In this document: in pieces, positions 1 to 64,000 of the stretch | How the letters are laid out: the number at the start of each line of letters is the position of its first letter | How positions within the stretch are numbered: position 1 is the stretch's first letter | Assembly (NCBI RefSeq): GCF_020614395.1 | Contig: NZ_CP085324.1 | Location: 997,564-1,061,563, forward strand | DNA: 64,000 nt | Direction: 5' to 3' | Origin: Salarchaeum japonicum | GTDB lineage: Archaea; Halobacteriota; Halobacteria; Halobacteriales; Halobacteriaceae | Made by a program: the position numbers and the translations under genes | The notes under the pieces: generated by a model | Seen by the model: the letters and a program-made list of their open reading frames with translations, nothing else | What the model was told of the DNA's origin: nothing | The model's database searches: none

Positions 1-329
1 CAGACGTTTTCGCCGCGGATGTCGTAGCGGTCGTCGCGTTCTTCCACGTCGGTGAGCGTGGTCTCACAGGTGATCGGTTCGCCCGTGTACACTGGTCTGT
101 GGAAGTGGTTGTCCATGTGGTAGGCGAGCACGCCGAGCGCGGAGCCGATGGCGGTCGGGAGCGTCGCGGTGAGGAGTCCCTGCACCATCAGTCGCCCCTC
201 GTCGTCGGGCACGCTGTGAACTGGCTGGTCGTCGTGCGAGAGCTCCGCGAACGACTCCACCTCCTCGGTGGTGAACGTTCGCTCGTACGTGTACGTATCC
301 CCCTCCTCGGGCGGCAGACTCACGTCCAT
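1..329 (-). CDS. MaoC-like hot-dog dehydratase, 3' end cut by window
   Basis: About 109 N-terminal residues are visible; the gene runs off the left edge. A D-x-x-P-x-H arrangement (D33, P36, H38) matches the hydratase-2 motif of MaoC-like hot-dog proteins, and the following Gly-rich helix and the segment ending in a Thr-Gly-Glu-Pro turn also fit. Family members hydrate enoyl-CoA or act on related acyl-CoA thioesters in the cytoplasm. The start is the ATG at 327-329, the only reasonable one before the promoter region. Substrate cannot be inferred from the fragment. A thioesterase-like hot-dog protein is the alternative. Confidence 0.75.
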   Translation of the reverse strand, partial: MDVSLPPEEGDTYTYERTFTTEEVESFAELSHDDQPVHSVPDDEGRLMVQGLLTATLPTAIGSALGVLAYHMDNHFHRPVYTGEPITCETTLTDVEERDDRYDIRGENV

Positions 330-386
330 ACGAACGAGAGGGAGTCGAGTCGGACGTTCGTGTCGGTTCTGCGAGCCGCTCGGTTC

Positions 387-797
387 TTATAGTGCGCGTC
401 CGCCGTAGCCGGCGATGACCTGCGCGGTGACGCCGCCCATGAGCGCCGCGATAGGCGCGAAGCAGATGACGCCGAACGTCGTCCACGCACCGTAGACGAA
501 CAGGATGTCGACGGTCTGCGTCACCGTGAACGGCGAGTTCAGCCAGAAGATGATGCCGACGACGAACACGCCGAGGAACGACCCGAGACCGACGGCGGCC
601 GCGCCGTCAACGCCCTCTGTCTCGAACGCGCGACTGATGACGCCGACGAACGCCCCGACGGCGATGGGGGCAATCCCGTAGAGGTAGTACGGTGCGACGA
701 GGAGGTAGAGGGCGGCGAGCGCGAACGCCTGCACCAGCGCGCCGGCGGCTATCGCCCGTCGATCCGCGACGCGCCGGTGCACCGTCATCCCGGACAT
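387..797 (-). CDS. Small four-helix membrane protein (DUF5518-like)
   Basis: A 136-residue protein with four hydrophobic segments (about residues 18-37, 41-57, 66-86 and 97-125) and a basic N-terminus before the first helix, predicting insertion in the cytoplasmic membrane. Glycines are frequent in the helices. The size and four-helix plan resemble the haloarchaeal DUF5518 group, but I recognise this only by general pattern. The start chosen is the ATG at 795-797; a second in-frame ATG lies three codons later. It is divergent from the flavoprotein gene at 957. No function can be assigned. Confidence 0.7.
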   Translation of the reverse strand: MSGMTVHRRVADRRAIAAGALVQAFALAALYLLVAPYYLYGIAPIAVGAFVGVISRAFETEGVDGAAAVGLGSFLGVFVVGIIFWLNSPFTVTQTVDILFVYGAWTTFGVICFAPIAALMGGVTAQVIAGYGGRAL

Positions 798-956
798 GCG
801 CCACGCTATACGTTCTCTTGTATTAACGTTTACCGACGAGAAGATTTCTCTGCGTGCGCTCACTCGCTCCTTCTGTTCTCCGGGAAACGTCGGAATACGG
901 GCGTTCTGCGTGCGTATTCGGAAAGGTTGATTAGCGCGACGGGGATTTTTTGGGGT

Positions 957-2183
957 ATGTCTGAGCGTTTCGACGTGGTAATCGCGGGGGCGGGGCCGGC
1001 GGGCGCGCAGTGCGCGCGCGACCTGGCGCAACGCGATTACGACGTTCTCGTCCTCGAAACCGAACCCGAAGACGAGTTCCCGCGACAGTCGAACAAGTCC
1101 ACCGCGGGAACCTTCCCCTCCATGATGGGTGCGTTCGGGATTCCCGACGACATGGTGATGCAGTTCACCGACACCGTCGTCCTCGAATCCCCGAACGAGC
1201 ACTTCGTCCAGCAACAACCCGGCGCAGTCCTGGAGTTCGCGGACTTCAAGCGCTTCCTCGTCAGGGAAGGCAGGGAGCACGGCGCGGAGTACCGCTTCGG
1301 CTCCCGGGTCTCGAAACCCATCACGGAGGACGGCGAGGTCGTGGGCGTCGAGTACAGCGGCGACGAGGAAGTCTATGCGGACATCGTCATCGACGCGACC
1401 GGCCCCGCCGCGCCGCTCGCGAAACAGCTCGGCGTCAGCGACCTGGAACGACACAACCAGGCCATCGGCATCGAGTGGGAGATGGAGGGCGTCGAGGTCG
1501 ATCACCCCGACTACGCCGACCTCCACGACGCGATGATGCTCCGTCTCGACCACGACCTCGCGCCCGGCGGCTACTCCTGGATATTCCACACCGGCGAGGA
1601 CACGGCGAAGGTCGGGCTGTGCTACATCCAGAACGAGTCCTACCAGGAGCGCGGGAAGGAGGGACTGAGTATCGACGGCTACCTCGACTACTGGCTCGAC
1701 AACGACCCCCGGTTCGAGAACGCGACGAAACTGGAGGGCAAGCAACACCGCGGCTCCGCGCACATCCAGGAGCCCGGCCAGCTCTGCACGGACTCCTTCA
1801 TGGCCATCGGGGACACCGTCCCGACCATCGACCCGCTCTGGGGCGAGGGTATCCACAAGGGCATGAAGTCCGCGCGCGCCGCCGCCATCACCGCCGACCG
1901 CTGTCTCACCGGCACCGTTGACACGTCGAAGGCGGCGATGGAGACGTACGCCGACCTCTGGCATCAGAACGTCGCGCCCCAGGCGAAGCGCCGCCTCGCG
2001 ATGACGCGATTGCTCTACCTCGCGGACAACGACCGTTACGACCGCCTCCTCCGCGACGTGAAGGACGCGAACATGGACACGCTCGCGGACGCGAACGGCG
2101 GGAACCCGCTCGCCATCGCGAAACTCCTCCACTTCGACGACCTCTCCCTCCTCAAGCGCCTCGCCACCGAACACTACCTGTAG
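957..2183 (+). CDS. Geranylgeranyl reductase family FAD-dependent oxidoreductase
   Basis: A 408-residue flavoprotein. The N-terminus has a dinucleotide-binding G-x-G-x-x-G motif (residues 10-15, in GAGPAG) followed by the expected strand and acidic residue near 33. Around residue 282 is the second FAD motif (A-I-G-D) followed by the G-E-G-I-x-x-G-x-x-S-A helix typical of geranylgeranyl reductases. Such enzymes saturate isoprenoid chains of archaeal ether lipids or menaquinones, but the family also contains halogenase- and hydroxylase-like members, so the substrate is unproven. The start is the ATG at 957; a longer in-frame extension upstream is unlikely because it would cover the promoter region. 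Confidence 0.82.
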   Translation: MSERFDVVIAGAGPAGAQCARDLAQRDYDVLVLETEPEDEFPRQSNKSTAGTFPSMMGAFGIPDDMVMQFTDTVVLESPNEHFVQQQPGAVLEFADFKRFLVREGREHGAEYRFGSRVSKPITEDGEVVGVEYSGDEEVYADIVIDATGPAAPLAKQLGVSDLERHNQAIGIEWEMEGVEVDHPDYADLHDAMMLRLDHDLAPGGYSWIFHTGEDTAKVGLCYIQNESYQERGKEGLSIDGYLDYWLDNDPRFENATKLEGKQHRGSAHIQEPGQLCTDSFMAIGDTVPTIDPLWGEGIHKGMKSARAAAITADRCLTGTVDTSKAAMETYADLWHQNVAPQAKRRLAMTRLLYLADNDRYDRLLRDVKDANMDTLADANGGNPLAIAKLLHFDDLSLLKRLATEHYL

Positions 2184-2229
2184 CGCCGCTACCAAAACGT
2201 CTTTTCCCGTTCCGCCACATCCAACAGAT

Positions 2230-3048
2230 ATGCCTGAATTCGACTACCCCCGGAAGAGCGGTATGCCCGTCCTCGGTATCGGCACCTGGCAGAACGAAGA
2301 CCCCGCGCAGTGCGCGCAGTCAGTGCAGACCGCGCTCGACATGGGCTACCGGCACGTGGACACCGCCCAGATTTACGGGAACGAGGACGCGGTCGGCGAC
2401 GGCATCGAACAGGCCGACGTGGCCCGCGACGACGTGTTCCTCGCGACGAAAATCTGGACGAGCGAACTCTCCCACGACGACGTCCTCGAAAGCTTCGAGG
2501 AAAGCCTCGACAAACTCGGCACGGACTACGTCGACCTGCTCTACGTCCACTGGCCGGCGAACGAGTACGACGCCGCGGACACCCTCTCCGCGTTCGACGA
2601 ACTCTACGACGAGGGGAAGATAGAACACATCGGCGTGTCGAACTTCGAACCCCGCCACCTCGACGAGGCCCGAGAAGTCCTCGACGCGCCGCTGTTCGCG
2701 AACCAGGTCGAACTCCACCCCTTCCTCCCCCAGACGGAACTCCGGGAGTACGCCGACGAACACGACATCGAACTCGTCGGGTACAGCCCGCTCGCCCGCG
2801 GCGAAGTCTTCGACGACGACACCATCGCGGAAGTCGCGGAGAAACACGACGCGAGCGCCGCGCAGGTCGCGCTGGCGTGGGCGCGCGAAAAGGGCGTCAC
2901 CACCATCCCGAAAGCTACGAGCGAAGCACACATCCGGGACAACTGGGAGAGCCTCGGCGTCAGCCTCGACCCCGAAGACGTGGAGAAGATCGACGGCATC
3001 GACCGCCTCGAACGCGAGGTCGACCCCGACTTCGCGCCCTGGAACTAG
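2230..3048 (+). CDS. Aldo/keto reductase
   Basis: A 272-residue TIM-barrel NADPH-dependent oxidoreductase. The catalytic tetrad is visible as D44, Y49, K74 and H107, in the contexts HVDTAQIYGNE, ATKIW and YVHWP. The C-terminal I-P-K-A-T segment corresponds to the NADP-phosphate binding stretch. Length fits bacterial-type AKR5-like 2,5-diketogluconate or methylglyoxal reductases. It probably reduces small aldehydes or ketones in the cytosol; the natural substrate is unknown. It follows the flavoprotein by 46 bp and could be co-transcribed, although an A/T-rich stretch in the gap may be its own promoter. Confidence 0.9.
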   Translation: MPEFDYPRKSGMPVLGIGTWQNEDPAQCAQSVQTALDMGYRHVDTAQIYGNEDAVGDGIEQADVARDDVFLATKIWTSELSHDDVLESFEESLDKLGTDYVDLLYVHWPANEYDAADTLSAFDELYDEGKIEHIGVSNFEPRHLDEAREVLDAPLFANQVELHPFLPQTELREYADEHDIELVGYSPLARGEVFDDDTIAEVAEKHDASAAQVALAWAREKGVTTIPKATSEAHIRDNWESLGVSLDPEDVEKIDGIDRLEREVDPDFAPWN

Positions 3049-3096
3049 CGGGTACTCGCCTCCGGCTTTTTGTTTTTCGAGCGCCTAGCCGTCGGT

Positions 3097-3246
3097 ATGG
3101 CAGTCGTCGAAACGCTGGCGGTCACGGCACTCGCGCTCGCCGCCGTCGTCGTCGTTCTCTTCGTCGTGTACTCGCTTCTCGGCGTCGCGCGTGAACGCTA
3201 TCGGGCCGGACGGCGGGCAGTGCCGGAGTCGGAGGAAGAACGGTAG
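3097..3246 (+). CDS. Small single-pass membrane protein
   Basis: A 49-residue protein: short N-terminus, one long hydrophobic helix (about residues 5-28), then an Arg-rich stretch followed by an acidic tail. The positive-inside rule places the C-terminus in the cytoplasm. It starts with the ATG at 3097, 48 bp after the aldo/keto reductase, and ends 4 bp before the stop of the converging glutaredoxin gene. I do not recognise a family. The tight fit between neighbours and the charge pattern favour a real gene. Confidence 0.55.
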   Translation: MAVVETLAVTALALAAVVVVLFVVYSLLGVARERYRAGRRAVPESEEER

Positions 3247-3250
3247 TTCG

Positions 3251-3655
3251 TCAGAACGGGGATTCGACGGTCTGGTCGTCGGCGTCGTCGCTCGCGTCCA
3301 CCTCGACGTCTTCGGCGTTCAGCGTCTCGGCGAGGTCGCCGCGTTCGTCGAGTTCGGCGAGGATGTCGCTCCCGCCGACGAACTCGCCCTCGACGTACGT
3401 CTGGGGGATGGTCTCCCAGCCGGAGTGGTCTTCGAGCGCGGCGCGGAACGCCTCCAGGTTCTGGAGCACGTCCACGGTCTCCACGTCCTCGCGGTACTTG
3501 GTGATGAGGCCGACGGCGCGCTTCGAGAACCCGCACTGGGGCATCATCGGCGTGCCCTTCATGAACAGCACGATTTCGTTGTTCTCGATGGTTTCGTCCA
3601 CGAGCTCCCGGACTTCGTCGGCGTCGAGGCCCTCGTCGGCGGGGTCGAACGTCAT
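3251..3655 (-). CDS. Monothiol glutaredoxin (CGFS type)
   Basis: A 134-residue protein with the C-G-F-S active site at residues 41-44, preceded by the K-G-T-P loop, and with the W-x-T-I-P-Q-x-Y and G-G-S-D motifs that bind glutathione-like thiols in Grx4/Grx5 proteins. CGFS glutaredoxins hold and pass on [2Fe-2S] clusters rather than acting as general dithiol reductants. Haloarchaea use gamma-glutamylcysteine instead of glutathione, so that is the probable ligand (inference). About 25 acidic residues follow the core at the C-terminus. The ATG at 3653-3655 gives the usual N-terminus; an in-frame upstream start would overlap the next gene's promoter. Confidence 0.9.
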   Translation of the reverse strand: MTFDPADEGLDADEVRELVDETIENNEIVLFMKGTPMMPQCGFSKRAVGLITKYREDVETVDVLQNLEAFRAALEDHSGWETIPQTYVEGEFVGGSDILAELDERGDLAETLNAEDVEVDASDDADDQTVESPF

Positions 3656-3728
3656 ACCCGAGTGGTGGGTGTCGAGGGGCAAAGGCGTTGCGTCACCCCA
3701 CACCCCCGCCGGCGCTCGCGGCACCTAT

Positions 3729-3737
3729 CCTTAAGCC
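3729..3737 (+). promoter_or_regulatory. TATA box of acetamidase gene
   Basis: A CCTTAAGCC sequence centred about 27 bp upstream of the ATG at 3760, standing out in GC-rich surroundings. The spacing would put the transcription start at or just before the ATG, so the mRNA is probably leaderless. Confidence 0.5.
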
Positions 3738-3759
3738 GATTCGTGTCGTTCGTGGACGT

Positions 3760-4710
3760 ATGGCATACAGCGTGGATTACGAGCTGAGCGACGACGACGA
3801 GAACATCCACAACGCGTGGGACAACTCCCTCGACCCGATTCTCACCGTCGAACCCGGCGAGGTGGTGCGCTTCGAGTGCCGGGACGCCGTGGACGGCCAG
3901 GTGGACATGGAGACGACCGCCGCGGAGTTCGGCGAGGTGAGCTTCGACCCTGTCCACCCGCTCACCGGCCCCGTCTACGTCGAGGGCGCGGAACCCGGGG
4001 ACGTACTGGCGGTCGAACTCCTTAACCTCGAACACAAGGGCTGGGGGTACACGGGCTTCATGCCGGGCGACATGGGCCTCGGCCTGCTCCCCGAGGACTT
4101 CGAGGAGTCCGGCTATCACGCCTGGGAGCTCGACGGCGACACCGGCCACTTCGTGAACGACATCGAAGTCCCGCTCCACCCGTTCCCGGGCACCATCGGG
4201 AACGCGCCCGCCGCAGACGGCGAACACGACACCCTCCCGCCGCGCGACGTGGGCGGGAACATGGACGTAAAACACATGACCGCCGGCTCCACCGTCTACC
4301 TCCCCGTCGAGGTCGCGGGCGCGCTGTTCTCCACCGGCGACTGTCACGCAGCGCAGGGCGACGGCGAAGTCTGCGTGACCGGCATCGAAGCCCCGATGTT
4401 CGTCACCGCGCGCTTCGACGTCCGCACGGACATGGACATCTCTCAGCCCCAGTTCGAGAGCGACCACCCGTACACGCCGACCGGCGCGGACGAACCGATG
4501 TACGCCACCACCGGCATCGCCGACGACCTCATGGTCGCCACGAAGAAGGCGATTCGACACATGATAGACCACCTCGAAGCCGAACGCGGCCTCACCCGCG
4601 GCGAGGCCTACATCCTCTGCTCCGCCATCGTCGACCTCAAAATCAGCGAGGTCGTGGACGCCCCCAACTGGACGGTCACGGCGTACGTGCCGGAGTCTAT
4701 CTTCCCGTAG
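3760..4710 (+). CDS. Acetamidase/formamidase family amidohydrolase
   Basis: A 316-residue protein of the FmdA/AmdA family, which hydrolyses formamide or acetamide to ammonia and the acid. Family hallmarks seen are the early E-P-G-E/E-P-G-D repeats, the G-P-V-Y-V-E-G-A segment, the F-P-G-T-I-G stretch, the G-G-N-M-D strand, and the G-D-C-H-A-A-Q-G-D-G-E loop near the centre. Length is typical. With formamide as substrate it would release formate, which links loosely to the formate dehydrogenase operon 30 kb away (inference only). It is a lone gene, leaderless by promoter spacing. Confidence 0.9.
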   Translation: MAYSVDYELSDDDENIHNAWDNSLDPILTVEPGEVVRFECRDAVDGQVDMETTAAEFGEVSFDPVHPLTGPVYVEGAEPGDVLAVELLNLEHKGWGYTGFMPGDMGLGLLPEDFEESGYHAWELDGDTGHFVNDIEVPLHPFPGTIGNAPAADGEHDTLPPRDVGGNMDVKHMTAGSTVYLPVEVAGALFSTGDCHAAQGDGEVCVTGIEAPMFVTARFDVRTDMDISQPQFESDHPYTPTGADEPMYATTGIADDLMVATKKAIRHMIDHLEAERGLTRGEAYILCSAIVDLKISEVVDAPNWTVTAYVPESIFP

Positions 4711-4751
4711 CGAGTCGAAAGGGACTCGTCGGGCGGGCGAGTGCTCGGGGT

Positions 4752-5336
4752 ATGGAGTACGCGCCGGACGAGGTGGGGTCGATGTACCGGACGCTCTCGG
4801 GGGCGGTGGTGCCGCGTCCCATCGCGTGGGTGTCCTCGACGAGCGCGGACGGGGTGGACAACCTCGCGCCGTACAGTTTCTTCAACGTCGTATCGGTGGA
4901 GCCGCCGACGGTGATGTTCTCGCCGCTGGACACGGACGAGCGTTCGAAGGACACGACGCGGAACGTCCGGGAGACGGAGGAGTTCGTGGTGAACGTCGTC
5001 ACGGGCGAGTCGGTGGAGGCGATGAACGAGACGAGCGCGACCCTGCGCGCCGACGAGTCCGAGTTCGAGCACGCGGGCGTGACGCGCGTCGAGTCGGAGC
5101 GCGTACGGCCGCCGCGGGTGGCGGAGTCCCCGGTGAACTTCGAGTGCTCGCTGTACGACACGCTCCGCGTCGGCGACTCCGTGCTCGTCGTCGGCGAGGT
5201 GGAGTACGTGCACGTGGACGACGCGCTCGCGCCCGACGGCGAACTGGACGTGCGCGAACTCGACGCGGTCGGCCGACTCGCGGGGAGTTTCTACTCCTAC
5301 ACGCGAGACCGGTTCTCGCTCGAACGCCCCCCGTAG
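4752..5336 (+). CDS. Flavin reductase-like FMN-binding split-barrel protein
   Basis: A 194-residue protein with the flavin reductase domain layout: P-R-P-I-A-W-V-S-S near residue 22, N-L-A-P-Y-S-F-F-N near 38, and a K-D-T-T-R-N-V segment near 66, all typical of the flavoredoxin/HpaC superfamily. Such proteins bind FMN and reduce flavin or act as small NAD(P)H oxidoreductases. It starts 41 bp after the acetamidase stop and is possibly in the same transcript. The physiological partner is unknown. Confidence 0.85.
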   Translation: MEYAPDEVGSMYRTLSGAVVPRPIAWVSSTSADGVDNLAPYSFFNVVSVEPPTVMFSPLDTDERSKDTTRNVRETEEFVVNVVTGESVEAMNETSATLRADESEFEHAGVTRVESERVRPPRVAESPVNFECSLYDTLRVGDSVLVVGEVEYVHVDDALAPDGELDVRELDAVGRLAGSFYSYTRDRFSLERPP

Positions 5337-5375
5337 CGGCGACACGTATTTACTCCCGGGGTCGCCCCTTCCTGT

Positions 5376-6329
5376 ATGCAACACGCAGAGGCGGCCTCTC
5401 GACTGCGCGACGTCCTCGACGAGGTGAGCGGCGCGGTCGTCACCCGCGAGGAGTTCCTCGAACTCGTCGTCACCAGTCTCGTCGCGGACGGCCACGTCCT
5501 CCTCGAAGACGTGCCCGGCACCGGGAAGACGCTCACTGCGCGGAGTTTCGCCACCGCGCTCGGCCTCGACTTCTCCCGCATCCAGTTCACGCCCGACCTC
5601 CTCCCCGCGGACATCACGGGGTCGAACATCTACAACGAGTCCACGGGCGAGTTCTCGTTCAGCCCCGGGCCGCTGTTCGCGAACGTCGTGCTGGCGGACG
5701 AAATCAACCGCGCGCCGCCGAAGACGCAGGCCGCGCTCCTCGAAGCGATGGGCGAGGGGCAGGTGTCCGTGGACGGCACGACCCACGACCTCCCCGAGCC
5801 CTTTTTCGTCATCGCGACGCAGAATCCCGTCGAGCAGGAGGGGACGTTCGGCCTCCCCGAGGCCCAGCGCGACCGCTTCATGGTGAAGACCGACATGGGC
5901 TACCCGGACTTCGCGGGCGAGCGCGAACTCATCGACCGCCGCGCGGAGCGCGACACCCAGATTCCGACCGTCGGGCGCGTGCTCGACCCGGAGACCGTTC
6001 GGGAGATTCAGGCGACCGTCGAGACGGTAGATATGGAAGAGCGCCTCCGGGACTACGTGGTGGAACTCGGGCGGCGCACGCGCGAGGACGACCGCGTGGA
6101 CGTGGGCGTCAGCCCGCGCGGCATCCAGAAGCTGTTCGAGGCGTCCCGGGGCGCGGCGGTCGTGCAGGGCCGCGACTACGTCGTGCCGGACGACGTGAAG
6201 CGGGTCGCGGGGCCCGCGCTCCAGCACCGCCTCGTCCTCACCGCGGAGGCGAACGTCCGCGGCGTCGACCGCGCGGACGTAATCACGGACGTGCTCGACG
6301 GTCTGGACGTGCCGGCGGTCGCGGACTGA
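5376..6329 (+). CDS. MoxR-family AAA+ ATPase
   Basis: A 317-residue AAA+ ATPase. Walker A is at residues 45-52 (DVPGTGKT) and Walker B ends in D108-E109. The G-x-x-x-x-P-D-L-L-P-x-D-I-x-G stretch and the sensor-1 A-T-Q-N-P-x-E-x-E-G-T-F segment are classic MoxR features. MoxR ATPases act as chaperones, often for VWA or DUF58 partners. It converges with the membrane operon whose last stop codon directly abuts its own (6329/6330), and that operon holds DUF58 and transglutaminase genes, the usual MoxR companions. It has its own promoter region with a TATTTA element about 27 bp upstream. Confidence 0.93.
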   Translation: MQHAEAASRLRDVLDEVSGAVVTREEFLELVVTSLVADGHVLLEDVPGTGKTLTARSFATALGLDFSRIQFTPDLLPADITGSNIYNESTGEFSFSPGPLFANVVLADEINRAPPKTQAALLEAMGEGQVSVDGTTHDLPEPFFVIATQNPVEQEGTFGLPEAQRDRFMVKTDMGYPDFAGERELIDRRAERDTQIPTVGRVLDPETVREIQATVETVDMEERLRDYVVELGRRTREDDRVDVGVSPRGIQKLFEASRGAAVVQGRDYVVPDDVKRVAGPALQHRLVLTAEANVRGVDRADVITDVLDGLDVPAVAD

Positions 6330-7934
6330 TTACTTGAGCGCGAACACGAGCGCGAGCAGGGCGACGCCGCTTCCGACGACGGCGACGGGGAGCGCGTTCG
6401 GGTTCGCGAAGGCCATCGCGGTGCCGTAGTTCGCGACGGCGACGGCGAGCGCCGCGGCGGCGACGCCGACGAGGAGCGTGCCGACGAGGTGGACGCCCTC
6501 GACGCCCGCGGTGGACACGTGGCGGCCGATTTCGTCCCCCAGCTGCGTAGCGTACTCGCCGGCGTCCCAGACGACGAGCGCGGCGACGACGCACGCGAGA
6601 AACCGCAGGGGCGTGACGGCGTCCGTGGTGCCGGCGAACGCGGCGGCGACGAACAGGCCGGCCGCGGCGAGCGCGGGCCCGAACGTGTCCACGGGGAGAA
6701 TCCGGAGGCCGACGCCGACCCGGGCGGCGACGAGCGTCGCGGTGGCGGCGACGAGCACGACCGCGAGCAGGACGGCGGCGGCGGTGAACGTCCCGTAATA
6801 GGAGAGTATCGCGCCCGACTGCTCGCGCACCGTGCCGGCGACCGTGTACGGCACCTGGGAGAGCACGAACCCGTGGAGTTCGTCCACGAGCGGGGCGTGC
6901 ACGGCGAACGTGCCGGCGACGAGCGCGCCGCCGGCGACGGTCGGCGCGTGCCGCACGGCCGCCGTTCCCGCGGACGCCCGGGCGAGCCGGCGGAACAGCC
7001 AGCCGACGAGCACGCCCGCGAGGCCCGCGACGGCCGCCGCGACGAGCGCGGTCCTGAGGACGCCGAGCGTCGTGACAGCGACCAGCGCGTCGTAGGCGGC
7101 CGCGGGGAGAACGCGCCGGAGGCGGGCCGGCGAGATGGCGAACCGGGTGAGCGTGCCCGCGACGAGCAGGACGATACCGGCGAGCGTGACCTGGTAGAGC
7201 GCGCGCCGAACCGCGGTCACCGACGCCGGGGCGTCGAGGAGTTCCGCGACGGGGAGCGAGCGGAGCGCGCCCGCGACCGTCAGGGACGAGAGAACGACGA
7301 GCGCCGCGAACGAGAACACGTGCGGCGTCCCGGCGTCGGGCGCGAGGAGTTCGCGTTCGAGCGCCGACGCGACTCCGGACGCGGCGTCGCCGACGGTTCC
7401 CTGGAGACCGCCGATTTCGGTGTGGCCGACGACGGCGAGCGCGACGAGCGCTCCAGCGGCAGCGATGGCGACGAACGCGGTGCGTCCGGCGACCTTCGAG
7501 AACCGCCGGAGGCTCGCGCGGTCTGCGAGGTCGCCGACGCTCACGGTCGCGCCGAGCGCCGCGGCGGTGAGACCGGCGACGACGGCGAGCCGGCCGAGCA
7601 CGACGAGCGTCGCCTCCGCGACCTGCGCCGCGGTCGGCTGGGGGAACAGCGACCCGAACAGGGTGACGGCCGCGTACACCGCGCCGACGGTCGCGCCGAC
7701 GCCGAGCGGGAGGACGGCGACGCCCGCGAGGAAGCGCGCGGCGGGCCGCCAGCGCTCCCGCTCGACGAGCCAGAGGCCGAGCGCGAACGGCACGGCCGCC
7801 GTCCACGCGAGCACTATCGAGGGTTCGAGGCCGAGCGGTCGGGCGAGCGCGGCACTGACCGCGAGCGTGCCGAGGAGCACGACCAGGGTTCCGACCCGGG
7901 TCGGTCGCCACGTGGTGTCGGTGAGTCGAGTCAT
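6330..7934 (-). CDS. Polytopic membrane protein, last gene of DUF58 operon (DUF7519-like)
   Basis: A 534-residue Ala/Val/Gly-rich protein with about a dozen predicted membrane helices and hardly any large soluble domain, starting with a short basic N-terminus. It begins in a 4-bp ATGA overlap with the DUF58 gene, so the two are translationally coupled. Position and topology match the uncharacterised polytopic protein that commonly closes haloarchaeal MoxR/DUF58/transglutaminase operons (DUF7519). It may be the membrane platform for that module, but no catalytic motif is visible. Confidence 0.75.
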   Translation of the reverse strand: MTRLTDTTWRPTRVGTLVVLLGTLAVSAALARPLGLEPSIVLAWTAAVPFALGLWLVERERWRPAARFLAGVAVLPLGVGATVGAVYAAVTLFGSLFPQPTAAQVAEATLVVLGRLAVVAGLTAAALGATVSVGDLADRASLRRFSKVAGRTAFVAIAAAGALVALAVVGHTEIGGLQGTVGDAASGVASALERELLAPDAGTPHVFSFAALVVLSSLTVAGALRSLPVAELLDAPASVTAVRRALYQVTLAGIVLLVAGTLTRFAISPARLRRVLPAAAYDALVAVTTLGVLRTALVAAAVAGLAGVLVGWLFRRLARASAGTAAVRHAPTVAGGALVAGTFAVHAPLVDELHGFVLSQVPYTVAGTVREQSGAILSYYGTFTAAAVLLAVVLVAATATLVAARVGVGLRILPVDTFGPALAAAGLFVAAAFAGTTDAVTPLRFLACVVAALVVWDAGEYATQLGDEIGRHVSTAGVEGVHLVGTLLVGVAAAALAVAVANYGTAMAFANPNALPVAVVGSGVALLALVFALK

Positions 7935-9277
7935 TGGCTGAGGAGGTGTGAGAGTGAGGCGTCGAGCACGGTGTCGAGCGGGTCGTCGAGGCTCCAGTCC
8001 ACGACGCGCGCGTCGCGCTCGCGGAGGGTTCGCGTCCGCAGGTCGCGGTGGACGCGCGCGAGGCGGCCGCCGACGGACGACTCGGACACCACGTCGGGAC
8101 TGACGACGGTGACGCCGTACCCGCGGGTGGCGAGCGCGCTCGCGGCGCGCACGGGCCAGTTGTCGAGCAACGGCGACACCACGAGTACTTCGGCGCGCGG
8201 CGGGAGGCGCTCGCCGAGTTCGGGCACCCAGTCGGTCGTCGCGGCGTCCCAGGACTCGGCGTTCGGCGGCGCGGACTGCCAGGCGGCGTCCGGACTCGGG
8301 GTGTCGTCCGCGGCGGCCTCCACGGCTTCGAACACGAGGGCGGCGCTCTCCCGGCCGTCCGCGGCGTCCGCCCAGGGGAGGCCGTCCGGGCCGAGCGGCG
8401 CGCCGTGCGAGGCGTCGAGGCCGACGGCGGTCACGTCCGTGTCGATGCTCGCGGCGGTCAGCGCGCCGTGGAGCCGGCGGCCGACGTACCCCGCGAGTTC
8501 GGTTCCCGTCGGTTCGCCCGGCCCCGGCACGACCCGGGTCGGCGTGCGCGCGTCCACGACGAGCGCGGCGCGAACGGCGTGTTCCTCCCGGAACTCAACC
8601 GTCGAGAGTTCGCCCGTCTTCGCGTACTGCCGCCAGTTCAGGCGGTTCACGGGGTCGCCGTGCTGGTACTCGCGGGTCGCGTGGAATTCGAGGCCGCTCC
8701 CGCCGCGGTCGGTCGTCTGCGTGCCCGCGCGGAGCGTCGTGGAGTCCGTAATCGGCGGCGCGTCCACCGCGCGCTGGCCGACGAGTTCGGTGTCGCCGTC
8801 CGGGTCGATATCGACGGTCACCGCCGTCGAGCCGGAGAACGACCGCGCCCGAGCGACCGGCGCGTCGAACTCGTAGGTTCCGCGCTTCGCCACCACCTCG
8901 TACTCGGCCGTGGTCGCCGCGCCCGCGCTGAGCGCGGTGGACACGCGGGGCGCGCCCGAGGCGACCGCGAGTTCGTCCGGCACGCCGTCCACGACCCGGA
9001 GGTCGGGAATCGCCGAGTCACCCGTGTTCTCCACCGTGAGCGTGACCGTGACGCGCTCGCCTGGCCGTGGCGCGCTCGCGTCGAACGACCGCGCCACCCG
9101 CACCCGTCCCCGCGCCGGAACGGTCGTGAGCGCGTCGTACGCGGCGAACGCGGCCGGAATCGCCGCGGCGGCGATGACGAGCGGCGCGGTGTAGAGGAAG
9201 CCGACGCCCGCGAGCGTGAGCGCGCCGACGCCCGCGACGCTCCACCGGCCGGAGCGCTCGCGAACGCCGTCACTCAT
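7931..9277 (-). CDS. DUF58 domain protein with N-terminal membrane helices
   Basis: A 448-residue protein. Two adjacent hydrophobic helices (about residues 13-48) are followed by an Ig-like segment with N-T-G-D-S and P-G-E-R-V motifs, then the DUF58 core starting near residue 195 (E-F-x-x-x-R-E-Y-Q-x-G-D, then R-x-N-W-R-x-Y-A-K-T). DUF58 is related to VWA domains and is repeatedly linked to MoxR ATPases. It probably sits on the membrane with the DUF58 part in the cytoplasm and is worked on by the MoxR ATPase encoded opposite. It overlaps the upstream gene by 8 bp. Confidence 0.9.
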   Translation of the reverse strand: MSDGVRERSGRWSVAGVGALTLAGVGFLYTAPLVIAAAAIPAAFAAYDALTTVPARGRVRVARSFDASAPRPGERVTVTLTVENTGDSAIPDLRVVDGVPDELAVASGAPRVSTALSAGAATTAEYEVVAKRGTYEFDAPVARARSFSGSTAVTVDIDPDGDTELVGQRAVDAPPITDSTTLRAGTQTTDRGGSGLEFHATREYQHGDPVNRLNWRQYAKTGELSTVEFREEHAVRAALVVDARTPTRVVPGPGEPTGTELAGYVGRRLHGALTAASIDTDVTAVGLDASHGAPLGPDGLPWADAADGRESAALVFEAVEAAADDTPSPDAAWQSAPPNAESWDAATTDWVPELGERLPPRAEVLVVSPLLDNWPVRAASALATRGYGVTVVSPDVVSESSVGGRLARVHRDLRTRTLRERDARVVDWSLDDPLDTVLDASLSHLLSQ

Positions 9278-9893
9278 CGCGCTCCCTCCGTTCCTCGATG
9301 GCGGCGAGCGCGCGCTCCACCCGGCGCTCCCGGGCGGCCGCGGGGTCGACCCACGACCGGAGCCGGCTCAACAGCGGGTAGGAGGCGTCGTCCGCGAGGA
9401 ACGCCGCCGCGACCCGGTCGTCCGTCCACGACCCCTGCGCGACCGCCGCGTCCGCGTCGTCCACGCCGTCGTCCAGTTCGAGCACGGCGACGGCGGTACT
9501 GCGGAACGCCGCCCGCGTCGTCGTGAGCGCGTCCGGCGACCCGGCCACGGCGTCCGCGACCGTGTCGTCCATCGCGGCGGCGGTTCGCGTGCGGTCGTCG
9601 CCGTACACGAACTCGGGCGGGCGCTCCCGGTACGCGGCGAACCGCGCCGCCGCCGACCCCTCGGCGGGCGTTCGCGACTGCTGGAACGGCCGCCACGCGC
9701 GGAGCGCCGCGTACAGCGTGAGGAGCGCGCCGAGTCCCGCGAGCACCGGCGTCGGTTCCACACCGCCGAGCGCGTCCTGCACGTTCGCGAGCGGCGCGAC
9801 AGACTCGACGAGGCGCGGCCGGTGCGTGTAGAGGTAGGCGGCGGCGAGCGACGCCAGCCCGACGGTTCCGCCGAGCCAGGTTCGAAGCCGCAT
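9270..9893 (-). CDS. Two-helix membrane protein of the transglutaminase operon (DUF7269-like)
   Basis: A 207-residue protein with hydrophobic segments near residues 7-24 and 48-66, followed by a soluble, acidic, Ala-rich domain carrying an F-V-Y-G-D-D-R segment and a basic end. It sits between transglutaminase and DUF58 genes with overlaps at both ends. The ATG at 9891-9893 overlaps the preceding TGA by one base; an adjacent in-frame GTG (9896) is an alternative. By position it matches the small conserved protein of haloarchaeal DUF58 operons. No enzymatic motif is visible. Confidence 0.7.
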   Translation of the reverse strand: MRLRTWLGGTVGLASLAAAYLYTHRPRLVESVAPLANVQDALGGVEPTPVLAGLGALLTLYAALRAWRPFQQSRTPAEGSAAARFAAYRERPPEFVYGDDRTRTAAAMDDTVADAVAGSPDALTTTRAAFRSTAVAVLELDDGVDDADAAVAQGSWTDDRVAAAFLADDASYPLLSRLRSWVDPAAARERRVERALAAIEERRERDE

Positions 9894-12628
9894 CACTCCT
9901 CACCCCCGTCGTCGCGGCGCGCCGCCTCTATCTCCCGCATCGCGTCCTCCACGGCGGGCAGTCGGTCGTCGGGGTCGCGGCGGCCGTACTCGACCGACCG
10001 GAACGCGTCCCGCACCTCACGCACCGCGTCCGCGGGCAGGTCGTCGCGCTCGACCGCGTGCGCCGCGAGTTCGCCGGGCGTGTGCCGGGACGGCCGCCGA
10101 ACCGAGGTCGCGGCGAGGAAGTCCCGCCAGGCGTCCCGCAGCGTCCGCTGGGCCGCCGACACCTCCGCCTCGTCGCTCGCGTCGGTCGAGCCGAACCGGT
10201 CGCGAACGCCGCGCGCCCGGTCGGCGGCGTCCTCGCGGAGCGCGGCGACCCACGCGGCGAACGCCGCGGCGAGGTCGCGGGGCGACCGCCGGCCCCGAAC
10301 GGCGTTCGCGACCGCATCGACCGCGCGCTGGACGGCCGCGACTGCCCGCCCGGCGAGCGCGACGACGAGGTTCGCCGCGCCGCGAGCGACCGCGACGGCC
10401 GCGTTCACGGCCCACGCGAACAGGGCGCGGGGCGACGTGCCGTACCGCCTGAGTCCGTAGACGCCGCCCGCGAGCACGGCGAGCAGGCCGACGGCGACGC
10501 CGCCCGCGTGCAGGAAGAGCGAGTCGAACGCCACCGTGCGCTCCTGGCCGTACGCCGACGCGCGCACCGTCGCCGCGGACGCGACCGGGAGCGACACGCG
10601 GAGCGTCCCGTCCGCGCCCGTCACGCCGACGCGCTCGCCGTCGAGGAAGACGGGCACGCCGCCGACGGGGTCGCCGCCGAGCGTCGCCGTCACCGTCGCC
10701 CCCGTCCCCGGAAGCGCGAGCGGGAGCGACGGTTCGCCCGACAGCGACAACCGCTCCAGTTCCACCGTCGCGGAACCGTTCACGGGGTCGCGTTCCACGC
10801 GAACGGTCGCGTTCCCGGGTTCCGCCGTGAGCGTCACGCGCGCCCGGCCCGTGTCGTTCGTCGTCGCCACGTGCTCGCCGTCGAGGAGCACCGCGGCGTC
10901 ACGCACCGGCACGCCGTCCACGGCCGCGACCACCGTCACCTCGTTCCCGGTGACCGTCCGCCCCAGTAGGGAGACGGACGCGTTCGTCTCCACCGCGTAC
11001 GTCGAGGAGTTGTTCGCCGCCGTCGCCGGGAGCGACGCGCTCCCCGACGTGAACGCGAACCCCGCCGACCGGTCTTCGGTCTCCGCGACCACCGTCTCCG
11101 TCTCCGTCCGCACCGTCAACTCCCGCGCGTACGGCACCACGCCGACCACGGTGCCGTTCTCGTCCGTCACCCCCACCGGGTCGCCGTTGAACGTCACGCC
11201 GACGCCCGCGAGCGGCCCGCCGCCGTCCCGAACCGTCACCTCCACGGCCGCGCCCGGCACCGGCGTTCGGTTCAGCGACACCGACAGCCCGCTCTCGGAC
11301 TGCGAGTCGTCCGAACCCGAATCGTCCGAACCCGAGTCGGACTGCGAGCCGTCGCCCGAGTCGCCCGACCCGTCGGACGTCGTGGTGTCGTCGGTCGTGC
11401 CGTCGGGCGTCGTTGTGTCGTCAGGCGCGGTGGTTCTCTCGGGCGTCGTCGTGGTGTCGTCGGTCGGTTCCTGCGTGGTCGGCGTCGTGGTGGTCTCGTA
11501 GCCGGAGCCGGTCTGGTTCCGGAGCGCCTGGTCTTCCTGCGCGAGGCGCTCGCTCGCGGGCGTCGGGTCGAAGCGCACCCAGCCCGCGTCCGGGAAGTAG
11601 ACCTCGACCCAGGCGTGGGCGTTCATCGCGCGAACCGTGTACTCGTCCTCGCCGGTCTGCTCGCCCGTCGAGTACCCGACGACGTAGCGCGCCGGGATGC
11701 CCTGCGTCCGCAGCATCGCGGTCATCGTCGTCGCGAAGTACTCGCAGTACCCCGCGTCCATCTCGAAGGCGAACTGGGTTGCGATGTCGCCGTCCAGCTC
11801 CTCGGTCACGTTCAGCGAGTACTCCTTGTTCGATTCGAGCCAGCGCTCCACGCGCGTCGCCGCGTCGTACGGCGTCTCCGCGCCCGCGGTGAGGTTGTCC
11901 ACGAGCGGCGTCAGCGCCGCCCGGGACTCCGCGGGAAGCTGAGTGTAGGTCGATTCGACGCGCTCGGGGTAGTCGGTGCCGAGCGACCGCAGAACCGTGG
12001 GGTCGTCCGGCGGCCGCACGCTCGTCCCCGCGTACGTCGTGCCCGCGGGGAGACGTGAGTCCGCGACGACGGCGTTCGTCGGCGTCACCGAGAGGTCGGT
12101 GTTCGCGTCGAGCGTGCGCGGCGTCCACACCGTCGGGAGCGAGGTCGCGGCCTGCCGGAGCGTCACCCGGTAGGCGAGCGCGTCGCCGTCACCGGACGCG
12201 ACCGGCGGGTCGTACGCCGTGCGCTCGCCGTCGCTCGACCACCCCGACCCCGTGTAGGTCGTGTACGCGTTCGTCCGCCAGTACGCGGACTGCGGGCTCT
12301 CCACGACGAAGTGCACCTCGTCGTTCAGCGACCGGAACGCGGAGTCGTTCGACGCGAGGTCGCCGCCGACGCGCGCCTCCGACCCGGCGTTCAGCGCGCC
12401 GAGACCGCCGCCGGACAGCCCGCCGCCCGACGACCCGCTCGACCCGGACTGCGCGGGCGGGTCGACGACGGGAAGGAGGCTGGCGAGCGGCGCGCCGCCC
12501 GCGACGGAACCGAACGCCGGCGCGACCCCAGTCGCGAGCACGACGCCGACGACCACCGCGGCCGCGAGCAACGCGCGCCCGACGCTCCGTCCCCCGTCGT
12601 CCGTGCCGAGCGACGTTCCCTCAGCCAT
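9893..12628 (-). CDS. Membrane-anchored transglutaminase-like protein with C-terminal DUF4129
   Basis: A 911-residue protein. One N-terminal helix (about 18-41) is followed by a Gly/Ser-rich linker, a beta-rich region, and a transglutaminase core with catalytic triad C295 (AGYCEYF), H338 (NAHAWVE) and D354 (RFDPTP). A Thr/Ser/Asp-rich spacer (about 378-448) leads to carboxypeptidase-regulatory-like beta repeats, a second membrane helix, and a cytoplasmic DUF4129-like end rich in Arg. The layout puts the protease-like core outside the cell and DUF4129 inside. It heads the operon with DUF58 and partners, and probably cleaves or cross-links exported protein; the target is unknown. Confidence 0.9.
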   Translation of the reverse strand: MAEGTSLGTDDGGRSVGRALLAAAVVVGVVLATGVAPAFGSVAGGAPLASLLPVVDPPAQSGSSGSSGGGLSGGGLGALNAGSEARVGGDLASNDSAFRSLNDEVHFVVESPQSAYWRTNAYTTYTGSGWSSDGERTAYDPPVASGDGDALAYRVTLRQAATSLPTVWTPRTLDANTDLSVTPTNAVVADSRLPAGTTYAGTSVRPPDDPTVLRSLGTDYPERVESTYTQLPAESRAALTPLVDNLTAGAETPYDAATRVERWLESNKEYSLNVTEELDGDIATQFAFEMDAGYCEYFATTMTAMLRTQGIPARYVVGYSTGEQTGEDEYTVRAMNAHAWVEVYFPDAGWVRFDPTPASERLAQEDQALRNQTGSGYETTTTPTTQEPTDDTTTTPERTTAPDDTTTPDGTTDDTTTSDGSGDSGDGSQSDSGSDDSGSDDSQSESGLSVSLNRTPVPGAAVEVTVRDGGGPLAGVGVTFNGDPVGVTDENGTVVGVVPYARELTVRTETETVVAETEDRSAGFAFTSGSASLPATAANNSSTYAVETNASVSLLGRTVTGNEVTVVAAVDGVPVRDAAVLLDGEHVATTNDTGRARVTLTAEPGNATVRVERDPVNGSATVELERLSLSGEPSLPLALPGTGATVTATLGGDPVGGVPVFLDGERVGVTGADGTLRVSLPVASAATVRASAYGQERTVAFDSLFLHAGGVAVGLLAVLAGGVYGLRRYGTSPRALFAWAVNAAVAVARGAANLVVALAGRAVAAVQRAVDAVANAVRGRRSPRDLAAAFAAWVAALREDAADRARGVRDRFGSTDASDEAEVSAAQRTLRDAWRDFLAATSVRRPSRHTPGELAAHAVERDDLPADAVREVRDAFRSVEYGRRDPDDRLPAVEDAMREIEAARRDDGGEE

Positions 12629-12733
12629 CGGCTACCCCGTCTCGTTTCACGTACACGTCACACGTCCGCGGGCCGGCATAATTCTTCGGTCGAGACGGTG
12701 GGCTATTACGCCCGGCCGCCCTCCCCTCGCGTG

Positions 12734-14332
12734 ATGGAGCGCTCCCGCTGGACCGTCGGCACCGGCGACGCCGTCGCGCGCGTCACCCGCGTCCTCGGCG
12801 ACCACGAACGCGGCGACAACCGCGAGCGCCGCTACCGACTCGACTTCCCTGCGGACACCCCCGCGCTCGACGCCGCGACCGGCGCGACCTGCGACGACTG
12901 GACGGTCACCGTTCCCGAACCGACGCGTCTCGCCCGCGTCCGCCTCGCGTTCCCGGACGCCCACGTCTCCCTCCGCCTTCCCGGCCCCGTCCTCGGCGAC
13001 GCGCTCGCGGACGCCGCCGACGGCGACCGGACGGCCGCGAAGACCGTGCTGAACGCCGTTCCGACCCCCGAATCCCTCCCGTTTCTCGCGGGGTTCGTCC
13101 TCGACCCGCCGGGCGTCGCGCGCTTGCTCGACGGCGTCACCGACGCCAGCCAGCACGCCGCGGACGCCGTGCACAGCATTCGTTACCCAGTCGTCCGGCA
13201 CGCCGCCGTCGCGCGGGTCGGCCTCGCCACCGGCACCCGCCGCGCGTTCGAGTCGTTCGCCGCCAGCCTCGACGAAATCGACGCAATCGGCGACGTAGCC
13301 GTCGCGGACGCGCTCTGCGACCTCGTCTCCGTCGCGCCGGACTGGCCGACCGCCCGCGACCGCCTCCAGCGCCTCGGCTACGCGCCCGACGACGTGGCCG
13401 ACCGGGACGACGGCCGGTTCCACGCGGTCGCGCTCGCCCGCATCGTCCCTGCCGCCGGACTGGAGCGCGCTCGCGAGTACGTCCGCCGCCACCGCGACAC
13501 CCGGGAGGCGTACGGCGACGCGAAGTCGCGGGCGCTCGACGCCGACTACTGGGAGCGCGGGCGGGCGTGGCGGGACGCGCTCGCCGCCGCCGCGACCGAG
13601 TCCGACGACGACTTCGCGTTCGCGCTCGCGAACGCCCTCCTCTGGACGGGCGCGGTCGCGCGCACCGACGCCCGCTTCCCCGAACTCCTGCACGCCGCGG
13701 CCGCCGACGTGGCCGAGTCCATCGACCTCGACGGCGTCGCGGGCCGTGCGGCGTACGCCCGCCTGCTCGCGGTCGGCCACCGCCACCGGAGCGCGCGCAA
13801 CCACGACCGCGCCGTCGCCGCGTTCGACCGCGCACGGGCGCTCGCCGCCGACCACGACTTCCTCGACGCCTGGGAACCGCTCTACAGTCGGAGCGTCGTC
13901 CGCGCGAACCAGTACGCGTCGGCGGGCCGGGACGCCCGCGCTGTCGAACTGGTGGACGACGCGCTCGACGACCTCGCGGAGTACGCGATTCCCGAAATCC
14001 GGCGGCGGGAGGCGGTCGCGCACCTCCGCGGGCAGAAGCGCGAGGCGGAAGCCTCGCTGGAGGGCGACGACCCGGGCGTGCGCCGCATCCACCTCGAAGC
14101 CGCGCGCGAACACTACGACCGCGCGGGCCTCTCCCGGTCGGTCGCGCGCGTCGAACGGAAACTCGACCGCGCCGACCGCGACGCCGAGAGCGAGGAGCGC
14201 GCGCCCGTCGAACGCGGCGACAGCGCCGACCGGGGCGGGGCGGGCGTCGGCCCCGAGTACGACCCCGAACCGGTCGGGAGCGCCGACCCCGGCGTCATCG
14301 AGGACGACGGCGACGCGTTCCCCGGACGCTGA
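12734..14332 (+). CDS. Uncharacterised 532-residue protein with helical repeat-like C-terminus
   Basis: A soluble protein without signal or membrane segment. The first 120 residues look beta-rich; from about residue 130 on it is helical and Ala/Arg-rich, with a stretch near residues 330-430 of paired helices that resemble tetratricopeptide repeats (HDRAVAAFDRAR pattern). The last 60 residues are a charged, disordered tail. It is transcribed divergently from the transglutaminase operon with a 105-bp gap. I do not recognise the family. A scaffold or partner role for the neighbouring operon is only a guess from position. Confidence 0.65.
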   Translation: MERSRWTVGTGDAVARVTRVLGDHERGDNRERRYRLDFPADTPALDAATGATCDDWTVTVPEPTRLARVRLAFPDAHVSLRLPGPVLGDALADAADGDRTAAKTVLNAVPTPESLPFLAGFVLDPPGVARLLDGVTDASQHAADAVHSIRYPVVRHAAVARVGLATGTRRAFESFAASLDEIDAIGDVAVADALCDLVSVAPDWPTARDRLQRLGYAPDDVADRDDGRFHAVALARIVPAAGLERAREYVRRHRDTREAYGDAKSRALDADYWERGRAWRDALAAAATESDDDFAFALANALLWTGAVARTDARFPELLHAAAADVAESIDLDGVAGRAAYARLLAVGHRHRSARNHDRAVAAFDRARALAADHDFLDAWEPLYSRSVVRANQYASAGRDARAVELVDDALDDLAEYAIPEIRRREAVAHLRGQKREAEASLEGDDPGVRRIHLEAAREHYDRAGLSRSVARVERKLDRADRDAESEERAPVERGDSADRGGAGVGPEYDPEPVGSADPGVIEDDGDAFPGR

Positions 14333-14357
14333 AGTGCGTGCCGCGAGTGTCTCGCGT

Positions 14358-14693
14358 ATGGACTTCCCGGACGTGGACGACACCGACCCCGAGGTGGACG
14401 ACACGCCGACCGTGTCGTGCTCGCGGTGCGGCGAGGAGTGGGCTCTCGACTACGAACTCGACGAACTGAAGGCGGGCAACCAGGCGGTCGAGCAGTTCGC
14501 GCTCGACCACCAGCGCCACACCGGCCACTTCCCGGACGGCGTGACGCCGTACCGGGTGGAGTGCCGGCAGTGCCCGAACCGCGACTCCTTCCTCGCGGAG
14601 CGCCCGGCGACGCGGTGGGCGCGCACGCACGCCCGCCACACCGGCCACGAAGTCACGGTCTCCCACGGCGACGAGGAGACGCTCGTGGAGTGA
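14358..14693 (+). CDS. Small Cys/His-rich protein, probable zinc ribbon
   Basis: A 111-residue acidic protein with two Cys pairs, C-S-R-C near residue 21 and C-R-Q-C near 70, spaced as in a zinc ribbon. Each half carries a matching R-H-T-G-H motif (QRHTGHF and ARHTGHE), so the protein looks like an internal duplication in which each repeat gives one Cys pair and one His cluster. It may bind DNA, RNA or a protein. It starts 25 bp downstream of the preceding gene. Confidence 0.65.
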   Translation: MDFPDVDDTDPEVDDTPTVSCSRCGEEWALDYELDELKAGNQAVEQFALDHQRHTGHFPDGVTPYRVECRQCPNRDSFLAERPATRWARTHARHTGHEVTVSHGDEETLVE

Positions 14694-14749
14694 CCCGGCC
14701 GGATTTCCGGAGACCCTAGGCTCTTTGCGGGCGTGTCCGAGGAACGCGT

Positions 14750-16780
14750 ATGACTGACGACTTCTCGGCGGAGCGGTACTACGACTACAGCGTTCCCTCG
14801 TCGCCCGCGGTGTCGCCCGACGGCGACCGGGTGGCGTTTCTCGCGACCGAGTTCGACGAGGCCGAGGACGACTCGCGCACCTCCCTGTTCGTCGCGCCGA
14901 CCGACGGGAGCCGCGACCCCTACCGGCTCACGCGGGCGTCCGACGCGTCGAACCCCCAGTGGGGGCCGGACGGCGACCGCCTCGCGTTCGTCGGCGCACG
15001 CGACGAGGACGCCGAACTCGCCGTCGAAAACGAGCGCGACGACGAGGACGACTCGGGGCCGGTCGGCGGCGACGGGCCGCGGCCGCAGGTGTGGGTGTTC
15101 GACCTCGCGCGCGGCGGGGACGCCCGGCAGGTCACCGACCGCGACTACGGCGTCAGCGACTTCGACTGGGGGCCGGACGGCGACCGCCTCGTCGTGGCGG
15201 GCCGCGACCCGACAGAGGCGGACGAGGCGTACCTCGAACAGCGCGAGGACGACGGCCCGGTCGAAATCGAACGCCTCCAGCACAAGGCGAACGGCACGGG
15301 CTGGCTGGACGAGGTCGCGACCTACCTGTTCGTCGTGGACGTTGCCGACCGCACGACCGTCCGACTGGACGACGCGTTCGACGCCGAGAAGGGGTCGCGG
15401 TGGCCGCTCCAGCCGGCGTGGAGCCCCGACGGCGACCGCATCGCGTTCGTCGCGAACCAGGAGGACGACCCCGACGACACCCACGTCACCCACCTCTACA
15501 CCATCCGGCCCGACGGCACCGGCCTCCGCCGGGAGACGGACGCCCACCTCCGACTGAACGCGCCCGAGTGGTCGCCCGACGGCAGTCGGCTCGCGGTCGC
15601 GGGCGGCGACCCCTACAACTGGTACAAGCCGACGGAGGCGTACGTGCTCCATCCCGGTGACGGGGAACTATCGTCCGTGTCGGGGTCGCTCGACCGCACG
15701 CTCGGCATGGACGGCGCGCCGCGCTGGCTGGACGACGACACGCTCGTCAGCCTCGTCGGCGACGAGGGGAACACCCGGCTCGTCCGGCTTGCGGCGGACC
15801 GCGACAGCCCCGAGCGCGTGTTCGACGCGCAGGGAACCGGCCGCTCGCTCTCCTTCCTCGACGTCTCCGGGGGAACCCTCGCCTTCCGCCTCGACGACCC
15901 CGCGACCGGCGCGGACGTGCACGCGCTCCCGGTGGACGCGCTCGACGACGACACCGACGACGCGCTCACCCGCATCAGCCGCGTGAACGCCGACATCGTG
16001 GACGACGCCCACACGCCCGAGTGCGTGCGCGTCGAGTGGGAGAACTCGGACGGCGTCACCATCGAGGGCCTCGCCTACCTCCCGCCCGACTTCGACCCTG
16101 ACGACCCCGACCCGCACCCCGTCGTCTCCGCCGTCCACGGCGGCCCGATGGCGTACGACGACCCCGCGTTCCGCTTCGACACCCTCTTCTGGACGAACGA
16201 GGGCTACGTCGTCCTCCGCACCAACTACAGAGGCTCCACGTCGTACGGCCGCGAGTTCGCGGAACGCCTCCGCGGCACCCGCGGCGACCTCGAAGTGGAC
16301 GACGTGGTCACCGGCGTCGAGGCGCTCACCGAGCGCGGCTGGGTGGACGCGGACGAACGCTACCTCACCGGCTTCTCCTACGGCGGCATCACCACCGCCG
16401 CCGCCGTCACGAAGTCGCACGCGTTCGCCGCCGCGGCCGCCGAACACGGCATCTACGACTTCCGCTCCACGTTCGGCACCGACGACAACCACCTCTGGCA
16501 CGAGGACGAGTTCGGCCTCCCCTGGGAGAACGAGGACACGTACAGAGAGATCTCCACCATCGACGACGTGGGGAACGTCGAGACGCCGCTCCTCGTCACC
16601 GCGGGCGAGGAGGACTGGCGGTGTCCGCCGACCCAGGCCGAACAGCTCTACGTCAGCGTGAAGAAGCAGGGCGTGGACTCGAAGCTCGTCGTCTACCAGA
16701 ACGAACACCACAACATCGGCGACCCCGACCGCGCAATCCACCGCCTGGAGACGCTCGCGGACTGGTTCGACACCCACTAG
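14750..16780 (+). CDS. S9 family prolyl oligopeptidase / acylaminoacyl-peptidase
   Basis: A 676-residue serine peptidase. The N-terminal two-thirds has repeated S-P-D-G-D/G-P-D-G-D blade motifs of a beta-propeller (WD40-like PD40 repeats), and the C-terminal third is an alpha/beta hydrolase. The catalytic triad is readable: S543 in G-F-S-Y-G-G, D622 in the G-E-E-D-W loop and one of H653/H654 near the end. The oxyanion H-G-G-P motif precedes it. These enzymes cut short peptides or remove acyl-amino acids from N-termini in the cytoplasm. No signal peptide is seen. Confidence 0.93.
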   Translation: MTDDFSAERYYDYSVPSSPAVSPDGDRVAFLATEFDEAEDDSRTSLFVAPTDGSRDPYRLTRASDASNPQWGPDGDRLAFVGARDEDAELAVENERDDEDDSGPVGGDGPRPQVWVFDLARGGDARQVTDRDYGVSDFDWGPDGDRLVVAGRDPTEADEAYLEQREDDGPVEIERLQHKANGTGWLDEVATYLFVVDVADRTTVRLDDAFDAEKGSRWPLQPAWSPDGDRIAFVANQEDDPDDTHVTHLYTIRPDGTGLRRETDAHLRLNAPEWSPDGSRLAVAGGDPYNWYKPTEAYVLHPGDGELSSVSGSLDRTLGMDGAPRWLDDDTLVSLVGDEGNTRLVRLAADRDSPERVFDAQGTGRSLSFLDVSGGTLAFRLDDPATGADVHALPVDALDDDTDDALTRISRVNADIVDDAHTPECVRVEWENSDGVTIEGLAYLPPDFDPDDPDPHPVVSAVHGGPMAYDDPAFRFDTLFWTNEGYVVLRTNYRGSTSYGREFAERLRGTRGDLEVDDVVTGVEALTERGWVDADERYLTGFSYGGITTAAAVTKSHAFAAAAAEHGIYDFRSTFGTDDNHLWHEDEFGLPWENEDTYREISTIDDVGNVETPLLVTAGEEDWRCPPTQAEQLYVSVKKQGVDSKLVVYQNEHHNIGDPDRAIHRLETLADWFDTH

Positions 16781-16788
16781 ACCGGCAC

Positions 16789-16797
16789 CCATAAATC
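16789..16797 (+). promoter_or_regulatory. TATA box upstream of gene at 16821
   Basis: CATAAATCC lies 24-32 bp before the ATG at 16821, the spacing expected for a leaderless archaeal transcript, and supports that ATG over an upstream in-frame TTG at 16809. Confidence 0.5.
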
Positions 16798-16820
16798 CGA
16801 CTGGGGGCTTGACACGACGC

Positions 16821-18815
16821 ATGAATCCCCGCCGCCGTCCCGACCTCGTGTCGTTTCACGCGACCGGCGACGGCACCGTCACCGTCACGGACGACGTGAC
16901 CGACGCGTCGCTCTCCCTGCAGGCTCCCGGCCCCGTCAGCCTCCGCTCCGCGCTCCCCGCGCTCTTCCCGCTACCCGTGGACGACGCCGTCGCGTTCGAA
17001 ACCACCGAACTCGTCGTCGACACGCACACGAGCGCGCTCATCCGAACCGAGGACGGCACCCACCTCGGCGAGTTCAGCGACACCGAACGGTCGCTCGACG
17101 CCGGCACGTACGTCCTCGACATCGAGTGCGGAATGAAGGTGTTTCTGCGGGCGGACGGCCCGTTCACCGGCGTCTACGAGATTCGCGAGGAGAACGACGC
17201 GCCGCTCACCCTCACGTTCGACGGCGACACGACCGTCACCGTCGGCGCGCGCTCCAGGCACAACGCCCCGAACCACACCATCACCGTCCCGGACGACCCG
17301 CGCGCGCTCATGACCGCCGTGTCGTACGCGGGAACGAGCCTGAAGGAGTTCTCGCCCGAGCGCTCCTGGCCGACGCTCCGCGGCCACCCGCCCGCCCTCG
17401 AACCCGGCGACGAACTCAGGGTTCCGGACGCCCTCCGGGTGCCGGACACGGGCGTCACCATCACCGTCTCTGAGACGTACGCGGACGTGTACGAGGCCGC
17501 GCCGCTCGCGTACTACCTCGGCGCGACCGTCGAACCCGGCGACCCCGCCATCCACCTCGACAACGGCTACACGGAACGCCTCGGCCGGAACGAACCGCTC
17601 GCCGACAGCGTGGAGAGCGTGCTCGCCCGCGCAGTGTTCTTCGACACCCTCGCCCGCATCGGCGGCTACAACGCCCTCCCGCGTATCGAGTACGACGCCG
17701 TCGCCCCCGACCTCCCGTTCTACCCCGAGAACCTCTACGACGCCTCCATCCCGGACGCCCTCATCGAGTACCTCGAAGTAGACCTCGACGACATCGAGGC
17801 CGTGTTCCCGCGCTGGCCGACCGTCGGCGTCCTCCCCGACGACATCGAGGGAACGGAACTCCTCGCGCCCGTCCTCGACCGGCTCGTGCCGGTTCGCGTC
17901 CGGGATACGGAGTCCCGCCTCCCCGCCGGGCACGCGCTCGGCCACGACACCCGCCCCGGCGTCGCCCGCACGCCGCTGTCCGCGTTCGAGAACGCTCGCG
18001 CCCCCCTTCCGCCCGAAATCGAGGACACCCGCATCGTCGTCGTCAGCGACGACCCGGACAGACGCGACGCGTTCGACCGCGTCCGCGAGGACGACGCCTG
18101 GGCCGCCCTCCCCCCGGAGCGCGTCACCGTCACCGACACGCTCGACGGCGTGACGGACGCCGACGCCCTCGTGCTCGACACCGACCCCGCCCACCCCAGC
18201 CGCGACGCGCTCCGAACCGGCGCACTCACCCCGCGCGTCCTCCTCGCCCGCGACACCGAGCGCGCGCTCACCGACGCCCTCCTCGACCGCGGTCTCGTCG
18301 CCGCGCTCGCGTACGGCGACGCCCGAACGGACGCGCTCGCCCGCCTCCTCGACGCGCTCGCCATCGCGTTCCCCGTCACGGACGCCATCGACGCCGCCGC
18401 CCTCCCCCGAGAGGCCGTCCGCGTCTCCGGCGTTCCCTACGCCAGCCTCTCCCGGCGCGCCGGCGGCGGCTACCCGATACACATCGACGTGACCTCGACC
18501 GCCCCCGACGAACACCGCCTGACCGTCCGGTACCCCGTCGCCGCCCATCACGGCCTCGGCAGCGTCAGCTCCTACAACTACCCCCACCTCCCCGAGGGCT
18601 ACGTGCTCGACGGCCGCACCGTCCGCCTCCCCACCACGGTCAGCACGGCCGACATCGTCGAACTCGACGCGGACATCGCGAACGCGCTCTGGGTCAACGA
18701 CACCCCGTTCACGGGCACGCCGGTCACCGAGGAAGCCATCCGCGAGAACGCCCGACGCGCGCTCGCCACCCGCGAACCGACCGACACCCATCCCGACCGA
18801 TACCGCTCGCCGTAA
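16821..18815 (+). CDS. Uncharacterised 664-residue multidomain protein
   Basis: A large soluble acidic protein with no signal peptide or membrane helix. Residues 1-180 look beta-rich; a middle region has an A-P-L-A-Y-Y-L-G-A motif near residue 230 and a long stretch of alternating strands and helices; residues 395-530 have a Rossmann-like rhythm (I-V-V-V-S-D-D, A-L-V-L-D-T-D, P-R-V-L-L-A). The C-terminal 130 residues carry an S-S-Y-N-Y-P-H-L-P-E-G-Y segment. I do not recognise a named family. A caspase-like (CHAT) relative is conceivable, but I see no convincing His-Cys dyad. Confidence 0.6.
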   Translation: MNPRRRPDLVSFHATGDGTVTVTDDVTDASLSLQAPGPVSLRSALPALFPLPVDDAVAFETTELVVDTHTSALIRTEDGTHLGEFSDTERSLDAGTYVLDIECGMKVFLRADGPFTGVYEIREENDAPLTLTFDGDTTVTVGARSRHNAPNHTITVPDDPRALMTAVSYAGTSLKEFSPERSWPTLRGHPPALEPGDELRVPDALRVPDTGVTITVSETYADVYEAAPLAYYLGATVEPGDPAIHLDNGYTERLGRNEPLADSVESVLARAVFFDTLARIGGYNALPRIEYDAVAPDLPFYPENLYDASIPDALIEYLEVDLDDIEAVFPRWPTVGVLPDDIEGTELLAPVLDRLVPVRVRDTESRLPAGHALGHDTRPGVARTPLSAFENARAPLPPEIEDTRIVVVSDDPDRRDAFDRVREDDAWAALPPERVTVTDTLDGVTDADALVLDTDPAHPSRDALRTGALTPRVLLARDTERALTDALLDRGLVAALAYGDARTDALARLLDALAIAFPVTDAIDAAALPREAVRVSGVPYASLSRRAGGGYPIHIDVTSTAPDEHRLTVRYPVAAHHGLGSVSSYNYPHLPEGYVLDGRTVRLPTTVSTADIVELDADIANALWVNDTPFTGTPVTEEAIRENARRALATREPTDTHPDRYRSP

Positions 18816-18847
18816 ACCCTTCCGTACGCCACGCCGAACCCCAGCAT

Positions 18848-19018
18848 ATGTCCGACCGCACCGACCGCCTGCTCGCCCTCCTCGTCATTCTCCTCGCCCT
18901 CCTCGTCGTCGCCCAGACCACCACCGTCCCCCGAAACCAACTTCTCGGCACCATCGGCGTCATCACCGCCGCACTCACCATCATCTACGCACTCGCCGAA
19001 CTCGTCGCCGCCTCATAA
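18848..19018 (+). CDS. Small two-helix membrane protein
   Basis: A 56-residue protein with two hydrophobic helices (about residues 8-23 and 33-55) joined by a short polar turn containing Pro-Arg-Asn. It follows the 664-residue gene by 32 bp and is probably in the same transcript. It begins with ATG at 18848. Family not recognised. Confidence 0.55.
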   Translation: MSDRTDRLLALLVILLALLVVAQTTTVPRNQLLGTIGVITAALTIIYALAELVAAS

Positions 19019-19051
19019 CACCACACAGAACAGACTAGCGGGCGCGACGTA

Positions 19052-19072
19052 GCAGGACGCTCCGCGTCCTGC
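19052..19072. repeat. Perfect 9-bp inverted repeat with 3-nt loop
   Basis: GCAGGACGC, a TCC loop, then GCGTCCTGC. It lies between the small membrane gene ending at 19018 and the 3' end of tRNA-Arg at 19169, facing the 3' ends of both. A terminator or processing hairpin is the simplest reading. A 10-nt CGTAGCAGGA overlapping its left edge (19048-19057) recurs at 19158-19167, just outside the tRNA. Confidence 0.5.
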
Positions 19073-19168
19073 AGGACTCCCGCGACGTGCTCGTGTTCGC
19101 TGCGCGCGTCCTCCTTGATTCAGAATCCCGCGGTTCGCTCCGCTACTCACGTTCGTTCGTAGCAGGAG

Positions 19169-19241
19169 CGGGCGCGGCGGGATTTGAACCCGCGGTCTAG
19201 AAGTTAGGAACCTCTCGCCTTGTCCGCTTGGCCACGCGCCC
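19169..19241 (-). tRNA. tRNA-Arg (anticodon CCU)
   Basis: The reverse strand folds as a complete 73-nt tRNA. The acceptor stem has seven perfect pairs (GGGCGCG with CGCGCCC) and a G discriminator; a D arm with GCC/GGC stem follows, then a five-pair anticodon stem (AGAGG/CTTCT, one G-U pair) around loop TTCCTAA, giving anticodon CCU. The T arm is GCGGG-TTCAAAT-CCCGC. No intron, and CCA is not encoded. It decodes AGG, a rare Arg codon in GC-rich haloarchaea. I saw no duplicated 3' end nearby that would indicate an integrated element. Confidence 0.95.
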
Positions 19242-19280
19242 CTATCGGGGTGAGTGGGGCGCTGGAAAAAGCCGTGTCGG

Positions 19281-19541
19281 TTAGTTGGTGGTCGTCTTGT
19301 CGGTGTCCGAGTCCGTGGTGGAGTCGGATTCCGTCTCGGCGGGTGCGTCGCCGTCGCGGATTTCCTGGAGTTCTTGTTCGACTTCTTCGCGACCCTTCTG
19401 GAATTCACCCATCGCCTGGCCGGTGGAGCGGGCGAGTTTCGGGATTTTGTTTGCGCCGAACAGGAGGACGGCGAGCAGGAGGATGACCGCGAACTCCATC
19501 CCGCCCGGGAGACCCCCGATGAACGCTGGTACAGTGAGCAT
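19281..19541 (-). CDS. tatA: Twin-arginine translocase TatA/TatE subunit
   Basis: An 86-residue protein with the TatA plan: a short N-terminus, one hydrophobic helix (about 15-28) ending in the F-G hinge at residues 28-29, an amphipathic helix (N31 to about 58, with K-I-P-K-L-A-R), and a disordered acidic Thr/Ser/Asp tail. TatA oligomers form the pore that exports folded proteins bearing twin-arginine signals. Several such substrates are encoded in this window (halocyanin, beta-propeller paralogues, WtpA, the lipoprotein at 62992). The gene stands alone between tRNA-Arg and the HD-domain gene. Confidence 0.93.
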   Translation of the reverse strand: MLTVPAFIGGLPGGMEFAVILLLAVLLFGANKIPKLARSTGQAMGEFQKGREEVEQELQEIRDGDAPAETESDSTTDSDTDKTTTN

Positions 19542-19640
19542 CTCTACCCATTGGTAGCCTATACCTGATTATAGGCCTTTTGCTCGTGTGGGTGGGTGTG
19601 ACCCGCGGTCTTTTTCGGCGCGGCGGTCGGACGCAGAGGT

Positions 19641-20444
19641 ATGAGCGAAGCGAGCGGGACGCACGCGTACGACCCGAGCGAGGAGCACGCGTTCCCGGAC
19701 GGGAAGGTGAACGACGTGTTGGCGTACATCGAGTCGGACGAGGAGATTCAGGCCTACCTGGAGGCGCAGAACGTGAACCCGGTGGCGCGCAAGGGCTACA
19801 ACGACCACGGCGCGAAGCACATCGAAATCGTGCGGAATCGCGCGTTGCGGCTGTACGACCTCCTGAAGCGCGGTGGCGTGGCGTTCAACGGCGCGACCGA
19901 CCAGGGGCTCGACGAGGCGGACGAGGCGGTCATCGTCGCGCTCGCGGCGACTCTGCACGACATCGGGCACGTCGTCCACCGCGACGACCACTCCTACTAC
20001 TCGATTCCGCTCGCGGCGGACTTGCTCGACCGCCTCCTGCCCGAGTTCTACGGAACCGGGGACGCGGTGCGCGTGAAGGCGGAAGTCCTGCACGCAATCC
20101 TCTGCCATCACACGGAGGAGGAGCCGTTGACGACGGAGGCGGGCGTGATTCGGGTCGCGGACGGTCTCGACATGGAGCGCGGACGCTCGCGGATTCCGTA
20201 CGAGCGCGGCGGCCGCGGCATCAATACGATTTCGAGTCAGGCGATTCGGGAGGTGACGCTCGAACCCGGCGACGACACGCCCGTGCTCGTCGAAATCAAG
20301 ATGCACAACGCCGCGGGCGTCTACCAGGTGGACAACCTCCTGAAGGAGAAACTCGACCGGTCGATGCTCGAAGACAGCATCCGCATCGTCGCCATCAACA
20401 CGAGCGGGGACGGCGAGCGCCTCGTCGAGCGCATCGAACTGTAG
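19641..20444 (+). CDS. HD-domain phosphohydrolase
   Basis: A 267-residue metal-dependent hydrolase. A histidine in D-H-G-A-K-H near residue 56 and the H106-D107 pair in T-L-H-D-I-G-H form the HD signature; further His residues follow in H-R-D-D-H and I-L-C-H-H. The middle A-D-G-L-D-M-E-R-G-R segment is conserved in archaeal members. HD proteins cleave phosphate esters of nucleotides; the exact substrate is unknown. The last 70 residues form a small beta-alpha domain. It ends 58 bp before the MFS gene. Confidence 0.85.
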   Translation: MSEASGTHAYDPSEEHAFPDGKVNDVLAYIESDEEIQAYLEAQNVNPVARKGYNDHGAKHIEIVRNRALRLYDLLKRGGVAFNGATDQGLDEADEAVIVALAATLHDIGHVVHRDDHSYYSIPLAADLLDRLLPEFYGTGDAVRVKAEVLHAILCHHTEEEPLTTEAGVIRVADGLDMERGRSRIPYERGGRGINTISSQAIREVTLEPGDDTPVLVEIKMHNAAGVYQVDNLLKEKLDRSMLEDSIRIVAINTSGDGERLVERIEL

Positions 20445-20502
20445 GCAAACCCCTCGCCGGACGCGTTTTTTAAGGACGGCGCGCGGGTAGCGTCGCGTAC
20501 TC

Positions 20503-21804
20503 GTGGCCGAGTCCGAAGACCGTGGGAGTCCGCTCTCGCTCTTCAGGAACGCCGAGTTCGTCGCGCTCTCCGGCACGGCGTTCGCGCGCAGTCAGGCGTA
20601 CTCGACGCTCCTCCTCGCGCTCGCGCTGTACGCCGACCTGTTCGGCACCACGGGGTTCGTCGAGGGGTTGTTCGGCGCGACGTTCGCGCTCGCGCAACTC
20701 CTCATCGTCCTCCCGCTCGGCCGCAAAATCGACACCGGGAACGCGAAGCGCTACCTCGTCGCCGGCCTCCTCGTCAACGTCCTCGTGTTCGTCGCGTTCA
20801 TCTTCGTGGAGAACGCCGTGCACGTCATCCTCGTCCGCATCCTCCAGGGCGTCGGCGCGAGCGTGCTCTGGATTACGGGGTCGGCCGTCGTCGGCGAAAT
20901 CAGCCCGGACGGCGAGCGCGGACGCTGGCTCGGCACCTACAACCAGGTCGCGGCGTTTTCGAGCATGGCGGGCGACCTCGTCGGCGGCTACCTCCTCTAC
21001 TCGCAGGGCTTCACGTTCACGTACGTGGTTCTCTCGGCGGTGACGCTCGCCGCGACCGTGCTCGTCCTCCTGTTCCTCCGGGACAACCCCGGCGGGATGA
21101 CCGACCCCGCGGACGCGACCGGCCGGGAGACGCTCGTCGCCCTCCTCGGCCGCCCGATGGTGCGCTCGCTCGTCACGTTCCGCCTCGCGTTCAGCTTCGG
21201 GAAGATGGCTGTCATCCTCTTCCTCCCCATCTACGCCCGCACCGTGTTCGGCGTGAGTTCGCTCGTCATCGGCGGCATCCTCGCCGGCGGAAAGCTCGCG
21301 AAAGCCCTCCTCCAGGGCTACATGGGCGACCTCACCGACCGCCTCGGCGGCGAACACCGCTTCGTCGTCGCGGGCGCGCTCCTCTACGCGGTCGGCACCG
21401 CGATGCTCCCGCTCGCCGCGCCCGCGAACGACCTCCTGACCACCGCGGTTCTCCCCGTCGTCGGCACCGTCACGAACGCCGGCGCGCTCGCCGTGATGTT
21501 CGGCGCGTACGCGGTGCTCGGCGTCGCGGACAGCATCCGCCTCCCCGCGAGCATGAGCCTGTTCGTCACCGAGGGTGAGCGCTTCGACTCCGTCGCGTCC
21601 AGCATGAGCCTCCGCTCCATCTCGTGGAAGGTCGGGCAGATAGTCGGCCCGCTCACCGTCGGCATCATCACCGACCTCTCCTCGATGCCCGTCGCGTTCG
21701 CGGTCGCCGCGGGCGTCATCCTCGTCGCCACCGCCGCGTTCGTCCTCATGTACCGGCGGAGCACGGTGAGCGAACGCGCGCAAGCGCTCGCCACCGACGA
21801 CTAA
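20503..21804 (+). CDS. MFS transporter
   Basis: A 433-residue protein with about twelve predicted membrane helices and the major facilitator signature between helices 2 and 3 (G-R-K-I-D motif near residue 76). A short cytoplasmic loop with acidic residues splits the two halves. The start is GTG at 20503; a TTTTTTAAG element 28-37 bp upstream supports it as a leaderless start. Substrate unknown; the size suits a drug or sugar exporter. Its TAA stop interlocks with that of the opposite gene through the shared bases 21801-21804. Confidence 0.85.
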   Translation: MAESEDRGSPLSLFRNAEFVALSGTAFARSQAYSTLLLALALYADLFGTTGFVEGLFGATFALAQLLIVLPLGRKIDTGNAKRYLVAGLLVNVLVFVAFIFVENAVHVILVRILQGVGASVLWITGSAVVGEISPDGERGRWLGTYNQVAAFSSMAGDLVGGYLLYSQGFTFTYVVLSAVTLAATVLVLLFLRDNPGGMTDPADATGRETLVALLGRPMVRSLVTFRLAFSFGKMAVILFLPIYARTVFGVSSLVIGGILAGGKLAKALLQGYMGDLTDRLGGEHRFVVAGALLYAVGTAMLPLAAPANDLLTTAVLPVVGTVTNAGALAVMFGAYAVLGVADSIRLPASMSLFVTEGERFDSVASSMSLRSISWKVGQIVGPLTVGIITDLSSMPVAFAVAAGVILVATAAFVLMYRRSTVSERAQALATDD

Positions 21805-22403
21805 TCCACGACCACGCGAGCGGGCGCGCCGTCCGCGTCCACCGCCAGCGGGTACGCGTGCATCGTCACGCGCTCCGGGAGGCCCGCGAGGTTCGTGAGG
21901 TTCTCCAGAATCAGCCTGCCAGCGCCGAGGAGTTCGTGGTGCGCCGGGAACGCCGCGCTCCCGGCGGGGTCGACACTCGGGCAGTCCACGCCGACGTGGT
22001 AGCCCTCGCGGGCGCACCGCGCCGCCGCGTCCGGCGTGAGTGCGGGATGCTCGCGGTACTCGTCCGCCCCCCAGTGCTCGCTCCACCCGGTCGCGAACAC
22101 CACCGCGTCCGCGCCGTCGGCCGCGGGCACGTCGCCCTCGCGAATCGAACCATCGCGTCCGGGGTCGCAGTGGACGACGCGCGCGTCCCAGCGGAACGCC
22201 TCGATATCGTACTCGCCGAGCGTCCGCCCGTCCGGTTCGAGGTGGCTCGGCGCGTCCAGGTGCGTCCCCGCGTGCGTGGAGAGCGCGAGCCGATGCACGC
22301 GAAACCCGTCTGCCTCCATCGTCGCCGCCGGTTCGACCGACACGGCGGGGTCGCCCGGGTAGACGGGCATTCCGTCCGTGACGGCGTGCGAACAATCGCG
22401 CAT
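21801..22403 (-). CDS. Cyclase-family metal hydrolase (kynurenine formamidase-like)
   Basis: A 200-residue protein of the putative cyclase family, with the metal-binding motif H44-x-G-T-H48-x-D50 and H54 in the following P-S-H. The N-terminal M-P-V-Y-P-G-D-P segment is also typical. Members hydrolyse N-formylkynurenine or other amides and lactones. There are no other tryptophan-catabolism genes nearby, so substrate assignment stays open. It is a single gene facing the MFS transporter tail to tail. Confidence 0.87.
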   Translation of the reverse strand: MRDCSHAVTDGMPVYPGDPAVSVEPAATMEADGFRVHRLALSTHAGTHLDAPSHLEPDGRTLGEYDIEAFRWDARVVHCDPGRDGSIREGDVPAADGADAVVFATGWSEHWGADEYREHPALTPDAAARCAREGYHVGVDCPSVDPAGSAAFPAHHELLGAGRLILENLTNLAGLPERVTMHAYPLAVDADGAPARVVVD

Positions 22404-22545
22404 ACCACCGCGAACGACCGCCGCCGCCCTAACTCCCGTGGTCGCCGAGCGGCCGTGCGCGCGTGGATTACCGCCGTACCGATATGGGTCAAATCGCTGT
22501 TTGCGCTTAGCGTGGGGCTATACCATCCCACGCCCTCTCCCAGGT

Positions 22546-22740
22546 ATGCCCTCCTCGCTGGTCGTCGAGGCCCTCCGAACCGCCGCGTACGCGGCGTACT
22601 TCCCGCTCCTTCTGGTCGCGCTGGTGGTCGCGCCCGCGGCGCTCGTCGAACTCGGCGTGCCGCTCCTCGACGCGGTCGAGTACGCGCTCGCGGGCGTCGC
22701 CGCGGCGTACGTCGCGGGCTTGGGCGTGCTCCTCCGGTAG
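22546..22740 (+). CDS. Small two-helix membrane protein
   Basis: A 64-residue protein with hydrophobic helices at about residues 13-37 and 43-62. ATG at 22546 lies about 27 bp after a CTATACC element, suggesting a leaderless transcript. It precedes another small membrane protein by 42 bp. No family recognised. Confidence 0.55.
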   Translation: MPSSLVVEALRTAAYAAYFPLLLVALVVAPAALVELGVPLLDAVEYALAGVAAAYVAGLGVLLR

Positions 22741-22782
22741 GGGCGCGGAAGACCTATACGGTGTCGCGTTCGAGGGCGGCGT

Positions 22783-23091
22783 ATGAGCACCGCCGCAGGC
22801 GTCGCGCTGGTCGGTATCGCCGTCGGCCTCACGGTTCTCCTCGCGCTCATCGCGCGCGGTCACACGAGCCTCATCGCGGGCGTCGGGGCGGATACGCCGG
22901 AGCATGTGGACGACGAGGAACTCGGGCGGGGGTTCGCGCTCCGCCTGTCGCCCGCCGTCGCGGGGACGCTCGCGCTCGGCGTCCTCGAACTCGCGGGCGA
23001 CACGACCGCCGCCTCCCGGGTCGGGTACGTGGTTCTCGTGCTCGCCGCGACGTTCTGGACGGTCGCCTACACCAGGCAGTTCGACGTGTAG
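22783..23091 (+). CDS. Three-helix membrane protein
   Basis: A 102-residue protein with a first helix (about 5-24), a polar acidic loop carrying V-G-A-D-T-P-E-H-V-D, and two further helices (about 55-70 and 78-96). The ATG at 22783 is preceded by a CTATACGG element at TATA distance. It is followed 47 bp later by the CDF transporter. No family recognised, though the plan resembles small haloarchaeal membrane proteins of the DUF3784 type. Confidence 0.55.
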   Translation: MSTAAGVALVGIAVGLTVLLALIARGHTSLIAGVGADTPEHVDDEELGRGFALRLSPAVAGTLALGVLELAGDTTAASRVGYVVLVLAATFWTVAYTRQFDV

Positions 23092-23138
23092 CGCGCACGA
23101 ACGCAACCCCTAACTGCCGGCTCTCCGTCCTTCCGGTG

Positions 23139-24029
23139 ATGGACGACCGGAGCGCGTTCCTGCGGGCGACCTGGGCGAACGTCGTCGGGAACGTCCTCAA
23201 AATCGTCGTGGAGGGCGTCGTCGGAGTCACGTTCGGGAGTCTCGCGCTCGTCGCGGACGCCGCGCACTCGCTCGCCGACCTCCTCGCGAGCCTCATCGTG
23301 CTCGTCTGGGGCCGCCTCTCCTTCGAGGGTCCCGACCGCTCCCATCCGCACGGCCACGAGCGCATCGAACCGCTCACCGCGCTGTTCGTCGGCGCGACGC
23401 TCGTCGTGCTCGGCGCGCGCATCCTCTACGACGCCGGTCTCTCCGTGCTCCACGCGCCCGACGTGGTGTTCGACCCCCTGCTCGTGGCGGGGCTCGCGTT
23501 CGGCGTGCTCGACATGGTGCTCGTCTACCGGTACACCACCCTGTTGAACGAGACGCTCGAATCGCCCGCGCTCGACGCGCTCGCCGCCGACTGCTTGAAC
23601 GACGTGTACACCAGCCTCGCCGCCGTGGTCGGCGTGTTCGGCGCTGCAATCGGCGAGCCGATGCTCGACCCCATCGCCGGCGCGCTCGTCAGCGTGCTCG
23701 TGATTCGCGAGGGCGTCGCCATCTCCCGGGAGAACATCGACTACCTCGTCGGGCGCGCGCCCCCCGAGGAGGAACTCGACGCGATTCGGGACGCCGTCCG
23801 CTCCCACGAGGAGGTCGCGGGAATCCACGACTTCACCGCGCACTACGTCGGCACCGAAATCGAGGTGGAGTTCCACGCGGAGGTCGCGGACGAACACACG
23901 CTCCGGGAGGCCCACGACCTCGAAACCGAACTCCGAGAGCGCGTGATGGCGCTCCCCGACGTGGGCGACGTGCACATCCACCTCGACCCCGCGGGGATGG
24001 GCGAGTGGAAGGACGCCCCCGAGAACTAG
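23139..24029 (+). CDS. Cation diffusion facilitator (CDF) family transporter
   Basis: A 296-residue protein with six predicted helices and a cytoplasmic ferredoxin-like domain (from about residue 205) ending in a His/Asp-containing strand. Helix 2 has A-D-A-A-H-S-L-A-D (H43, D47); helix 5 has D151-C-L-N-D155 where Zn-type CDFs usually have H-x3-D. The inferred site is therefore HD-DD rather than HD-HD or DD-HD. A His-rich loop (S-H-P-H-G-H) follows helix 2. It exports a divalent metal by proton exchange; metal choice is uncertain. Start: ATG 23139. The stop interlocks with the opposite gene in CTAG. Confidence 0.88.
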   Translation: MDDRSAFLRATWANVVGNVLKIVVEGVVGVTFGSLALVADAAHSLADLLASLIVLVWGRLSFEGPDRSHPHGHERIEPLTALFVGATLVVLGARILYDAGLSVLHAPDVVFDPLLVAGLAFGVLDMVLVYRYTTLLNETLESPALDALAADCLNDVYTSLAAVVGVFGAAIGEPMLDPIAGALVSVLVIREGVAISRENIDYLVGRAPPEEELDAIRDAVRSHEEVAGIHDFTAHYVGTEIEVEFHAEVADEHTLREAHDLETELRERVMALPDVGDVHIHLDPAGMGEWKDAPEN

Positions 24030-25246
24030 GCCGCTTCCTCGCCGCGCGCGTACACCGCCTGCACACTCTCGCGGATCGCCGAGATGTCGTCGAGGGGATT
24101 GTCGTCGAGCACGACGATGTCCGCGCGCTGTCCGGGTTCGAGCGTGCCGAGGTCGTCGTCGGGGACGGTGCGCGCCGCGACGCGCGTCCCCGCCTGAATC
24201 GCCTCCATCTCGCTCATGCCGATTTCGTTCACGAACAGTTCGGCCTCCATCGCGTTCTCGCCGTGCGGGACGAGGGCGGGGCCGAGGAAGTCCGTGCCGA
24301 GCGCTATCGGCACGCCCGCGTCGTACGCTTTCCGGACGCTCTCGCGGTGGGCGTCGTAGGCCTCGCGGGCCTTCCGGAGGCCGTGTTCGGGGACGCCGTG
24401 CTCGTCGCCGTGTTCGACGATGCGGTGCATGATGGCGAGCGTCGGGACGAACGTCGCGTCCGTCGAGAGGAGGAGGTCGATGGCCTCGTCGTCCACGTAG
24501 AAGCCGTGTTCGATGGTGTCCACGCCGTTCCGGAGCGCGCTCTTGATGCCCGCCGACCCCTGCGCGTGGCTCGCGACCGGAATGTTGACGCGGTGGGCTT
24601 CCTCCGTCATCGCCGCTATCTCCTCTTCCGTGAACTGGCTCTGGTCGGGCGCGTCGCGCTCCGAGAGCACGCCGCCCGTCGTCATGATCTTCAGGGAGTC
24701 CACGCCCTCCCGGATCTGCTTGCGCGCGGTCTTCCGGCACTCCGCCGGGCCGTCGGCGAGCGCGGAGATGCCGAGACCGGCGTCCGCCGCCCAGTCGTAG
24801 GGGAGGCTGTGGCTGTCGCCGTGGCCCGCGGTCTGACTGATGGACTTCCCGCTCGTGTACACGCGCGGCCCCGGAATCTCGCCGGACTCGACGGCCCCGC
24901 GGAGGCCGAGACCGGTCGTGCTCCCCACGTCGCGCACGCTCGTGAACCCCGCCGCGAGGAGGTCGCGGAGGTCGGCGGTCGCGCGCGCCGCGCACAGCGC
25001 GTCGCCGTCGGTCACCCAGTCCATCGGGTTCATCGACCGCGACCCCTGCAGGTGGACGTGCGCGTCGATGAGGCCGGGAATCACGGTCGCGTCGGGGTGC
25101 GAGACGTGGTCGTGGCCGTCCGGGGCGTTCACGTCCTCCTGCGTGCCGACCGCGGCGATGGTCTCGTCTTCGACGACGATGCGGGCGTCACTGAGCGGGT
25201 CGTCCGCGCGGCCGTCCACGAGGACGCCGCAATCGATAACTACCAT
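24026..25246 (-). CDS. Metal-dependent amidohydrolase family protein
   Basis: A 406-residue imidazolonepropionase/prolidase-like amidohydrolase. The H63-x-H65 pair in L-I-D-A-H-V-H follows the P-G-L-I strand, with later conserved segments S-H-A-Q-G and I-E-H-G near 230-250 and a D in L-G-T-D-F-L-G. It would hydrolyse amide or ring bonds in small molecules or dipeptides, with two metal ions. No signal peptide. The start is the ATG at 25244-25246. Substrate unknown. Confidence 0.88.
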   Translation of the reverse strand: MVVIDCGVLVDGRADDPLSDARIVVEDETIAAVGTQEDVNAPDGHDHVSHPDATVIPGLIDAHVHLQGSRSMNPMDWVTDGDALCAARATADLRDLLAAGFTSVRDVGSTTGLGLRGAVESGEIPGPRVYTSGKSISQTAGHGDSHSLPYDWAADAGLGISALADGPAECRKTARKQIREGVDSLKIMTTGGVLSERDAPDQSQFTEEEIAAMTEEAHRVNIPVASHAQGSAGIKSALRNGVDTIEHGFYVDDEAIDLLLSTDATFVPTLAIMHRIVEHGDEHGVPEHGLRKAREAYDAHRESVRKAYDAGVPIALGTDFLGPALVPHGENAMEAELFVNEIGMSEMEAIQAGTRVAARTVPDDDLGTLEPGQRADIVVLDDNPLDDISAIRESVQAVYARGEEAA

Positions 25247-25288
25247 GGTACGCTCTCGCGTAGCAGGTGAGAAAAGCCTACGGGTAGC

Positions 25289-26005
25289 CTACGCCGTCGG
25301 CCGGTTCGCGGTGCCGGGAACCGCGTCGATGATGCGGTCGACGGTGTCCGGGTCGTACGTCCAGAACCCGTAGAACTCGCCCGGCTCGCGCTCCTCCGCG
25401 AGCAACGCCGACTTCTGTTCGGGGCTGGGGCCGCCGTCGAACGCGACGAACCACGTCTCCCGGACGTCCGGGGAGTCCACGGGGTGCAGGGTCGTCCCGA
25501 CGGAGGCCACGTCCGCGTCGGGCGCGCCGTACACGTGCACGTCCAGGTTCGTCTCCGCGAGCAACCGGTACGCCTCGTGCTGGGTTTCGAACGTCGACAG
25601 CGTCTGGAACCCCGCGACCAGCAAACCCTCGCCGACCCGCCACGCGCGGTCTTCGACCTCACGGGACGCCGTCACCATCTGCCGGCGGTCGTAGGACGTG
25701 AACGTCGCGCGGTCGAGGTGTTCGAGGAGCGCCCGGTAGGGCACCGCGTCCCCGAACTCGCGGTTCGAGCGCCCGGAGACGAGTTCGTCCACAGCCTCCA
25801 CGTCCACGGACGTCACCCGTTCGCCGTCGCCGTCCGAGAGTTCGACGCGCGCGTCCGCCGCGTCCGCGACCGGTTCGTGGGCGACGCGCACGTTCTGGGA
25901 CGCGAAGTAGTCGCGGACGGCGTCGGCGAGGGCGTCGGTCGGCGTGTACACTGTCAGCGTCTTCTCGCGGCTTTCGACGCCCGAGACGATGTCGCGGAGA
26001 CCCAT
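25289..26005 (-). CDS. DICT sensory domain protein
   Basis: A 238-residue cytoplasmic protein matching the DICT domain, which occurs with two-component and c-di-GMP proteins in bacteria and as stand-alone proteins in haloarchaea. Indicators are the F-T-S-Y-D-R-R-Q-M segment near residue 115, then E-V-E-D-R-A-W-R-V-G-E-G, and the T-F-E-T-Q-H-E-A-Y-R stretch. No kinase or DNA-binding part is present. It likely senses a ligand or relays a signal to a separate partner. The promoter is the clear TATA element at 26028-26037. Confidence 0.72.
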   Translation of the reverse strand: MGLRDIVSGVESREKTLTVYTPTDALADAVRDYFASQNVRVAHEPVADAADARVELSDGDGERVTSVDVEAVDELVSGRSNREFGDAVPYRALLEHLDRATFTSYDRRQMVTASREVEDRAWRVGEGLLVAGFQTLSTFETQHEAYRLLAETNLDVHVYGAPDADVASVGTTLHPVDSPDVRETWFVAFDGGPSPEQKSALLAEEREPGEFYGFWTYDPDTVDRIIDAVPGTANRPTA

Positions 26006-26027
26006 CGGCCTCCTTTCACTGACGAAA

Positions 26028-26037
26028 CTATAAATAC
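26028..26037 (-). promoter_or_regulatory. TATA box of DICT-domain gene
   Basis: ACTATAAATA (plus-strand reading) lies 23-32 bp before the start at 26005 on the minus strand. It is the strongest AT element in the 97-bp divergent gap; the halocyanin gene on the other side starts 65 bp away and has only a weaker T-rich stretch. Confidence 0.55.
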
Positions 26038-26102
26038 GTACTGCCTCGTTCGGGGTCGGACGAACCGGAAGGCGTTTTTCGCTCCCAACGTGATGTACTG
26101 GC

Positions 26103-26489
26103 ATGGACAGGCGGCAGTTCCTTCGAACGGCCGGTGTCGGCGCGGTCGCGGCGCTCGCCGGATGCGCTGGCGGAACGAACGTCACCGTCACGTCGCTCCC
26201 GCCGGAGACGACGCTCATCGAGGTCTCGCCCGACGGCGGGTACGCGTTCTCTCCCGATACGCTCACCATCGAGGCCGGAACCACCGTCATCTGGAAGTGG
26301 TTCGACGGCGGGCACAACGTCGTCCCCGACGGCATCCCCGCCGAGTCGGACTGGGCGGGCCACGAGGAGTGGGAGGACGCCGGGTTCGAACACCAGCACA
26401 CGTTCACCGTTCCGGGCGAGTACCACTACGTCTGCACCCCCCACGAGAACATGGGGATGGTCGGCGACATCACTGTCGTCGAGGAATGA
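26103..26489 (+). CDS. Halocyanin-like blue copper lipoprotein
   Basis: A 128-residue cupredoxin with a Tat lipoprotein signal (R-R-Q-F-L-R at 3-8, lipobox ending C21). The type-1 copper ligands are H71 (G-G-H-N-V), C111, H114 and M119 in the C-T-P-H-E-N-M-G-M loop. It would be exported folded, lipid-anchored outside the membrane and carry single electrons, as halocyanins do. Its stop codon overlaps the start of the first CrcB gene, so it heads that operon, an unexpected partner for a fluoride channel. Confidence 0.9.
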   Translation: MDRRQFLRTAGVGAVAALAGCAGGTNVTVTSLPPETTLIEVSPDGGYAFSPDTLTIEAGTTVIWKWFDGGHNVVPDGIPAESDWAGHEEWEDAGFEHQHTFTVPGEYHYVCTPHENMGMVGDITVVEE

Positions 26490-26860
26490 GCCGCCTCGAA
26501 TCCGCCGAAACGGCCGTTCTCGTGGCCGTCGGCGGGTTCGCGGGCGCGAACCTCCGATACTTCCTCGCGCTCTTTCTCCCCGGCCTGTCCGGCACGCTCG
26601 CCGCGAACGCCGCCGGGAGCTTCCTCCTCGGGTTCGTCATGTACGAGGCGTACCACGTCGGCGTGCTCGCCGACCGCACCCGCGTCGTCGCCGCCACGGG
26701 CTTTCTCTCCTCGTTCACGACGTACAGCACGTTCGCCGTCGAGAGCCTGCAGAGCGCGCCGCTCGTGCTCGCGGGAAACGTCGCCGCGAACTACGCGCTC
26801 GCCCTGCTCGGCGTGCTCGTCGGCCGCGCGCTCGCCCGCGCGCTCGGGGGTGACGCCTGA
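26486..26860 (+). CDS. crcB: CrcB/Fluc fluoride channel, subunit 1
   Basis: A 124-residue four-helix protein with Fluc features: G-G-x-x-G-A-x-x-R-Y near residue 17-25, the N-x-x-G-S-F-L-L-G-F segment near 41, and T-G-F-L-S-S-F-T-T-Y-S-T-F in helix 3, the polar track residues that line the pore. Fluc channels export fluoride down its electrochemical gradient. It overlaps the halocyanin stop by 4 bp and the next crcB by 1 bp. Paired genes suggest a heterodimer, as in several Gram-positive bacteria. Confidence 0.93.
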   Translation: MSRLESAETAVLVAVGGFAGANLRYFLALFLPGLSGTLAANAAGSFLLGFVMYEAYHVGVLADRTRVVAATGFLSSFTTYSTFAVESLQSAPLVLAGNVAANYALALLGVLVGRALARALGGDA

Positions 26861-27213
26861 TGGACGTGCCGCCCGCACAGCTCGTCGGCGCTGGCGGCGC
26901 GCTCGGCGCGCTCGCCCGGTACTACGTCGGCGTGCTCGTCCCCGAGACCGAGTTCCCGCGGAGCACGCTCGCGGTGAACGTCCTCGGGAGTTTCGCGCTC
27001 GCCCTCCTCACGTTCGCGAACGCGAGCGACACGTGGCTGCTCTTCCTCGGAACGGGCGCGTGCGGCGCGTTCACGACGTTCTCCTCGTTCGCGTACGAGA
27101 CGGTGCGGCTCGCCGAGGACGGGCGGCCCCGAGTGGCCGCCGCGAACGCCCTCCTGAACCTCGTGGGGTCGTTCGCCGCGGTCGGGGTCGCGTGGGCCGC
27201 CGCGAGCCTATAG
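26860..27213 (+). CDS. crcB: CrcB/Fluc fluoride channel, subunit 2
   Basis: A 117-residue paralogue of the preceding protein with the same marks: G-A-G-G-A-L-G-A-L-A-R-Y near residue 10, N-V-L-G-S-F in helix 2 and G-A-C-G-A-F-T-T-F-S-S-F in helix 3. It starts inside the upstream stop (TGATG), so the two are translationally coupled. The two proteins probably form one antiparallel dual-topology channel. I see no fluoride (crcB) riboswitch structure upstream of the operon. Confidence 0.93.
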   Translation: MDVPPAQLVGAGGALGALARYYVGVLVPETEFPRSTLAVNVLGSFALALLTFANASDTWLLFLGTGACGAFTTFSSFAYETVRLAEDGRPRVAAANALLNLVGSFAAVGVAWAAASL

Positions 27214-27243
27214 TCTTGGTAACATGACGCACCAGACAAAGGG

Positions 27244-27250
27244 CTTAAAA
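27244..27250 (+). promoter_or_regulatory. TATA box of tfb
   Basis: CTTAAAA at 27-33 bp before the ATG at 27277. This spacing selects that ATG over an in-frame GTG at 27259, which would lie upstream of the predicted transcription start. Confidence 0.6.
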
Positions 27251-27276
27251 CTACCGATGTGTTTGGTGTACGTACG

Positions 27277-28242
27277 ATGGTACGCCCCAGCCGGCAGCGG
27301 GAGCGCGAGAACCAGGCGGAGGAAACGACGGGCTCCGAACAGGAGGGGGTTCGGGTCTGCCCGGAGTGTGACTCCACGAACCTCAGCGTGAGCGCGGACC
27401 AGGGGGAGCTCATCTGCGAGGACTGCGGCCTCGTCATCGAGGAGGACAACGTAGACCGGGGGCCGGAGTGGCGTGCGTTCAACCACTCGGAACGCCAGGA
27501 GAAATCCCGCGTCGGCGCGCCAACCACCCAGACGATGCACGACAAGGGCCTCACCACCCAGATCGACTGGAAGGACAAGGACGCCTACGGTCGCTCCATC
27601 AGCTCGAAGAAACGCTCCCAGATGCATCGGCTGCGGAAGTGGCAGGAGCGGATTCGGACGAAGGACGCCGGCGAACGCAACCTCCAGTTCGCCCTCTCCG
27701 AAATCGACCGCATGGCCTCCGCCCTCGGCGTCCCCCGCAGCGTCCGCGAAGTCGCCTCCGTGATTTATCGCCGCGCGCTGAAGGAAGACCTGATTCGCGG
27801 CCGTAGCATCGAGGGCGTCGCCACCGCCTGCCTCTACGCCGCCTGCCGGAAGGAAGGCATCCCCCGCAGTCTCGAAGAGGTCGCTGAAGTCTCCCGGGTC
27901 GACCAGAAGGAGATCGGCCGCACGTACCGGTACGTCGCGCAGGAACTCAGCCTCGAAATGGAGCCCGTCGACCCCAAGCAGTTCGTCCCGCGCTTTGCGA
28001 GCGAACTCGAACTCTCCGAGGAAACCCAGTCGAAGGCGAACGAAATCATCGACGTGTCCGCCGAACAGGGCCTCCTCTCCGGGAAATCCCCGACCGGCTT
28101 CGCCGCCGCCGCCATCTACGCCGCCTCTCTCCTCTGCAACGAGAAGAAGACCCAGCGCGAGGTCGCGGACGTCGCGCAGGTCACCGAGGTCACCATCCGG
28201 AACCGCTATCAGGAACAGATCGAAGCGATGGGATTCCAGTAG
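27277..28242 (+). CDS. tfb: Transcription initiation factor IIB (TFB)
   Basis: A 321-residue TFB. The N-terminal zinc ribbon uses C28, C31, C47 and C50; it is followed by the B-reader/linker (G-P-E-W-R-A-F) and two cyclin folds beginning near residues 130 and 225, with R-S-V-R-E-V-A-S-V-I-Y and the C-L-Y-A-A-C-R and A-A-I-Y-A-A-S-L-L segments. It bridges TBP-bound TATA and BRE elements to RNA polymerase. Haloarchaea carry several tfb genes; nothing here tells which one it is. The length is standard. Confidence 0.97.
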   Translation: MVRPSRQRERENQAEETTGSEQEGVRVCPECDSTNLSVSADQGELICEDCGLVIEEDNVDRGPEWRAFNHSERQEKSRVGAPTTQTMHDKGLTTQIDWKDKDAYGRSISSKKRSQMHRLRKWQERIRTKDAGERNLQFALSEIDRMASALGVPRSVREVASVIYRRALKEDLIRGRSIEGVATACLYAACRKEGIPRSLEEVAEVSRVDQKEIGRTYRYVAQELSLEMEPVDPKQFVPRFASELELSEETQSKANEIIDVSAEQGLLSGKSPTGFAAAAIYAASLLCNEKKTQREVADVAQVTEVTIRNRYQEQIEAMGFQ

Positions 28243-28336
28243 GCGACCGCCTCGCGTTCGCCGAACAAGCGAGCGGAGAGGAACGACCCGCGAGCACGAG
28301 TGGTTCGGAGACGGTTTACGCGGTATTTTTGCGGTG

Positions 28337-28546
28337 CTATCTGTTGAGCCACCGGAGCGCACCGAAACTACCGGCGAGGAGCACGAGGCCGCCGTAGAGG
28401 ACGAGTTCGACGGTCGTGAGCGGGGCTTGTCGGAGGAGTGCGACGAGGATGCGGCCCGCGCCGACGGTGATGGCGGCGAGAATCAGGAGGGCGCTGAGTG
28501 CGACCTCGTATTCGAGCCAGGTCTCGAAGCCGTCACGGGAGGGCAT
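28337..28546 (-). CDS. Small two-helix membrane protein
   Basis: A 69-residue protein with hydrophobic helices at about residues 14-36 and 43-63, a charged N-terminus and a short C-terminal L-R-W-L-N-R. It converges with tfb (94-bp gap) and is downstream of the oxidoreductase gene, with 39 bp between them. No family recognised. Confidence 0.55.
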   Translation of the reverse strand: MPSRDGFETWLEYEVALSALLILAAITVGAGRILVALLRQAPLTTVELVLYGGLVLLAGSFGALRWLNR

Positions 28547-28585
28547 AGCTGAGCGTTCGGGTCGGGGCCGCTAAAGGTTCGGCTC

Positions 28586-29587
28586 TCAGTCGAGTTTGAC
28601 GAGCTGTTTGCCGATGTTCTCGCCTTCGAAGAGCCCGAGGAAGGCGTCGGGGGCGTTTTCGAGGCCGTCCGTAACGGTTTCGCGGTAGGTGAGGTCGCCG
28701 GACGCGACCCACTCGGCGAGGCGTTCGGTGGCCTGCTGGAAGCGGGGTGCGAAGTCGCGGACGAGGATGCCCTCGACGCGGGCGCGCGTCTGGATGAGAT
28801 TGCCGAAGTGGCGGGGGCCGGTGGGGCGTTCGGTGTCGTTGTAGTGGGCGATCTGGCCGCAGACGACGACGCGCGCGTCCACGTTCAGGTGATCCATGAC
28901 GGCGTCCGTGATGGGGCCGCCGACGTTGTCGTAGTAGATGTCGACGCCGTCGGTGGCGTCGCGGAGGGCGTCGCGGACGTCTTCGTCCTCGTAGTTGATG
29001 CCGCGGTCGTAGCCGAGTTCGTCCTCCAGGTATCGGACTTTCTCGTCGCTCCCGGCGTACCCGACGACTTCGCAGCCGGCGAGTTTGGCGAGCTGGCCGA
29101 CCGTGGAGCCGACTGCGCCGGCCGCGCCGGAGACGACGACGGTGTCGCCGGGCGTGGGTTCGCCCACGTCGTAGAGGCCGAAGTAGGCGGTGCGGCCCGG
29201 CATCCCGAGCACGCCGAGCGCGGTGCTGACGGGGGCGTCGCCGGTGCGGACGTGGGAGAGCTCCGCGCCGTCGATAGCGACGTAGTCCGCCCAGCGGAGG
29301 TTGCCGACGACGGTATCGCCGGGGTCGAAGTCGGGGTGGTTCGACTCCTCGACGGTGCCGACCGCGCCGGCCTGCATCGGGTCGCCGACGTCCCAGGGTT
29401 CGGCGTAGGACTCGGCGTCCCGCATCCGGCCGCGCATGTAGGGGTCGACGGACATGTAGGAGAGGTCGACCAGCACTTCGTTCGCGTCCGGAGTCGGTTT
29501 CTCCGTCTCCCGGAGTTCGAAGTCGTCGTGGGTCGGTTCGCCCGTTGGGCGTTGCGCGAGAATCCACTGTCGGTTGGTCTCGGCCAT
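28586..29587 (-). CDS. NADP-dependent medium-chain oxidoreductase (leukotriene B4 dehydrogenase-like)
   Basis: A 333-residue zinc-independent medium-chain dehydrogenase. Early residues carry the S-V-D-P-Y-M-R-G-R-M motif typical of CurA/prostaglandin reductase proteins, and the nucleotide site is V-S-G-A-A-G-A-V-G-S near residue 150. The Y-Y-D-N-V-G-G segment near 220 is also diagnostic. These enzymes reduce alpha,beta-unsaturated carbonyls with NADPH. The start is the ATG at 29585-29587; a longer in-frame form begins with an unsupported upstream codon. Confidence 0.9.
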   Translation of the reverse strand: MAETNRQWILAQRPTGEPTHDDFELRETEKPTPDANEVLVDLSYMSVDPYMRGRMRDAESYAEPWDVGDPMQAGAVGTVEESNHPDFDPGDTVVGNLRWADYVAIDGAELSHVRTGDAPVSTALGVLGMPGRTAYFGLYDVGEPTPGDTVVVSGAAGAVGSTVGQLAKLAGCEVVGYAGSDEKVRYLEDELGYDRGINYEDEDVRDALRDATDGVDIYYDNVGGPITDAVMDHLNVDARVVVCGQIAHYNDTERPTGPRHFGNLIQTRARVEGILVRDFAPRFQQATERLAEWVASGDLTYRETVTDGLENAPDAFLGLFEGENIGKQLVKLD

Positions 29588-29670
29588 ACGAACCCGTCTC
29601 TCGGCTGGCATTTAGTCGTGTGTGGTCGGCCCCAACGACTTTTCCGTCCCCCCGCCTACGACGGTGCAAG

Positions 29671-30618
29671 ATGGTCGAGTTCTCACGCCGGAACGTGCTC
29701 GCGGGCATGGCGACCGCGGGGGTCGCTGCGGCCGGCATCGGCGCGCTTTCCGAGACGGGGTCGGCGTGGTCGAGCGTCTCCTCTCCGACCGGGAGCAGCC
29801 TGCACGACGCGGCATACACGTCCGCGGGCGCGTACGCGGTCGGCGGGAGTGGGACGGTGCTCCGCCGCGACGGCGGCGAGTGGTCGGTCGCGCGCTCGGA
29901 CGGCGCGGGCCGCGGGAAGTCCCTGTACGCGTGCGCGGCGAGCGACGACGGCGACCGCCTCTGGGTCGCGGGGTCGAGCGGGAGCGTCGGCGCGCTCGAC
30001 GTCGCGTCGGGAGCGATGACGGACTTCTCGAAGCCCGTGAACCAGGGTGACTCGTTCCGGGACGTGGCGGTCGCGGGGTCGGCGGGCGACGAGCGCGTCT
30101 ACCTCGCGAAGACCTCGGGGACGGTCGTCGGCGGCGAGGCGTCCGGGGAGTCGGCGTCGTGGACGGCGACCGATACCGGGAGCGGGTACGCGGTGACGGG
30201 CGTGGACGTGCGTTCGCGGGACGCGGGCCACGTGGTTACGAGCGGGTCGTCCGTGTACGAGACGACGGACGGCGGCGCGACGTGGCGGACGGTCGGCCTG
30301 GAGAAGGCCGCGGTGCCGCTGTACGACGTGGTGAGCGGCCGCGAGGAGACGTTCGTCGCGGGCGCGAACGGTCAGGTGTTCCGGCTTGACTGCGACTGCA
30401 TGCGGTGGACGCCGGAGTCCGCGGGGTCGAAGGAGGTGAGCGCGTTCGAGCGCGCGGGAGACGAGTTCCTCGGCGCGGGCGGCGCGGGCACGCTCGTCGA
30501 GCGCGCGGACGCGGGCTGGACGCAGTACGGAAGCGAGACCGGCAACCACCTGAACGGCGTCGCGCTCGGCAGTCCGACGGTCGTCGTCGGCGACAGCGGC
30601 ACGATTCTCGAACGGTAG
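29671..30618 (+). CDS. Tat-exported beta-propeller-like protein (paralogue A)
   Basis: A 315-residue protein with a twin-arginine signal (S-R-R-N-V-L at residues 5-10, hydrophobic to about 31) and no lipobox. The mature part is made of repeated W-x-V/V-V-G-x-x-G-T blocks and contains a BNR repeat (T-T-D-G-G-A-T-W), like Ycf48 or sialidase-type propellers. Near residue 240 is a C-x-C pair in R-L-D-C-D-C-M-R-W-T-P. The protein ends in D-S-G-T-I-L-E-R. The next gene is a paralogue with the same order of motifs. Function unknown; the Cys pair may bind metal or form a disulfide. Confidence 0.75.
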   Translation: MVEFSRRNVLAGMATAGVAAAGIGALSETGSAWSSVSSPTGSSLHDAAYTSAGAYAVGGSGTVLRRDGGEWSVARSDGAGRGKSLYACAASDDGDRLWVAGSSGSVGALDVASGAMTDFSKPVNQGDSFRDVAVAGSAGDERVYLAKTSGTVVGGEASGESASWTATDTGSGYAVTGVDVRSRDAGHVVTSGSSVYETTDGGATWRTVGLEKAAVPLYDVVSGREETFVAGANGQVFRLDCDCMRWTPESAGSKEVSAFERAGDEFLGAGGAGTLVERADAGWTQYGSETGNHLNGVALGSPTVVVGDSGTILER

Positions 30619-30687
30619 GCCGTTCGCGTTCTCCCGGGAGCCACACGACGGCTAGCCGCGCGACCACCAACCATTTTTGGCCGAACG

Positions 30688-30707
30688 TTTTATAAATAAG
30701 TTATTTA
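30688..30707. promoter_or_regulatory. TATA element merged with a perfect AT palindrome
   Basis: TTTATAAATA starts at 30688, and bases 30693-30707 form a perfect palindrome TAAATAA-G-TTATTTA (7-bp arms, one central base). It is the most AT-rich patch in its neighbourhood and lies about 80 bp before the start codon at 30784. The overlap of a TATA box and a palindrome suggests promoter control by a dimeric DNA-binding protein. Confidence 0.55.
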
Positions 30708-30770
30708 GTGGCCGTTTGTCTAGAAGAATCCGCCATAAGCCACTTTACGTGGACACTCGTTGCGGGTAGT

Positions 30771-30776
30771 AGGTGA
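30771..30776 (+). promoter_or_regulatory. Shine-Dalgarno sequence of paralogue B
   Basis: AGGTGA, complementary to the conserved TCACCT near the 3' end of archaeal 16S rRNA, sits 7 nt before the ATG at 30784. Together with the distant TATA box it shows a leadered mRNA, unlike most genes here, and fixes the start at 30784. Confidence 0.6.
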
Positions 30777-30783
30777 ACTAACG

Positions 30784-31830
30784 ATGTCCGAACTGCCTGT
30801 CTCACGGCGAACCGCGCTGAAGGGTGCCGGTGGCGCAGCTATCGCGACGCTCGGAGCGGCGACGGTCGTCAACACGACCACCGCGGCGAGCGACGACGGC
30901 TGGACAAAAGTGTCCAGCCCGACGGAGAAAACGCTCTACGGCGTCAGCGACACGGTCGCCGGGCCGGTCGCGGTCGGGAAGACGGGGAACATCCTCCACC
31001 GGAAGGCCGACGGCTGGGAGGTCGTCTACAACGCCGGCCCGGCGACGCGGAGCAACAGCCTCCGCACGGCCGCCGTGACCGACGACGGCAAGCGCGTCTG
31101 GTTCGCGGGCTCCAGCGGCGCGATGGGAACGTACGACGTGGAGACCGGGATGAAGACCGACTACTCCGCGCCCCACGGCATGACGAGCACGTGGGAGGCG
31201 ATTACGGTCACCGGAGCGCGCGACCAGGAGACCGTGTACGTCGCGAACGGCTCCGGCGAAGTGCTCAAGGGCACCACCGACTCCGAGGGCTGTCTCGTCT
31301 GGACGAACGACAGCGACGAACTCCGCCTCCAGAAACCGGGGAGCGGCTCCACGATTCCCGCCATCGACGCCCGCGAGAACGGCACGGACACCGTCCACGC
31401 CATCGACACGAGCGGGAACGCGTTCGAGACCGCGGACGCCGGCACGACGTGGACGGACGTGGGAATCCCGGACGCCCAGGTCGCGTTCTACGACACCATC
31501 TCGTACAAGCAGGACGGCACCGAGTACGTCTACGTCACGGGCGGCACCGGGAAGGTCTACCGCCTCGACTGCTCCTGTATGCGCTGGACGCCCATCGACC
31601 TCGGGTCGAAAGCCCTCCGCGGCATCGACCAGGTGGCGAGCGGCGAGAAACTCATCGTCGGCTCGAACGGCGTCGCGTACGAGGCGAAGGCGGGCGGCAC
31701 CTGGGAGTCCGCCGACACGGGCGTGACGGCCACGCTCTACGAGGCGTCCCTCAAAGACCACTACGACAGCCCGAGCGGCACGAACGTGGACGTGGTCGTC
31801 GGCTCCGGCGGCACCATCCTCGAACGCTAG
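30784..31830 (+). CDS. Tat-exported beta-propeller-like protein (paralogue B)
   Basis: A 348-residue paralogue of the previous protein. The signal has S-R-R-T-A-L at residues 7-12, with a likely cut after T-T-T-A-A near 35. The same blocks follow: V-S-S-P-T, V-A-V-G-K-T-G-N, a degenerate BNR repeat (T-A-D-A-G-T-T-W), the C-x-C motif in R-L-D-C-S-C-M-R-W-T-P, and an end in G-S-G-G-T-I-L-E-R. It is somewhat longer because of inserts in the middle blades. Separate promoter and a Shine-Dalgarno leader suggest regulated expression. It converges on the rhodanese/MBL gene with interlocked stops (CTAG). Confidence 0.75.
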   Translation: MSELPVSRRTALKGAGGAAIATLGAATVVNTTTAASDDGWTKVSSPTEKTLYGVSDTVAGPVAVGKTGNILHRKADGWEVVYNAGPATRSNSLRTAAVTDDGKRVWFAGSSGAMGTYDVETGMKTDYSAPHGMTSTWEAITVTGARDQETVYVANGSGEVLKGTTDSEGCLVWTNDSDELRLQKPGSGSTIPAIDARENGTDTVHAIDTSGNAFETADAGTTWTDVGIPDAQVAFYDTISYKQDGTEYVYVTGGTGKVYRLDCSCMRWTPIDLGSKALRGIDQVASGEKLIVGSNGVAYEAKAGGTWESADTGVTATLYEASLKDHYDSPSGTNVDVVVGSGGTILER

Positions 31831-32969
31831 TCGATAGCGCAGTTGTTCGGGCCGAGTTCCAGCTCGGTGAGTTCGGTCTCGTTCTCGACGGTCTCGCGGC
31901 CGCGATTGATGGCGATGACGCGCTCGTAGTTCGGCGGTTTCGCCGGCGCGCTCGCGGTGAGTCGCTCCACGAACGCGTCCTCGGACAGCGACAGCAACGG
32001 GAGGCGGTCGCGGAGCGCGCCGACCCGGGCTTTCACGGGCTGACCGGGCGGCGTCGGCGACCACGTGCCGTCCGCGGCGACGCTCGCGTGCCCGGGGAGC
32101 ACGGCGAGCGAGTCCGGGAGCGCGAGGAGGGTTCGCTGGAGGCTCTCGTGCTGGAGGCGCGCCCCCCGGTCGGCGTCCGCGTCCCCGAACTCCAGTTCCG
32201 TCCGCCCCACGGAGTCCGTGAACAGCGCGTCCCCGGTGAGCACCGCGGCGTCCGCGACGAGGTAGCTCGTCAGGTCGGTCGTGTGGCCCGGCGTCGGCAC
32301 GGCCTTCAGGGAGACGCCGCCCACCGATACGGTCTCGTTCCGCGCGATTTCCTCGTACTCGTAGGTCACGTCGCGTTCGCGGGCGTTCGCGCCAAGGTGG
32401 TAGGGCACGTCGAGGGCGTCCGCGAGCCGTCGGCCGCCGGAGACGTGGTCGGCGTGGACGTGCGTGTCGAGCACGCGCACGACCTCCCAGTCCCGTGCGT
32501 CGGCGAGGGCGCGGAACCGCTCCGTGTGCCGGGTCGGGTCGACGACGGCCGCCTCCTCCGTTCGCGGGTCGGCGACGACGTAGCCGAGACAGCCCTTCGC
32601 GCGGCGCTGCACCTGCACGATTTCGAGGTCGCTCCGCGCGACGACCGGGACGGTCTCGTAGACGGCGCTCCAGTCGCGCATGCCGCCGGCGACGACGGAC
32701 ACGTCACGGTAGCCCGCGGCGTCGAGTTCCTCCGCGAGGAAGCGCGAGGACGTTCCCTTCGCGCAGATGGTGAGGACGCGGTCGGTGGTGTCGAGGCCGT
32801 CGGGGAGCGCGTCCGCGGGGAACGGCTGGTTCGGCTTGTACGGGACGTTCGCGGCCCCGGGGAGGTGCCAGGCGTCGAAGCTCTCGGGCGGGCGCGTGTC
32901 GAGGATGGCGGCGTCGGCGTCCGCGTCGAGGAGCGCGGCGAGTTCGTCGGGCGTGGTGGTCGCGGGCAC
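31827..32969 (-). CDS. Rhodanese / metallo-beta-lactamase fusion, persulfide dioxygenase-like
   Basis: A 380-residue two-domain protein. Residues 1-105 are a rhodanese domain with the active Cys C69 (T-I-C-A-K-G-T-S). From about 115 a metallo-beta-lactamase fold carries H170-x-H172-x-D174-H175 and later His and Asp ligands (T-P-G-H-T-T-D, T-G-D-A-L-F). The combination matches persulfide dioxygenases of sulfur metabolism, though in the well-known fusions the rhodanese usually follows the hydrolase domain. It probably oxidises low-molecular-weight persulfides to sulfite. It is divergent from a small winged-helix gene with a palindromic promoter. Confidence 0.87.
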   Translation of the reverse strand: MPATTTPDELAALLDADADAAILDTRPPESFDAWHLPGAANVPYKPNQPFPADALPDGLDTTDRVLTICAKGTSSRFLAEELDAAGYRDVSVVAGGMRDWSAVYETVPVVARSDLEIVQVQRRAKGCLGYVVADPRTEEAAVVDPTRHTERFRALADARDWEVVRVLDTHVHADHVSGGRRLADALDVPYHLGANARERDVTYEYEEIARNETVSVGGVSLKAVPTPGHTTDLTSYLVADAAVLTGDALFTDSVGRTELEFGDADADRGARLQHESLQRTLLALPDSLAVLPGHASVAADGTWSPTPPGQPVKARVGALRDRLPLLSLSEDAFVERLTASAPAKPPNYERVIAINRGRETVENETELTELELGPNNCAID

Positions 32970-33010
32970 ACCCGGGCTTGGTGGGTGGCGAACTTAGATG
33001 CACCCGATAC

Positions 33011-33025
33011 TGTTATATGGTAACA
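33011..33025. promoter_or_regulatory. Inverted repeat overlapping TATA box of winged-helix gene
   Basis: TGTTA-TATGG-TAACA, 5-bp arms around 5 bp, encloses TTATAT (33013-33018), which lies 24-29 bp before the ATG at 33042. A repressor bound here would block TBP. The downstream gene itself encodes a winged-helix protein, so autoregulation is plausible (inference). The rhodanese/MBL gene starts 42 bp away on the other strand. Confidence 0.5.
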
Positions 33026-33041
33026 ATACTCACTAAGGTGT

Positions 33042-33293
33042 ATGAGCGACGCGCGAAGCGGCAGTCCGGCGCTCCGACCCGTGGACGCGGCGATACTCGA
33101 CTTCCTCGCGGACGGCCGCGTGGAGTACGCGGCCATCATCGCCAACCGGGTCGGCGCGCACACGCCCTACGTGGAGCGCCGCTGCGCCGTCCTCGCCGAC
33201 CGCGGCCTCGTCGAACCCGTCACGGGCGAAGTCGTCTTCCGCGCGACCGACGCCGGCAAGCGCGCCGTCACCCCCGGCGGGTTCCCCGAGTAA
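33042..33293 (+). CDS. Small winged-helix DNA-binding protein
   Basis: An 83-residue protein almost entirely made of a winged-helix domain: D-A-A-I-L-D-F-L near residue 15, a recognition-type helix V-E-R-R-C-A-V-L-A-D-R-G-L-V-E, then a wing ending in T-D-A-G-K-R-A-V. It resembles the PhiH1-type or MarR-like small repressors of haloarchaea. It probably binds DNA as a dimer. The palindrome at its own promoter and the divergent rhodanese/MBL gene are the obvious target candidates. It precedes yqeC by 36 bp. Confidence 0.75.
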   Translation: MSDARSGSPALRPVDAAILDFLADGRVEYAAIIANRVGAHTPYVERRCAVLADRGLVEPVTGEVVFRATDAGKRAVTPGGFPE

Positions 33294-33329
33294 CGCCGCG
33301 CTTACCCGTCTACCGTTCTCAGCGACCGT

Positions 33330-34046
33330 ATGGAGTTCCGTGACGCCCTCGCCGCCGACGGCGTCGTCGTCATCGTCGGAGCCGGCGGGAAGAAGACCAC
33401 GGCGTTCGCGCTCGCCGACCGCATCCCGCGCGCCGTCGTCACCACGACCACCCGCGTCCCCGACCTCACGGAGCGCGTCTCGACGTTCCGCGTGACCGAC
33501 GACCCGCGCGCCGCAATCGAGGCCGCGGCCGACTTCCCGGTCGGCGTCGTCGCCGGCGAGTACCGGCCCGGCCACTACCAGGGCTACGACCCCGACACCG
33601 TCGCCGGCCTCCGCGACCTCGCGGACGCCGTGCTCGTGAAGGCCGACGGCGCGCGCGGCCGCGAGTTCAAGGCCCCCAAGGAGGGCGAACCGCCGATCCC
33701 CGCGAACACCGACACCGTCCTCCCCGTCGCCTCCACCGCGGTCGTCGGCGACCCGCTCACCGACGAGTCGGTTCACCGGCCCGAGCGCGTCGCCGCGCTC
33801 ACCGACCTCGAAACGGGTGACACCATCGAACCCGAGCACGTCGCCGCGGTGCTCGCACACCCCGACGGCGGCCTGAAGAACGTCCCAGCGGACGCGACCG
33901 TGATTCCCGTCCTGAACAAAGTCGACGACCAGGAGCGCCGGGATATCGCCGAAGAAATCGCGTCGGGCGTCCACGAGCGCGCGGACGTGGCGCGGGTGGC
34001 GCTCACCAGTCACGTCCGCGACGACCCGCTGGTCGGCGTTCGCTAG
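33330..34046 (+). CDS. yqeC: YqeC-like protein (selenium cofactor / Mo hydroxylase accessory family)
   Basis: A 238-residue protein with the YqeC pattern: an N-terminal V-G-A-G-G-K-K-T-T P-loop-like motif near residue 16, T-T-T-T-R near 42, A-D-G-A-R-G-R-E-F-K near 112, P-A-N-T-D near 127, and an N-K-V-D segment near 199 as in NTPases. In bacteria YqeC is tied to selenium-dependent molybdenum hydroxylases; its chemistry is not settled. Here the neighbours are formate dehydrogenase, MobA and a molybdate importer, so a role in molybdoenzyme maturation is likely. Its stop interlocks with that of the opposite molybdoenzyme gene. Confidence 0.85.
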   Translation: MEFRDALAADGVVVIVGAGGKKTTAFALADRIPRAVVTTTTRVPDLTERVSTFRVTDDPRAAIEAAADFPVGVVAGEYRPGHYQGYDPDTVAGLRDLADAVLVKADGARGREFKAPKEGEPPIPANTDTVLPVASTAVVGDPLTDESVHRPERVAALTDLETGDTIEPEHVAAVLAHPDGGLKNVPADATVIPVLNKVDDQERRDIAEEIASGVHERADVARVALTSHVRDDPLVGVR

Positions 34047-35929
34047 TCGATGCGGACGGCGGTCGCGCCCGCGCGGACGAGCGGGTCGGCGGCGTCCGCG
34101 TGCAGGGCGACCGTGCCCGCGCGGATGCCGTCCGTGACGTGCGCGACCGCGTCCACTGTGGCGTCGCCGTCCACGGTCGAGACCGCGACGCGGTCGCCGT
34201 CCGCGACGCCGAGTTCGGCCGCGTCCTCGGTGTTGAGGCGGAGGCGGTCGTCGCCGGCCTCCATCCCGAACCCGCCCGCGCGGCTCGCGACCACCAGCGC
34301 GAACGCACCCTCCGGAATCCGCGACGCCTCGAACGACGGTTCGACGAACCGCGCGCGGCCGTCCGCGGTCGCGAAGGACTCCGTGTAGAGCGTGTCTTCG
34401 CCCTGCGGCCAGCGCTCGCCGTCCGGCCCGCCGTGGAGGTCGCTCACGGCCGCGAGTTCGCGCGCGGTGTCCTCGACGTCGCCCGCAAAGGCGTCACCGG
34501 CGAGCCGGCGGCCGAGGCCGCCGAGAATCGCGTGGTCGGAGCGCGCGTCCCCGGGCGGGTCGGCGCGCGGGGAGAGCCGCTGGACGCGCCGGTCGAGCGA
34601 GGTGACTGTCCCGGGTTTTTCGAGGCCGACGGCGGCCGGGAGCACCACGTCGGCGTGCGCGGTCGTCTCCGACTCGAACACGTCCAGCACGACGAGCGTG
34701 TCCAGGGACGCCAGTCGCTCCGCGACCTCGGCTTCGTCGCGCTTCGACACCCCGGGGTTCTCGCCGACGACGAGCACGCCGCGCACGTCCTCGCCGAACG
34801 CCGGCAACGCCTCCTTCTCGGTCAATCCCGGCTCCCGGGGCGGTGCGACGCCCCACGCGTCCGCGAGGCGGGCGCGCGCCGACTCGTCGTCCAGCGGCGC
34901 GTGACCGGGGAGGCCGTCGGGCCGACAGCCGGCGTCGGTCGCGCCCTGCTCGTTGTTCAGTCCGCGCAGGAGGCCGAACCCGGTACCGGGCCGACCGACG
35001 TTCCCGGTGAGCGCGAGGAGGTCGAGGAGCGCGTTCGGCGTCGCGCCGCCGTCGTTCTCCACGCCCGTCGCGGCGAGCACGGCGACCCGGTCGGCGTCCG
35101 CCACCGCGTCCGCCACCGCGTCCACCGCGTCAGCCGACACGCCAGTCTCCGCCGCCGCGCTCACGGGGTCGATGTCCGCCACCGCGTCCGCGTACGCCTC
35201 GTAGCCGGTCGTGCGCTCGTCGAGGAAGTCCCTATCCACGTCGCCGCGTTCGACGAGGCGCGCGCACACCGCCTGGAGGAAGCGCGCGTCCGACCCGGGC
35301 CGCGGCGCGACGTGGTGGCTGGCGAGCCGCGTCGTCTCGTTCTCGCGCGGGTCGACCTGCACGAGCGTCGCGTCCCCCCGGTTCACGGCGGGGCGGACGA
35401 ACGAGTCGAAGAACACGGGCTGCTGGACTGCCGGGTTCGCGCCGACTGCGAGCAACAGGTCGGTGTCGTCGAGGTCGTCGGCCGCGAACGTCGTCGCCGG
35501 ATACCCGAACCGCTCGATGAGCGCGCCCGCCGCCTCCTCGTGGCACGCCCGCGCCCGGTTGTCCACGTTGTTCGTACCGAGGGCGCGCGCGAGCTTCTGC
35601 AGGCGATAGTTCTCCTCGTTCGTGCAGTGCGGCGCGCCCAGAAACGCGAGCGCGTCCGCGCCGTACTCCGCGCGAACCCCCTGAAGGCCGTCCGCGGCGC
35701 GGTCGAGCGCGCGCTCCCACGACGCCGGGACGAGGTCGCCGTCCTCGCGGACGAGCGGCGTCGTCAAGCGGTCGGGGTCGTCCAGCACGCGGGGCGCGCG
35801 GATGCCCTTCGCGCAGAGGCTTCCGTCCGGGTTCGCGGGGCCCGTCCGGCCGACCGCGCGGTCGCCGTCGTCGCCGACGTCGAGCCGGCAGCCGACCGCG
35901 CAGAGCGGGCAGACGGTTCCCTCCGCCAT
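34043..35929 (-). CDS. Molybdopterin oxidoreductase, FdhA/NasA-like (second catalytic subunit)
   Basis: A 628-residue enzyme of the DMSO-reductase superfamily. A [4Fe-4S] site is formed by C7, C10, C14 and C39, and the likely Mo ligand is C129 in V-D-N-R-A-R-A-C-H. Later segments (T-N-E-E-N-Y near 103, L-N-N-E-Q-G-A-T-D, G-E-N-P-G) place it near formate dehydrogenase alpha and assimilatory nitrate reductase. It lacks the N-terminal extension of the FdhA two genes upstream. It is last in the fdh operon, with a TGATG junction to DUF1641. The reaction (formate oxidation or another) cannot be read from sequence. Confidence 0.85.
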   Translation of the reverse strand: MAEGTVCPLCAVGCRLDVGDDGDRAVGRTGPANPDGSLCAKGIRAPRVLDDPDRLTTPLVREDGDLVPASWERALDRAADGLQGVRAEYGADALAFLGAPHCTNEENYRLQKLARALGTNNVDNRARACHEEAAGALIERFGYPATTFAADDLDDTDLLLAVGANPAVQQPVFFDSFVRPAVNRGDATLVQVDPRENETTRLASHHVAPRPGSDARFLQAVCARLVERGDVDRDFLDERTTGYEAYADAVADIDPVSAAAETGVSADAVDAVADAVADADRVAVLAATGVENDGGATPNALLDLLALTGNVGRPGTGFGLLRGLNNEQGATDAGCRPDGLPGHAPLDDESARARLADAWGVAPPREPGLTEKEALPAFGEDVRGVLVVGENPGVSKRDEAEVAERLASLDTLVVLDVFESETTAHADVVLPAAVGLEKPGTVTSLDRRVQRLSPRADPPGDARSDHAILGGLGRRLAGDAFAGDVEDTARELAAVSDLHGGPDGERWPQGEDTLYTESFATADGRARFVEPSFEASRIPEGAFALVVASRAGGFGMEAGDDRLRLNTEDAAELGVADGDRVAVSTVDGDATVDAVAHVTDGIRAGTVALHADAADPLVRAGATAVRID

Positions 35930-36516
35930 CAGTCCTCGGAGCGGAGGCGACTCCCCTGCGAGCGGAGCACGGAGAGGAGGTAGCCGAGTCCGGCGCGGAT
36001 GTCCGCGTCGAACATCGCGCCGACGAGCGCGAACGGCCCCGCCGGCTCCGATTCCTCCTCGGCCTCCCCGACCGCGTCGAGCACGCGGTTCAATCCGGCG
36101 ACCGTGGTCTCGTCCACGTCGAGCGCGGACAGCACGCCCGCCATCTCGATGAGTTCGTCGAGGTCGCCGGACTGCTGGAGCGCGAGCACGGAGTCCAAGG
36201 CGTCCGCGAGGTCGTCGCTGTTCTCGCCGACGCCCTCCGCGAGTGCGACCGTGCCCTCGGTCGAGAGCGCGTCACCGGCCTCGACGAGCGTGACGATGGA
36301 CTGCGTGACCTTGTCCACGTCGTCGTCGTCCGCGCTCGCGATGACGAGAATCGCCGTCTCCAGGACGGCTTCGAGCTCGTCCGTGTACTCGATGGCGTCC
36401 GCGTAGTCCCCGCCGTACTCCTCCAGAACGGAGCGCAGGGCGTCCTCGCCCTCCTGCGGTCGCTCGGGTTCGACGTTCAGCGCCGCGTCGGGAACGTCAG
36501 TGGTCGGTTTCGCCAT
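35929..36516 (-). CDS. DUF1641 protein, formate dehydrogenase-associated
   Basis: A 195-residue acidic helical protein of the DUF1641 group, which accompanies FdhA-type enzymes (for example next to YjgC in Bacillus). The central part is a run of amphipathic helices with A-L-D-S-V-L and L-I-E-M-A-G-V-L-S-A-L-D-V; the end has A-D-I-R-A-G-L-G-Y-L-L-S-V-L. It sits between the two molybdoenzyme genes, 2 bp after fdhA and overlapping the next by one base, so equal dosage with both is likely. It may be an assembly factor or a structural subunit. Confidence 0.82.
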   Translation of the reverse strand: MAKPTTDVPDAALNVEPERPQEGEDALRSVLEEYGGDYADAIEYTDELEAVLETAILVIASADDDDVDKVTQSIVTLVEAGDALSTEGTVALAEGVGENSDDLADALDSVLALQQSGDLDELIEMAGVLSALDVDETTVAGLNRVLDAVGEAEEESEPAGPFALVGAMFDADIRAGLGYLLSVLRSQGSRLRSED

Positions 36517-36518
36517 CG

Positions 36519-38816
36519 TTAGTCGTCACCCGAGACAGGTTCGCGCGTCTCGAAGTCGACGTCCGGTTCGCCCTCCACGGGCGTCACGCGCACCGCGGAC
36601 ACCTTGAACTCCGGCGTGCGGGCGTGCGGGTCGAGGCGCTCCGAGTCCGTGAGTTTGTTCACGCACGTCTCCGCGAAGTGAATCGGCGCGAACACCGTCC
36701 CCGACCCGATGCGGGCGGTGACCTGCGCGGGCACCGTGATTTCGCCGCGGCGGGATTCGAGCGTGACGAGGTCGCCGTCCTCGATACCGTAGTCCGCCGC
36801 GTCCTCGGGGTTGATCTCCACGAAGTCGCGGTCGTTGTACCCCTGGATTCCCTCCTCGGGGTGCGTCATCGTCCCCGTGTGGTACTGGTAGAGCACGCGC
36901 CCGGTCGTGAGCGAGAGCGGGTAGTCCTCGTCCGGGAGTTCACCCGGCTCGTTGTACCCGACGGCCTGCAGGTGCGCGAGCCCGTCCTCGGTGTTGAACT
37001 CCTCGGTGTAGAGGCGTTCCGTGCCGGGATGGTCGAGGTCGTAGCACGGCCACTGCAGGCCGCCCTCCTCCTCGACGCGCTCCTGCGTGATACCGCCGTA
37101 GATGGGGGTGAGCTGGCGCATCTCCTCCATGATTTCGGCGGTGTTGTCGTAGTCCCACTCGCGGCCCATCCGGTTCGCGAGGTCCTGGAGGATTTCCCAG
37201 TCGGTCTTCGAGTCGCCCTTCGGGTCGATGACCTGCTTCACCATCTGGACGCGGCGGTCGGTGTTCGTGAATGTCCCCGTCTTCTCCAGGAACGAACACG
37301 CGGGCAGCACCACGTCCGCGTACTTCGCGGTGTCGTTCAAGAAGAGGTCCTGGACGACGAGGAACTCCATCTCCTCCAGAACCTCGGAGGCGTGGTTCGA
37401 CCCGGGTTCGGAGAGCGAGGGGTTCTCACCGATGCAGTACATCCCCTGGAGTTCGTCCTCGTTCGCCGCGAGGAACATCTCCGTCGTGTAGAACCCGGGT
37501 TCGGGGTCGATTTCGCAGTCCCAGGCCTCCTCGAACTTCTTCCGGTTCTCCTCGTCCGTGATGGACTGGTAGCCGGGGAAGTTGTCCGGGAGCGGCCCCA
37601 TGTCGCCGCCGCCGCCCTGGACGTTGTTCTGCCCGCGGAAGGGGGACACTCCCGTCCCCGGTTTGCCGAGGTTGCCGGTGATGGCGGCGAGGTTCGCCAT
37701 CGCCATGATGTTCTCCGTGCCGTGGGAGTGCTCGGTCAGGCCGAGCGTCCACCCGAACACGACGCGGTCGTTGCTCGTGATGGTCTCCGCGGCCGACTTC
37801 AGTTCCTCGGGCGTGACGCCCGTGACCTCCTCGACGTAGTCGGGCGTGAACTCTTGGACGGCCTCACGCACCTGGTCGATGCCGCGCGTGCGCTCTTCCA
37901 CGAACTCCTCGTCGTAGAGGTCGTTCTCGATGATGTACCGGACGAGGCCGTTGATCCAGACCTGGTCGAACCCGGGCCGGACTTCCGTGTACTGGGTGGC
38001 GTACTCGGCTATCTGAACCTCGCGGGGGTCGAAGACGACGAGCTCCTTCCCGTCCTTGACGTGCTGCTTGATGCGCGTCGCGAGCACGGGGTGGGCTTCG
38101 GTCGTGTTCGACCCGGTGAGGAAGATGGCGTCCGCCTGCTCGAAGTCCTCCGTCGAGACGGACGCGGCACCGTAGCCGTACGTCCGCGCGAGCCCGGCGA
38201 CCGTCGAGGAGTGACAGAGCCGGTTGCAGTTGTCGACGGTGTTCGTCCCCAAGACCTGTCGGGCGAACTTCCCCATCAGGTAGTTCTCCTCGTTCGTCGC
38301 CTTCGAGGACGCGATCATGCTCATCGCGGAGCCGCCGTACTCCTCCTTGATGTCCTGGAAGCCCTCGACGACGCGCTCGTAGGCCTCGTCCCAGGAGGCT
38401 TCGCGGAACTCGCCGTTCTCGTCGCGGACGAGCGGCGTCGTCAGCCGGCCCTCGGAGTCCACGAAGTCGTACGTGAACTTCCCCTTCACGCACGTCGAAA
38501 TGCCGTTCACCGGCGACTTCTCGGGTTCCGTGGGCCGGGTGGCGAGCACTTCGTCGCCGTCCGTGTACACGTCGAACCGACAGCCGACCGCGCAGTAGCC
38601 GCAGGTCGTGTCCTCGACGGTGAGGTCTTCGAGGCGCTTATCGCCGATGGTGGTCGCGATGTCGAACAGCTTCCCCTCGGGGAGCGTTCCCGCGGCCGTC
38701 CCCTCGGCGACGTGCTCGACGTTCGACAGCGCCTTCTTCCGGGCGCCCTGCATGAAGCCGGCGACGCCCTCCTTCTGTTCCTCGTCGTCCGTGGTGCGTT
38801 CGTCCAAGTTCGTCAT
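36519..38816 (-). CDS. fdhA: Formate dehydrogenase alpha subunit, molybdopterin-dependent
   Basis: A 765-residue molybdo/tungstoenzyme. An unusual ~65-residue helical N-terminal extension precedes the [4Fe-4S] ligands C72, C75, C79 and C109. The metal ligand is C201 in V-D-N-C-N-R-L-C-H-S-S, the standard Fdh context with Cys instead of selenocysteine. G-Q-N-N-V-Q-G and D-M-G-x-L-P-D-N-F-P-G-Y follow, characteristic of FdhA. It oxidises formate to CO2 in the cytoplasm (no signal peptide). The NuoG-like ferredoxin part that is fused to FdsA in bacteria is here a separate gene upstream with a 4-bp overlap. Confidence 0.92.
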   Translation of the reverse strand: MTNLDERTTDDEEQKEGVAGFMQGARKKALSNVEHVAEGTAAGTLPEGKLFDIATTIGDKRLEDLTVEDTTCGYCAVGCRFDVYTDGDEVLATRPTEPEKSPVNGISTCVKGKFTYDFVDSEGRLTTPLVRDENGEFREASWDEAYERVVEGFQDIKEEYGGSAMSMIASSKATNEENYLMGKFARQVLGTNTVDNCNRLCHSSTVAGLARTYGYGAASVSTEDFEQADAIFLTGSNTTEAHPVLATRIKQHVKDGKELVVFDPREVQIAEYATQYTEVRPGFDQVWINGLVRYIIENDLYDEEFVEERTRGIDQVREAVQEFTPDYVEEVTGVTPEELKSAAETITSNDRVVFGWTLGLTEHSHGTENIMAMANLAAITGNLGKPGTGVSPFRGQNNVQGGGGDMGPLPDNFPGYQSITDEENRKKFEEAWDCEIDPEPGFYTTEMFLAANEDELQGMYCIGENPSLSEPGSNHASEVLEEMEFLVVQDLFLNDTAKYADVVLPACSFLEKTGTFTNTDRRVQMVKQVIDPKGDSKTDWEILQDLANRMGREWDYDNTAEIMEEMRQLTPIYGGITQERVEEEGGLQWPCYDLDHPGTERLYTEEFNTEDGLAHLQAVGYNEPGELPDEDYPLSLTTGRVLYQYHTGTMTHPEEGIQGYNDRDFVEINPEDAADYGIEDGDLVTLESRRGEITVPAQVTARIGSGTVFAPIHFAETCVNKLTDSERLDPHARTPEFKVSAVRVTPVEGEPDVDFETREPVSGDD

Positions 38817-39730
38817 GGCCAGTCACGCTCCTCGTCGCCACCCGTCTCCCGGGTGGTCTCGGTTACCTGGTCGCGCTTCATCGGGGTCATCGGTCCCTTC
38901 TCCACGTCCGCGGACTCCACGACCTTCCCGACGCTGTTCTTCTGATTGAACCCGGGCAGGGGGATAGTCGTCGCGTCCTCGATGCCTTTCTCGACGAGAC
39001 TCCCGGTCGGGCAGACGGTGACGCAGTGCCCGCAGGAGACACAGGTCGAGCCCTCCATCGTGTCCGAGCCGTTCTGGAACCCGATGCGGGTGTCCCCGCC
39101 GTGGCCCTCCATGCGGAGAACGCCCTCGACCTGCACGTCGTTACACGCCTCCACGCAGCGGTTGCAGAGGATGCACTTGTTGCGGTCGATCTGGATGAAG
39201 TCGCTCGTGTCGTCGATGGGTTCGTACTCGTCGCGGTCGTCGAGCACGCCGTACCGGGGTTCCTCCACGTCGTTCTCGATGGAGACGTCCTGGAGGTCGC
39301 ACCGGCCGTTCTTCCCGCACGTCGTACAGCGGAGGTTGTGGTCGGAGAGCACGAGGTCGAGGTTCACGTCCCGCGCCTCGGACGCGGGAGCGGCGTCCGT
39401 GGACACGTCGAGGCCGTCCTCGGCGGGCGTGCTGCACGCCGGCACGACGCCCTCGTCGGTCTCGACCATGCAGGTTCGACACTCGCTCCGCGGGCCGATG
39501 TCCTGGCGGTCGTAGTGACAGAGCGCGGGCACGTACTCGTCGGTCTCGACTTCCTCGACGGCGTCGAGCAGGGTCGAACCCGCTTCGACCTCGACCTCCT
39601 GGCCGTCCACCGTGACGGTCGCGGTCTCCGCGCTCGTCACGTCGGGGTCGCTCGCGGTTCCGGGCGCAATCGTCTCCGTCAGTGGCGGTACGTCGAACTC
39701 CGAATGTGGTTCTGGTTCGTGTGAACTCAT
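38813..39730 (-). CDS. NuoG-type Fe-S subunit of formate dehydrogenase
   Basis: A 305-residue electron-transfer protein carrying four cluster sites. A plant-type [2Fe-2S] uses C71, C84, C87 and C99; a His-ligated [4Fe-4S] as in complex I NuoG uses H131, C135, C138 and C144; two ferredoxin clusters use C186/189/192/196 and C230/233/236/240. About 35 poorly conserved residues lead the domain and a charged tail ends it. It would wire FdhA to the NuoF-like subunit. Both ends overlap neighbours by 4 bp (ATGA), so it is translationally coupled. Confidence 0.93.
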   Translation of the reverse strand: MSSHEPEPHSEFDVPPLTETIAPGTASDPDVTSAETATVTVDGQEVEVEAGSTLLDAVEEVETDEYVPALCHYDRQDIGPRSECRTCMVETDEGVVPACSTPAEDGLDVSTDAAPASEARDVNLDLVLSDHNLRCTTCGKNGRCDLQDVSIENDVEEPRYGVLDDRDEYEPIDDTSDFIQIDRNKCILCNRCVEACNDVQVEGVLRMEGHGGDTRIGFQNGSDTMEGSTCVSCGHCVTVCPTGSLVEKGIEDATTIPLPGFNQKNSVGKVVESADVEKGPMTPMKRDQVTETTRETGGDEERDWP

Positions 39731-41217
39731 GGTTTCGCCCTCGCTGGCTCCTCTCCTGTCGCGTCAGAGAGACACTGTCCGGCGGGACACGTCCCCTGCG
39801 CGTGCGCTTCGAACTCCTCCGCGAACTCCTGGAGGCCCGTGCGGACGGGCCGCGGCGCGTGCTGGCCGAACGCGCAGACGCTCGACGACTCCATCACGCG
39901 CATCAGTTCGTCTATCTTCGGGCGGTCGAGCGACCCCTCGTACACGTCCCGGAGGAGTTCGGTCAACTGCTTCGACCCCTCGCGGCAGGGCACGCACCGC
40001 CCGCAGTTCGCGTCCTCCGCGAACTGCGCGCGCTTCCCGACGAACGCGACCGGACACGCGTCCGGGCCGAGCACTTCGAGCACGCCGTCCGTCCCGAGGT
40101 CGGCGGCGTCGAGCGCGTCCGGCGTCGGCGTCACGTCGAGGTCGGTGGTCAGGCCGCCGAACCGACCGCCGACGAGCACGCCCGTGTAGTCGCTGACGCC
40201 GGCGGCGTCGAGCGCGGTGTCGAGCGCGTCGTCCGCGGTGAGTTCGAGCGTCGCCTCGTCGGCGTCCCCCGTCACGGACAGCACGCGCGAGTCCGTGGGT
40301 TCGCCGCGAACAGCGGCGGCGACGTGCGCGACCGTCCGCGCCGTGTGCACCACGGTCGGCTCGCCGAACACGCCCTCGACCTCCGGCCCCGGCGGGCGGA
40401 GGCGGGCTTCGAGCCGATGGTTGCCCTCCACGGCCTCGATAGCCATCGTCGGTTCCGCGGCGCGGTACGCCGCCGGCCCCTCCACCACCGACACGTCCAC
40501 GGGGAAGTCGGGGTAGGCGTCCGCGGCGGCGGTGAGCGCGTCCCGGGCGGCCTCGTCGTCCTCGCTCACGTACACGAACACCTGCACGGCGTCCACGACG
40601 CGCGCGACGTGCGCCGCGCCCTCAAGTACAGAAAACGGGTCGCTCTCCCCGAGGAGCGCGTCGCCGGGGTTGCCGTGGGCGTTCACGACGACGGCGGGAC
40701 TGCCGTCGCGCTCGCGGACGCCCTCCCAGAGCGGGCCGACGGGTTCGTCGGCGCTCCAGTCCCCCCAGCCGCGCCCGAGCACGCCGCCCGCGCTCTCGAC
40801 GACAGCGTCGGGGTCGGCGTCGGTGAAGCCGACCGCGTCGGCGTACGCGTCCGGGTTCGTCGGCGCTATCCAGCCGCACCGCGCGAGCACCGAGCGCTCC
40901 GCCCCGAACCCGTCGAGGTCGGGGAGCGGGAGCGCCGCCGCGTCCGCTGTATCGACCGTCGCGTCCCCGTCGGGAAGCGCGCCGTCCCCGGCGAGCGCGT
41001 CCGCGACGGCTTCGGCGTCCGCTGGTGTGGCGTTCGCGTAGAACGTCGTCTCGTCGCCGTCGCTCGCGGCGAGGAGCGGTTCGACGCCCGGCACGCCCGT
41101 CGAACCCGCCTCGACGACTGGTGCGTCCGCTCGCTCGCGGGCGGCCGCCGCGACGTCCCCCGACTCGCGACCGGCGACCCGTACCGCGAGTCGCTGGCTT
41201 CCTACAGTTTCAGACAT
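39727..41217 (-). CDS. NuoF-like subunit with degenerate FMN/NADH site
   Basis: A 496-residue protein aligned by motif order with NuoF/FdsB. The C-terminal N3-type cluster ligands are intact (C405, C408, C411 in N-C-G-R-C-V-P-C-R-E-G and C448 in S-S-V-C). The FMN/NADH part is not: the Gly-rich loop reads L-G-R-G-W-G-D-W near 147-154 instead of G-R-G-G-A-G-F-P-T-G, and the C-G-E-E-T-A-L motif is Y-R-A-A-E-P-T-M-A near 251-259. Two extra Cys lie near the end (C477, C482). No NuoE-like partner is nearby. It heads the operon and probably passes electrons to something other than NAD. Confidence 0.8.
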   Translation of the reverse strand: MSETVGSQRLAVRVAGRESGDVAAAARERADAPVVEAGSTGVPGVEPLLAASDGDETTFYANATPADAEAVADALAGDGALPDGDATVDTADAAALPLPDLDGFGAERSVLARCGWIAPTNPDAYADAVGFTDADPDAVVESAGGVLGRGWGDWSADEPVGPLWEGVRERDGSPAVVVNAHGNPGDALLGESDPFSVLEGAAHVARVVDAVQVFVYVSEDDEAARDALTAAADAYPDFPVDVSVVEGPAAYRAAEPTMAIEAVEGNHRLEARLRPPGPEVEGVFGEPTVVHTARTVAHVAAAVRGEPTDSRVLSVTGDADEATLELTADDALDTALDAAGVSDYTGVLVGGRFGGLTTDLDVTPTPDALDAADLGTDGVLEVLGPDACPVAFVGKRAQFAEDANCGRCVPCREGSKQLTELLRDVYEGSLDRPKIDELMRVMESSSVCAFGQHAPRPVRTGLQEFAEEFEAHAQGTCPAGQCLSDATGEEPARAKP

Positions 41218-41255
41218 CGTGCATCGTCTCGAACAACTGTTCTCAAGCCAGCCCC

Positions 41256-41264
41256 AAATAAGTT
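41256..41264 (-). promoter_or_regulatory. TATA box of the formate dehydrogenase operon
   Basis: AAATAAGTT (plus-strand reading) lies 39-47 bp upstream of the start at 41217 on the minus strand, giving a leader of roughly a dozen bases. It is the only clear AT-rich element in the gap to mobA. Confidence 0.5.
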
Positions 41265-41350
41265 TGTTCACGCCGCCTATCCGCCAGAAAGCGGCGACTC
41301 GCGCCGGTTCGAACGACGCGCTTTTCCAGCGGCCACAACTACTATGCGCG

Positions 41351-41959
41351 ATGCCCGACCAGCGCGACCGCGGCGTCGTCCTCGCCGGCGGCGACAGCAC
41401 GCGGTTCGGCGACGCCGACAAGGCCCTCGCGGCCGTGGCGGGGACGCCGATGGTGCGCCGCGTCTTCGACGCGCTCGCGGACGCCACCGGCACGCCGCCC
41501 GCCGTCGCCGCCGGCTCCAGCCCCCCCGACGCGTACCGCCGCGTCCTCCCCGACGGCGTGCGGTTCGTTCCGGACGACGACGACTACGCCGGCCCGCTCG
41601 CCGGCCTCGCCGCGGCCGCGGCCGGACTCGACGCCGACTGGCTGTTCGCCGCCGCCACCGACCTCCCCCGGCTCGACGCGCCCGCCGTGCGGTGGCTCGC
41701 GGCCGAACGCACCCCGGACTGCGACGCGGTCGTGCCGGTCGCCCCGGACGGCGTCCAACAGCCGCTCTGCGCGTGGTACCGCCGCAGGGCCGTTCTCGAC
41801 GCGCTCACGAACGTGGCGGGGACGGCGGGACCGCGCGCCCTCCTCGACCGCCTCGCCGTCCGCCGCGTCACCCAGGCCGACGCGCCGCCGGCGGTGTCGC
41901 TCGCGGACGCGCTCACGAACGTCAACACCCGCGACGAGTTCGGCTCCCTCGACCCCTGA
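41351..41959 (+). CDS. mobA: Molybdenum cofactor guanylyltransferase (MobA)
   Basis: A 202-residue nucleotidyltransferase with the L-A-G-G-D-S-T-R-F-G-D-x-D-K-A-L signature near residues 11-26 and the A-T-D-L-P strand near 103. MobA joins GMP to molybdopterin to make the bis-MGD cofactor that FdhA-type enzymes need, so its place next to the fdh operon makes sense. The start is the ATG at 41351; an out-of-frame ATG lies 7 bp before. It is transcribed away from the fdh operon. Confidence 0.9.
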   Translation: MPDQRDRGVVLAGGDSTRFGDADKALAAVAGTPMVRRVFDALADATGTPPAVAAGSSPPDAYRRVLPDGVRFVPDDDDYAGPLAGLAAAAAGLDADWLFAAATDLPRLDAPAVRWLAAERTPDCDAVVPVAPDGVQQPLCAWYRRRAVLDALTNVAGTAGPRALLDRLAVRRVTQADAPPAVSLADALTNVNTRDEFGSLDP

Positions 41960-41988
41960 CCGCGCCGCGCGCCGCGCGCCGCGCGCCT
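41960..41988. repeat. Tandem CCGCGCG repeat
   Basis: Three perfect copies of CCGCGCG (41965-41985) flanked by partial copies, immediately after the mobA stop. The alternating purine-pyrimidine GC tract could slip or adopt a non-B structure. It may also serve as a barrier between mobA and the transporter promoter. Confidence 0.5.
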
Positions 41989-42064
41989 CGTCTTGGTAAC
42001 AGTCGTAATCCCACGGTACGGATTCCCTACCCGCGGAAGCCGGTAGTTACGGTTGGTTAGCGAA

Positions 42065-42072
42065 TTTTTATA
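42065..42072 (+). promoter_or_regulatory. TATA box of OxlT-like transporter
   Basis: TTTTTATA ends 27 bp before the ATG at 42099, which supports that start (leaderless) over an in-frame GTG at 42078. Confidence 0.6.
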
Positions 42073-42098
42073 CTCCTGTGAGTCCCCGGGCTAAGGTG

Positions 42099-43400
42099 AT
42101 GTCCACAGTCAGCGCAGACAAGAACAGGTGGCTCATCGCGCTCTCGGCGGTCGCGATCCACCTCTCCATCGGTAGCATTTACGCGTACAGCATCTACCAA
42201 AACCCGCTCCAGGAGAGCCAGGGCTGGTCGAGTACTGACGTCACGCTCGCGTTCTCCATCGCCATCTTCGTCCTCGGCTTCACGGCCGCGTTCCTCGGGA
42301 AGTACGTCGAGAAGTACGGCCCCCGGAAATCCGGGCTGGCCGCCGCCGTCCTGTACGGCCTCGGCATGATCGGCTCCGGGCTCAGCGTACAGATCGGGAG
42401 CCTGCCGCTGTTCCTCGCCGCGTTCGGCGTCGTCGGCGGCATGGGTCTCGGTCTCGGCTACATCACTCCCATCGGCACGCTCGTCGAGTGGTTCCCGGAC
42501 CGCCGCGGCATGGCGACCGGCCTCGCCGTCATGGGCTTCGGGGCGGGCGCGCTCGTCACCAGCCCGCTCGGCAACGAACTGATGCTCAGCTTCAGCACGG
42601 GAGCCGCGGAGTACACGCCCGGCGGCATCGCAACGACCTTCTACGCGCTCGGCGCGCTCTACTTCGTCCTGATGGCGGCTGGCGCGAGCTACCTCAAGAA
42701 ACCGCCCGAGGACTGGCTCCCCGAGTCGATGCACGACATCGAGGACGCCCAGGAGCAGGCGTCCGGCGCGCTCCCCGGCCTCGACATCCTCAGCGCCGCG
42801 GAAGCCCGCGGAACCCCGCGCTTCTTCCTCATCTGGGGCATCGTCTTCATCAACATCACCGCCGGTATCATGCTGCTCGCGTTCGCGTCCCCGATGCTCC
42901 AGGAGATCGGCGGCGCAACCGCTACCACCGCAGCGTTCATCACGGGCTACATCGGCATCTTCAACGGCGGCGGCCGCATCTTCTGGTCGACGCTCTCCGA
43001 CTACATCGGTCGGACGACGACCTACGCGGCGTTCATGGTCATCCAGATCGTCGCGTTCTTCGTGATGGTGCAGATCACGGGCGTCTGGGCGCTCGCCGCG
43101 CTGTTGTTCCTCATCATCACGTGCTACGGCGGCGGGTTCGCGTGCCTGCCGGCGTACCTCAGCGACCTGTTCGGCACGAAGGACGTGTCCGCGATTCACG
43201 GCTACGCGCTGACCGCGTGGGCTATCGCGGGCGTCGTCGGCCCACAGCTCGCGTCCTACGTCGTCGAAACCACCGGTAACTACACGAACGCGCTCTACGT
43301 GGTCAACGGCCTGCTCGTCGTCGGCCTCGTCCTCGTCGTCGTCCTCTGGCGGCGCCTCCAGCGCTTCGAGGAAGCGAGCGCGTCCCCCGCGTCGGCCTAA
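42099..43400 (+). CDS. MFS transporter, OxlT (oxalate:formate antiporter) family
   Basis: A 433-residue protein with about twelve helices and the OxlT-family marks: an N-terminal W-L-I-A-L-S-A-V-A-I-H-L-x-I-G-S-I-Y-A-Y-S-I-Y helix, G-K-Y-V-E-K-Y-G-P-R in the 2-3 loop, and G-L-G-Y-I-T-P-I near 118 with W-F-P-D-R-R-G-M-A-T-G after it. A cytoplasmic loop with basic and acidic residues joins the halves. The family moves carboxylates such as oxalate and formate. Its position beside fdh and mobA makes a formate or dicarboxylate substrate reasonable, but the family is broad. Confidence 0.85.
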   Translation: MSTVSADKNRWLIALSAVAIHLSIGSIYAYSIYQNPLQESQGWSSTDVTLAFSIAIFVLGFTAAFLGKYVEKYGPRKSGLAAAVLYGLGMIGSGLSVQIGSLPLFLAAFGVVGGMGLGLGYITPIGTLVEWFPDRRGMATGLAVMGFGAGALVTSPLGNELMLSFSTGAAEYTPGGIATTFYALGALYFVLMAAGASYLKKPPEDWLPESMHDIEDAQEQASGALPGLDILSAAEARGTPRFFLIWGIVFINITAGIMLLAFASPMLQEIGGATATTAAFITGYIGIFNGGGRIFWSTLSDYIGRTTTYAAFMVIQIVAFFVMVQITGVWALAALLFLIITCYGGGFACLPAYLSDLFGTKDVSAIHGYALTAWAIAGVVGPQLASYVVETTGNYTNALYVVNGLLVVGLVLVVVLWRRLQRFEEASASPASA

Positions 43401-43435
43401 CGCCGCACTCGCGGATTCCGCGGTTCCGTTTTCTC

Positions 43436-44605
43436 TTATCGAACGCGTCGCGTCGGCCCGACCCTGGACAGCGATTCCGCCGCGCGCGAGAGGTCGGTCG
43501 CGTCCACGAACGGGTAGACGCCGTCCACGAACGAGAGCGCGGCGCGCATCCCGGGCGCGTTCGGCGACCACTGCTCGTCCGCGGCGAGCGGGTTCAGCCA
43601 GAGCAGGAGGCCGGCGCGCCGCGACAGCCACGCGAGTTCGCGCTCCAGGCCGGTGACGCCGCCGCGTTCCAGGCCGTCGCTCACCACGACGACGACGCGG
43701 TCGCGGCCGACGGCGCTCGCGTGGGCCGTGCGGAGCGACCGGAGCGCGTCCGTGAGTCGGGTGCCGCCGCTCCACTCCGCGTTCTCGTCGGTGAGCGCCG
43801 CGACGGCGTCCTCCGTCGTTTGCGCGTCGAACGCGTCCGAGACCTCGCGCAGGCTGGTGTCGAAGAAGAACACGCGCAGTCGGTTCCACGCCCGGCGGAG
43901 CGCGTGCAGGACGGAGAGCAGGGCGTCCCGGTCGAGCGCGTCGAGCACGGACTCGCTCACGTCCACGAGCGCGACCCCGCGAACCCGGGCGGACTCCCGG
44001 GAGCGCGTGGGTCGTTCCATCGGGACGCCGCCGTACCGCACGCTCTCCCGGAGCGCGCGCCGCACGTCCGGCGTCTCCTCCCCGGTCGTCCACCGCCGCC
44101 CCGGGAGCGCCGCGAGCGCGTCCGTGAACGCCGCGACCGCCTCCCGGGAGTCCGGCGGAGCGGCGTCGAGCGACACCGGCCGACTGCCCGCGTCCGCCGT
44201 GTACGCGTCGCCCCGGCCGCCCCGGCCGGCGTCCTCGCCCCCCGACCCGTCCCCGAACCCGCTCCCGCCGCCGTCCTCGTCGGGGGTCGCGGCCGCGTCG
44301 TCCCCGCGCCGCCCGACGAGCGGGTTGTCCTCGTCGCTCCCGTCGCTCCGCGGGTAGTCGGCGTTCTCGCCGCGAACGCGCGCCCAGAACGTGTCGAACA
44401 GGCGGTCGAACGCCTCGCCGTCGCCCGGACGCGTGCAGAGCGCGGCCCGGAGCGCCGCCCGGACGCGCCCCGCATCGCGAGCGTCGAGCGCCGCCACCGC
44501 TCGCGCCGCGGACTGCGCGCCGTCACCCGGCACCGCAACCCCGGCCTCGCGGAGGTGCGCGACGAACGCGACGAGTTCGCGGCGGACGTGGGCGTCGAGC
44601 GTCAC
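43436..44605 (-). CDS. CoxE-like von Willebrand factor A domain protein
   Basis: A 389-residue protein. An N-terminal helical part (1-85) is followed by a Gly/Asp-rich, probably disordered linker (about 90-140) and a C-terminal VWA domain with the MIDAS sequence D215-V-S-E-S and later V-V-V-V-S-D-G-L-E-R. It starts with GTG at 44605, one base after the MoxR gene's stop. CoxE and its MoxR partner CoxD are needed to mature the active site of CO dehydrogenase and related Mo hydroxylases. None is encoded here, so the client is unknown. Confidence 0.83.
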   Translation of the reverse strand: MTLDAHVRRELVAFVAHLREAGVAVPGDGAQSAARAVAALDARDAGRVRAALRAALCTRPGDGEAFDRLFDTFWARVRGENADYPRSDGSDEDNPLVGRRGDDAAATPDEDGGGSGFGDGSGGEDAGRGGRGDAYTADAGSRPVSLDAAPPDSREAVAAFTDALAALPGRRWTTGEETPDVRRALRESVRYGGVPMERPTRSRESARVRGVALVDVSESVLDALDRDALLSVLHALRRAWNRLRVFFFDTSLREVSDAFDAQTTEDAVAALTDENAEWSGGTRLTDALRSLRTAHASAVGRDRVVVVVSDGLERGGVTGLERELAWLSRRAGLLLWLNPLAADEQWSPNAPGMRAALSFVDGVYPFVDATDLSRAAESLSRVGPTRRVR

Positions 44606-44606
44606 G

Positions 44607-45485
44607 CTACGCCCCCGTGTTCACGCCCGCGGCGGCGAGCACGTCCCGGAGCGCGTCGTCGTCGAACCGCTCCACGTCGTCCGCGTCCTTGAGCACGCAG
44701 GACAGCGTCTCCCGCACGGACTCGGCGGTGACCGTGTCGCGGCCGAGCACGGAGAACGCCTCCGCCCACTCCAGGGTCTCCGCGACGCCCGGGGGCTTGC
44801 GGAGCGGGCGCTCCCGGAGTTCCTGCACGACCCCGCAGAGGTCGGCCGCGACCCCGGAATCGAGTTCGGGAACCTTGCGCTCCAGAATCTCGCGCTGGCG
44901 GGCCGCCGACGGCGGTTCGAGGTTCAGGTAGAGACACCGCCGCTTCAGCGCGTCGCTCACCTCCCGCGTCCGGTTCGACGTGAGCACGACGACTGGCGGC
45001 GTGTCCGCCTGAACCGTGCCGAGTTCGGGAATCGACACCTGGAAGTCGCTCAGCACTTCGAGCAGGAGCGCCTCGAACGCCTCGTCCGCCCGGTCTACCT
45101 CGTCCACGAGCAGGACGGGCGGGCGGTCGCCGTCGCTCCGGAGCGCCCGGAGGAGCGGGCGTTCGAGCAGGTACTCCTCCTCGAACACCGACTCCGCGCC
45201 CGTCTGCGCGTCGAGGAGTTGTTTCGTGTAGTTCCACTCGTAGAGCGCCTCCTCGGCCGCGAGGCCCTCGTAGCACTGGAGGCGCACGAGGTCGGTGTCG
45301 AACCCGCGCGCGAGCACCTTCGCGAGTTCGGTCTTCCCCGCGCCCGGTTCGCCCTCGACTAACAGCGGCTTCCCGAGTCGGAGCGCGAGCAACGCCGTCG
45401 TCACCACGTCGTCGCCCGCGACGTACCGCTCGCGCTCGAACACCGACCGGAGGTCCGATTCCGACACCTCCGAGAGGTCGTCCAT
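44607..45485 (-). CDS. MoxR-family ATPase, CoxD-like partner of VWA protein
   Basis: A 292-residue AAA+ ATPase. Walker A is G-E-P-G-A-G-K-T (45-52), Walker B ends in D128-E129, followed by V-D-R-A-D-E-A-F-E. The sensor region reads V-L-T-S-N-R-T-R-E. It differs from the MoxR protein at 5376 in the sensor and lid segments, and its partner is the downstream VWA protein. Such pairs work as metal-insertion or remodelling chaperones. Start: ATG 45483-45485, 38 bp after the modE stop. Confidence 0.88.
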   Translation of the reverse strand: MDDLSEVSESDLRSVFERERYVAGDDVVTTALLALRLGKPLLVEGEPGAGKTELAKVLARGFDTDLVRLQCYEGLAAEEALYEWNYTKQLLDAQTGAESVFEEEYLLERPLLRALRSDGDRPPVLLVDEVDRADEAFEALLLEVLSDFQVSIPELGTVQADTPPVVVLTSNRTREVSDALKRRCLYLNLEPPSAARQREILERKVPELDSGVAADLCGVVQELRERPLRKPPGVAETLEWAEAFSVLGRDTVTAESVRETLSCVLKDADDVERFDDDALRDVLAAAGVNTGA

Positions 45486-45523
45486 ACCCACGATTACGCT
45501 CCGAGGCCTAAAGACTCGCCGGG

Positions 45524-46204
45524 CTACCGCCGGGTCGCGCGCGTCGCCGTCGCCTTGAACGACGCGACGACCGAACGCCCCGCGCGCAGGTCGAGGCGCT
45601 CCCGGCTCTCCTCGGTCACGAGCGCGAACACGGGCGTCCCGGTTCCGACGGCCACGGCGACGAGCGAGACGGCCTCGCCGCGGTCGATGCTCGCAATCGT
45701 TCCCTCGAATCGGTTCCGGGCGCTGGTCGCGTCCGCGTCCGGGGCGTCCGCGGGGTCGTGGAGCGTCACGGCGTCCGCGCGCAAGCATACCTGTACCGCG
45801 TCCGCGTCCGGCGGGACGAGCGCGCGCACCCGGCCCGCCGCCGTCTCGACCGTGCCGAGTTCGCCGTCGCGGGCCTCTACTGTCCCGTCGAGCACGGCCT
45901 CGGCGGTGTCGGCTATCGAGGCGTAGCCGGCGCGGAGGCGGTCGAAGCGCGCGAGCGTCTTCCGGGCGTTCTCCGTGAGTCGGCTCCCGCCGCCGCCGGA
46001 GCCGCCGCGCTGGCGCTCCACGAGCGGGCCGAACGCCGCTTCGAGGTCGGTGATGCGGGCGTGCGACCGCGAGTACGACCGCCCCAGTTCGTCCGCGGCG
46101 GCGTGAATCGACGCCGTCTCGTCCACCGTTTCGAGGAGGCGGGCGTCGCGCTCGGTTAACGTCACGCCGTCCGCCCGGAGTCGGGCGTCGAAGTCCGCGT
46201 CCAT
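45524..46204 (-). CDS. modE: ModE-type molybdate-responsive regulator
   Basis: A 226-residue protein. Residues 15-90 are a ModE winged-helix domain (L-L-x-T-V-D-E-T-A-S-I-H-A-A-A-D-E-L-G-R-S-Y-S, then a Gly/Ser-rich wing and R-L-T-E-N-A-R). Residues 100-225 hold a duplicated Mop/TOBE part (S-A-R-N-R-F-E-G-T-I and G-R-S-V-V-A-S-F-K-A-T) that binds molybdate or tungstate. It lies head to head with wtpA with only 64 bp between, the usual setting for a ModE operator, and would repress or activate uptake according to metal. Confidence 0.9.
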   Translation of the reverse strand: MDADFDARLRADGVTLTERDARLLETVDETASIHAAADELGRSYSRSHARITDLEAAFGPLVERQRGGSGGGGSRLTENARKTLARFDRLRAGYASIADTAEAVLDGTVEARDGELGTVETAAGRVRALVPPDADAVQVCLRADAVTLHDPADAPDADATSARNRFEGTIASIDRGEAVSLVAVAVGTGTPVFALVTEESRERLDLRAGRSVVASFKATATRATRR

Positions 46205-46251
46205 ACGCCAGTGTTCGTCCCCGCGAGCAAAACGGTTATGCCGCACTCGAC

Positions 46252-46264
46252 ACAACCGCGTTGT
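46252..46264. promoter_or_regulatory. Candidate ModE operator
   Basis: ACAAC-CGC-GTTGT, 5-bp arms around 3 bp, ends five bases before the ATG of wtpA and lies in the 64-bp gap between modE and wtpA. It is a reasonable operator for a dimeric regulator, though it does not match the E. coli ModE consensus. Confidence 0.35.
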
Positions 46265-46268
46265 ATCC

Positions 46269-47276
46269 ATGGGAGAACAACGGTCGCGGCGCGCCGTCCT
46301 CGCCGGGGCGGGGGCGTCCGCCGCGTACGCGCTCGCCGGCTGTCTCTCCGCCGCGGGCGACACGGGCGACGAGACCGACCTGACGGTGTTCCACGCGGGT
46401 AGCCTCTCCCCGCCGTTCGCCGCCGCCGAGGACGGCTTTGAGGCGGAGACCGGCGCGCGCGTCGTCCGCGAACCGAAGGGGTCGGTCGCGTCCACGAAGA
46501 AGGTGACGCGGCTCGGCCGGCGCGCCGACGCCCTCGGCGTCTCCGACTTCCGCCTGCTCCGCGACCGCCTCCTCCCCGACGACGGCGACTGGTACGGCAT
46601 CTTCGCCACGAACGCGATGGCCATCCAGTACACGCCCGACTCCACCGGTGCGGACGAGATCTCGCGGGAGAACTGGTGGGAGGTACTCTCGCGGGACGAC
46701 GTGACCGTCGCGCACTCCGACCCCGCCGTCGACCCCGGCGGCTACCGCGCCGTCATGAGCATCCGCCTCGGCGCGATACCGTTCCGCGGGAGCGCGCTCT
46801 ACGACGCGGCCACCCGCGACGCCATCCTCGACAATACCGTCGTTCCGACGGGCACCGAGGCGAAACTCACCGCGCCGCTCCGCAGCGGGAAGTACGACTA
46901 CGTCGTCTACTACCGGTCGCTCGCGTCCACCGCCGACCTCCCCTGGATAGCGCTCCAGCCGCAGGTCGCGCTCTCCCGGGCGACCGACGAGTACGCCGCG
47001 CACTACGCGAAGGCGACGGTGGATACTGACGCCGGGACGTTCGTCGGCGCGCCCATCGCGTACGGCATGACCGTCCCGTCGGTCGCTCGCTCGCCCGAGC
47101 TGGGCGCGCGCTGGGTCGCGTACTTCGCCACCGACCCCGGCCGGCGCGCGCTCCGTGACGCCGGCCTCGAACCAGTGACGCCGCTCGCCGTCCCCGCCGA
47201 CAGCGCGGACGCCGTCCCCGACCGCGTGCTGGCGCGGGCGAGCGCGACCGACCACCTCGGCCCGCTCTCCCTCTGA
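46269..47276 (+). CDS. wtpA: Molybdate/tungstate-binding lipoprotein (WtpA-like)
   Basis: A 335-residue substrate-binding protein with a Tat lipoprotein signal (S-R-R-A-V-L around residues 6-11, lipobox L-A-G-C25). The mature part has F-H-A-G-S-L-S-P-P-F near residue 42, the WtpA/ModA oxyanion-binding start, S-D-P-A-V-D-P-G-G-Y-R near 155, and Y-D-Y-V-V-Y-Y-R-S-L-A near 218. WtpA proteins bind tungstate and molybdate, often with higher affinity for tungstate. It overlaps wtpB by one base and feeds metal for the molybdopterin enzymes encoded upstream. Confidence 0.92.
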   Translation: MGEQRSRRAVLAGAGASAAYALAGCLSAAGDTGDETDLTVFHAGSLSPPFAAAEDGFEAETGARVVREPKGSVASTKKVTRLGRRADALGVSDFRLLRDRLLPDDGDWYGIFATNAMAIQYTPDSTGADEISRENWWEVLSRDDVTVAHSDPAVDPGGYRAVMSIRLGAIPFRGSALYDAATRDAILDNTVVPTGTEAKLTAPLRSGKYDYVVYYRSLASTADLPWIALQPQVALSRATDEYAAHYAKATVDTDAGTFVGAPIAYGMTVPSVARSPELGARWVAYFATDPGRRALRDAGLEPVTPLAVPADSADAVPDRVLARASATDHLGPLSL

Positions 47277-48220
47277 TGTCCGACCGCCCCGGCGACCGAA
47301 CCGTCCTCCTCGCCGTCCTGACCGTGCAGGTCGTCGCGTTCGCAGTCTCGCTCGCGCTCGGCTACCCGACGCTGTACGCGGTCTTCATGGTCGTCTCCGC
47401 GATAGCGCTCGCGTACGGCGCGAACGCCGGCCTCGCGGGGATGGCGGGCGCGGCACTCGCGGCCGTCCTCCTCGTCGCGCTCGCGTTCCCGCTCGCGCTG
47501 TTCACCGCGCGTCAAGACCCGGAACTCGTCCTCGAAACACTCCGCGACCCCGCCGTCCACCGGATGCTGTACGTCTCGCTGTACGCGCCCCTGCTCGCCG
47601 CCGCGCTCGCCGTCACCACGGGCCTCCCGCTCGCCTACCTCCTCTCCCGCGACCCGCCCGGCGGCGCGCTCCTCCAGAGCGTCGTCGACCTCCCGCTGGT
47701 CGTCCCGCACGCCGTCGCCGGCATCGTCGTCCTGTTCGGGTTCGGCGAGGGCGGCGCGTTCCCCGGCCTCCCCGTGCTCGGAACCGTCACGGGCGCGGTG
47801 CTCGCGATGACGTTCGTCTCCGCGCCGTACGCCGTCAACAGCATCCGGAACGGCTTCGAATCAGTGGACTCCCGGGTCGAGCACGCCGCCCGCGTCCACG
47901 GCGCGAGCGCGTTCGAGACGTTCCGCCGCGTCACCCTCCCGCTCGCCGCCAGGGGCGTCCTCACCGGGGGCGTGCTCGCGTGGGCGCGCTCCGTCAGCGA
48001 GTTCGGTGCGGTCGCCGTCGTCGCGTACACCATCGAGTTCTTCTACCCGCTCGCGGGCGAGAGCGTGCGCTCCTCGCACGCCCCCGTCTTCGTCTTCAAG
48101 ACGTACCTCGCGGGGTCGCTCGACGAGGCGAACGCCGTCGCGTTCGTCCTGCTCGCGGTGAGCATCGGCATCTTCGTCGTCGTCCGCCGCGTCGCGGACG
48201 ACGGGGGGCGAGTGCTGTGA
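47276..48220 (+). CDS. wtpB: Molybdate/tungstate ABC permease (WtpB-like)
   Basis: A 314-residue permease with six to seven helices and the ABC permease EAA loop (E-H-A-A-R-V-H-G-A-S-A-F-E-T-F-R-R-V-T-L-P-L-A) near residue 201-223. The N-terminal 70 residues add two or three extra helices compared with ModB. D-L-P-L-V-V-P-H-A-V-A-G and G-A-V-A-V-V-A-Y-T are family segments. It starts in the wtpA stop and ends in a 4-bp overlap with wtpC. Confidence 0.92.
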   Translation: MSDRPGDRTVLLAVLTVQVVAFAVSLALGYPTLYAVFMVVSAIALAYGANAGLAGMAGAALAAVLLVALAFPLALFTARQDPELVLETLRDPAVHRMLYVSLYAPLLAAALAVTTGLPLAYLLSRDPPGGALLQSVVDLPLVVPHAVAGIVVLFGFGEGGAFPGLPVLGTVTGAVLAMTFVSAPYAVNSIRNGFESVDSRVEHAARVHGASAFETFRRVTLPLAARGVLTGGVLAWARSVSEFGAVAVVAYTIEFFYPLAGESVRSSHAPVFVFKTYLAGSLDEANAVAFVLLAVSIGIFVVVRRVADDGGRVL

Positions 48221-49236
48221 CGCGCGGTCTCGACGCTCGCGTCCGCGCGACGTTCACGACCGAGGGCGCGGAGCCGTTCGACGTGGACGCCGCGCTCTCC
48301 GTCCCCCCGGGCGAGACGCTCGTCGTGCTCGGGCCGAGCGGGAGCGGGAAGTCCCTCCTCCTCGAATCCCTCGCGGGCCTCCACGACGGCGACGGTCACG
48401 TCCGCCTCGACGGCCGCGACGTCACGGACGACCCGCCCGACTCTCGGGGGTTCGGGTTCGTGTTCCAGGACTACGCGCTCTTCTCTCACCGGAGCGTCCG
48501 CGAGAACGTCGCGTTCGGCCAGCGCTACCAGTCGCGGCCGGTCGCGGACGCGGACGACGAGCGGTCGGCGTTTTCGCTCGCCACGACAGCGGACGAGACC
48601 GCGCCCCTCCCGAATCCGGACGCGCTCCTCGCCGCGCTCGGCGTCGCCGACCTCGCGGAGCGGTCGCCGGACACGCTCTCGGGCGGGGAGCGCCAGCGGG
48701 TCGCGCTCGCGCGCGCGCTCGCCGTGCGGCCGGACGCGCTCCTGCTGGACGAACCGCTCTCCGCGCTCGACGAGCCGACGCGGCGCGCGCTCCGCGACGA
48801 CCTCGCCGGCGTGCTGGACGGCGTGACGGCGGTGTACGTGACGCACGACCGGACGACGGCGCGCGCGCTCGCCGACCGGGTCGCCGTGATGGCGGACGGC
48901 CGGATTCGACAGACCGGCACTCCCGCCGAGGTGTTCGAGACCCCGGAAACCCCGCGGGTCGCGCGGTTCGTCGGCGCGAACGTCCTCAACGGAACGCCGT
49001 TCGGGTATGCGGGGGAGCGGGTCGCGGTGCGGCCCGAGCACGTCGAACTCGGCGTCGCCGACGCGAGCGCCCGCGGGACGGTCGAGCGCGTGACGCGGGA
49101 GGACGCGGCGTTCCGCGTGGTTCTCGACCTCGATGGCGAGCGCGTCGCGGCGTTCACGACCGACCCGCCGACGCCGGGCGAGACGGTCGCGCTCGGGGTC
49201 GCAGACGCAGACGTGACGGTGCTCGCGGCGGAGTGA
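48217..49236 (+). CDS. wtpC: Molybdate/tungstate ABC ATPase (WtpC/ModC-like)
   Basis: A 339-residue ATPase. Walker A is G-P-S-G-S-G-K-S near residues 39-46, the signature is L-S-G-G-E-R-Q-R-V-A-L-A, and Walker B L-L-L-D-E-P-L-S follows. The C-terminal ~110 residues form a TOBE/Mop-like metal-sensing domain (G-E-R-V-A-V-R-P-E-H-V-E-L). It starts with GTG at 48217 inside the wtpB stop (GTGA). It powers the WtpAB importer and may be inhibited by bound oxyanion, as known for ModC. Confidence 0.92.
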   Translation: MTRGLDARVRATFTTEGAEPFDVDAALSVPPGETLVVLGPSGSGKSLLLESLAGLHDGDGHVRLDGRDVTDDPPDSRGFGFVFQDYALFSHRSVRENVAFGQRYQSRPVADADDERSAFSLATTADETAPLPNPDALLAALGVADLAERSPDTLSGGERQRVALARALAVRPDALLLDEPLSALDEPTRRALRDDLAGVLDGVTAVYVTHDRTTARALADRVAVMADGRIRQTGTPAEVFETPETPRVARFVGANVLNGTPFGYAGERVAVRPEHVELGVADASARGTVERVTREDAAFRVVLDLDGERVAAFTTDPPTPGETVALGVADADVTVLAAE

Positions 49237-49289
49237 GCGACGCGAGTGTGGGACACCGACCCATACACGTAGTGCATACAACAGAACTG

Positions 49290-49295
49290 TTTAAT
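49290..49295 (+). promoter_or_regulatory. TATA box of nhaC-like gene
   Basis: TTTAAT 25-30 bp before the ATG at 49320. It supports a leaderless start at that ATG over two in-frame GTG codons just upstream. Confidence 0.5.
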
Positions 49296-49319
49296 GCTTC
49301 ACGGTGATACGCGGTGGTG

Positions 49320-50780
49320 ATGAGTTCGGACTTCCAGCCGAAAACGCTCAGTGACATCCCGCCCGAACGCCGGCCCTCGCTCGGGGAGGCGCTCCTGCCG
49401 ATTCTCGGCGTCGTCGTCTTCCTCGGCGTCGGCTCCGGCTACCTCGGGCTCGCACCGCACGGCCCCCTCCTCTGGAGCATCGTCTTCGCCGGCCTGGTCG
49501 GCCTCGTCCGCCTCGACCTCACCTACGCCGACCTCTACGACGCCGTCTCCAACGGCCTCATCATGGGCCTTCAGGCGCTCCTCATCCTGTTCACCATCTA
49601 CGCCCTCATCGCCACCTGGGTCAGCGCCGGCACCATCCCCGGCCTGATGTACTACGGCCTCGGCATCCTCACGCCCGAAGTCTTCCTCCCCGTCACCGCC
49701 CTGCTCGCCGCCGTCGTCGCGTTCTCCATCGGGAGTTCCTGGACGACCGCCGGCACGCTCGGCGTCGCCTTCATCGGCATCGGCTCCGGCCTCGGCATCC
49801 CCGCACCGATGACCGCCGGCGCGATTCTCTCCGGCGCGTACGCCGGCGACAAACAGAGCCCGCTCAGCGACACCACCAACCTCGCCGCCGCCGTCACCAA
49901 CACCGACCTCTACGACCACATCGACGCGATGAAGGTCGGAACCGCGCTCGCGCTCGGCCTCTCCGTCCTCGTCTACGCCGTCCTCGGCCTCCGCGCCGGC
50001 GGCGCGATCCCCGCCGGACAGGTCGAGAGCATCCGCGGCGCGCTCGCCGGCACCTACACCACGAACCCGCTCGTCTTCCTCCCGCTCGTAGTCACGTTCG
50101 GCCTCGCGCTCTACGGCGTCCCCGCCCTCCCCACGCTCGTCACCGGCGTGTTCGCCGGCGCGTTCACCACCGTCCTCCTCCAGGGCGGACAGTTCACCAC
50201 CGCCTGGAACGTCTTCCTCAACGGCACCGCGCCCGAAACCGGCGTCGAACTCGTGAACAGCCTGCTCGCCACCGGCGGCCTCTCCGGGTCCGCGTGGACC
50301 ATCACCGTCGTCGTCCTCGCGCTCTCCCTCGGCGGCCTCCTCGAAGGCATGGGCGTGCTCGCCGTGCTCGCGAATGAACTCCTCGACCTCGTCTGGAGCG
50401 AGAACAGCCTCGTCGCCGGCACCGGCGTCGCCGCCATCGTGACGAACGTCTTCAGCGCCCAGCAGTACATGAGCATCGTCCTGCCCGGTGTCAGCCTCCG
50501 GAACGCCTACGAGGAGTACGACCTCGACTCCCGCAACCTCTCCCGGGCCGTCGAAGCCGCCGGCACCCCGACCGGCGCGCTCATCCCGTGGCACGCCGGC
50601 GCGGTCTACATGTCCGGCGTATTCGGCGTCCCCACCCTCACCGGCAGCATCGACCTCGCGAACCTCTCCGTCTCCATCGGCGGGTACGCGCCCTACTACG
50701 CGTTCGCCTTCCTCAGCCCGCTCATCCTGTTCGCCATGGCCGCGACCGGCTACGGATTCGTCGCGAAATCCGACACCTGA
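49320..50780 (+). CDS. nhaC: Na+/H+ antiporter, NhaC family
   Basis: A 486-residue protein with about eleven to twelve helices. Conserved NhaC stretches are G-L-Q-A-L-L-I-L near residue 84, F-S-I-G-S-S-W-T-T-A-G-T-L-G near 136, and A-Y-A-G-D-K-Q-S-P-L-S-D-T-T-N near 177, the last with acidic and Thr residues inside the membrane. It exchanges sodium for protons; some relatives exchange malate/lactate, which cannot be excluded. Sodium export is expected in a halophile. Confidence 0.9.
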   Translation: MSSDFQPKTLSDIPPERRPSLGEALLPILGVVVFLGVGSGYLGLAPHGPLLWSIVFAGLVGLVRLDLTYADLYDAVSNGLIMGLQALLILFTIYALIATWVSAGTIPGLMYYGLGILTPEVFLPVTALLAAVVAFSIGSSWTTAGTLGVAFIGIGSGLGIPAPMTAGAILSGAYAGDKQSPLSDTTNLAAAVTNTDLYDHIDAMKVGTALALGLSVLVYAVLGLRAGGAIPAGQVESIRGALAGTYTTNPLVFLPLVVTFGLALYGVPALPTLVTGVFAGAFTTVLLQGGQFTTAWNVFLNGTAPETGVELVNSLLATGGLSGSAWTITVVVLALSLGGLLEGMGVLAVLANELLDLVWSENSLVAGTGVAAIVTNVFSAQQYMSIVLPGVSLRNAYEEYDLDSRNLSRAVEAAGTPTGALIPWHAGAVYMSGVFGVPTLTGSIDLANLSVSIGGYAPYYAFAFLSPLILFAMAATGYGFVAKSDT

Positions 50781-50819
50781 GGGGGAAGGTTAACGGTTCG
50801 CGGGGCCGAACAAAAAACC

Positions 50820-51242
50820 ATGACCGACGACGTACTCGACGGTTTTCTCGCCGAAGCCGGCGAGCGCGACACGCTCCGCGTCGCGCTCCACTACGAGGGG
50901 GACGCACACGACATACTCTACAAGCGAGACGACATCACCGCCGAGTTCACCGACGAGGAGTTCGACGAGATGGTGAAGAACGTCATCCTCAAAGCGCTCG
51001 ACGAAATCCCCGAACAAAGCGAGTTCAACCGCTGGGGGACGCTCGACGTGACCGCGCGCTGGTTCAACGAAGTCCTCATCGTCCAGATTCCGCTCGGCGA
51101 CTGGGAGGGCGTCATCCTGAGCTTCGACCGCGACAAACTCGACGACTACGGCGAACTCGTCAACGCCCTCCTCAACTACGTGGACACGGAACTCCGCCCC
51201 GAAGAAGAACCGGACGACCCCGCCGAAGACCACTTCGCCTAG
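50820..51242 (+). CDS. Haloarchaeal hypothetical protein (DUF7522-like)
   Basis: A 140-residue acidic soluble protein: an N-terminal D-V-L-D-G-F-L-A-E-A-G segment, a central helix-strand region (F-D-E-M-V-K-N-V-I-L-K-A-L and W-F-N-E-V-L-I-V-Q-I-P-L), and a charged tail ending in D-H-F-A. It has a G-G-T-T-A-A-C promoter element at the right distance. It converges with the RecA-like gene through an interlocked CTAG stop. I assign no function; the DUF label is from memory of similar proteins only. Confidence 0.65.
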   Translation: MTDDVLDGFLAEAGERDTLRVALHYEGDAHDILYKRDDITAEFTDEEFDEMVKNVILKALDEIPEQSEFNRWGTLDVTARWFNEVLIVQIPLGDWEGVILSFDRDKLDDYGELVNALLNYVDTELRPEEEPDDPAEDHFA

Positions 51243-51880
51243 AGGCGCTCCCACTCCGTCGGCGTCCCCTCCAACCCGAGGACGCGCACCTCGATACCGC
51301 TGCCCTCCTCCGCGAACCGCGTCTGCACCATCCCGTCGAACAGCGGCGCGAACGTGTCGAACGCGGACTTCCCGTCCGTCTCCAGCACCGTCGCGCCGAA
51401 CCAGCCGTGCTGTTGCACGCGTCCCGTGAGCACGTTCATGAACCGGAACACCCGCCGGGTGTCCGCGTACATCAACATCGTCGAGAGCGACGCCAACCCG
51501 AACCGAACCGGACGGTCTTCGTCGCTGAACTGCTTGAAGAACCCGGCCGCGCGGATTCCGATGTCGGTGAGGTCGCCCGGCGAGGAGACGTACCGGATGT
51601 TCTCCCGCTCCTGGTAGTCGCCCCCGCGCTCGCGCGTCACGCAGTCGATGACGCCCGCGCGGCCCTCTATGGTCGCCGTGCGAATCGGAGGGGACAGGTC
51701 GAGCAAGCGGTCGGCGCTGTCCCGCGTCGTCACTACGACCGCGCCTTCGCCCCGAGATATCCCGCTCTCAACGAGCGAACGGGCGATTTCGCGCTTCCGG
51801 GTCATCGCCGGGCCGCCGATGAGGAGGTTCGTCCCCTCGGGAACGCCGTCGATCGGAAGCGCCGAGCCCACATCGAACAT
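51239..51880 (-). CDS. RecA/KaiC-fold protein with altered P-loop
   Basis: A 213-residue protein with the fold plan of RAD55/KaiC-like ATPases: a strand leading to G-G-P-A-M-T-R-K-R-E near residues 23-32 where a Walker A would be, an A-V-V-V-T-T strand near 48, and a hydrophobic Walker-B-like strand (G-L-A-S-L-S-T-M-L-M). The P-loop keeps Lys but replaces the usual G-K-S/T end with R-K-R, so ATP binding may be changed or lost. Similar proteins in haloarchaea are linked to signalling. Start: ATG 51878-51880. Confidence 0.7.
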   Translation of the reverse strand: MFDVGSALPIDGVPEGTNLLIGGPAMTRKREIARSLVESGISRGEGAVVVTTRDSADRLLDLSPPIRTATIEGRAGVIDCVTRERGGDYQERENIRYVSSPGDLTDIGIRAAGFFKQFSDEDRPVRFGLASLSTMLMYADTRRVFRFMNVLTGRVQQHGWFGATVLETDGKSAFDTFAPLFDGMVQTRFAEEGSGIEVRVLGLEGTPTEWERL

Positions 51881-51925
51881 CGAACTACCTAGTGGTTCGG
51901 GCCTAACCGTCAAAAGAATATCCGT

Positions 51926-52858
51926 CTACTCGCGGAGTTCGTCCGCGAGCTGTCGGGCCGCCCGACGCACCGCGTCGTCGCTCGACTCCGGCGGCTCCCA
52001 GCCGAGCGCGGACAGCTTCTCGATGGACAGCCGCATCTTCGGCACGTCACCCGTCCACCCGCGGTCGCCGCCCGTGTACTTGTACTCTGGGTCGCAGTCA
52101 AGCACGTCCGCGACGATGTCCGCGATGGTGTTCACGCTCGTCGTCGTCCGCGTCCCGAGGTTGTACGTGTTCAGGTCGTCGTCCGCGTGCTCCACGACGT
52201 GACACATCGCGTCCACGCAGTCCTCCACGTGCAGGTAGGACTTCTCCTGGCGGCCGTTCCCGAGGATTTCGAGGGAGTCCGGGTCGTCCAAGAGCTTCTC
52301 GATGAAGTCCGGGATGACGTTCCCGCGCTGGCGCGGGCCGACGATGTTCGCGAACCGGTACATCCAGGACTGGATGCCGTGGCTGTGCGCGTACGTCGAC
52401 ACCAGGCCTTCGTCCGCGAGCTTCGACGCGCCGTAGATGCTGATGGGTTCCAGGGGCGCGTAATCCTCCGGGGTCGGCATCGGCGCTTCCCCGTACACCG
52501 TCGAGGAGGACGTGAACGCGAGGCTGTCCACGCCGACCTCGTTCATGCGTTCGAGGACGTTGTACGTCATCTCGCCGTTCTCCTCGAACAGCTTCCGGGG
52601 GTTCGAGTAGTTCGTGTCCGTGTACGCCGCGAAGTGGAACACGATATCGACATCCTCGGTGATAACCTCGGCTACGTCGTCCGCGTCGCGGAGGTCAGCC
52701 TTCTCGAACGCGACGCCGTCGGGGACGCGGTCGCGCGTGCCCTTCGAGAGGTTGTCCACGGCGAGCACGTCGTTCTCGTCCGCGAGGTGGCCGGCGAGGT
52801 GGGAGCCGACCAGCCCGGCGGCCCCCGTGACGACGACTCGCTGTCCCGTGAGTTCCAT
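51926..52858 (-). CDS. NAD-dependent sugar-nucleotide epimerase/dehydratase
   Basis: A 310-residue extended short-chain dehydrogenase. The NAD site is T-G-A-A-G-L-V-G-S near residues 11-19, the catalytic Ser lies in F-T-S-S-S-T-V-Y-G near 115-123, and Y-x-x-x-K is I-Y-G-A-S-K near 140. R-Q-R-G-N-V-I-P-D-F-I follows, typical of UDP-glucose/galactose 4-epimerases. It would supply a sugar nucleotide for glycosylation of surface proteins or for polysaccharide. No glycosyltransferase is next to it. Confidence 0.9.
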   Translation of the reverse strand: MELTGQRVVVTGAAGLVGSHLAGHLADENDVLAVDNLSKGTRDRVPDGVAFEKADLRDADDVAEVITEDVDIVFHFAAYTDTNYSNPRKLFEENGEMTYNVLERMNEVGVDSLAFTSSSTVYGEAPMPTPEDYAPLEPISIYGASKLADEGLVSTYAHSHGIQSWMYRFANIVGPRQRGNVIPDFIEKLLDDPDSLEILGNGRQEKSYLHVEDCVDAMCHVVEHADDDLNTYNLGTRTTTSVNTIADIVADVLDCDPEYKYTGGDRGWTGDVPKMRLSIEKLSALGWEPPESSDDAVRRAARQLADELRE

Positions 52859-53079
52859 ACGCGGACTGTCGGCGGCCCGGAGAAGTGCCTTCTGGTTCAG
52901 CCGTCGCTCGGGCTTGCGTGGCGTTCGGCGACACGACGACCGGACGCGGGGGCGTGTCGCGCACTCCGAATCCGAGTCCCGCGCGGCGACGGCTACGTCA
53001 CGCCACCCGCTGGCCCCGCTATCCGATTTGAACGTTCGGTTCCGAAACGCGTTACCCGGCGCGGCCGCTCCACCACGGT

Positions 53080-53619
53080 ATGCAGGGAGAACGCGAAGTC
53101 GTCGTCTGCCGGTACGGCCACCGCCCCGGCCGCGACGACCGCATGACGACGCACGTGGGACTGACGGCGCGCGCGCTCGGCGCTGACCGCGTCGTCTTCC
53201 CCGGGAACGCCGGGCAGTCCGCCGACACCGTCCGCGACATCACCGGCCGCTTCGGCGGCCCGTTCGCCGTCGAACTCACGGACGAACAGGACGCCCTCAT
53301 CCGTGACTGGGACGGCGACATCGTCCACCTCACCATGTACGGCGAACGCGTGCAGGACGTCCAGGACGAGATTCGGGAAGCGCACGCGGACGATGACTTG
53401 CTCGTCGTGGTCGGCGGGGAGAAAGTCCCGTTCACCGTCTACGACCACGCCGACTGGAACGTCGCCGTCACCAACCAACCCCACTCCGAAGTCGCCGGCC
53501 TCGCCGTCTTCCTCGACCGACTCTTCGACGGCCGCGAACTCGACCAGAACTGGGAGGGAGCCGAACGCCGCGTCATCCCCGAAGAAACCGGGAAGAACGT
53601 CGAACAGCTCGACGAGTAA
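53080..53619 (+). CDS. trm56: tRNA (cytidine-56 2'-O)-methyltransferase
   Basis: A 179-residue SPOUT-class enzyme. The N-terminus V-V-C-R-Y-G-H-R-P-G-R-D-D-R-M-T-T-H-V near residues 8-26 is the Trm56 signature, and the knot region has L-L-V-V-V-G-G-E-K-V-P near 106 and N-Q-P-H-S-E-V-A near 132. It methylates C56 of archaeal tRNAs with S-adenosylmethionine; all archaea except Pyrobaculum relatives need it. The gap downstream has a hairpin and a repeat before the TFE promoter. Confidence 0.95.
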   Translation: MQGEREVVVCRYGHRPGRDDRMTTHVGLTARALGADRVVFPGNAGQSADTVRDITGRFGGPFAVELTDEQDALIRDWDGDIVHLTMYGERVQDVQDEIREAHADDDLLVVVGGEKVPFTVYDHADWNVAVTNQPHSEVAGLAVFLDRLFDGRELDQNWEGAERRVIPEETGKNVEQLDE

Positions 53620-53657
53620 CACCCGGCTCACGCGTCACGTCGTTTCCGCGTTCGCGT

Positions 53658-53674
53658 GTTCCGCGGCGCTTCGC
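53658..53674. repeat. 17-bp direct repeat, copy 1
   Basis: GTTCCGCGGCGCTTCGC, identical to 53708-53724, 50 bp apart, both in the gap between trm56 and tfe. The right copy is continued by a hairpin. Confidence 0.5.
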
Positions 53675-53707
53675 CGGCTCGCGGTTCGTTTCACTCTCCG
53701 CTCGCTC

Positions 53708-53724
53708 GTTCCGCGGCGCTTCGC
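53708..53724. repeat. 17-bp direct repeat, copy 2
   Basis: Second copy of the GTTCCGCGGCGCTTCGC repeat. The sequence CGCGGCGC-TTC-GCGCCGCG at 53712-53730 is a perfect 8-bp hairpin with a 3-nt loop starting inside it. The hairpin is 10 bp before the TFE TATA box. Confidence 0.5.
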
Positions 53725-53740
53725 GCCGCGTACCCGATGG

Positions 53741-53747
53741 TATTAAG
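53741..53747 (+). promoter_or_regulatory. TATA box of tfe
   Basis: TATTAAG 28-34 bp before the ATG at 53775; implies a leaderless tfe transcript. Confidence 0.55.
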
Positions 53748-53774
53748 GGTCGTTCGGCCCGGAGTTACACGCAA

Positions 53775-54290
53775 ATGGCTTTTGAGGACTTACTCGACGA
53801 CCCGGTGGTGCAGAAGTACCTCCACGAACTCGTCGGGCCGACGGGAATGCCGGTCGCGGCCGCGCCGCCGGACGGCGAGGTGACGGATGAGGAGCTCGCG
53901 GAACGCCTCGGACTGGAGTTGAACGACGTGCGACGCGCGCTCTTCATCCTCTACGAGAACGACCTCGCGACCTACCGCCGGGTGCGCGACGAGGACTCGG
54001 GCTGGCTCACCTACCTCTGGACGTTCGAGTACGACAACATCCCGGAGAACCTCGCGGAGGAGATGGACCGCCTCCTGGAGGCGCTGCGGGAGCGCCGCGA
54101 GTACGAACTGGAGAACGAGTTCTACCTCTGCGAGGTGGACTCCATCCGGTTCGAGTTCGGTGAGGCGATGGACTTCGGGTTCGAGTGCCCCGAGTGCGGG
54201 TCGCCCCTGGAGTCGATGGAGAACACGGACATGCTGGCGTCCATCGACGACCGAATCGACGCGCTCGAATCGGAGTTGAACGCGGCATAA
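53775..54290 (+). CDS. tfe: Transcription factor E (TFE)
   Basis: A 171-residue TFE alpha-type protein. The N-terminal extended winged helix (residues 1-90, with D-E-E-L-A-E-R-L-G-L-E-L-N-D-V-R and A-L-F-I-L-Y-E-N) is followed by an acidic coiled helix and a C-terminal zinc ribbon (Y-L-C-E-V near 118 and F-E-C-P-E-C-G near 137-141). TFE assists promoter opening with TBP and TFB. The ribbon has three clear Cys, so the fourth ligand is not obvious. It is joined to the DUF2110 gene by a TAATG junction. Confidence 0.93.
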   Translation: MAFEDLLDDPVVQKYLHELVGPTGMPVAAAPPDGEVTDEELAERLGLELNDVRRALFILYENDLATYRRVRDEDSGWLTYLWTFEYDNIPENLAEEMDRLLEALRERREYELENEFYLCEVDSIRFEFGEAMDFGFECPECGSPLESMENTDMLASIDDRIDALESELNAA

Positions 54291-54955
54291 TGGTCGTCCT
54301 CGCAACCAAAGTGTACGTCGGCGGCGACGCCCGCGAACGCGCGCTCGACGGCCTGCGGTCGCTCATCCGGAACACGGTCGGCGACCTCGACGTGGAGTTC
54401 GAAGTCGGCGTGCGCCACGACGGCTTCCCGTCCGTGACGCTGTCCGGGCCGGACGAGGAAGTCGCGCGGAACGCCCTGCGCGAGGAGTGGGGCGTCATCA
54501 CGCCCCAGTTCCGCGAGGGCGACACCTACACGGGCACGCTCGAATTCTGGGACGAGGACGGGTTCGTGCTCGACGCGGGCGAGGAAGTGCGGATTCCCGC
54601 GGACGAACTCGGGCTCGGCCCGGGGACGCCCGAGCAAATCCGGAAGCGCTTCGGTCTCGTCCAGCACGTCCCGCTCCGGTTCGTGTACGGCGAGCCGTGC
54701 TCGCTCGCGGAGGCGGAGCGCGACCGCCTGTTCGAGTGGACGCGCGGCACCGGCCGCGTGAACGTGAACAGCGCGACCCGCGGGGAGACGCGCGCGACGG
54801 TGAACCGCGCGGGTCACGCGCACGACATCGTCACGGTCGAACGCCTCGGCCTCCTCGAACAGAGCATCATCTGTCGCGAGGACACGGACGCGCCCGGCCT
54901 GCTCTCCAGCATCGGCGAATACCTGCCCGCCGAACTCCTCGCCGTCGTTCCATGA
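54290..54955 (+). CDS. DUF2110 family protein
   Basis: A 221-residue protein of the archaeal DUF2110 family, recognised by V-Y-V-G-G-D-A-R-E-R near residue 9 and E-E-W-G near 65, and by its place right after tfe. The N-terminal half looks like an alpha/beta domain and the C-terminal half has a Gly-rich beta part (R-V-N-V-N-S-A-T-R-G-E-T-R-A-T). It shares one base with the TFE stop, so the two are made together. A role in transcription or RNA handling has been suggested only by context. Confidence 0.85.
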   Translation: MVVLATKVYVGGDARERALDGLRSLIRNTVGDLDVEFEVGVRHDGFPSVTLSGPDEEVARNALREEWGVITPQFREGDTYTGTLEFWDEDGFVLDAGEEVRIPADELGLGPGTPEQIRKRFGLVQHVPLRFVYGEPCSLAEAERDRLFEWTRGTGRVNVNSATRGETRATVNRAGHAHDIVTVERLGLLEQSIICREDTDAPGLLSSIGEYLPAELLAVVP

Positions 54956-55653
54956 GGCGTCGCCTGGTCGCGGTGCTCGCGGTCGCTCTCCTCGCGGCCA
55001 CCGCCGGCTGTGCGGGCATGGGGTTCTCCGGGGCGAGCGGCGAGGACGTCTCCTACGACTGGAACGCGTCCGCGGACGCCTCCATCGACGTGTCCACGGG
55101 CTCCTACCAGGCGGTCTACCGCGCGAACAACACCACGGAACTCTCGTTCTCGACGCCGACCGAACTCACGGGAGACCAGCCGGTCTCGCTCTCCGCCGTG
55201 AAGTTCCGGTACCCGAACGGGACGATAGTGAACGAGTCCGTGGTGGACGTCTCGGAGACGCGCTCCGAGACCGTCGTGTCGATTCCCGCCGCGGACGGCC
55301 AGTTGGCGTTCACCGCGCCCGCCAGTCAGCGCGGCGTCACCGTCTCCGCGCCCGTCGAGGGCTCCTACGAGGTCGTGCTCCCCGGCGGGATGGACGTCCT
55401 GATTCCCGTGCTCGGCCACGTCGACCCCGGCGACTACGAGCGCTCGACGGCGGACGGCCGCGTCCACCTCGCGTGGGAGTCCCTCGACGGCGGGCACGTC
55501 GAGGCGAGTTACTACTACCAGCAGGACGTCTACATCTTCGCGGGCGTCATCGTGCTCGCCGCCCTGGTGGGCGTGACGGGCGCGTTCTACCTCCGAAACC
55601 AGATTCGACGGCTCCGCCAGTACCGGGAGGACGCCGGCCTCGACGTCGAATAG
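54952..55653 (+). CDS. Membrane lipoprotein (DUF5803-like)
   Basis: A 233-residue protein with a signal peptide ending in a lipobox (A-T-A-G-C20), about 170 residues of beta-rich exterior domain with several N-x-T/S glycosylation sites, a C-terminal helix (about 195-216) and a basic cytosolic end (Y-L-R-N-Q-I-R-R-L-R). The anchor at both ends is unusual for a lipoprotein. It overlaps the DUF2110 gene by 4 bp (ATGA). The pairing of a surface protein with tfe and DUF2110 is recurrent in haloarchaea by my recollection. Confidence 0.75.
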   Translation: MRRRLVAVLAVALLAATAGCAGMGFSGASGEDVSYDWNASADASIDVSTGSYQAVYRANNTTELSFSTPTELTGDQPVSLSAVKFRYPNGTIVNESVVDVSETRSETVVSIPAADGQLAFTAPASQRGVTVSAPVEGSYEVVLPGGMDVLIPVLGHVDPGDYERSTADGRVHLAWESLDGGHVEASYYYQQDVYIFAGVIVLAALVGVTGAFYLRNQIRRLRQYREDAGLDVE

Positions 55654-55684
55654 CGTTTTTGTCGCCGGCGCACGTTCGTCCGGT

Positions 55685-56362
55685 ATGAACGTCGGTATCG
55701 TCACCGTCGGCGACGAACTGCTCTCCGGCGAGACGGAGAACACGAACGCGTCCTGGCTCGGCCGCCGACTCGCGGAGCGCGGCGTCACCGTCCGCCGGAC
55801 GGTCGTCGTGCCGGACGAGGTCGGGGAGATAGCGGGGGAGACTCGGGAGTTCGCGGAGCGCTACGACGCCGCCATCGTCACCGGGGGGCTGGGGCCGACG
55901 CACGACGACGTGACGATGGACGGGGTCGCGGCGGCGTTCGACCGCGACGTGGTCGAACACCCGGACGCGGTCGCGTGGTTCGCGGAGCGCGACGGCTACC
56001 ACAACAGCGACCTCGCCGAGGGGACGACGTTCCTCCCGGAGGACGCGCGAGTCCTCCCGAACGAGGAGGGCGTCGCGCCGGGCGCGGTCGTGGAGAACGT
56101 CTACGTCCTCCCCGGCGTGCCCGCCGAGATGAAGGCGATGTTCGAGTCGGTCGAGAGCGAGTTCGAGGGCGAGCGCACGCACGTCGAGGTCGTGCACTCC
56201 GAACAGCCGGAGTCCGCGCTCGTGGACGCGCTGACCGAGGTACAGGAACAGTTCGACGTGACCGTCGGGAGTTATCCCGGCGACGGCGTTCGCATCCGCG
56301 TCGGAAGCCCCGACCCGGAGACCGCCGAGGCGGCGGCCGCGTGGCTCCGCGAGCGCGTCTAG
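55685..56362 (+). CDS. CinA-like molybdopterin-binding domain protein
   Basis: A 225-residue protein of the MoeA/CinA N-terminal fold: V-T-V-G-D-E-L-L-S-G near residue 6, N-T-N-A-S-W-L near 20, and T-G-G-L-G-P-T-H-D-D-V-T near 66, the loop that binds molybdopterin in MogA-like proteins. CinA-type members act on pyridine nucleotides (NMN deamidase, ADP-ribose pyrophosphatase), but the C-terminal deamidase domain is missing. Next to it lies an NAD-kinase-like gene, which hints at a nucleotide-linked role. Its stop interlocks with a small opposing gene. Confidence 0.83.
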   Translation: MNVGIVTVGDELLSGETENTNASWLGRRLAERGVTVRRTVVVPDEVGEIAGETREFAERYDAAIVTGGLGPTHDDVTMDGVAAAFDRDVVEHPDAVAWFAERDGYHNSDLAEGTTFLPEDARVLPNEEGVAPGAVVENVYVLPGVPAEMKAMFESVESEFEGERTHVEVVHSEQPESALVDALTEVQEQFDVTVGSYPGDGVRIRVGSPDPETAEAAAAWLRERV

Positions 56363-56475
56363 CGCAGGATGGACGCGACCCACGCGACGACGAACAGGAC
56401 GCCGACGGCGAGGACGGCGTAGCTCGCGAGGTCGATTGGCAGGCTGCCCGCGGTTTCGGCGACGAGTGCGTTCAT
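56359..56475 (-). CDS. 38-residue single-pass membrane peptide
   Basis: A very small gene: MNALVAETAGSLPIDLASYA begins the peptide, followed by a hydrophobic helix and an end in A-S-I-L-R. A C-A-C-T-A-A-G element lies 25-31 bp before its start on the minus strand. Its TAG stop interlocks with the TAG of the CinA-like gene in CTAG, as in other converging pairs here, which supports it being real. Confidence 0.5.
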   Translation of the reverse strand: MNALVAETAGSLPIDLASYAVLAVGVLFVVAWVASILR

Positions 56476-56541
56476 ACCCGGTTCTCTCGCCCCGCGGGCT
56501 TAGTGTTTTTCGAGTCGCCGCGACCCGTCCGCACTTTACGC

Positions 56542-56560
56542 ACCCCCACATAACGGGGGT
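56542..56560. repeat. 6-bp inverted repeat at start of NAD-kinase-like gene
   Basis: ACCCCC, a 7-nt loop ACATAAC, then GGGGGT immediately followed by the ATG at 56561. If the TTTAC element near 56533 is the TATA box, this repeat covers the transcription start, so it is more likely a DNA operator than an RNA structure. Confidence 0.4.
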
Positions 56561-57628
56561 ATGCGCACTATCGGAGTCGTCGTGAACCCCATCGCGGGCA
56601 TGGGGGGACGCGTCGGCCTGAAGGGAACCGACGGCGTCGTGGAGGAAGCCCGCCGGAGGGGCGCGGAGCCACGCGCTCCCGGCCGCGCGCGGAAGGCGTT
56701 TCGAGCGCTCCGCGACGCCGACCCGGACGTTCGCGTGCTCGCGTACGGCGGCCGGATGGGCGCGGACGAGGCCCGGGACGCCGGGTTCGACCCCGAGATT
56801 GTCGGTACGCCCGCGGGCGACGAGACGACCGCCGCCGACACCCGCGCTGCGGTTGCGGCGTTCGTGGACGCGGACGCCGACCTCGTGCTGTTCGTCGGCG
56901 GGGACGGCACCGCCGTGGACATCGCGGAGACGCTGAACGACCTCGGCGCGGAGACGCCGATGCTCGGCGTTCCGGCGGGCGTGAAGGTGTACTCGTCGGT
57001 GTTCGCGGTGCGCCCGGAGGCCGCGGGCCGAATCGCGGCGTCCTTCGAGCGCACCGAGGGACGCGAGGTGAACGACATCGACGAGGACGCCTACCGCGAG
57101 GGCGAGGTGCGCGCCGAACTGAAGGCCGTCGTCGAGGTGCCGGTCGCGGAACAGCTCCAGTCGAGCAAACAGCTCGCGGGCGGCACCGTGGAGGCGCTCG
57201 CGGAGGGCGTGGCGGACGGCGTCGAGGAGGGCGTGACGTACGTGCTCGGCCCCGGGAGCACCGTCGGCGCGGTGAAGGAGGCGTTCGGCTTCTCGGGGTC
57301 GCCGCTCGGCGTGGACGTGTGGCGGGACGGCGAGGTGCTCGTCCGGGACGCGACCGAGGACGAGATTCTCGCGCACCTCGGCGAGGAGAACGTCGTCGTG
57401 GTGTCGCCCATCGGCGGGCAGGGGTTCGTGTTCGGGCGCGGAAACCACCAGATAAGTCCCGCGGTGATTCGGCGGAGCGAACTCGAGGTCGTCGCATCTC
57501 GGCGGAAGCTCGACGACATCGGCGCGCTCCGCGTGGACACGGGCGACGAGGACGTGGACGAGTCGCTCCGCGGCTGGACGCAGGTCAGGACGGGTCGCTT
57601 CGAGCGCCGCCTCGTCAAGGTCGTCTAA
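56561..57628 (+). CDS. ATP-NAD kinase family protein
   Basis: A 355-residue protein: N-P-I-A-G-M-G-G near residue 9, G-G-D-G-T near 108 (the NAD-kinase/diacylglycerol kinase catalytic loop), and a downstream beta part with L-G-V-P-A-G-V-K-V-Y near 130. The D-G-T-A-V-D-I-A segment replaces the usual G-G-D-G-T-L. It belongs to the archaeal AcoX/ATP-NAD kinase-like branch rather than to the standard NadK, so the phosphate acceptor is not certain. It is a single gene with a repeat at its promoter. Confidence 0.85.
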   Translation: MRTIGVVVNPIAGMGGRVGLKGTDGVVEEARRRGAEPRAPGRARKAFRALRDADPDVRVLAYGGRMGADEARDAGFDPEIVGTPAGDETTAADTRAAVAAFVDADADLVLFVGGDGTAVDIAETLNDLGAETPMLGVPAGVKVYSSVFAVRPEAAGRIAASFERTEGREVNDIDEDAYREGEVRAELKAVVEVPVAEQLQSSKQLAGGTVEALAEGVADGVEEGVTYVLGPGSTVGAVKEAFGFSGSPLGVDVWRDGEVLVRDATEDEILAHLGEENVVVVSPIGGQGFVFGRGNHQISPAVIRRSELEVVASRRKLDDIGALRVDTGDEDVDESLRGWTQVRTGRFERRLVKVV

Positions 57629-57703
57629 GGCCGTCCGTACGGATGCTGGGAGACCCACAGATATCCCGGGAATCCTAAGGTCAATATAAGGTTCGAGAGA
57701 CAA

Positions 57704-57710
57704 GATTAAG
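57704..57710 (+). promoter_or_regulatory. TATA box of AbrB-PhoU gene
   Basis: GATTAAG 25-31 bp before the ATG at 57735, inside an AT-rich gap (57660-57715) that also has a CAATATAAG element further up; the second element may be an alternative promoter or an upstream activator site. Confidence 0.5.
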
Positions 57711-57734
57711 TCCGATTGGTCACTCTCTTCTGGT

Positions 57735-58781
57735 ATGGACACGCGAAAGGTTCAACGCCTCGGCCCCTCCACGCTCGCGATGACGCTGCCCGCGGAGTGG
57801 GCGCGCGCGCAGAACGTCGAGAAGGGCGAGGAGATAACGGTTCGAGAGAGCGGGAAGGGAACGCTCACCATCACGCCCGAGTCCGCCCGCGAGGAGGACA
57901 CCGAAGCCACGATTCACGTCGAATCGTTCGCCGCCGACGCCCCCGACAGCGTTGACGCCGTCGAGCGCGCCATCGTCGGCCAGTACGTGCTCGGCCGGCG
58001 CATCATCCACGTCGAGAGCGACGGCGCGCTCGACTCCGCGCACATCAACGCCGTCTACAAGGCCGAAACCCAGCTCATGGGTCTCGGCGTCATCGAGGAG
58101 ACGCCCGAACGCATCACCATCCGCTGTTCGGTCGACCCCGAGGACTTCGACCTCGACAACCTCCTCCAGCGCCTCGAAAACACCGGCAGTACGATGCGCG
58201 GCGAGGCCGTGAAGGCGCTCGCGCACGGCAACCCCGACATCGCCCAGCGCGCGCTCAACCGCGAACGCCAGGCGAACAAGATCTTCGTCCTCTGCCTCCG
58301 TCTCATCTTCACCGCCTACCAGAACCCGAACCTCGCGCGCGCCGTCGGACTGGACGGCGGGTTCCCCCTCATCGGCTACCGGAGCGTCGTGAAGAACCTC
58401 GAACTCACCGCCGACAACGCCGAAGACATCGCCGAAATCGTCCTCGAAACCGAGGGGCACACGCTCGACATCGACTCGAAGATACTTCGCCGCATCCGCG
58501 AGTTCACCGACCAGGTCGACGAGATAACGAAACTCTCCGTCGACGCGGTCGTGAACCGCGACTACGACGCCACCGTCGAGGTTCGCAAGCTCTTCAAGGA
58601 CATCGAAGACCGCGAGGACGACATCCTCGCCGACCTCCCCGAGATGGAGAACGAGAAACTCCTCCGCGTCCGCGAAGTCCTCGTGAGCCTCCAGCAGACC
58701 GCGCAGTACGCGATGCGGAACGCCGAAATCGCCGCGAACCTCGCGCTCAACGAGCAGTCCGACCACACCACCATCAACTGA
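57735..58781 (+). CDS. AbrB-PhoU fusion, phosphate uptake regulator
   Basis: A 348-residue protein. The N-terminal 50 residues are a SpoVT/AbrB swapped-hairpin DNA-binding domain (K-V-Q-R-L-G-P-S-T-L-A-M-T-L-P-A-E-W near 5-22), followed by a linker and two PhoU helical bundles with the E-D-R-E-D-D-I-L-like acidic motif near 290-300 that binds metal. Fusions like this are known regulators next to phosphate transport genes in archaea, but no pst genes lie in this window. It may repress by DNA binding when phosphate is ample. Confidence 0.88.
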   Translation: MDTRKVQRLGPSTLAMTLPAEWARAQNVEKGEEITVRESGKGTLTITPESAREEDTEATIHVESFAADAPDSVDAVERAIVGQYVLGRRIIHVESDGALDSAHINAVYKAETQLMGLGVIEETPERITIRCSVDPEDFDLDNLLQRLENTGSTMRGEAVKALAHGNPDIAQRALNRERQANKIFVLCLRLIFTAYQNPNLARAVGLDGGFPLIGYRSVVKNLELTADNAEDIAEIVLETEGHTLDIDSKILRRIREFTDQVDEITKLSVDAVVNRDYDATVEVRKLFKDIEDREDDILADLPEMENEKLLRVREVLVSLQQTAQYAMRNAEIAANLALNEQSDHTTIN

Positions 58782-59235
58782 GTTTTCTCGCGCGTATCGG
58801 ACTCCGACTCTCCAGTTCGCACGCGAACCCCGGGTGCTCCGCGAAGTGCCGCACCAGCATGTGGCGTCGCGACCCCGTCAACCCCGCTTTCGAGAGGTCG
58901 TCGGCGTCGAACGTCTCGGGGAGGCGGTCGAACAACCGCCGCACCTCGTCGAACGTCTCGAACACCGCCGAGTTCCCCGTTGAGTCCGCGTTCCGGCGTT
59001 CCACGACGTAACTCCCGTCCTCGCGGTGGACGCAGGCGGTGCGGAAGAAGGATTCGCGCCGCGTGAGGGCGTCCCCGACGCCGGTCTTCAGTTCCTTCGC
59101 GGCGTCCCGGGAGAGTTCGAGCGTCTCGTCACCTATCGTGACGACGACCGATTCGCCCTCGCCGTCGACTGAAATCTCGTCACGCGCGGAGAACGCGACC
59201 AGGAGACTGAGTACTCCGTGCCATACTCGACACAC
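58774..59235 (-). CDS. Uncharacterised 153-residue protein (DUF7528-like)
   Basis: A soluble protein with V-V-V-T-I-G-D-E-T-L-E-L-S-R-D-A-A near residue 30, A-C-V-H-R-E-D-G-S-Y near 65, and a C-terminal L-T-G-S-R-R-H-M-L-V-R-H-F-A-E-H-P-G. The only start codon that gives the full N-terminus is GTG at 59235, which overlaps the upstream gene by 56 bp; a later non-standard start is possible. It converges with the PhoU gene with an 8-bp overlap of ends. Function unknown. Confidence 0.6.
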   Translation of the reverse strand: MCRVWHGVLSLLVAFSARDEISVDGEGESVVVTIGDETLELSRDAAKELKTGVGDALTRRESFFRTACVHREDGSYVVERRNADSTGNSAVFETFDEVRRLFDRLPETFDADDLSKAGLTGSRRHMLVRHFAEHPGFACELESRSPIRARKLS

Positions 59236-60436
59236 GGGCCTCCTCGCTCATAAACGTACCTCCCTGACTGACCGAGAGAATCCCGTCGTCCTCGGTCGTG
59301 GTTCCCGCCGTCGTCGTTCCGCCGTCGCTCGTCGTCGTGGTCGTGTCGCCGTCGAGCACGCCGCCATCGTCCGTCGTCGTTCCGTCCTCGGTGGTCGTTC
59401 CGGCAGTCGTCGTCCCGTCACTCGTGGTCGTGTCGTCGCTCGTCGTCGTGGTGGCGTCGTCGCTCGTGTCGTTCCCGGGGTCGTCCCGGAAGATGTTCGT
59501 CTCGATGGTGCGGGTGTACGTGAGGTCGCGGAGCGGGATGCGCATCGCGCTCGCGCCCTCCACGGGCGGTTCGATGACCGCGTAGAAGTCGATGGTGAGG
59601 TTCGTCACCTGGTCGTTCCGGAGGTGGGACACCCACCACTCGTCGAGGCGCTGGTTCCGGATGGCCGTCGTCGCCTCCACCTCCTTCGACGCGTGCGGCG
59701 GCACGACGACGCCCTTGTCGAGTTCACCGCTCCCGACGGAGATGTCGTTCATCGTGATGTTGTACCCGATTTTGGAGACGCCGAGCGGAGCGTCCTTCGG
59801 GTTGTGAACGAGGAACTCCATGTCGATGGGGGTCTCCGCGGACGACACCTCGCCCCAGGAGGCGTTCGTGCGATTCACGTAGAACAGGGGGTCGTCCACG
59901 AGCACGCTCCCCGAGTTTACGGCGCGCGTCTCGCTCGAATTGAACTGGCTGATGATGTCCGTCGAAATCGTCTGTCCGCCGGTCTGATAGTTGAACGTGC
60001 GGCCGAGCAGTCCGGAGTGCACGTCCGCGTTCACGACGAGCGACGTGGTCTCCTCGTTCCGGATGTGCGTCACCCACCAGTCCGGAATCCGGTCGTTTTG
60101 CAAGTATGTCGTGAGATTGATCGACGTGTTCCCGGTGTCGATGTCGAACCCGGACTTCGACCCCGTCGCCACCGTCACGTCGTTCATCAGCACGCTGTAG
60201 TTCACGGTCGTGTCGCCGAGCCGAATCCCGATTGGGTTCGGGTTGTGCACGACGAGTTCGGTGTTCACTGCCGTCGTGTCGTTCGTGACCTCCCCGAAGC
60301 CGTTGTCCATCGAGGCCACGCTCGGCACGCCGACGACACCCGTCACGACCGCGCCCCCCGCCACGACGCCCAGGCCGAGAACGACGGTGAGCGCGACGCG
60401 GATAGTGCTCCCGAACAACAGCGAACGAACGTCCAT
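59180..60436 (-). CDS. LEA14-like (WHy domain) surface protein with Thr-rich tail
   Basis: A 418-residue protein with an N-terminal hydrophobic anchor (about 8-40), then two tandem LEA14/WHy-type beta domains, each with a conserved block: V-V-H-N-P-N-P near 63 and L-V-H-N-P-K-D near 213, and D-W-W-V-T-H-I-R-N-E / E-W-W-V-S-H-L-R-N-D. About 80 residues of Thr/Asp/Ser repeats (TTTSD-like) come next, then a short basic end. Many N-x-T/S sites suggest glycosylation. WHy domains are linked to desiccation tolerance in plants, but the role here is unknown. Confidence 0.8.
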   Translation of the reverse strand: MDVRSLLFGSTIRVALTVVLGLGVVAGGAVVTGVVGVPSVASMDNGFGEVTNDTTAVNTELVVHNPNPIGIRLGDTTVNYSVLMNDVTVATGSKSGFDIDTGNTSINLTTYLQNDRIPDWWVTHIRNEETTSLVVNADVHSGLLGRTFNYQTGGQTISTDIISQFNSSETRAVNSGSVLVDDPLFYVNRTNASWGEVSSAETPIDMEFLVHNPKDAPLGVSKIGYNITMNDISVGSGELDKGVVVPPHASKEVEATTAIRNQRLDEWWVSHLRNDQVTNLTIDFYAVIEPPVEGASAMRIPLRDLTYTRTIETNIFRDDPGNDTSDDATTTTSDDTTTSDGTTTAGTTTEDGTTTDDGGVLDGDTTTTTSDGGTTTAGTTTEDDGILSVSQGGTFMSEEARVSSMARSTQSPGRVLRA

Positions 60437-60518
60437 ACGTCGTGAACGAACGTCCCGTGGTTAATCGTTGTCGGCCGCCATGGAAGTGATTAAGTTACTC
60501 GCACGGGACGACTCGCGT

Positions 60519-60692
60519 ATGGCAACCGAAACTGACGCGAGCATCGGCGGCGGCGTGCTCCTCGGCGCGCTCAGCGTCGCCGGCGCGCTCGGAATGTACG
60601 TCGCGCAGAGCCAGGCGAACACCGCGTACGCGTTCGCCGCCGCAGTCACCCTCGGCGTCCTCGCCGTCGGCGCGTTCCACGTCTACGACTGA
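60519..60692 (+). CDS. Small two-helix membrane protein (DUF7525-like)
   Basis: A 57-residue protein with helices at about residues 8-27 and 32-53 and an end in H-V-Y-D. A GATTAAG element about 28 bp before the ATG at 60519 argues for this start; an in-frame ATG at 60480 would precede the TATA box. I recall similar short proteins being conserved in haloarchaea. Confidence 0.55.
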   Translation: MATETDASIGGGVLLGALSVAGALGMYVAQSQANTAYAFAAAVTLGVLAVGAFHVYD

Positions 60693-60739
60693 CGCCGCAG
60701 GGCGATGCGTTTTTGCGGGTACTCCCACAACCACCGGGT

Positions 60740-60931
60740 ATGCCCACGACATCGAAGACCGACCGCGTCCTCTCGTTCCTGTTCAGTCCAGTCAGCTCCG
60801 ACGACCCCTTCATGACGCTCGTCGGCCTGATGCTGTTCACGGCGATGCTGTTCCTCTTCCTCCCCCTCCTCCCCGTCCTCGCCGCGCTCTGGGTGCTGGA
60901 CGAGGTGCTCGGCACTCCCGGCGCGGAGTAA
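60740..60931 (+). CDS. Small single-pass membrane protein (DUF7535-like)
   Basis: A 63-residue protein: charged N-terminus (T-S-K-T-D-R-V), an S-P-V-S-S-D-D-P-F-M segment and a long hydrophobic stretch (about 28-52) followed by E-V-L-G-T-P-G-A-E. It starts 47 bp after the previous small gene and ends 43 bp before a winged-helix gene. Family recognised only by size and pattern. Confidence 0.5.
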   Translation: MPTTSKTDRVLSFLFSPVSSDDPFMTLVGLMLFTAMLFLFLPLLPVLAALWVLDEVLGTPGAE

Positions 60932-60974
60932 TCAGCAGAACCATTAAGCGCTCGAAACGCATACCCTGTCGCTA

Positions 60975-61199
60975 ATGGCCGACTACACCGAGGAGGAGCG
61001 CGAAATCGTGAACTACCTCCGGGAGAGCGTGGCCACCGGCGAGCGGTACTTCCGCGCGAAGACCATCGCGGACGCCATCGGTCTCACCGCGAAACAGGTG
61101 GGCGTGCGACTGCCGCGGCTCGCGGAGAAGTCGGAGGACGTGGACATCGAGAAGTGGGGGCGGTCGCGCTCGACCACGTGGAAGGTCGAACCGCAGTAA
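60975..61199 (+). CDS. Small winged-helix protein (DUF7123-like)
   Basis: A 74-residue protein: E-E-R-E-I-V-N-Y-L-R-E-S near residue 6, then R-A-K-T-I-A-D-A-I-G-L-T-A-K-Q-V-G-V-R-L as a helix-turn-helix and a C-terminal W-G-R-S-R-S-T-T-W-K-V strand. The W-x-R-S-x-S-T-T-W ending is typical of a short conserved haloarchaeal winged-helix group. An A-T-T-A-A-G element 27-34 bp upstream makes it leaderless. It probably binds nucleic acid. Confidence 0.75.
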   Translation: MADYTEEEREIVNYLRESVATGERYFRAKTIADAIGLTAKQVGVRLPRLAEKSEDVDIEKWGRSRSTTWKVEPQ

Positions 61200-61236
61200 T
61201 CGGCGGGTTTTTCTCTCGACCGCTCGACGTGGGCGT

Positions 61237-61641
61237 ATGACCGTACGTGTCGAGCGGACGTTCGACCTCGACGCGCCGCCGGAGGACGTGTGGGCGTTCA
61301 TCGCCGACCCGACGCGCCGCGCGAGCGCCATCAGCGTCGTGGACTCCTTCGAGCAGGACGGCGACGTGACGACGTGGCACGTCCGCGTCCCCGTGGTGAA
61401 CCGCACGATTCCCGTCGAGACCCGGGACGTGGAGCGCGAGGACGGCGAGTACGTGAAGTTCGTCGGGAAGTCCAAGGTGCTCCGCGTCACCGGCGAGCAC
61501 CGCATCGAACCCCGGGAGTGCGGGGGGACGCGGCTCCACAACGAGTTCGTGGTGGACGGCCGATTGCCCGGCGTCGAACGGTTCTTCAAGCGGAACCTCG
61601 ACGAGGAACTGGACAACCTCCGGCGGCGACTGGACGAATGA
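61237..61641 (+). CDS. SRPBCC family protein
   Basis: A 134-residue START/polyketide cyclase fold protein: V-E-R-T-F-D-L-D-A-P-P-E-D-V-W-A-F-I-A-D-P near residue 4-24 is the classic N-terminal strand and helix; the C-terminal long helix (F-F-K-R-N-L-D-E-E-L-D-N-L) is present. This resembles CoxG-like proteins, which are lipid- or cofactor-binding. The next gene starts inside its stop (ATGA), so they form an operon with a nitrilase-family hydrolase. Confidence 0.83.
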   Translation: MTVRVERTFDLDAPPEDVWAFIADPTRRASAISVVDSFEQDGDVTTWHVRVPVVNRTIPVETRDVEREDGEYVKFVGKSKVLRVTGEHRIEPRECGGTRLHNEFVVDGRLPGVERFFKRNLDEELDNLRRRLDE

Positions 61642-62435
61642 GACTCGCGCTCGCCCAACTGGAGGTCGAGGCCGCGGCCGTGGACGCGAACACCGACCGC
61701 GCCGTCACCGCCATCGAAACCGCCGCAGGCGAGGGCGCAGACCTCGTCGCGCTCCCCGAAATCTTCAACGTGGGGTACTTCGCGTTCGACGCCTACCAGC
61801 GCGAGGCCGAAGCCCTCGACGGCCCGACGCTCACCCGGATTCGGGACGCGGCGCGCGAGAACGACGTGGCCGTGCTCGCCGGGAGCGTCGTCGAGGACCT
61901 CGCCGCGACCGACGGCGGCCCCGCCGACGAGGGGCTGGCGAACACGAGCGTCCTCTTCGACTCGTCGGGCGACCGCCTGCTCGCGTACCGGAAACACCAC
62001 CTGTTCGGCTACGAGTCCGCCGAAGCCCGCATGCTCGTCCCCGGCGAGGACGTGCCGACCGCCGACCTCGACGGCTTCACGGTCGGCGTCACCACCTGTT
62101 ACGACCTCCGCTTCCCCGAACTCTACCGCGACCTCGCGGACGCCGGCGTCGATCTCGTGCTCGTCCCGAGCGCGTGGCCCTACCCCCGCGTCGAACATTG
62201 GAAGACGCTCCCGCGCGCCCGCGCCATCGAGAACCTCGCGTACGTCGCCACCATCAACGGCAGCGGCAGTTTCGAGGACGCCACGCTTCTCGGGCGCTCC
62301 ACCGTCTACGACCCCTGGGGAACCCCGATAGCCACCACCGACGACGACCCCGACATCGTCACCGCCGACGTGTCGAGCGACCACGTCGCGGAGACCCGCG
62401 CGGAGTTTCCCGCCCTCCGCGACCGCCGCCGGTAA
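61638..62435 (+). CDS. Carbon-nitrogen hydrolase (nitrilase superfamily)
   Basis: A 265-residue enzyme with the catalytic triad E41 (L-P-E-I-F), K119 (Y-R-K-H-H-L-F) and C154 (T-T-C-Y-D-L-R-F-P-E). These match the Nit2/omega-amidase or predicted amidohydrolase group, which hydrolyse deaminated or damaged metabolites such as 2-oxoglutaramate or deaminated glutathione; the latter is less likely in an organism without glutathione. The start is the ATG at 61638. Confidence 0.9.
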   Translation: MRLALAQLEVEAAAVDANTDRAVTAIETAAGEGADLVALPEIFNVGYFAFDAYQREAEALDGPTLTRIRDAARENDVAVLAGSVVEDLAATDGGPADEGLANTSVLFDSSGDRLLAYRKHHLFGYESAEARMLVPGEDVPTADLDGFTVGVTTCYDLRFPELYRDLADAGVDLVLVPSAWPYPRVEHWKTLPRARAIENLAYVATINGSGSFEDATLLGRSTVYDPWGTPIATTDDDPDIVTADVSSDHVAETRAEFPALRDRRR

Positions 62436-62591
62436 ACAACCTTATACGGGAGGACGACCAATCATCGCGTGCCGACGCACAGGCGCTTTTCTCGCCGACG
62501 TGTCGGCACAGATTGGCGTCCACGTCCGCCACACCGCGTCCACCCCTTTCCCGGCGTCCACCCGCCGGGAACCCCCACCTCCTCCCGCCAC

Positions 62592-62891
62592 TCACACGAC
62601 CTCGTAGTGCGCCACGTCCTCCTCCCACCGCGACAGTAACTCCCGGGCCGCCGCGGGCACGTGCGCCGACTCGTACTCCTCACCCGCGAACGCCCGCACC
62701 GCGTCGTAGTCCGCGAACCGAATCACCGTCACGAACTCCACCTCGCCGTCCAGCGACCGCCGCAACACCTCGCCGCCGAGACAGCCCTCGATACCGGATT
62801 CCGCGTCCGGAAGCACCTCCTCGGTCACGAACGCCTCGTACTCGTCTGCCGACGCCGGCTCCGTGTACCCGTACCAGACACGCGCAATCAT
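62592..62891 (-). CDS. Antibiotic biosynthesis monooxygenase (ABM) fold protein
   Basis: A 99-residue dimeric alpha/beta-barrel protein pattern: M-I-A-R-V-W-Y-G at the start, A-D-E-Y-E-A-F-V near 15, then G-C-L-G-G-E-V-L-R-R and E-F-V-T-V-I-R-F-A-D-Y-D. ABM proteins include heme-degrading and quinone-modifying enzymes, but many are uncharacterised. ATG at 62889-62891. Confidence 0.75.
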   Translation of the reverse strand: MIARVWYGYTEPASADEYEAFVTEEVLPDAESGIEGCLGGEVLRRSLDGEVEFVTVIRFADYDAVRAFAGEEYESAHVPAAARELLSRWEEDVAHYEVV

Positions 62892-62991
62892 ACCCCCGCC
62901 TACGAACCCGGGGCTTGTCGAACCAGCGAAATAGAAGGCGCGATTCGATACGGCCTGCCGGTGGAGCGCTCGACGGAACCGACTCGGGTAG

Positions 62992-63429
62992 TCACTCGCT
63001 CTCGTCCCACCCAGTCGGGGTTCCCGGCATAGTCTCGAAACTGACCCCGTCCGTGCCGAACGATACGTACAGTGGGTCGTGTGGGTCGCGCCACGTGTAG
63101 GTCGCGGACGGCCCGTTCTCGACACGCACACTGACGGTGTACGTGCCGCCCCACGTGATTTTATTCTGTGCGGTCGGGTTCCAGTGTTCGGCGGGCGGGA
63201 TTGCGCGTGTGGCGTCTATCTGGACGTAGTCACTGTCCGTGGGGCCGACGGTGAGCGTAACGCGCCGCGTCGTATCGGTGTCGTTCGTAATGTACACGTC
63301 CGTTGCGCCCGACCCGCCCATCTCGATACAGCCCGTCCCCGAGACGAGTGCTATCGACGCGACACTGCCGAGAACTGTTCGTCGAGCGAACCGGGGTTCC
63401 GCGCGCGGTTCCGAATCGTTCGGGTTCAT
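62992..63429 (-). CDS. Tat-exported lipoprotein, small beta-sandwich
   Basis: A 145-residue protein with R16-R17 in F-A-R-R-T-V-L-G, a hydrophobic stretch and a lipobox ending at C34 (G-T-G-C). The mature part (about 110 residues) is beta-rich (V-Y-I-T-N-D-T-D-T-T-R-R-V-T-L-T-V-G) and looks like a small Ig-type domain seen in several haloarchaeal lipoproteins. Lone gene, function unknown. Confidence 0.75.
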   Translation of the reverse strand: MNPNDSEPRAEPRFARRTVLGSVASIALVSGTGCIEMGGSGATDVYITNDTDTTRRVTLTVGPTDSDYVQIDATRAIPPAEHWNPTAQNKITWGGTYTVSVRVENGPSATYTWRDPHDPLYVSFGTDGVSFETMPGTPTGWDESE

Positions 63430-63528
63430 CCTATCGGAACCACACTCCCCATAGTTTCTAACGCGTTTCCGTAGCTTAAAATTCGTTTTGAGCGTCCCGC
63501 GGCCGCTCCCTGTTCCCAGTACAGCCCG

Positions 63529-64000
63529 CTACGACCGTATTTCGTCCCACACGCCCCACGCGATGAACACGTAGAGAACCAGGAGACCGCCGAGGAAGAA
63601 CATGGCGAACGGGGCGGTGAACACGCCGCTCCCGCTCGGTGACGCGGAGAGTTCCGCGGTTCTGAAGAACACGTACCCCGTGGACAGAACGAGGACAGTA
63701 AACGAACTCAGAACGCGCTTCACGAGCTCTACGAGACTGTTCTTTCGGTCTTCAGTCCCGACGAAGACTGCGATCGGTTCGTCAGCGGGCGCGTACACGT
63801 TCATCTCGCGCCCCTTCTCGGAGTATTCGGTGCCCGCGACCCGCACAACACCCGTGTCTTCGAGGTTCGACAGATGGTACGAGATCGTCTGCAGCGAGAA
63901 GCCCGTCCGCTCCTGGAGCTCGCTGGGTGTGGCTGGCTCCGAGTAGATACTGGAGAGTATTGTTCGCGCCGTGTCTGAACCGAGCGCATCGAGCACCTCA
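63529..64000 (-). CDS. Winged-helix regulator with two membrane helices, 5' end cut by window
   Basis: The visible ~157 residues start with the reading frame still open at the right edge, so the N-terminus is missing. Residues near the start form an ArsR/PadR-like winged helix (A-L-G-S-D-T-A-R, then P-A-T-P-S-E-L-Q-E-R-T-G-F-S-L-Q-T-I-S-Y-H-L). The second half has two membrane helices joined by a short loop, ending in D-E-I-R-S. A membrane-bound one-component sensor is likely; no operon partner is visible. Confidence 0.75.
   Translation of the reverse strand, partial: EVLDALGSDTARTILSSIYSEPATPSELQERTGFSLQTISYHLSNLEDTGVVRVAGTEYSEKGREMNVYAPADEPIAVFVGTEDRKNSLVELVKRVLSSFTVLVLSTGYVFFRTAELSASPSGSGVFTAPFAMFFLGGLLVLYVFIAWGVWDEIRS

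Follow-up and report, generated by a model that had tools for sequence, protein, structure and literature searches.

How does a cytoplasmic formate dehydrogenase (FDH) of a haloarchaeon pass on its electrons, if the NuoF-like subunit encoded at the head of its operon has lost the motifs for FMN and NADH? This question was raised by a 64,000-nucleotide stretch of Salarchaeum japonicum DNA (contig NZ_CP085324.1), which was analysed as a whole and is called the window here. In earlier papers, the haloarchaeal cytoplasmic FDH was described as a single subunit, and ferredoxin or Etf was guessed to be its acceptor (PMC5437934, PMC6176080). A preliminary description of the locus had given the position of the NuoF-like gene, its motifs GRGWGDW and RAAEP and its N3 cysteines, and the open reading frame and our alignment agreed with all of them. 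The gene (39727..41217, minus strand) starts with ATG at 41217 and encodes a NuoF/HydB-like (51K) subunit of 496 residues, in which the N3 cluster is kept and the FMN/NADH motifs are replaced. It heads an operon, and the genes for FdhB, FdhA, a DUF1641 protein and a second FdhA-like protein follow, overlapping or abutting.

The NuoF-like gene is the sole PF01512 (51K) gene of the genome (2.34 Mb, 99% complete). Pfam detected a strong NADH_4Fe-4S domain (E 1e-21) and a weaker Complex1_51K match for the FMN domain (E 1.3e-10), and the NCBIfam NuoF model TIGR01959 gave 95.8 bits, far under its cut-off of 558.65. The AlphaFold2 (AF2) model, built with 40 haloarchaeal sequences, had a pLDDT of 92. 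Its fold matched NfnB of Caldicellulosiruptor (Z 44), HydB of Acetomicrobium (Z 42.6) and Nqo1 of T. thermophilus (Z 39). These fold matches identify the protein as a complete 51K subunit with a HydB/NfnB-type thioredoxin-like domain at its N-terminus (about residues 10-90; 40948..41190, minus strand), which aligns with NfnB/HydB from model residue 10.

Matches to the NuoF-like protein were detected in 156 of 391 sampled Halobacteria genomes, and a few of them were canonical relatives. The genome-contig scan returned 80 loci from haloarchaea alone. When the phylum was scanned, scores of at least 365 bits were found inside Halobacteria only; canonical haloarchaeal relatives reached at most 255 bits and other classes at most about 251 bits, and the matches outside Halobacteria were mostly of HydB length. 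In the tree, the proteins of two classes, A and B, formed one clade that excluded every canonical protein (SH-aLRT 100), and class A was a single clade nested in it. One fragment (L092) belongs to class A by the tree, though its score alone gave class B. After duplicate removal, class A comprised 37 distinct proteins and class B 69, at least 106 together. The clade of these proteins, whose pocket has been rebuilt as described below, is restricted to haloarchaea. The window operon belongs to class A. FdhB is encoded by a gene of its own in 37/37 class A loci and is mostly fused to FdhA in class B. Counted from trimmed domains, DUF1641 stands beside the FDH genes in all 37 distinct class A loci and in 0/69 class B loci. 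At one locus (L159, genome G063), a shortened NuoF-like gene continues in frame into the sequence for the C-terminal part of FdhA, which seems to be the remnant of a deletion. HTSR_1736/1740 of Halodesulfurarchaeum was considered as the same operon and dropped, since no evidence was obtained.

To describe the former FMN/NADH pocket, alignments of 23 class A and 70 class B proteins were compared with 14 canonical NuoF/HydB/HoxF/FdsB proteins, which served as the reference for invariant positions. All pocket features lie on the minus strand. The Gly-rich FMN loop, canonically GRGG(A/G)G, reads GRGWGD (residues 148-153, 40759..40776; GRGWGDW is 148-154). W151 and D153 were each found in 23/23 class A proteins and D153 in 69/70 of class B, at positions where the canonical proteins have Gly (14/14). 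The NADE(G) loop became NAHG (179-182, 40672..40683), in which H/G replaces canonical D92/E93 (E. coli numbering), and a four-column deletion after it takes out part of the NADEGxPG loop in class A. At the Y-x-C-G-E-E motif the sequence is YRAAEP (251-256, 40450..40467; RAAEP is 252-256). Here Cys is changed to Ala in 22/23 and E183 (E. coli numbering) to Pro in 23/23 class A proteins; both Cys and Glu are present in 14/14 canonical ones. The N-N-V-E motif became HTAR (291-294, 40336..40347), with H291 in 23/23, T292 in 22/23 and R294 in 23/23 of class A, and R294 also in 70/70 of class B. The motifs GRGGxGF, NADE, CGEE and NN are thus replaced in 23/23 class A proteins, and G151W, G153D, E256P, N291H and E294R are fixed in 100% of them. 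In E. coli numbering, the class A replacements are G64W, G66D, D92H, E93G, C180A, G181A, E183P, N217H, N218T and E220R. The motif loss seen in the preliminary description is therefore real. It is not due to chance, because the changes are fixed in the relatives, and a sequencing error was ruled out because they are seen across many genomes.

Canonical NuoF/HydB relatives with every motif retained also occur in haloarchaea, so the loss is not due to salt adaptation. Pocket-loop identity to bacterial proteins was 72% for these canonical relatives versus 34% for class A. For a conservation test, the pocket was defined ahead of testing as the five FMN/NAD loops given in the HydB structure paper (PMC8880783). 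The class A consensus of these loops agreed with the canonical one at only 13 of 36 positions, and the loops scored higher in conservation (0.865) than the remaining positions (0.703; p < 5e-5 by resampling). The class B loops likewise exceeded the rest of the protein (p 4e-4), N3-less members included. No excess conservation was observed over all changed canonical-invariant positions (p 0.44); it was seen only for the pocket loops. The loss of canonical residues and the new conservation are shown directly, as are the intact FdhB ligands, the obligate DUF1641 pairing and the relation to ForC described below. The loops have a new form, and they vary less than the remaining sequence: the pocket has been rebuilt and not left to decay. 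It is consequently very unlikely that the NuoF-like gene is a decaying, functionless relic in an enzyme otherwise like ForCE of Bacillus subtilis. The stepwise loss of the thioredoxin [2Fe-2S], FMN and, in class B, N3 sites would be expected of a relic, but the reading frame is open in nearly all homologues, the gene is the first of its operon, and the rebuilt pocket and the metal site exceed the remaining sequence in conservation. A pseudogene was ruled out, as the reading frame is open and conserved.

The NAD/FMN site, which seemed dead in the preliminary description, very probably is so, as the canonical contacts are replaced. An Asp in the Gly-rich loop should oppose flavin binding, and the charge of Asp153 is perhaps offset by the new Arg294. 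When the FMN pocket was checked by sequence and fold, as had been proposed, the 51K fold was retained and the conserved FMN/NADH contacts were absent. We infer that the subunit carries no bound FMN. Binding of flavin or another nucleotide in an altered way, with reduction of NAD(P)+ or another two-electron carrier, seems a poor explanation. The fold is intact in the AF2 model at high confidence, R149, G150, N179, E255, T288, T295, GGxxGG and GTxG are retained, and the pocket is under selection, all of which would suit such binding. However, the canonical contacts are removed by D153 and W/R151 together with the loss of D92/E93, E183, N217/N218, C180 and F203 (E. coli numbering), and nearly half of class B are without a complete N3 to link a flavin to the wire.

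The cysteines of the NuoF-like subunit in the translated reading frame are 114, 388, 405, 408, 411, 448, 477 and 482. There are none in residues 1-113, and the canonical TGCxGxC is changed to GSTGVPG. The thioredoxin-like region holds 0-2 Cys in class A and 0-2 in class B, and 4-7 in most canonical proteins. Judged from these sequences, the [2Fe-2S] ligands of the domain are lost. The preliminary description had found no NuoE-like subunit nearby, and no NuoE/FdsG-like gene (PF01257) was matched anywhere in the 2.34 Mb genome. A separate gene is thus missing, but the NuoF-like protein has a thioredoxin-like domain of its own, without cluster cysteines.

The N3 [4Fe-4S] ligands C405, C408 and C411 (39985..40005, minus strand) are present in 23/23 class A proteins, and the fourth ligand C448 (39874..39876, minus strand) in all of class A and B. 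In class B, N3 is often incomplete: C411G was found in 33/70, and 25 of these also have C405S (25/70). C477 and C482 had been taken as extra cysteines. They align instead with Cys531 and Cys536 of Acetomicrobium HydB, which belong to a known Zn or [2Fe-2S] site. C388 (40054..40056, minus strand; 23/23 class A, 70/70 class B) and H472, which with C477 and C482 (CPAGQC; 39772..39804, minus strand) is nearly invariant in both classes, complete the correspondence to Cys438/His525/Cys531/Cys536. This site was modelled as [2Fe-2S] in Acetomicrobium HydB (PMC8880783), and its counterpart in T. maritima as Zn bound by three Cys and a His (PMC9499530). On the alignment, C388/H472/C477/C482 is the ancestral HydB metal site. 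A further C-terminal cluster peculiar to the NuoF-like subunit was ruled out, as C477 and C482 belong to that site.

FdhB (38813..39730, minus strand) is a HoxU/NuoG-N-like iron-sulfur subunit with one [2Fe-2S] and three [4Fe-4S] motifs by Pfam/NCBIfam. All of its 16 cluster ligands are intact in every protein compared (class A 23/23, class B 69/69, together 92/92). With redox sites lost stepwise in the NuoF-like subunit and the FdhB wire intact, the electrons would exit at FdhB, at least in the N3-less class B. In class A, where N3 is fully kept, the NuoF-like subunit may still transfer electrons. An exit from N3 to a soluble ferredoxin, or to another protein docking at the emptied pocket, would agree with the retention of the N3 ligands in all class A proteins. 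[2Fe-2S] ferredoxins are abundant in haloarchaea. Near 16/57 class B FDH loci (L104, L098 and L145, for example) there is a gene for a tungsten aldehyde:ferredoxin oxidoreductase, and ferredoxin was proposed for the cytoplasmic haloarchaeal FDH (PMC5437934). However, 33/70 class B proteins are without N3 ligands, yet their pocket and FdhB clusters are kept, and an exit at N3 offers no reason for the obligate DUF1641 of class A, so we regard it as unlikely.

FdhA (36519..38816, minus strand; TIGR01591 819 bits, over cut-off) is the Mo/W catalytic subunit with the motif CH...RGQ. Its best PDB match was ForC1 (8rqz_C, 650 bits), followed by F420-FDH (618 bits) and Fds types (513-538 bits). In a tree with 3 ForC (Bacillus, Halomonas, Pantoea) and the FdsA of four bacteria, haloarchaeal FdhA of both classes was sister to ForC (100/98) and not inside it. 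CH/RGQ is found in 15/15 class A proteins, and CQ/RGH, typical of ForC, was not present. The view that the enzyme is wired like an NAD-linked Fds complex was not supported, because FdhA groups with ForC rather than FdsA and the operon has a DUF1641/ForE-like gene. An F420-linked FDH was ruled out, as no F420-binding FdhB is among the operon genes. The last gene of the operon encodes a second FdhA-like paralogue (34043..35929, minus strand; CH...RGL, under the TIGR01591 cut-off), which is present in 33/37 class A loci. RGL, in place of RGQ/H, is fixed in it (11/11), and this paralogue is fast evolving.

The other neighbours of the operon were also inspected. A divergent MobA-like Mo-cofactor guanylyltransferase gene (41219..41959, plus strand; PF12804, TIGR02665 below cut-off), whose true start is probably near 41351, is followed by a monocarboxylate (lactate / oxalate-formate family) MFS transporter gene (42078..43400, plus strand; NF049980 393 bits, over cut-off). 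Such a transporter adjoins 9/37 class A loci, the window among them. A gene for YqeC, a selenium cofactor biosynthesis protein (TIGR03172, over cut-off), lies at 33330-34046, convergent with the operon; YqeC was also found near 19/69 class B loci, although the FDHs use Cys. MobA- and YqeC-like genes are frequent near haloarchaeal FDH genes. The window also contains a tungstate-type WtpABC transporter (46269-49236), which suggests tungsten. FdhD (PF02634) was not matched in 145/145 Halobacteria genomes (G000 included), in which FDH genes are common; 8/14 control genomes had a match.

The DUF1641 (ForE-like) gene (35929..36516, minus strand) encodes 195 residues (PF07849 E 1.4e-10, over cut-off). 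B. subtilis ForCE requires ForE, a protein of the DUF1641 family, which allows it to reduce menaquinone and gives it formate:menadione activity; menaquinone copurifies with the ForCE complex, in which a menasemiquinone is bound (PMC8808070). The haloarchaeal quinones are menaquinones, and electron transfer from formate (-430 mV) to MK (-74 mV) is downhill (PMC5437934). The only PDB match of the window protein was ForE1 (8rqz_A), and it was weak (E 0.048). When the PDB was searched with the DUF1641 profile, unrelated helical proteins outranked ForE1, so the evidence for homology of DUF1641 and ForE comes from Pfam and from the alignment of the C-terminal half. The AF2 model was poor (pLDDT 67, pTM 0.34) and its fold search uninformative. 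In most class A loci (L033, L047 and others), the DUF1641 protein contains an additional internal repeat of some 50 residues, which the window copy is without.

DUF1641 is present in 221/391 Halobacteria genomes. Forty loci outside the FDH operon (L176-L195, L201-L220) were taken from the better-scoring matches, as a non-random sample, and in 40/40 of them a flavoprotein of the sulfide:quinone reductase (SQR) family directly adjoins DUF1641. Pyr_redox_2 was found in 10/10 of those tested, and type III SQR was the best match in 8/8, below its cut-off. No SQR-like gene was found at class A loci. The DUF1641 family thus partners two unrelated enzymes, one a known and the other an expected quinone reducer, which gives contextual support for a quinone role. 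A published statement linking DUF1641 with sulfide:quinone reductase was not found in the literature searched. In a Spanish saltern, the DUF1641 gene HQ_RS00700 of Haloquadratum walsbyi was among the winter top 25 transcripts, as was the neighbouring HQ_RS00695, a "probable anaerobic dehydrogenase alpha subunit" (PMC9684190). The only DUF1641 gene of genome G014, probably that of H. walsbyi C23, lies within its class A operon (L052), and HQ_RS00700 is probably the same gene.

Taken together, sequence and gene context suggest, with a probability of roughly 60%, that the operon encodes a cytoplasmic, haloarchaea-specific formate:menaquinone oxidoreductase, a relative of the ForCE branch with a flavin-free structural NuoF relative. 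The Mo/W centre of FdhA would oxidise formate, and the electrons would pass from the FdhA [4Fe-4S] cluster through the four FdhB clusters to a menaquinone site formed with the DUF1641 protein. The NuoF-like subunit would bind neither FMN nor NADH and would be retained as a structural subunit with the HydB-type Zn/[2Fe-2S] site, the class A N3 cluster serving as an optional relay. Its old pocket would have been refitted under selection, and it may now serve for rigid packing, bind another ligand or act as a docking face. Among the acceptors named in the preliminary description (ferredoxin, a quinone-linked protein or another partner), the quinone-linked route is favoured, with ferredoxin as a less likely rival. 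Against the main reading, FdhA has CH/RGQ and not CQ/RGH, DUF1641 matches ForE1 weakly outside the Pfam core and its AF2 model is poor, and N3 is complete in all of class A. Nor can DUF1641 explain the pocket change, since class B has the rebuilt pocket without a neighbouring DUF1641. More tentatively, and with odds clearly against it, the pocket may have been rebuilt for another ligand or redox partner and kept even after N3 loss, with DUF1641 as a general quinone-access module of unrelated dehydrogenases (FDH, type III SQR). If so, the rebuilt pocket would found an FDH class with an undescribed acceptor or regulatory site.

The menaquinone reading would make the haloarchaeal cytoplasmic FDH a complex of several defined subunits with an acceptor that can be tested, and it suggests a common quinone-related role for DUF1641. 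A flavin-stripped yet conserved NuoF relative is a natural experiment on the roles of 51K subunits beyond NADH oxidation. The H. walsbyi winter transcripts indicate that the enzyme may matter ecologically.

Compared with known systems, the operon resembles ForCE1/ForCE2 of B. subtilis (YjgC-YjgD, YrhE-YrhD; PDB 8rqz) in several features: the catalytic subunits are sisters in the tree, the FdhB-type cluster ligands are identical, a DUF1641 partner gene adjoins the catalytic gene and there is no NAD site. Unlike ForCE, the haloarchaeal FdhB is a separate gene, the active site has CH/RGQ versus CQ/RGH in ForC, the operon has in addition the NuoF-like subunit and the second FdhA-like protein, and DUF1641 is only distantly similar. 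With NAD-linked FdsABG (R. capsulatus 6tg9, C. necator) it has in common CH/RGQ and the pairing of a cluster-rich FDH with a NuoF-like subunit that carries N3; in contrast to FdsABG, it has DUF1641 and is without the FMN/NADH motifs and NuoE (FdsG), and its FdhA falls outside the FdsA branches. The closest solved relatives of the NuoF-like subunit, in sequence and fold, are HydB/NfnB/StnB of bifurcating HydABC, NfnABC and Stn (7t2r, 7p5h, 9bov, 8oh5), whose Zn/[2Fe-2S] site corresponds to C388/H472/C477/C482. The HydB/NfnB motifs GGPSG and AFM are not present in the haloarchaeal subunit, which has GGRFGG and NAHG there. Unlike these relatives, it is without the C-terminal 2x[4Fe-4S] domain, the thioredoxin [2Fe-2S] ligands and the canonical FMN/NAD loops, so that no bifurcation centre is expected in it.
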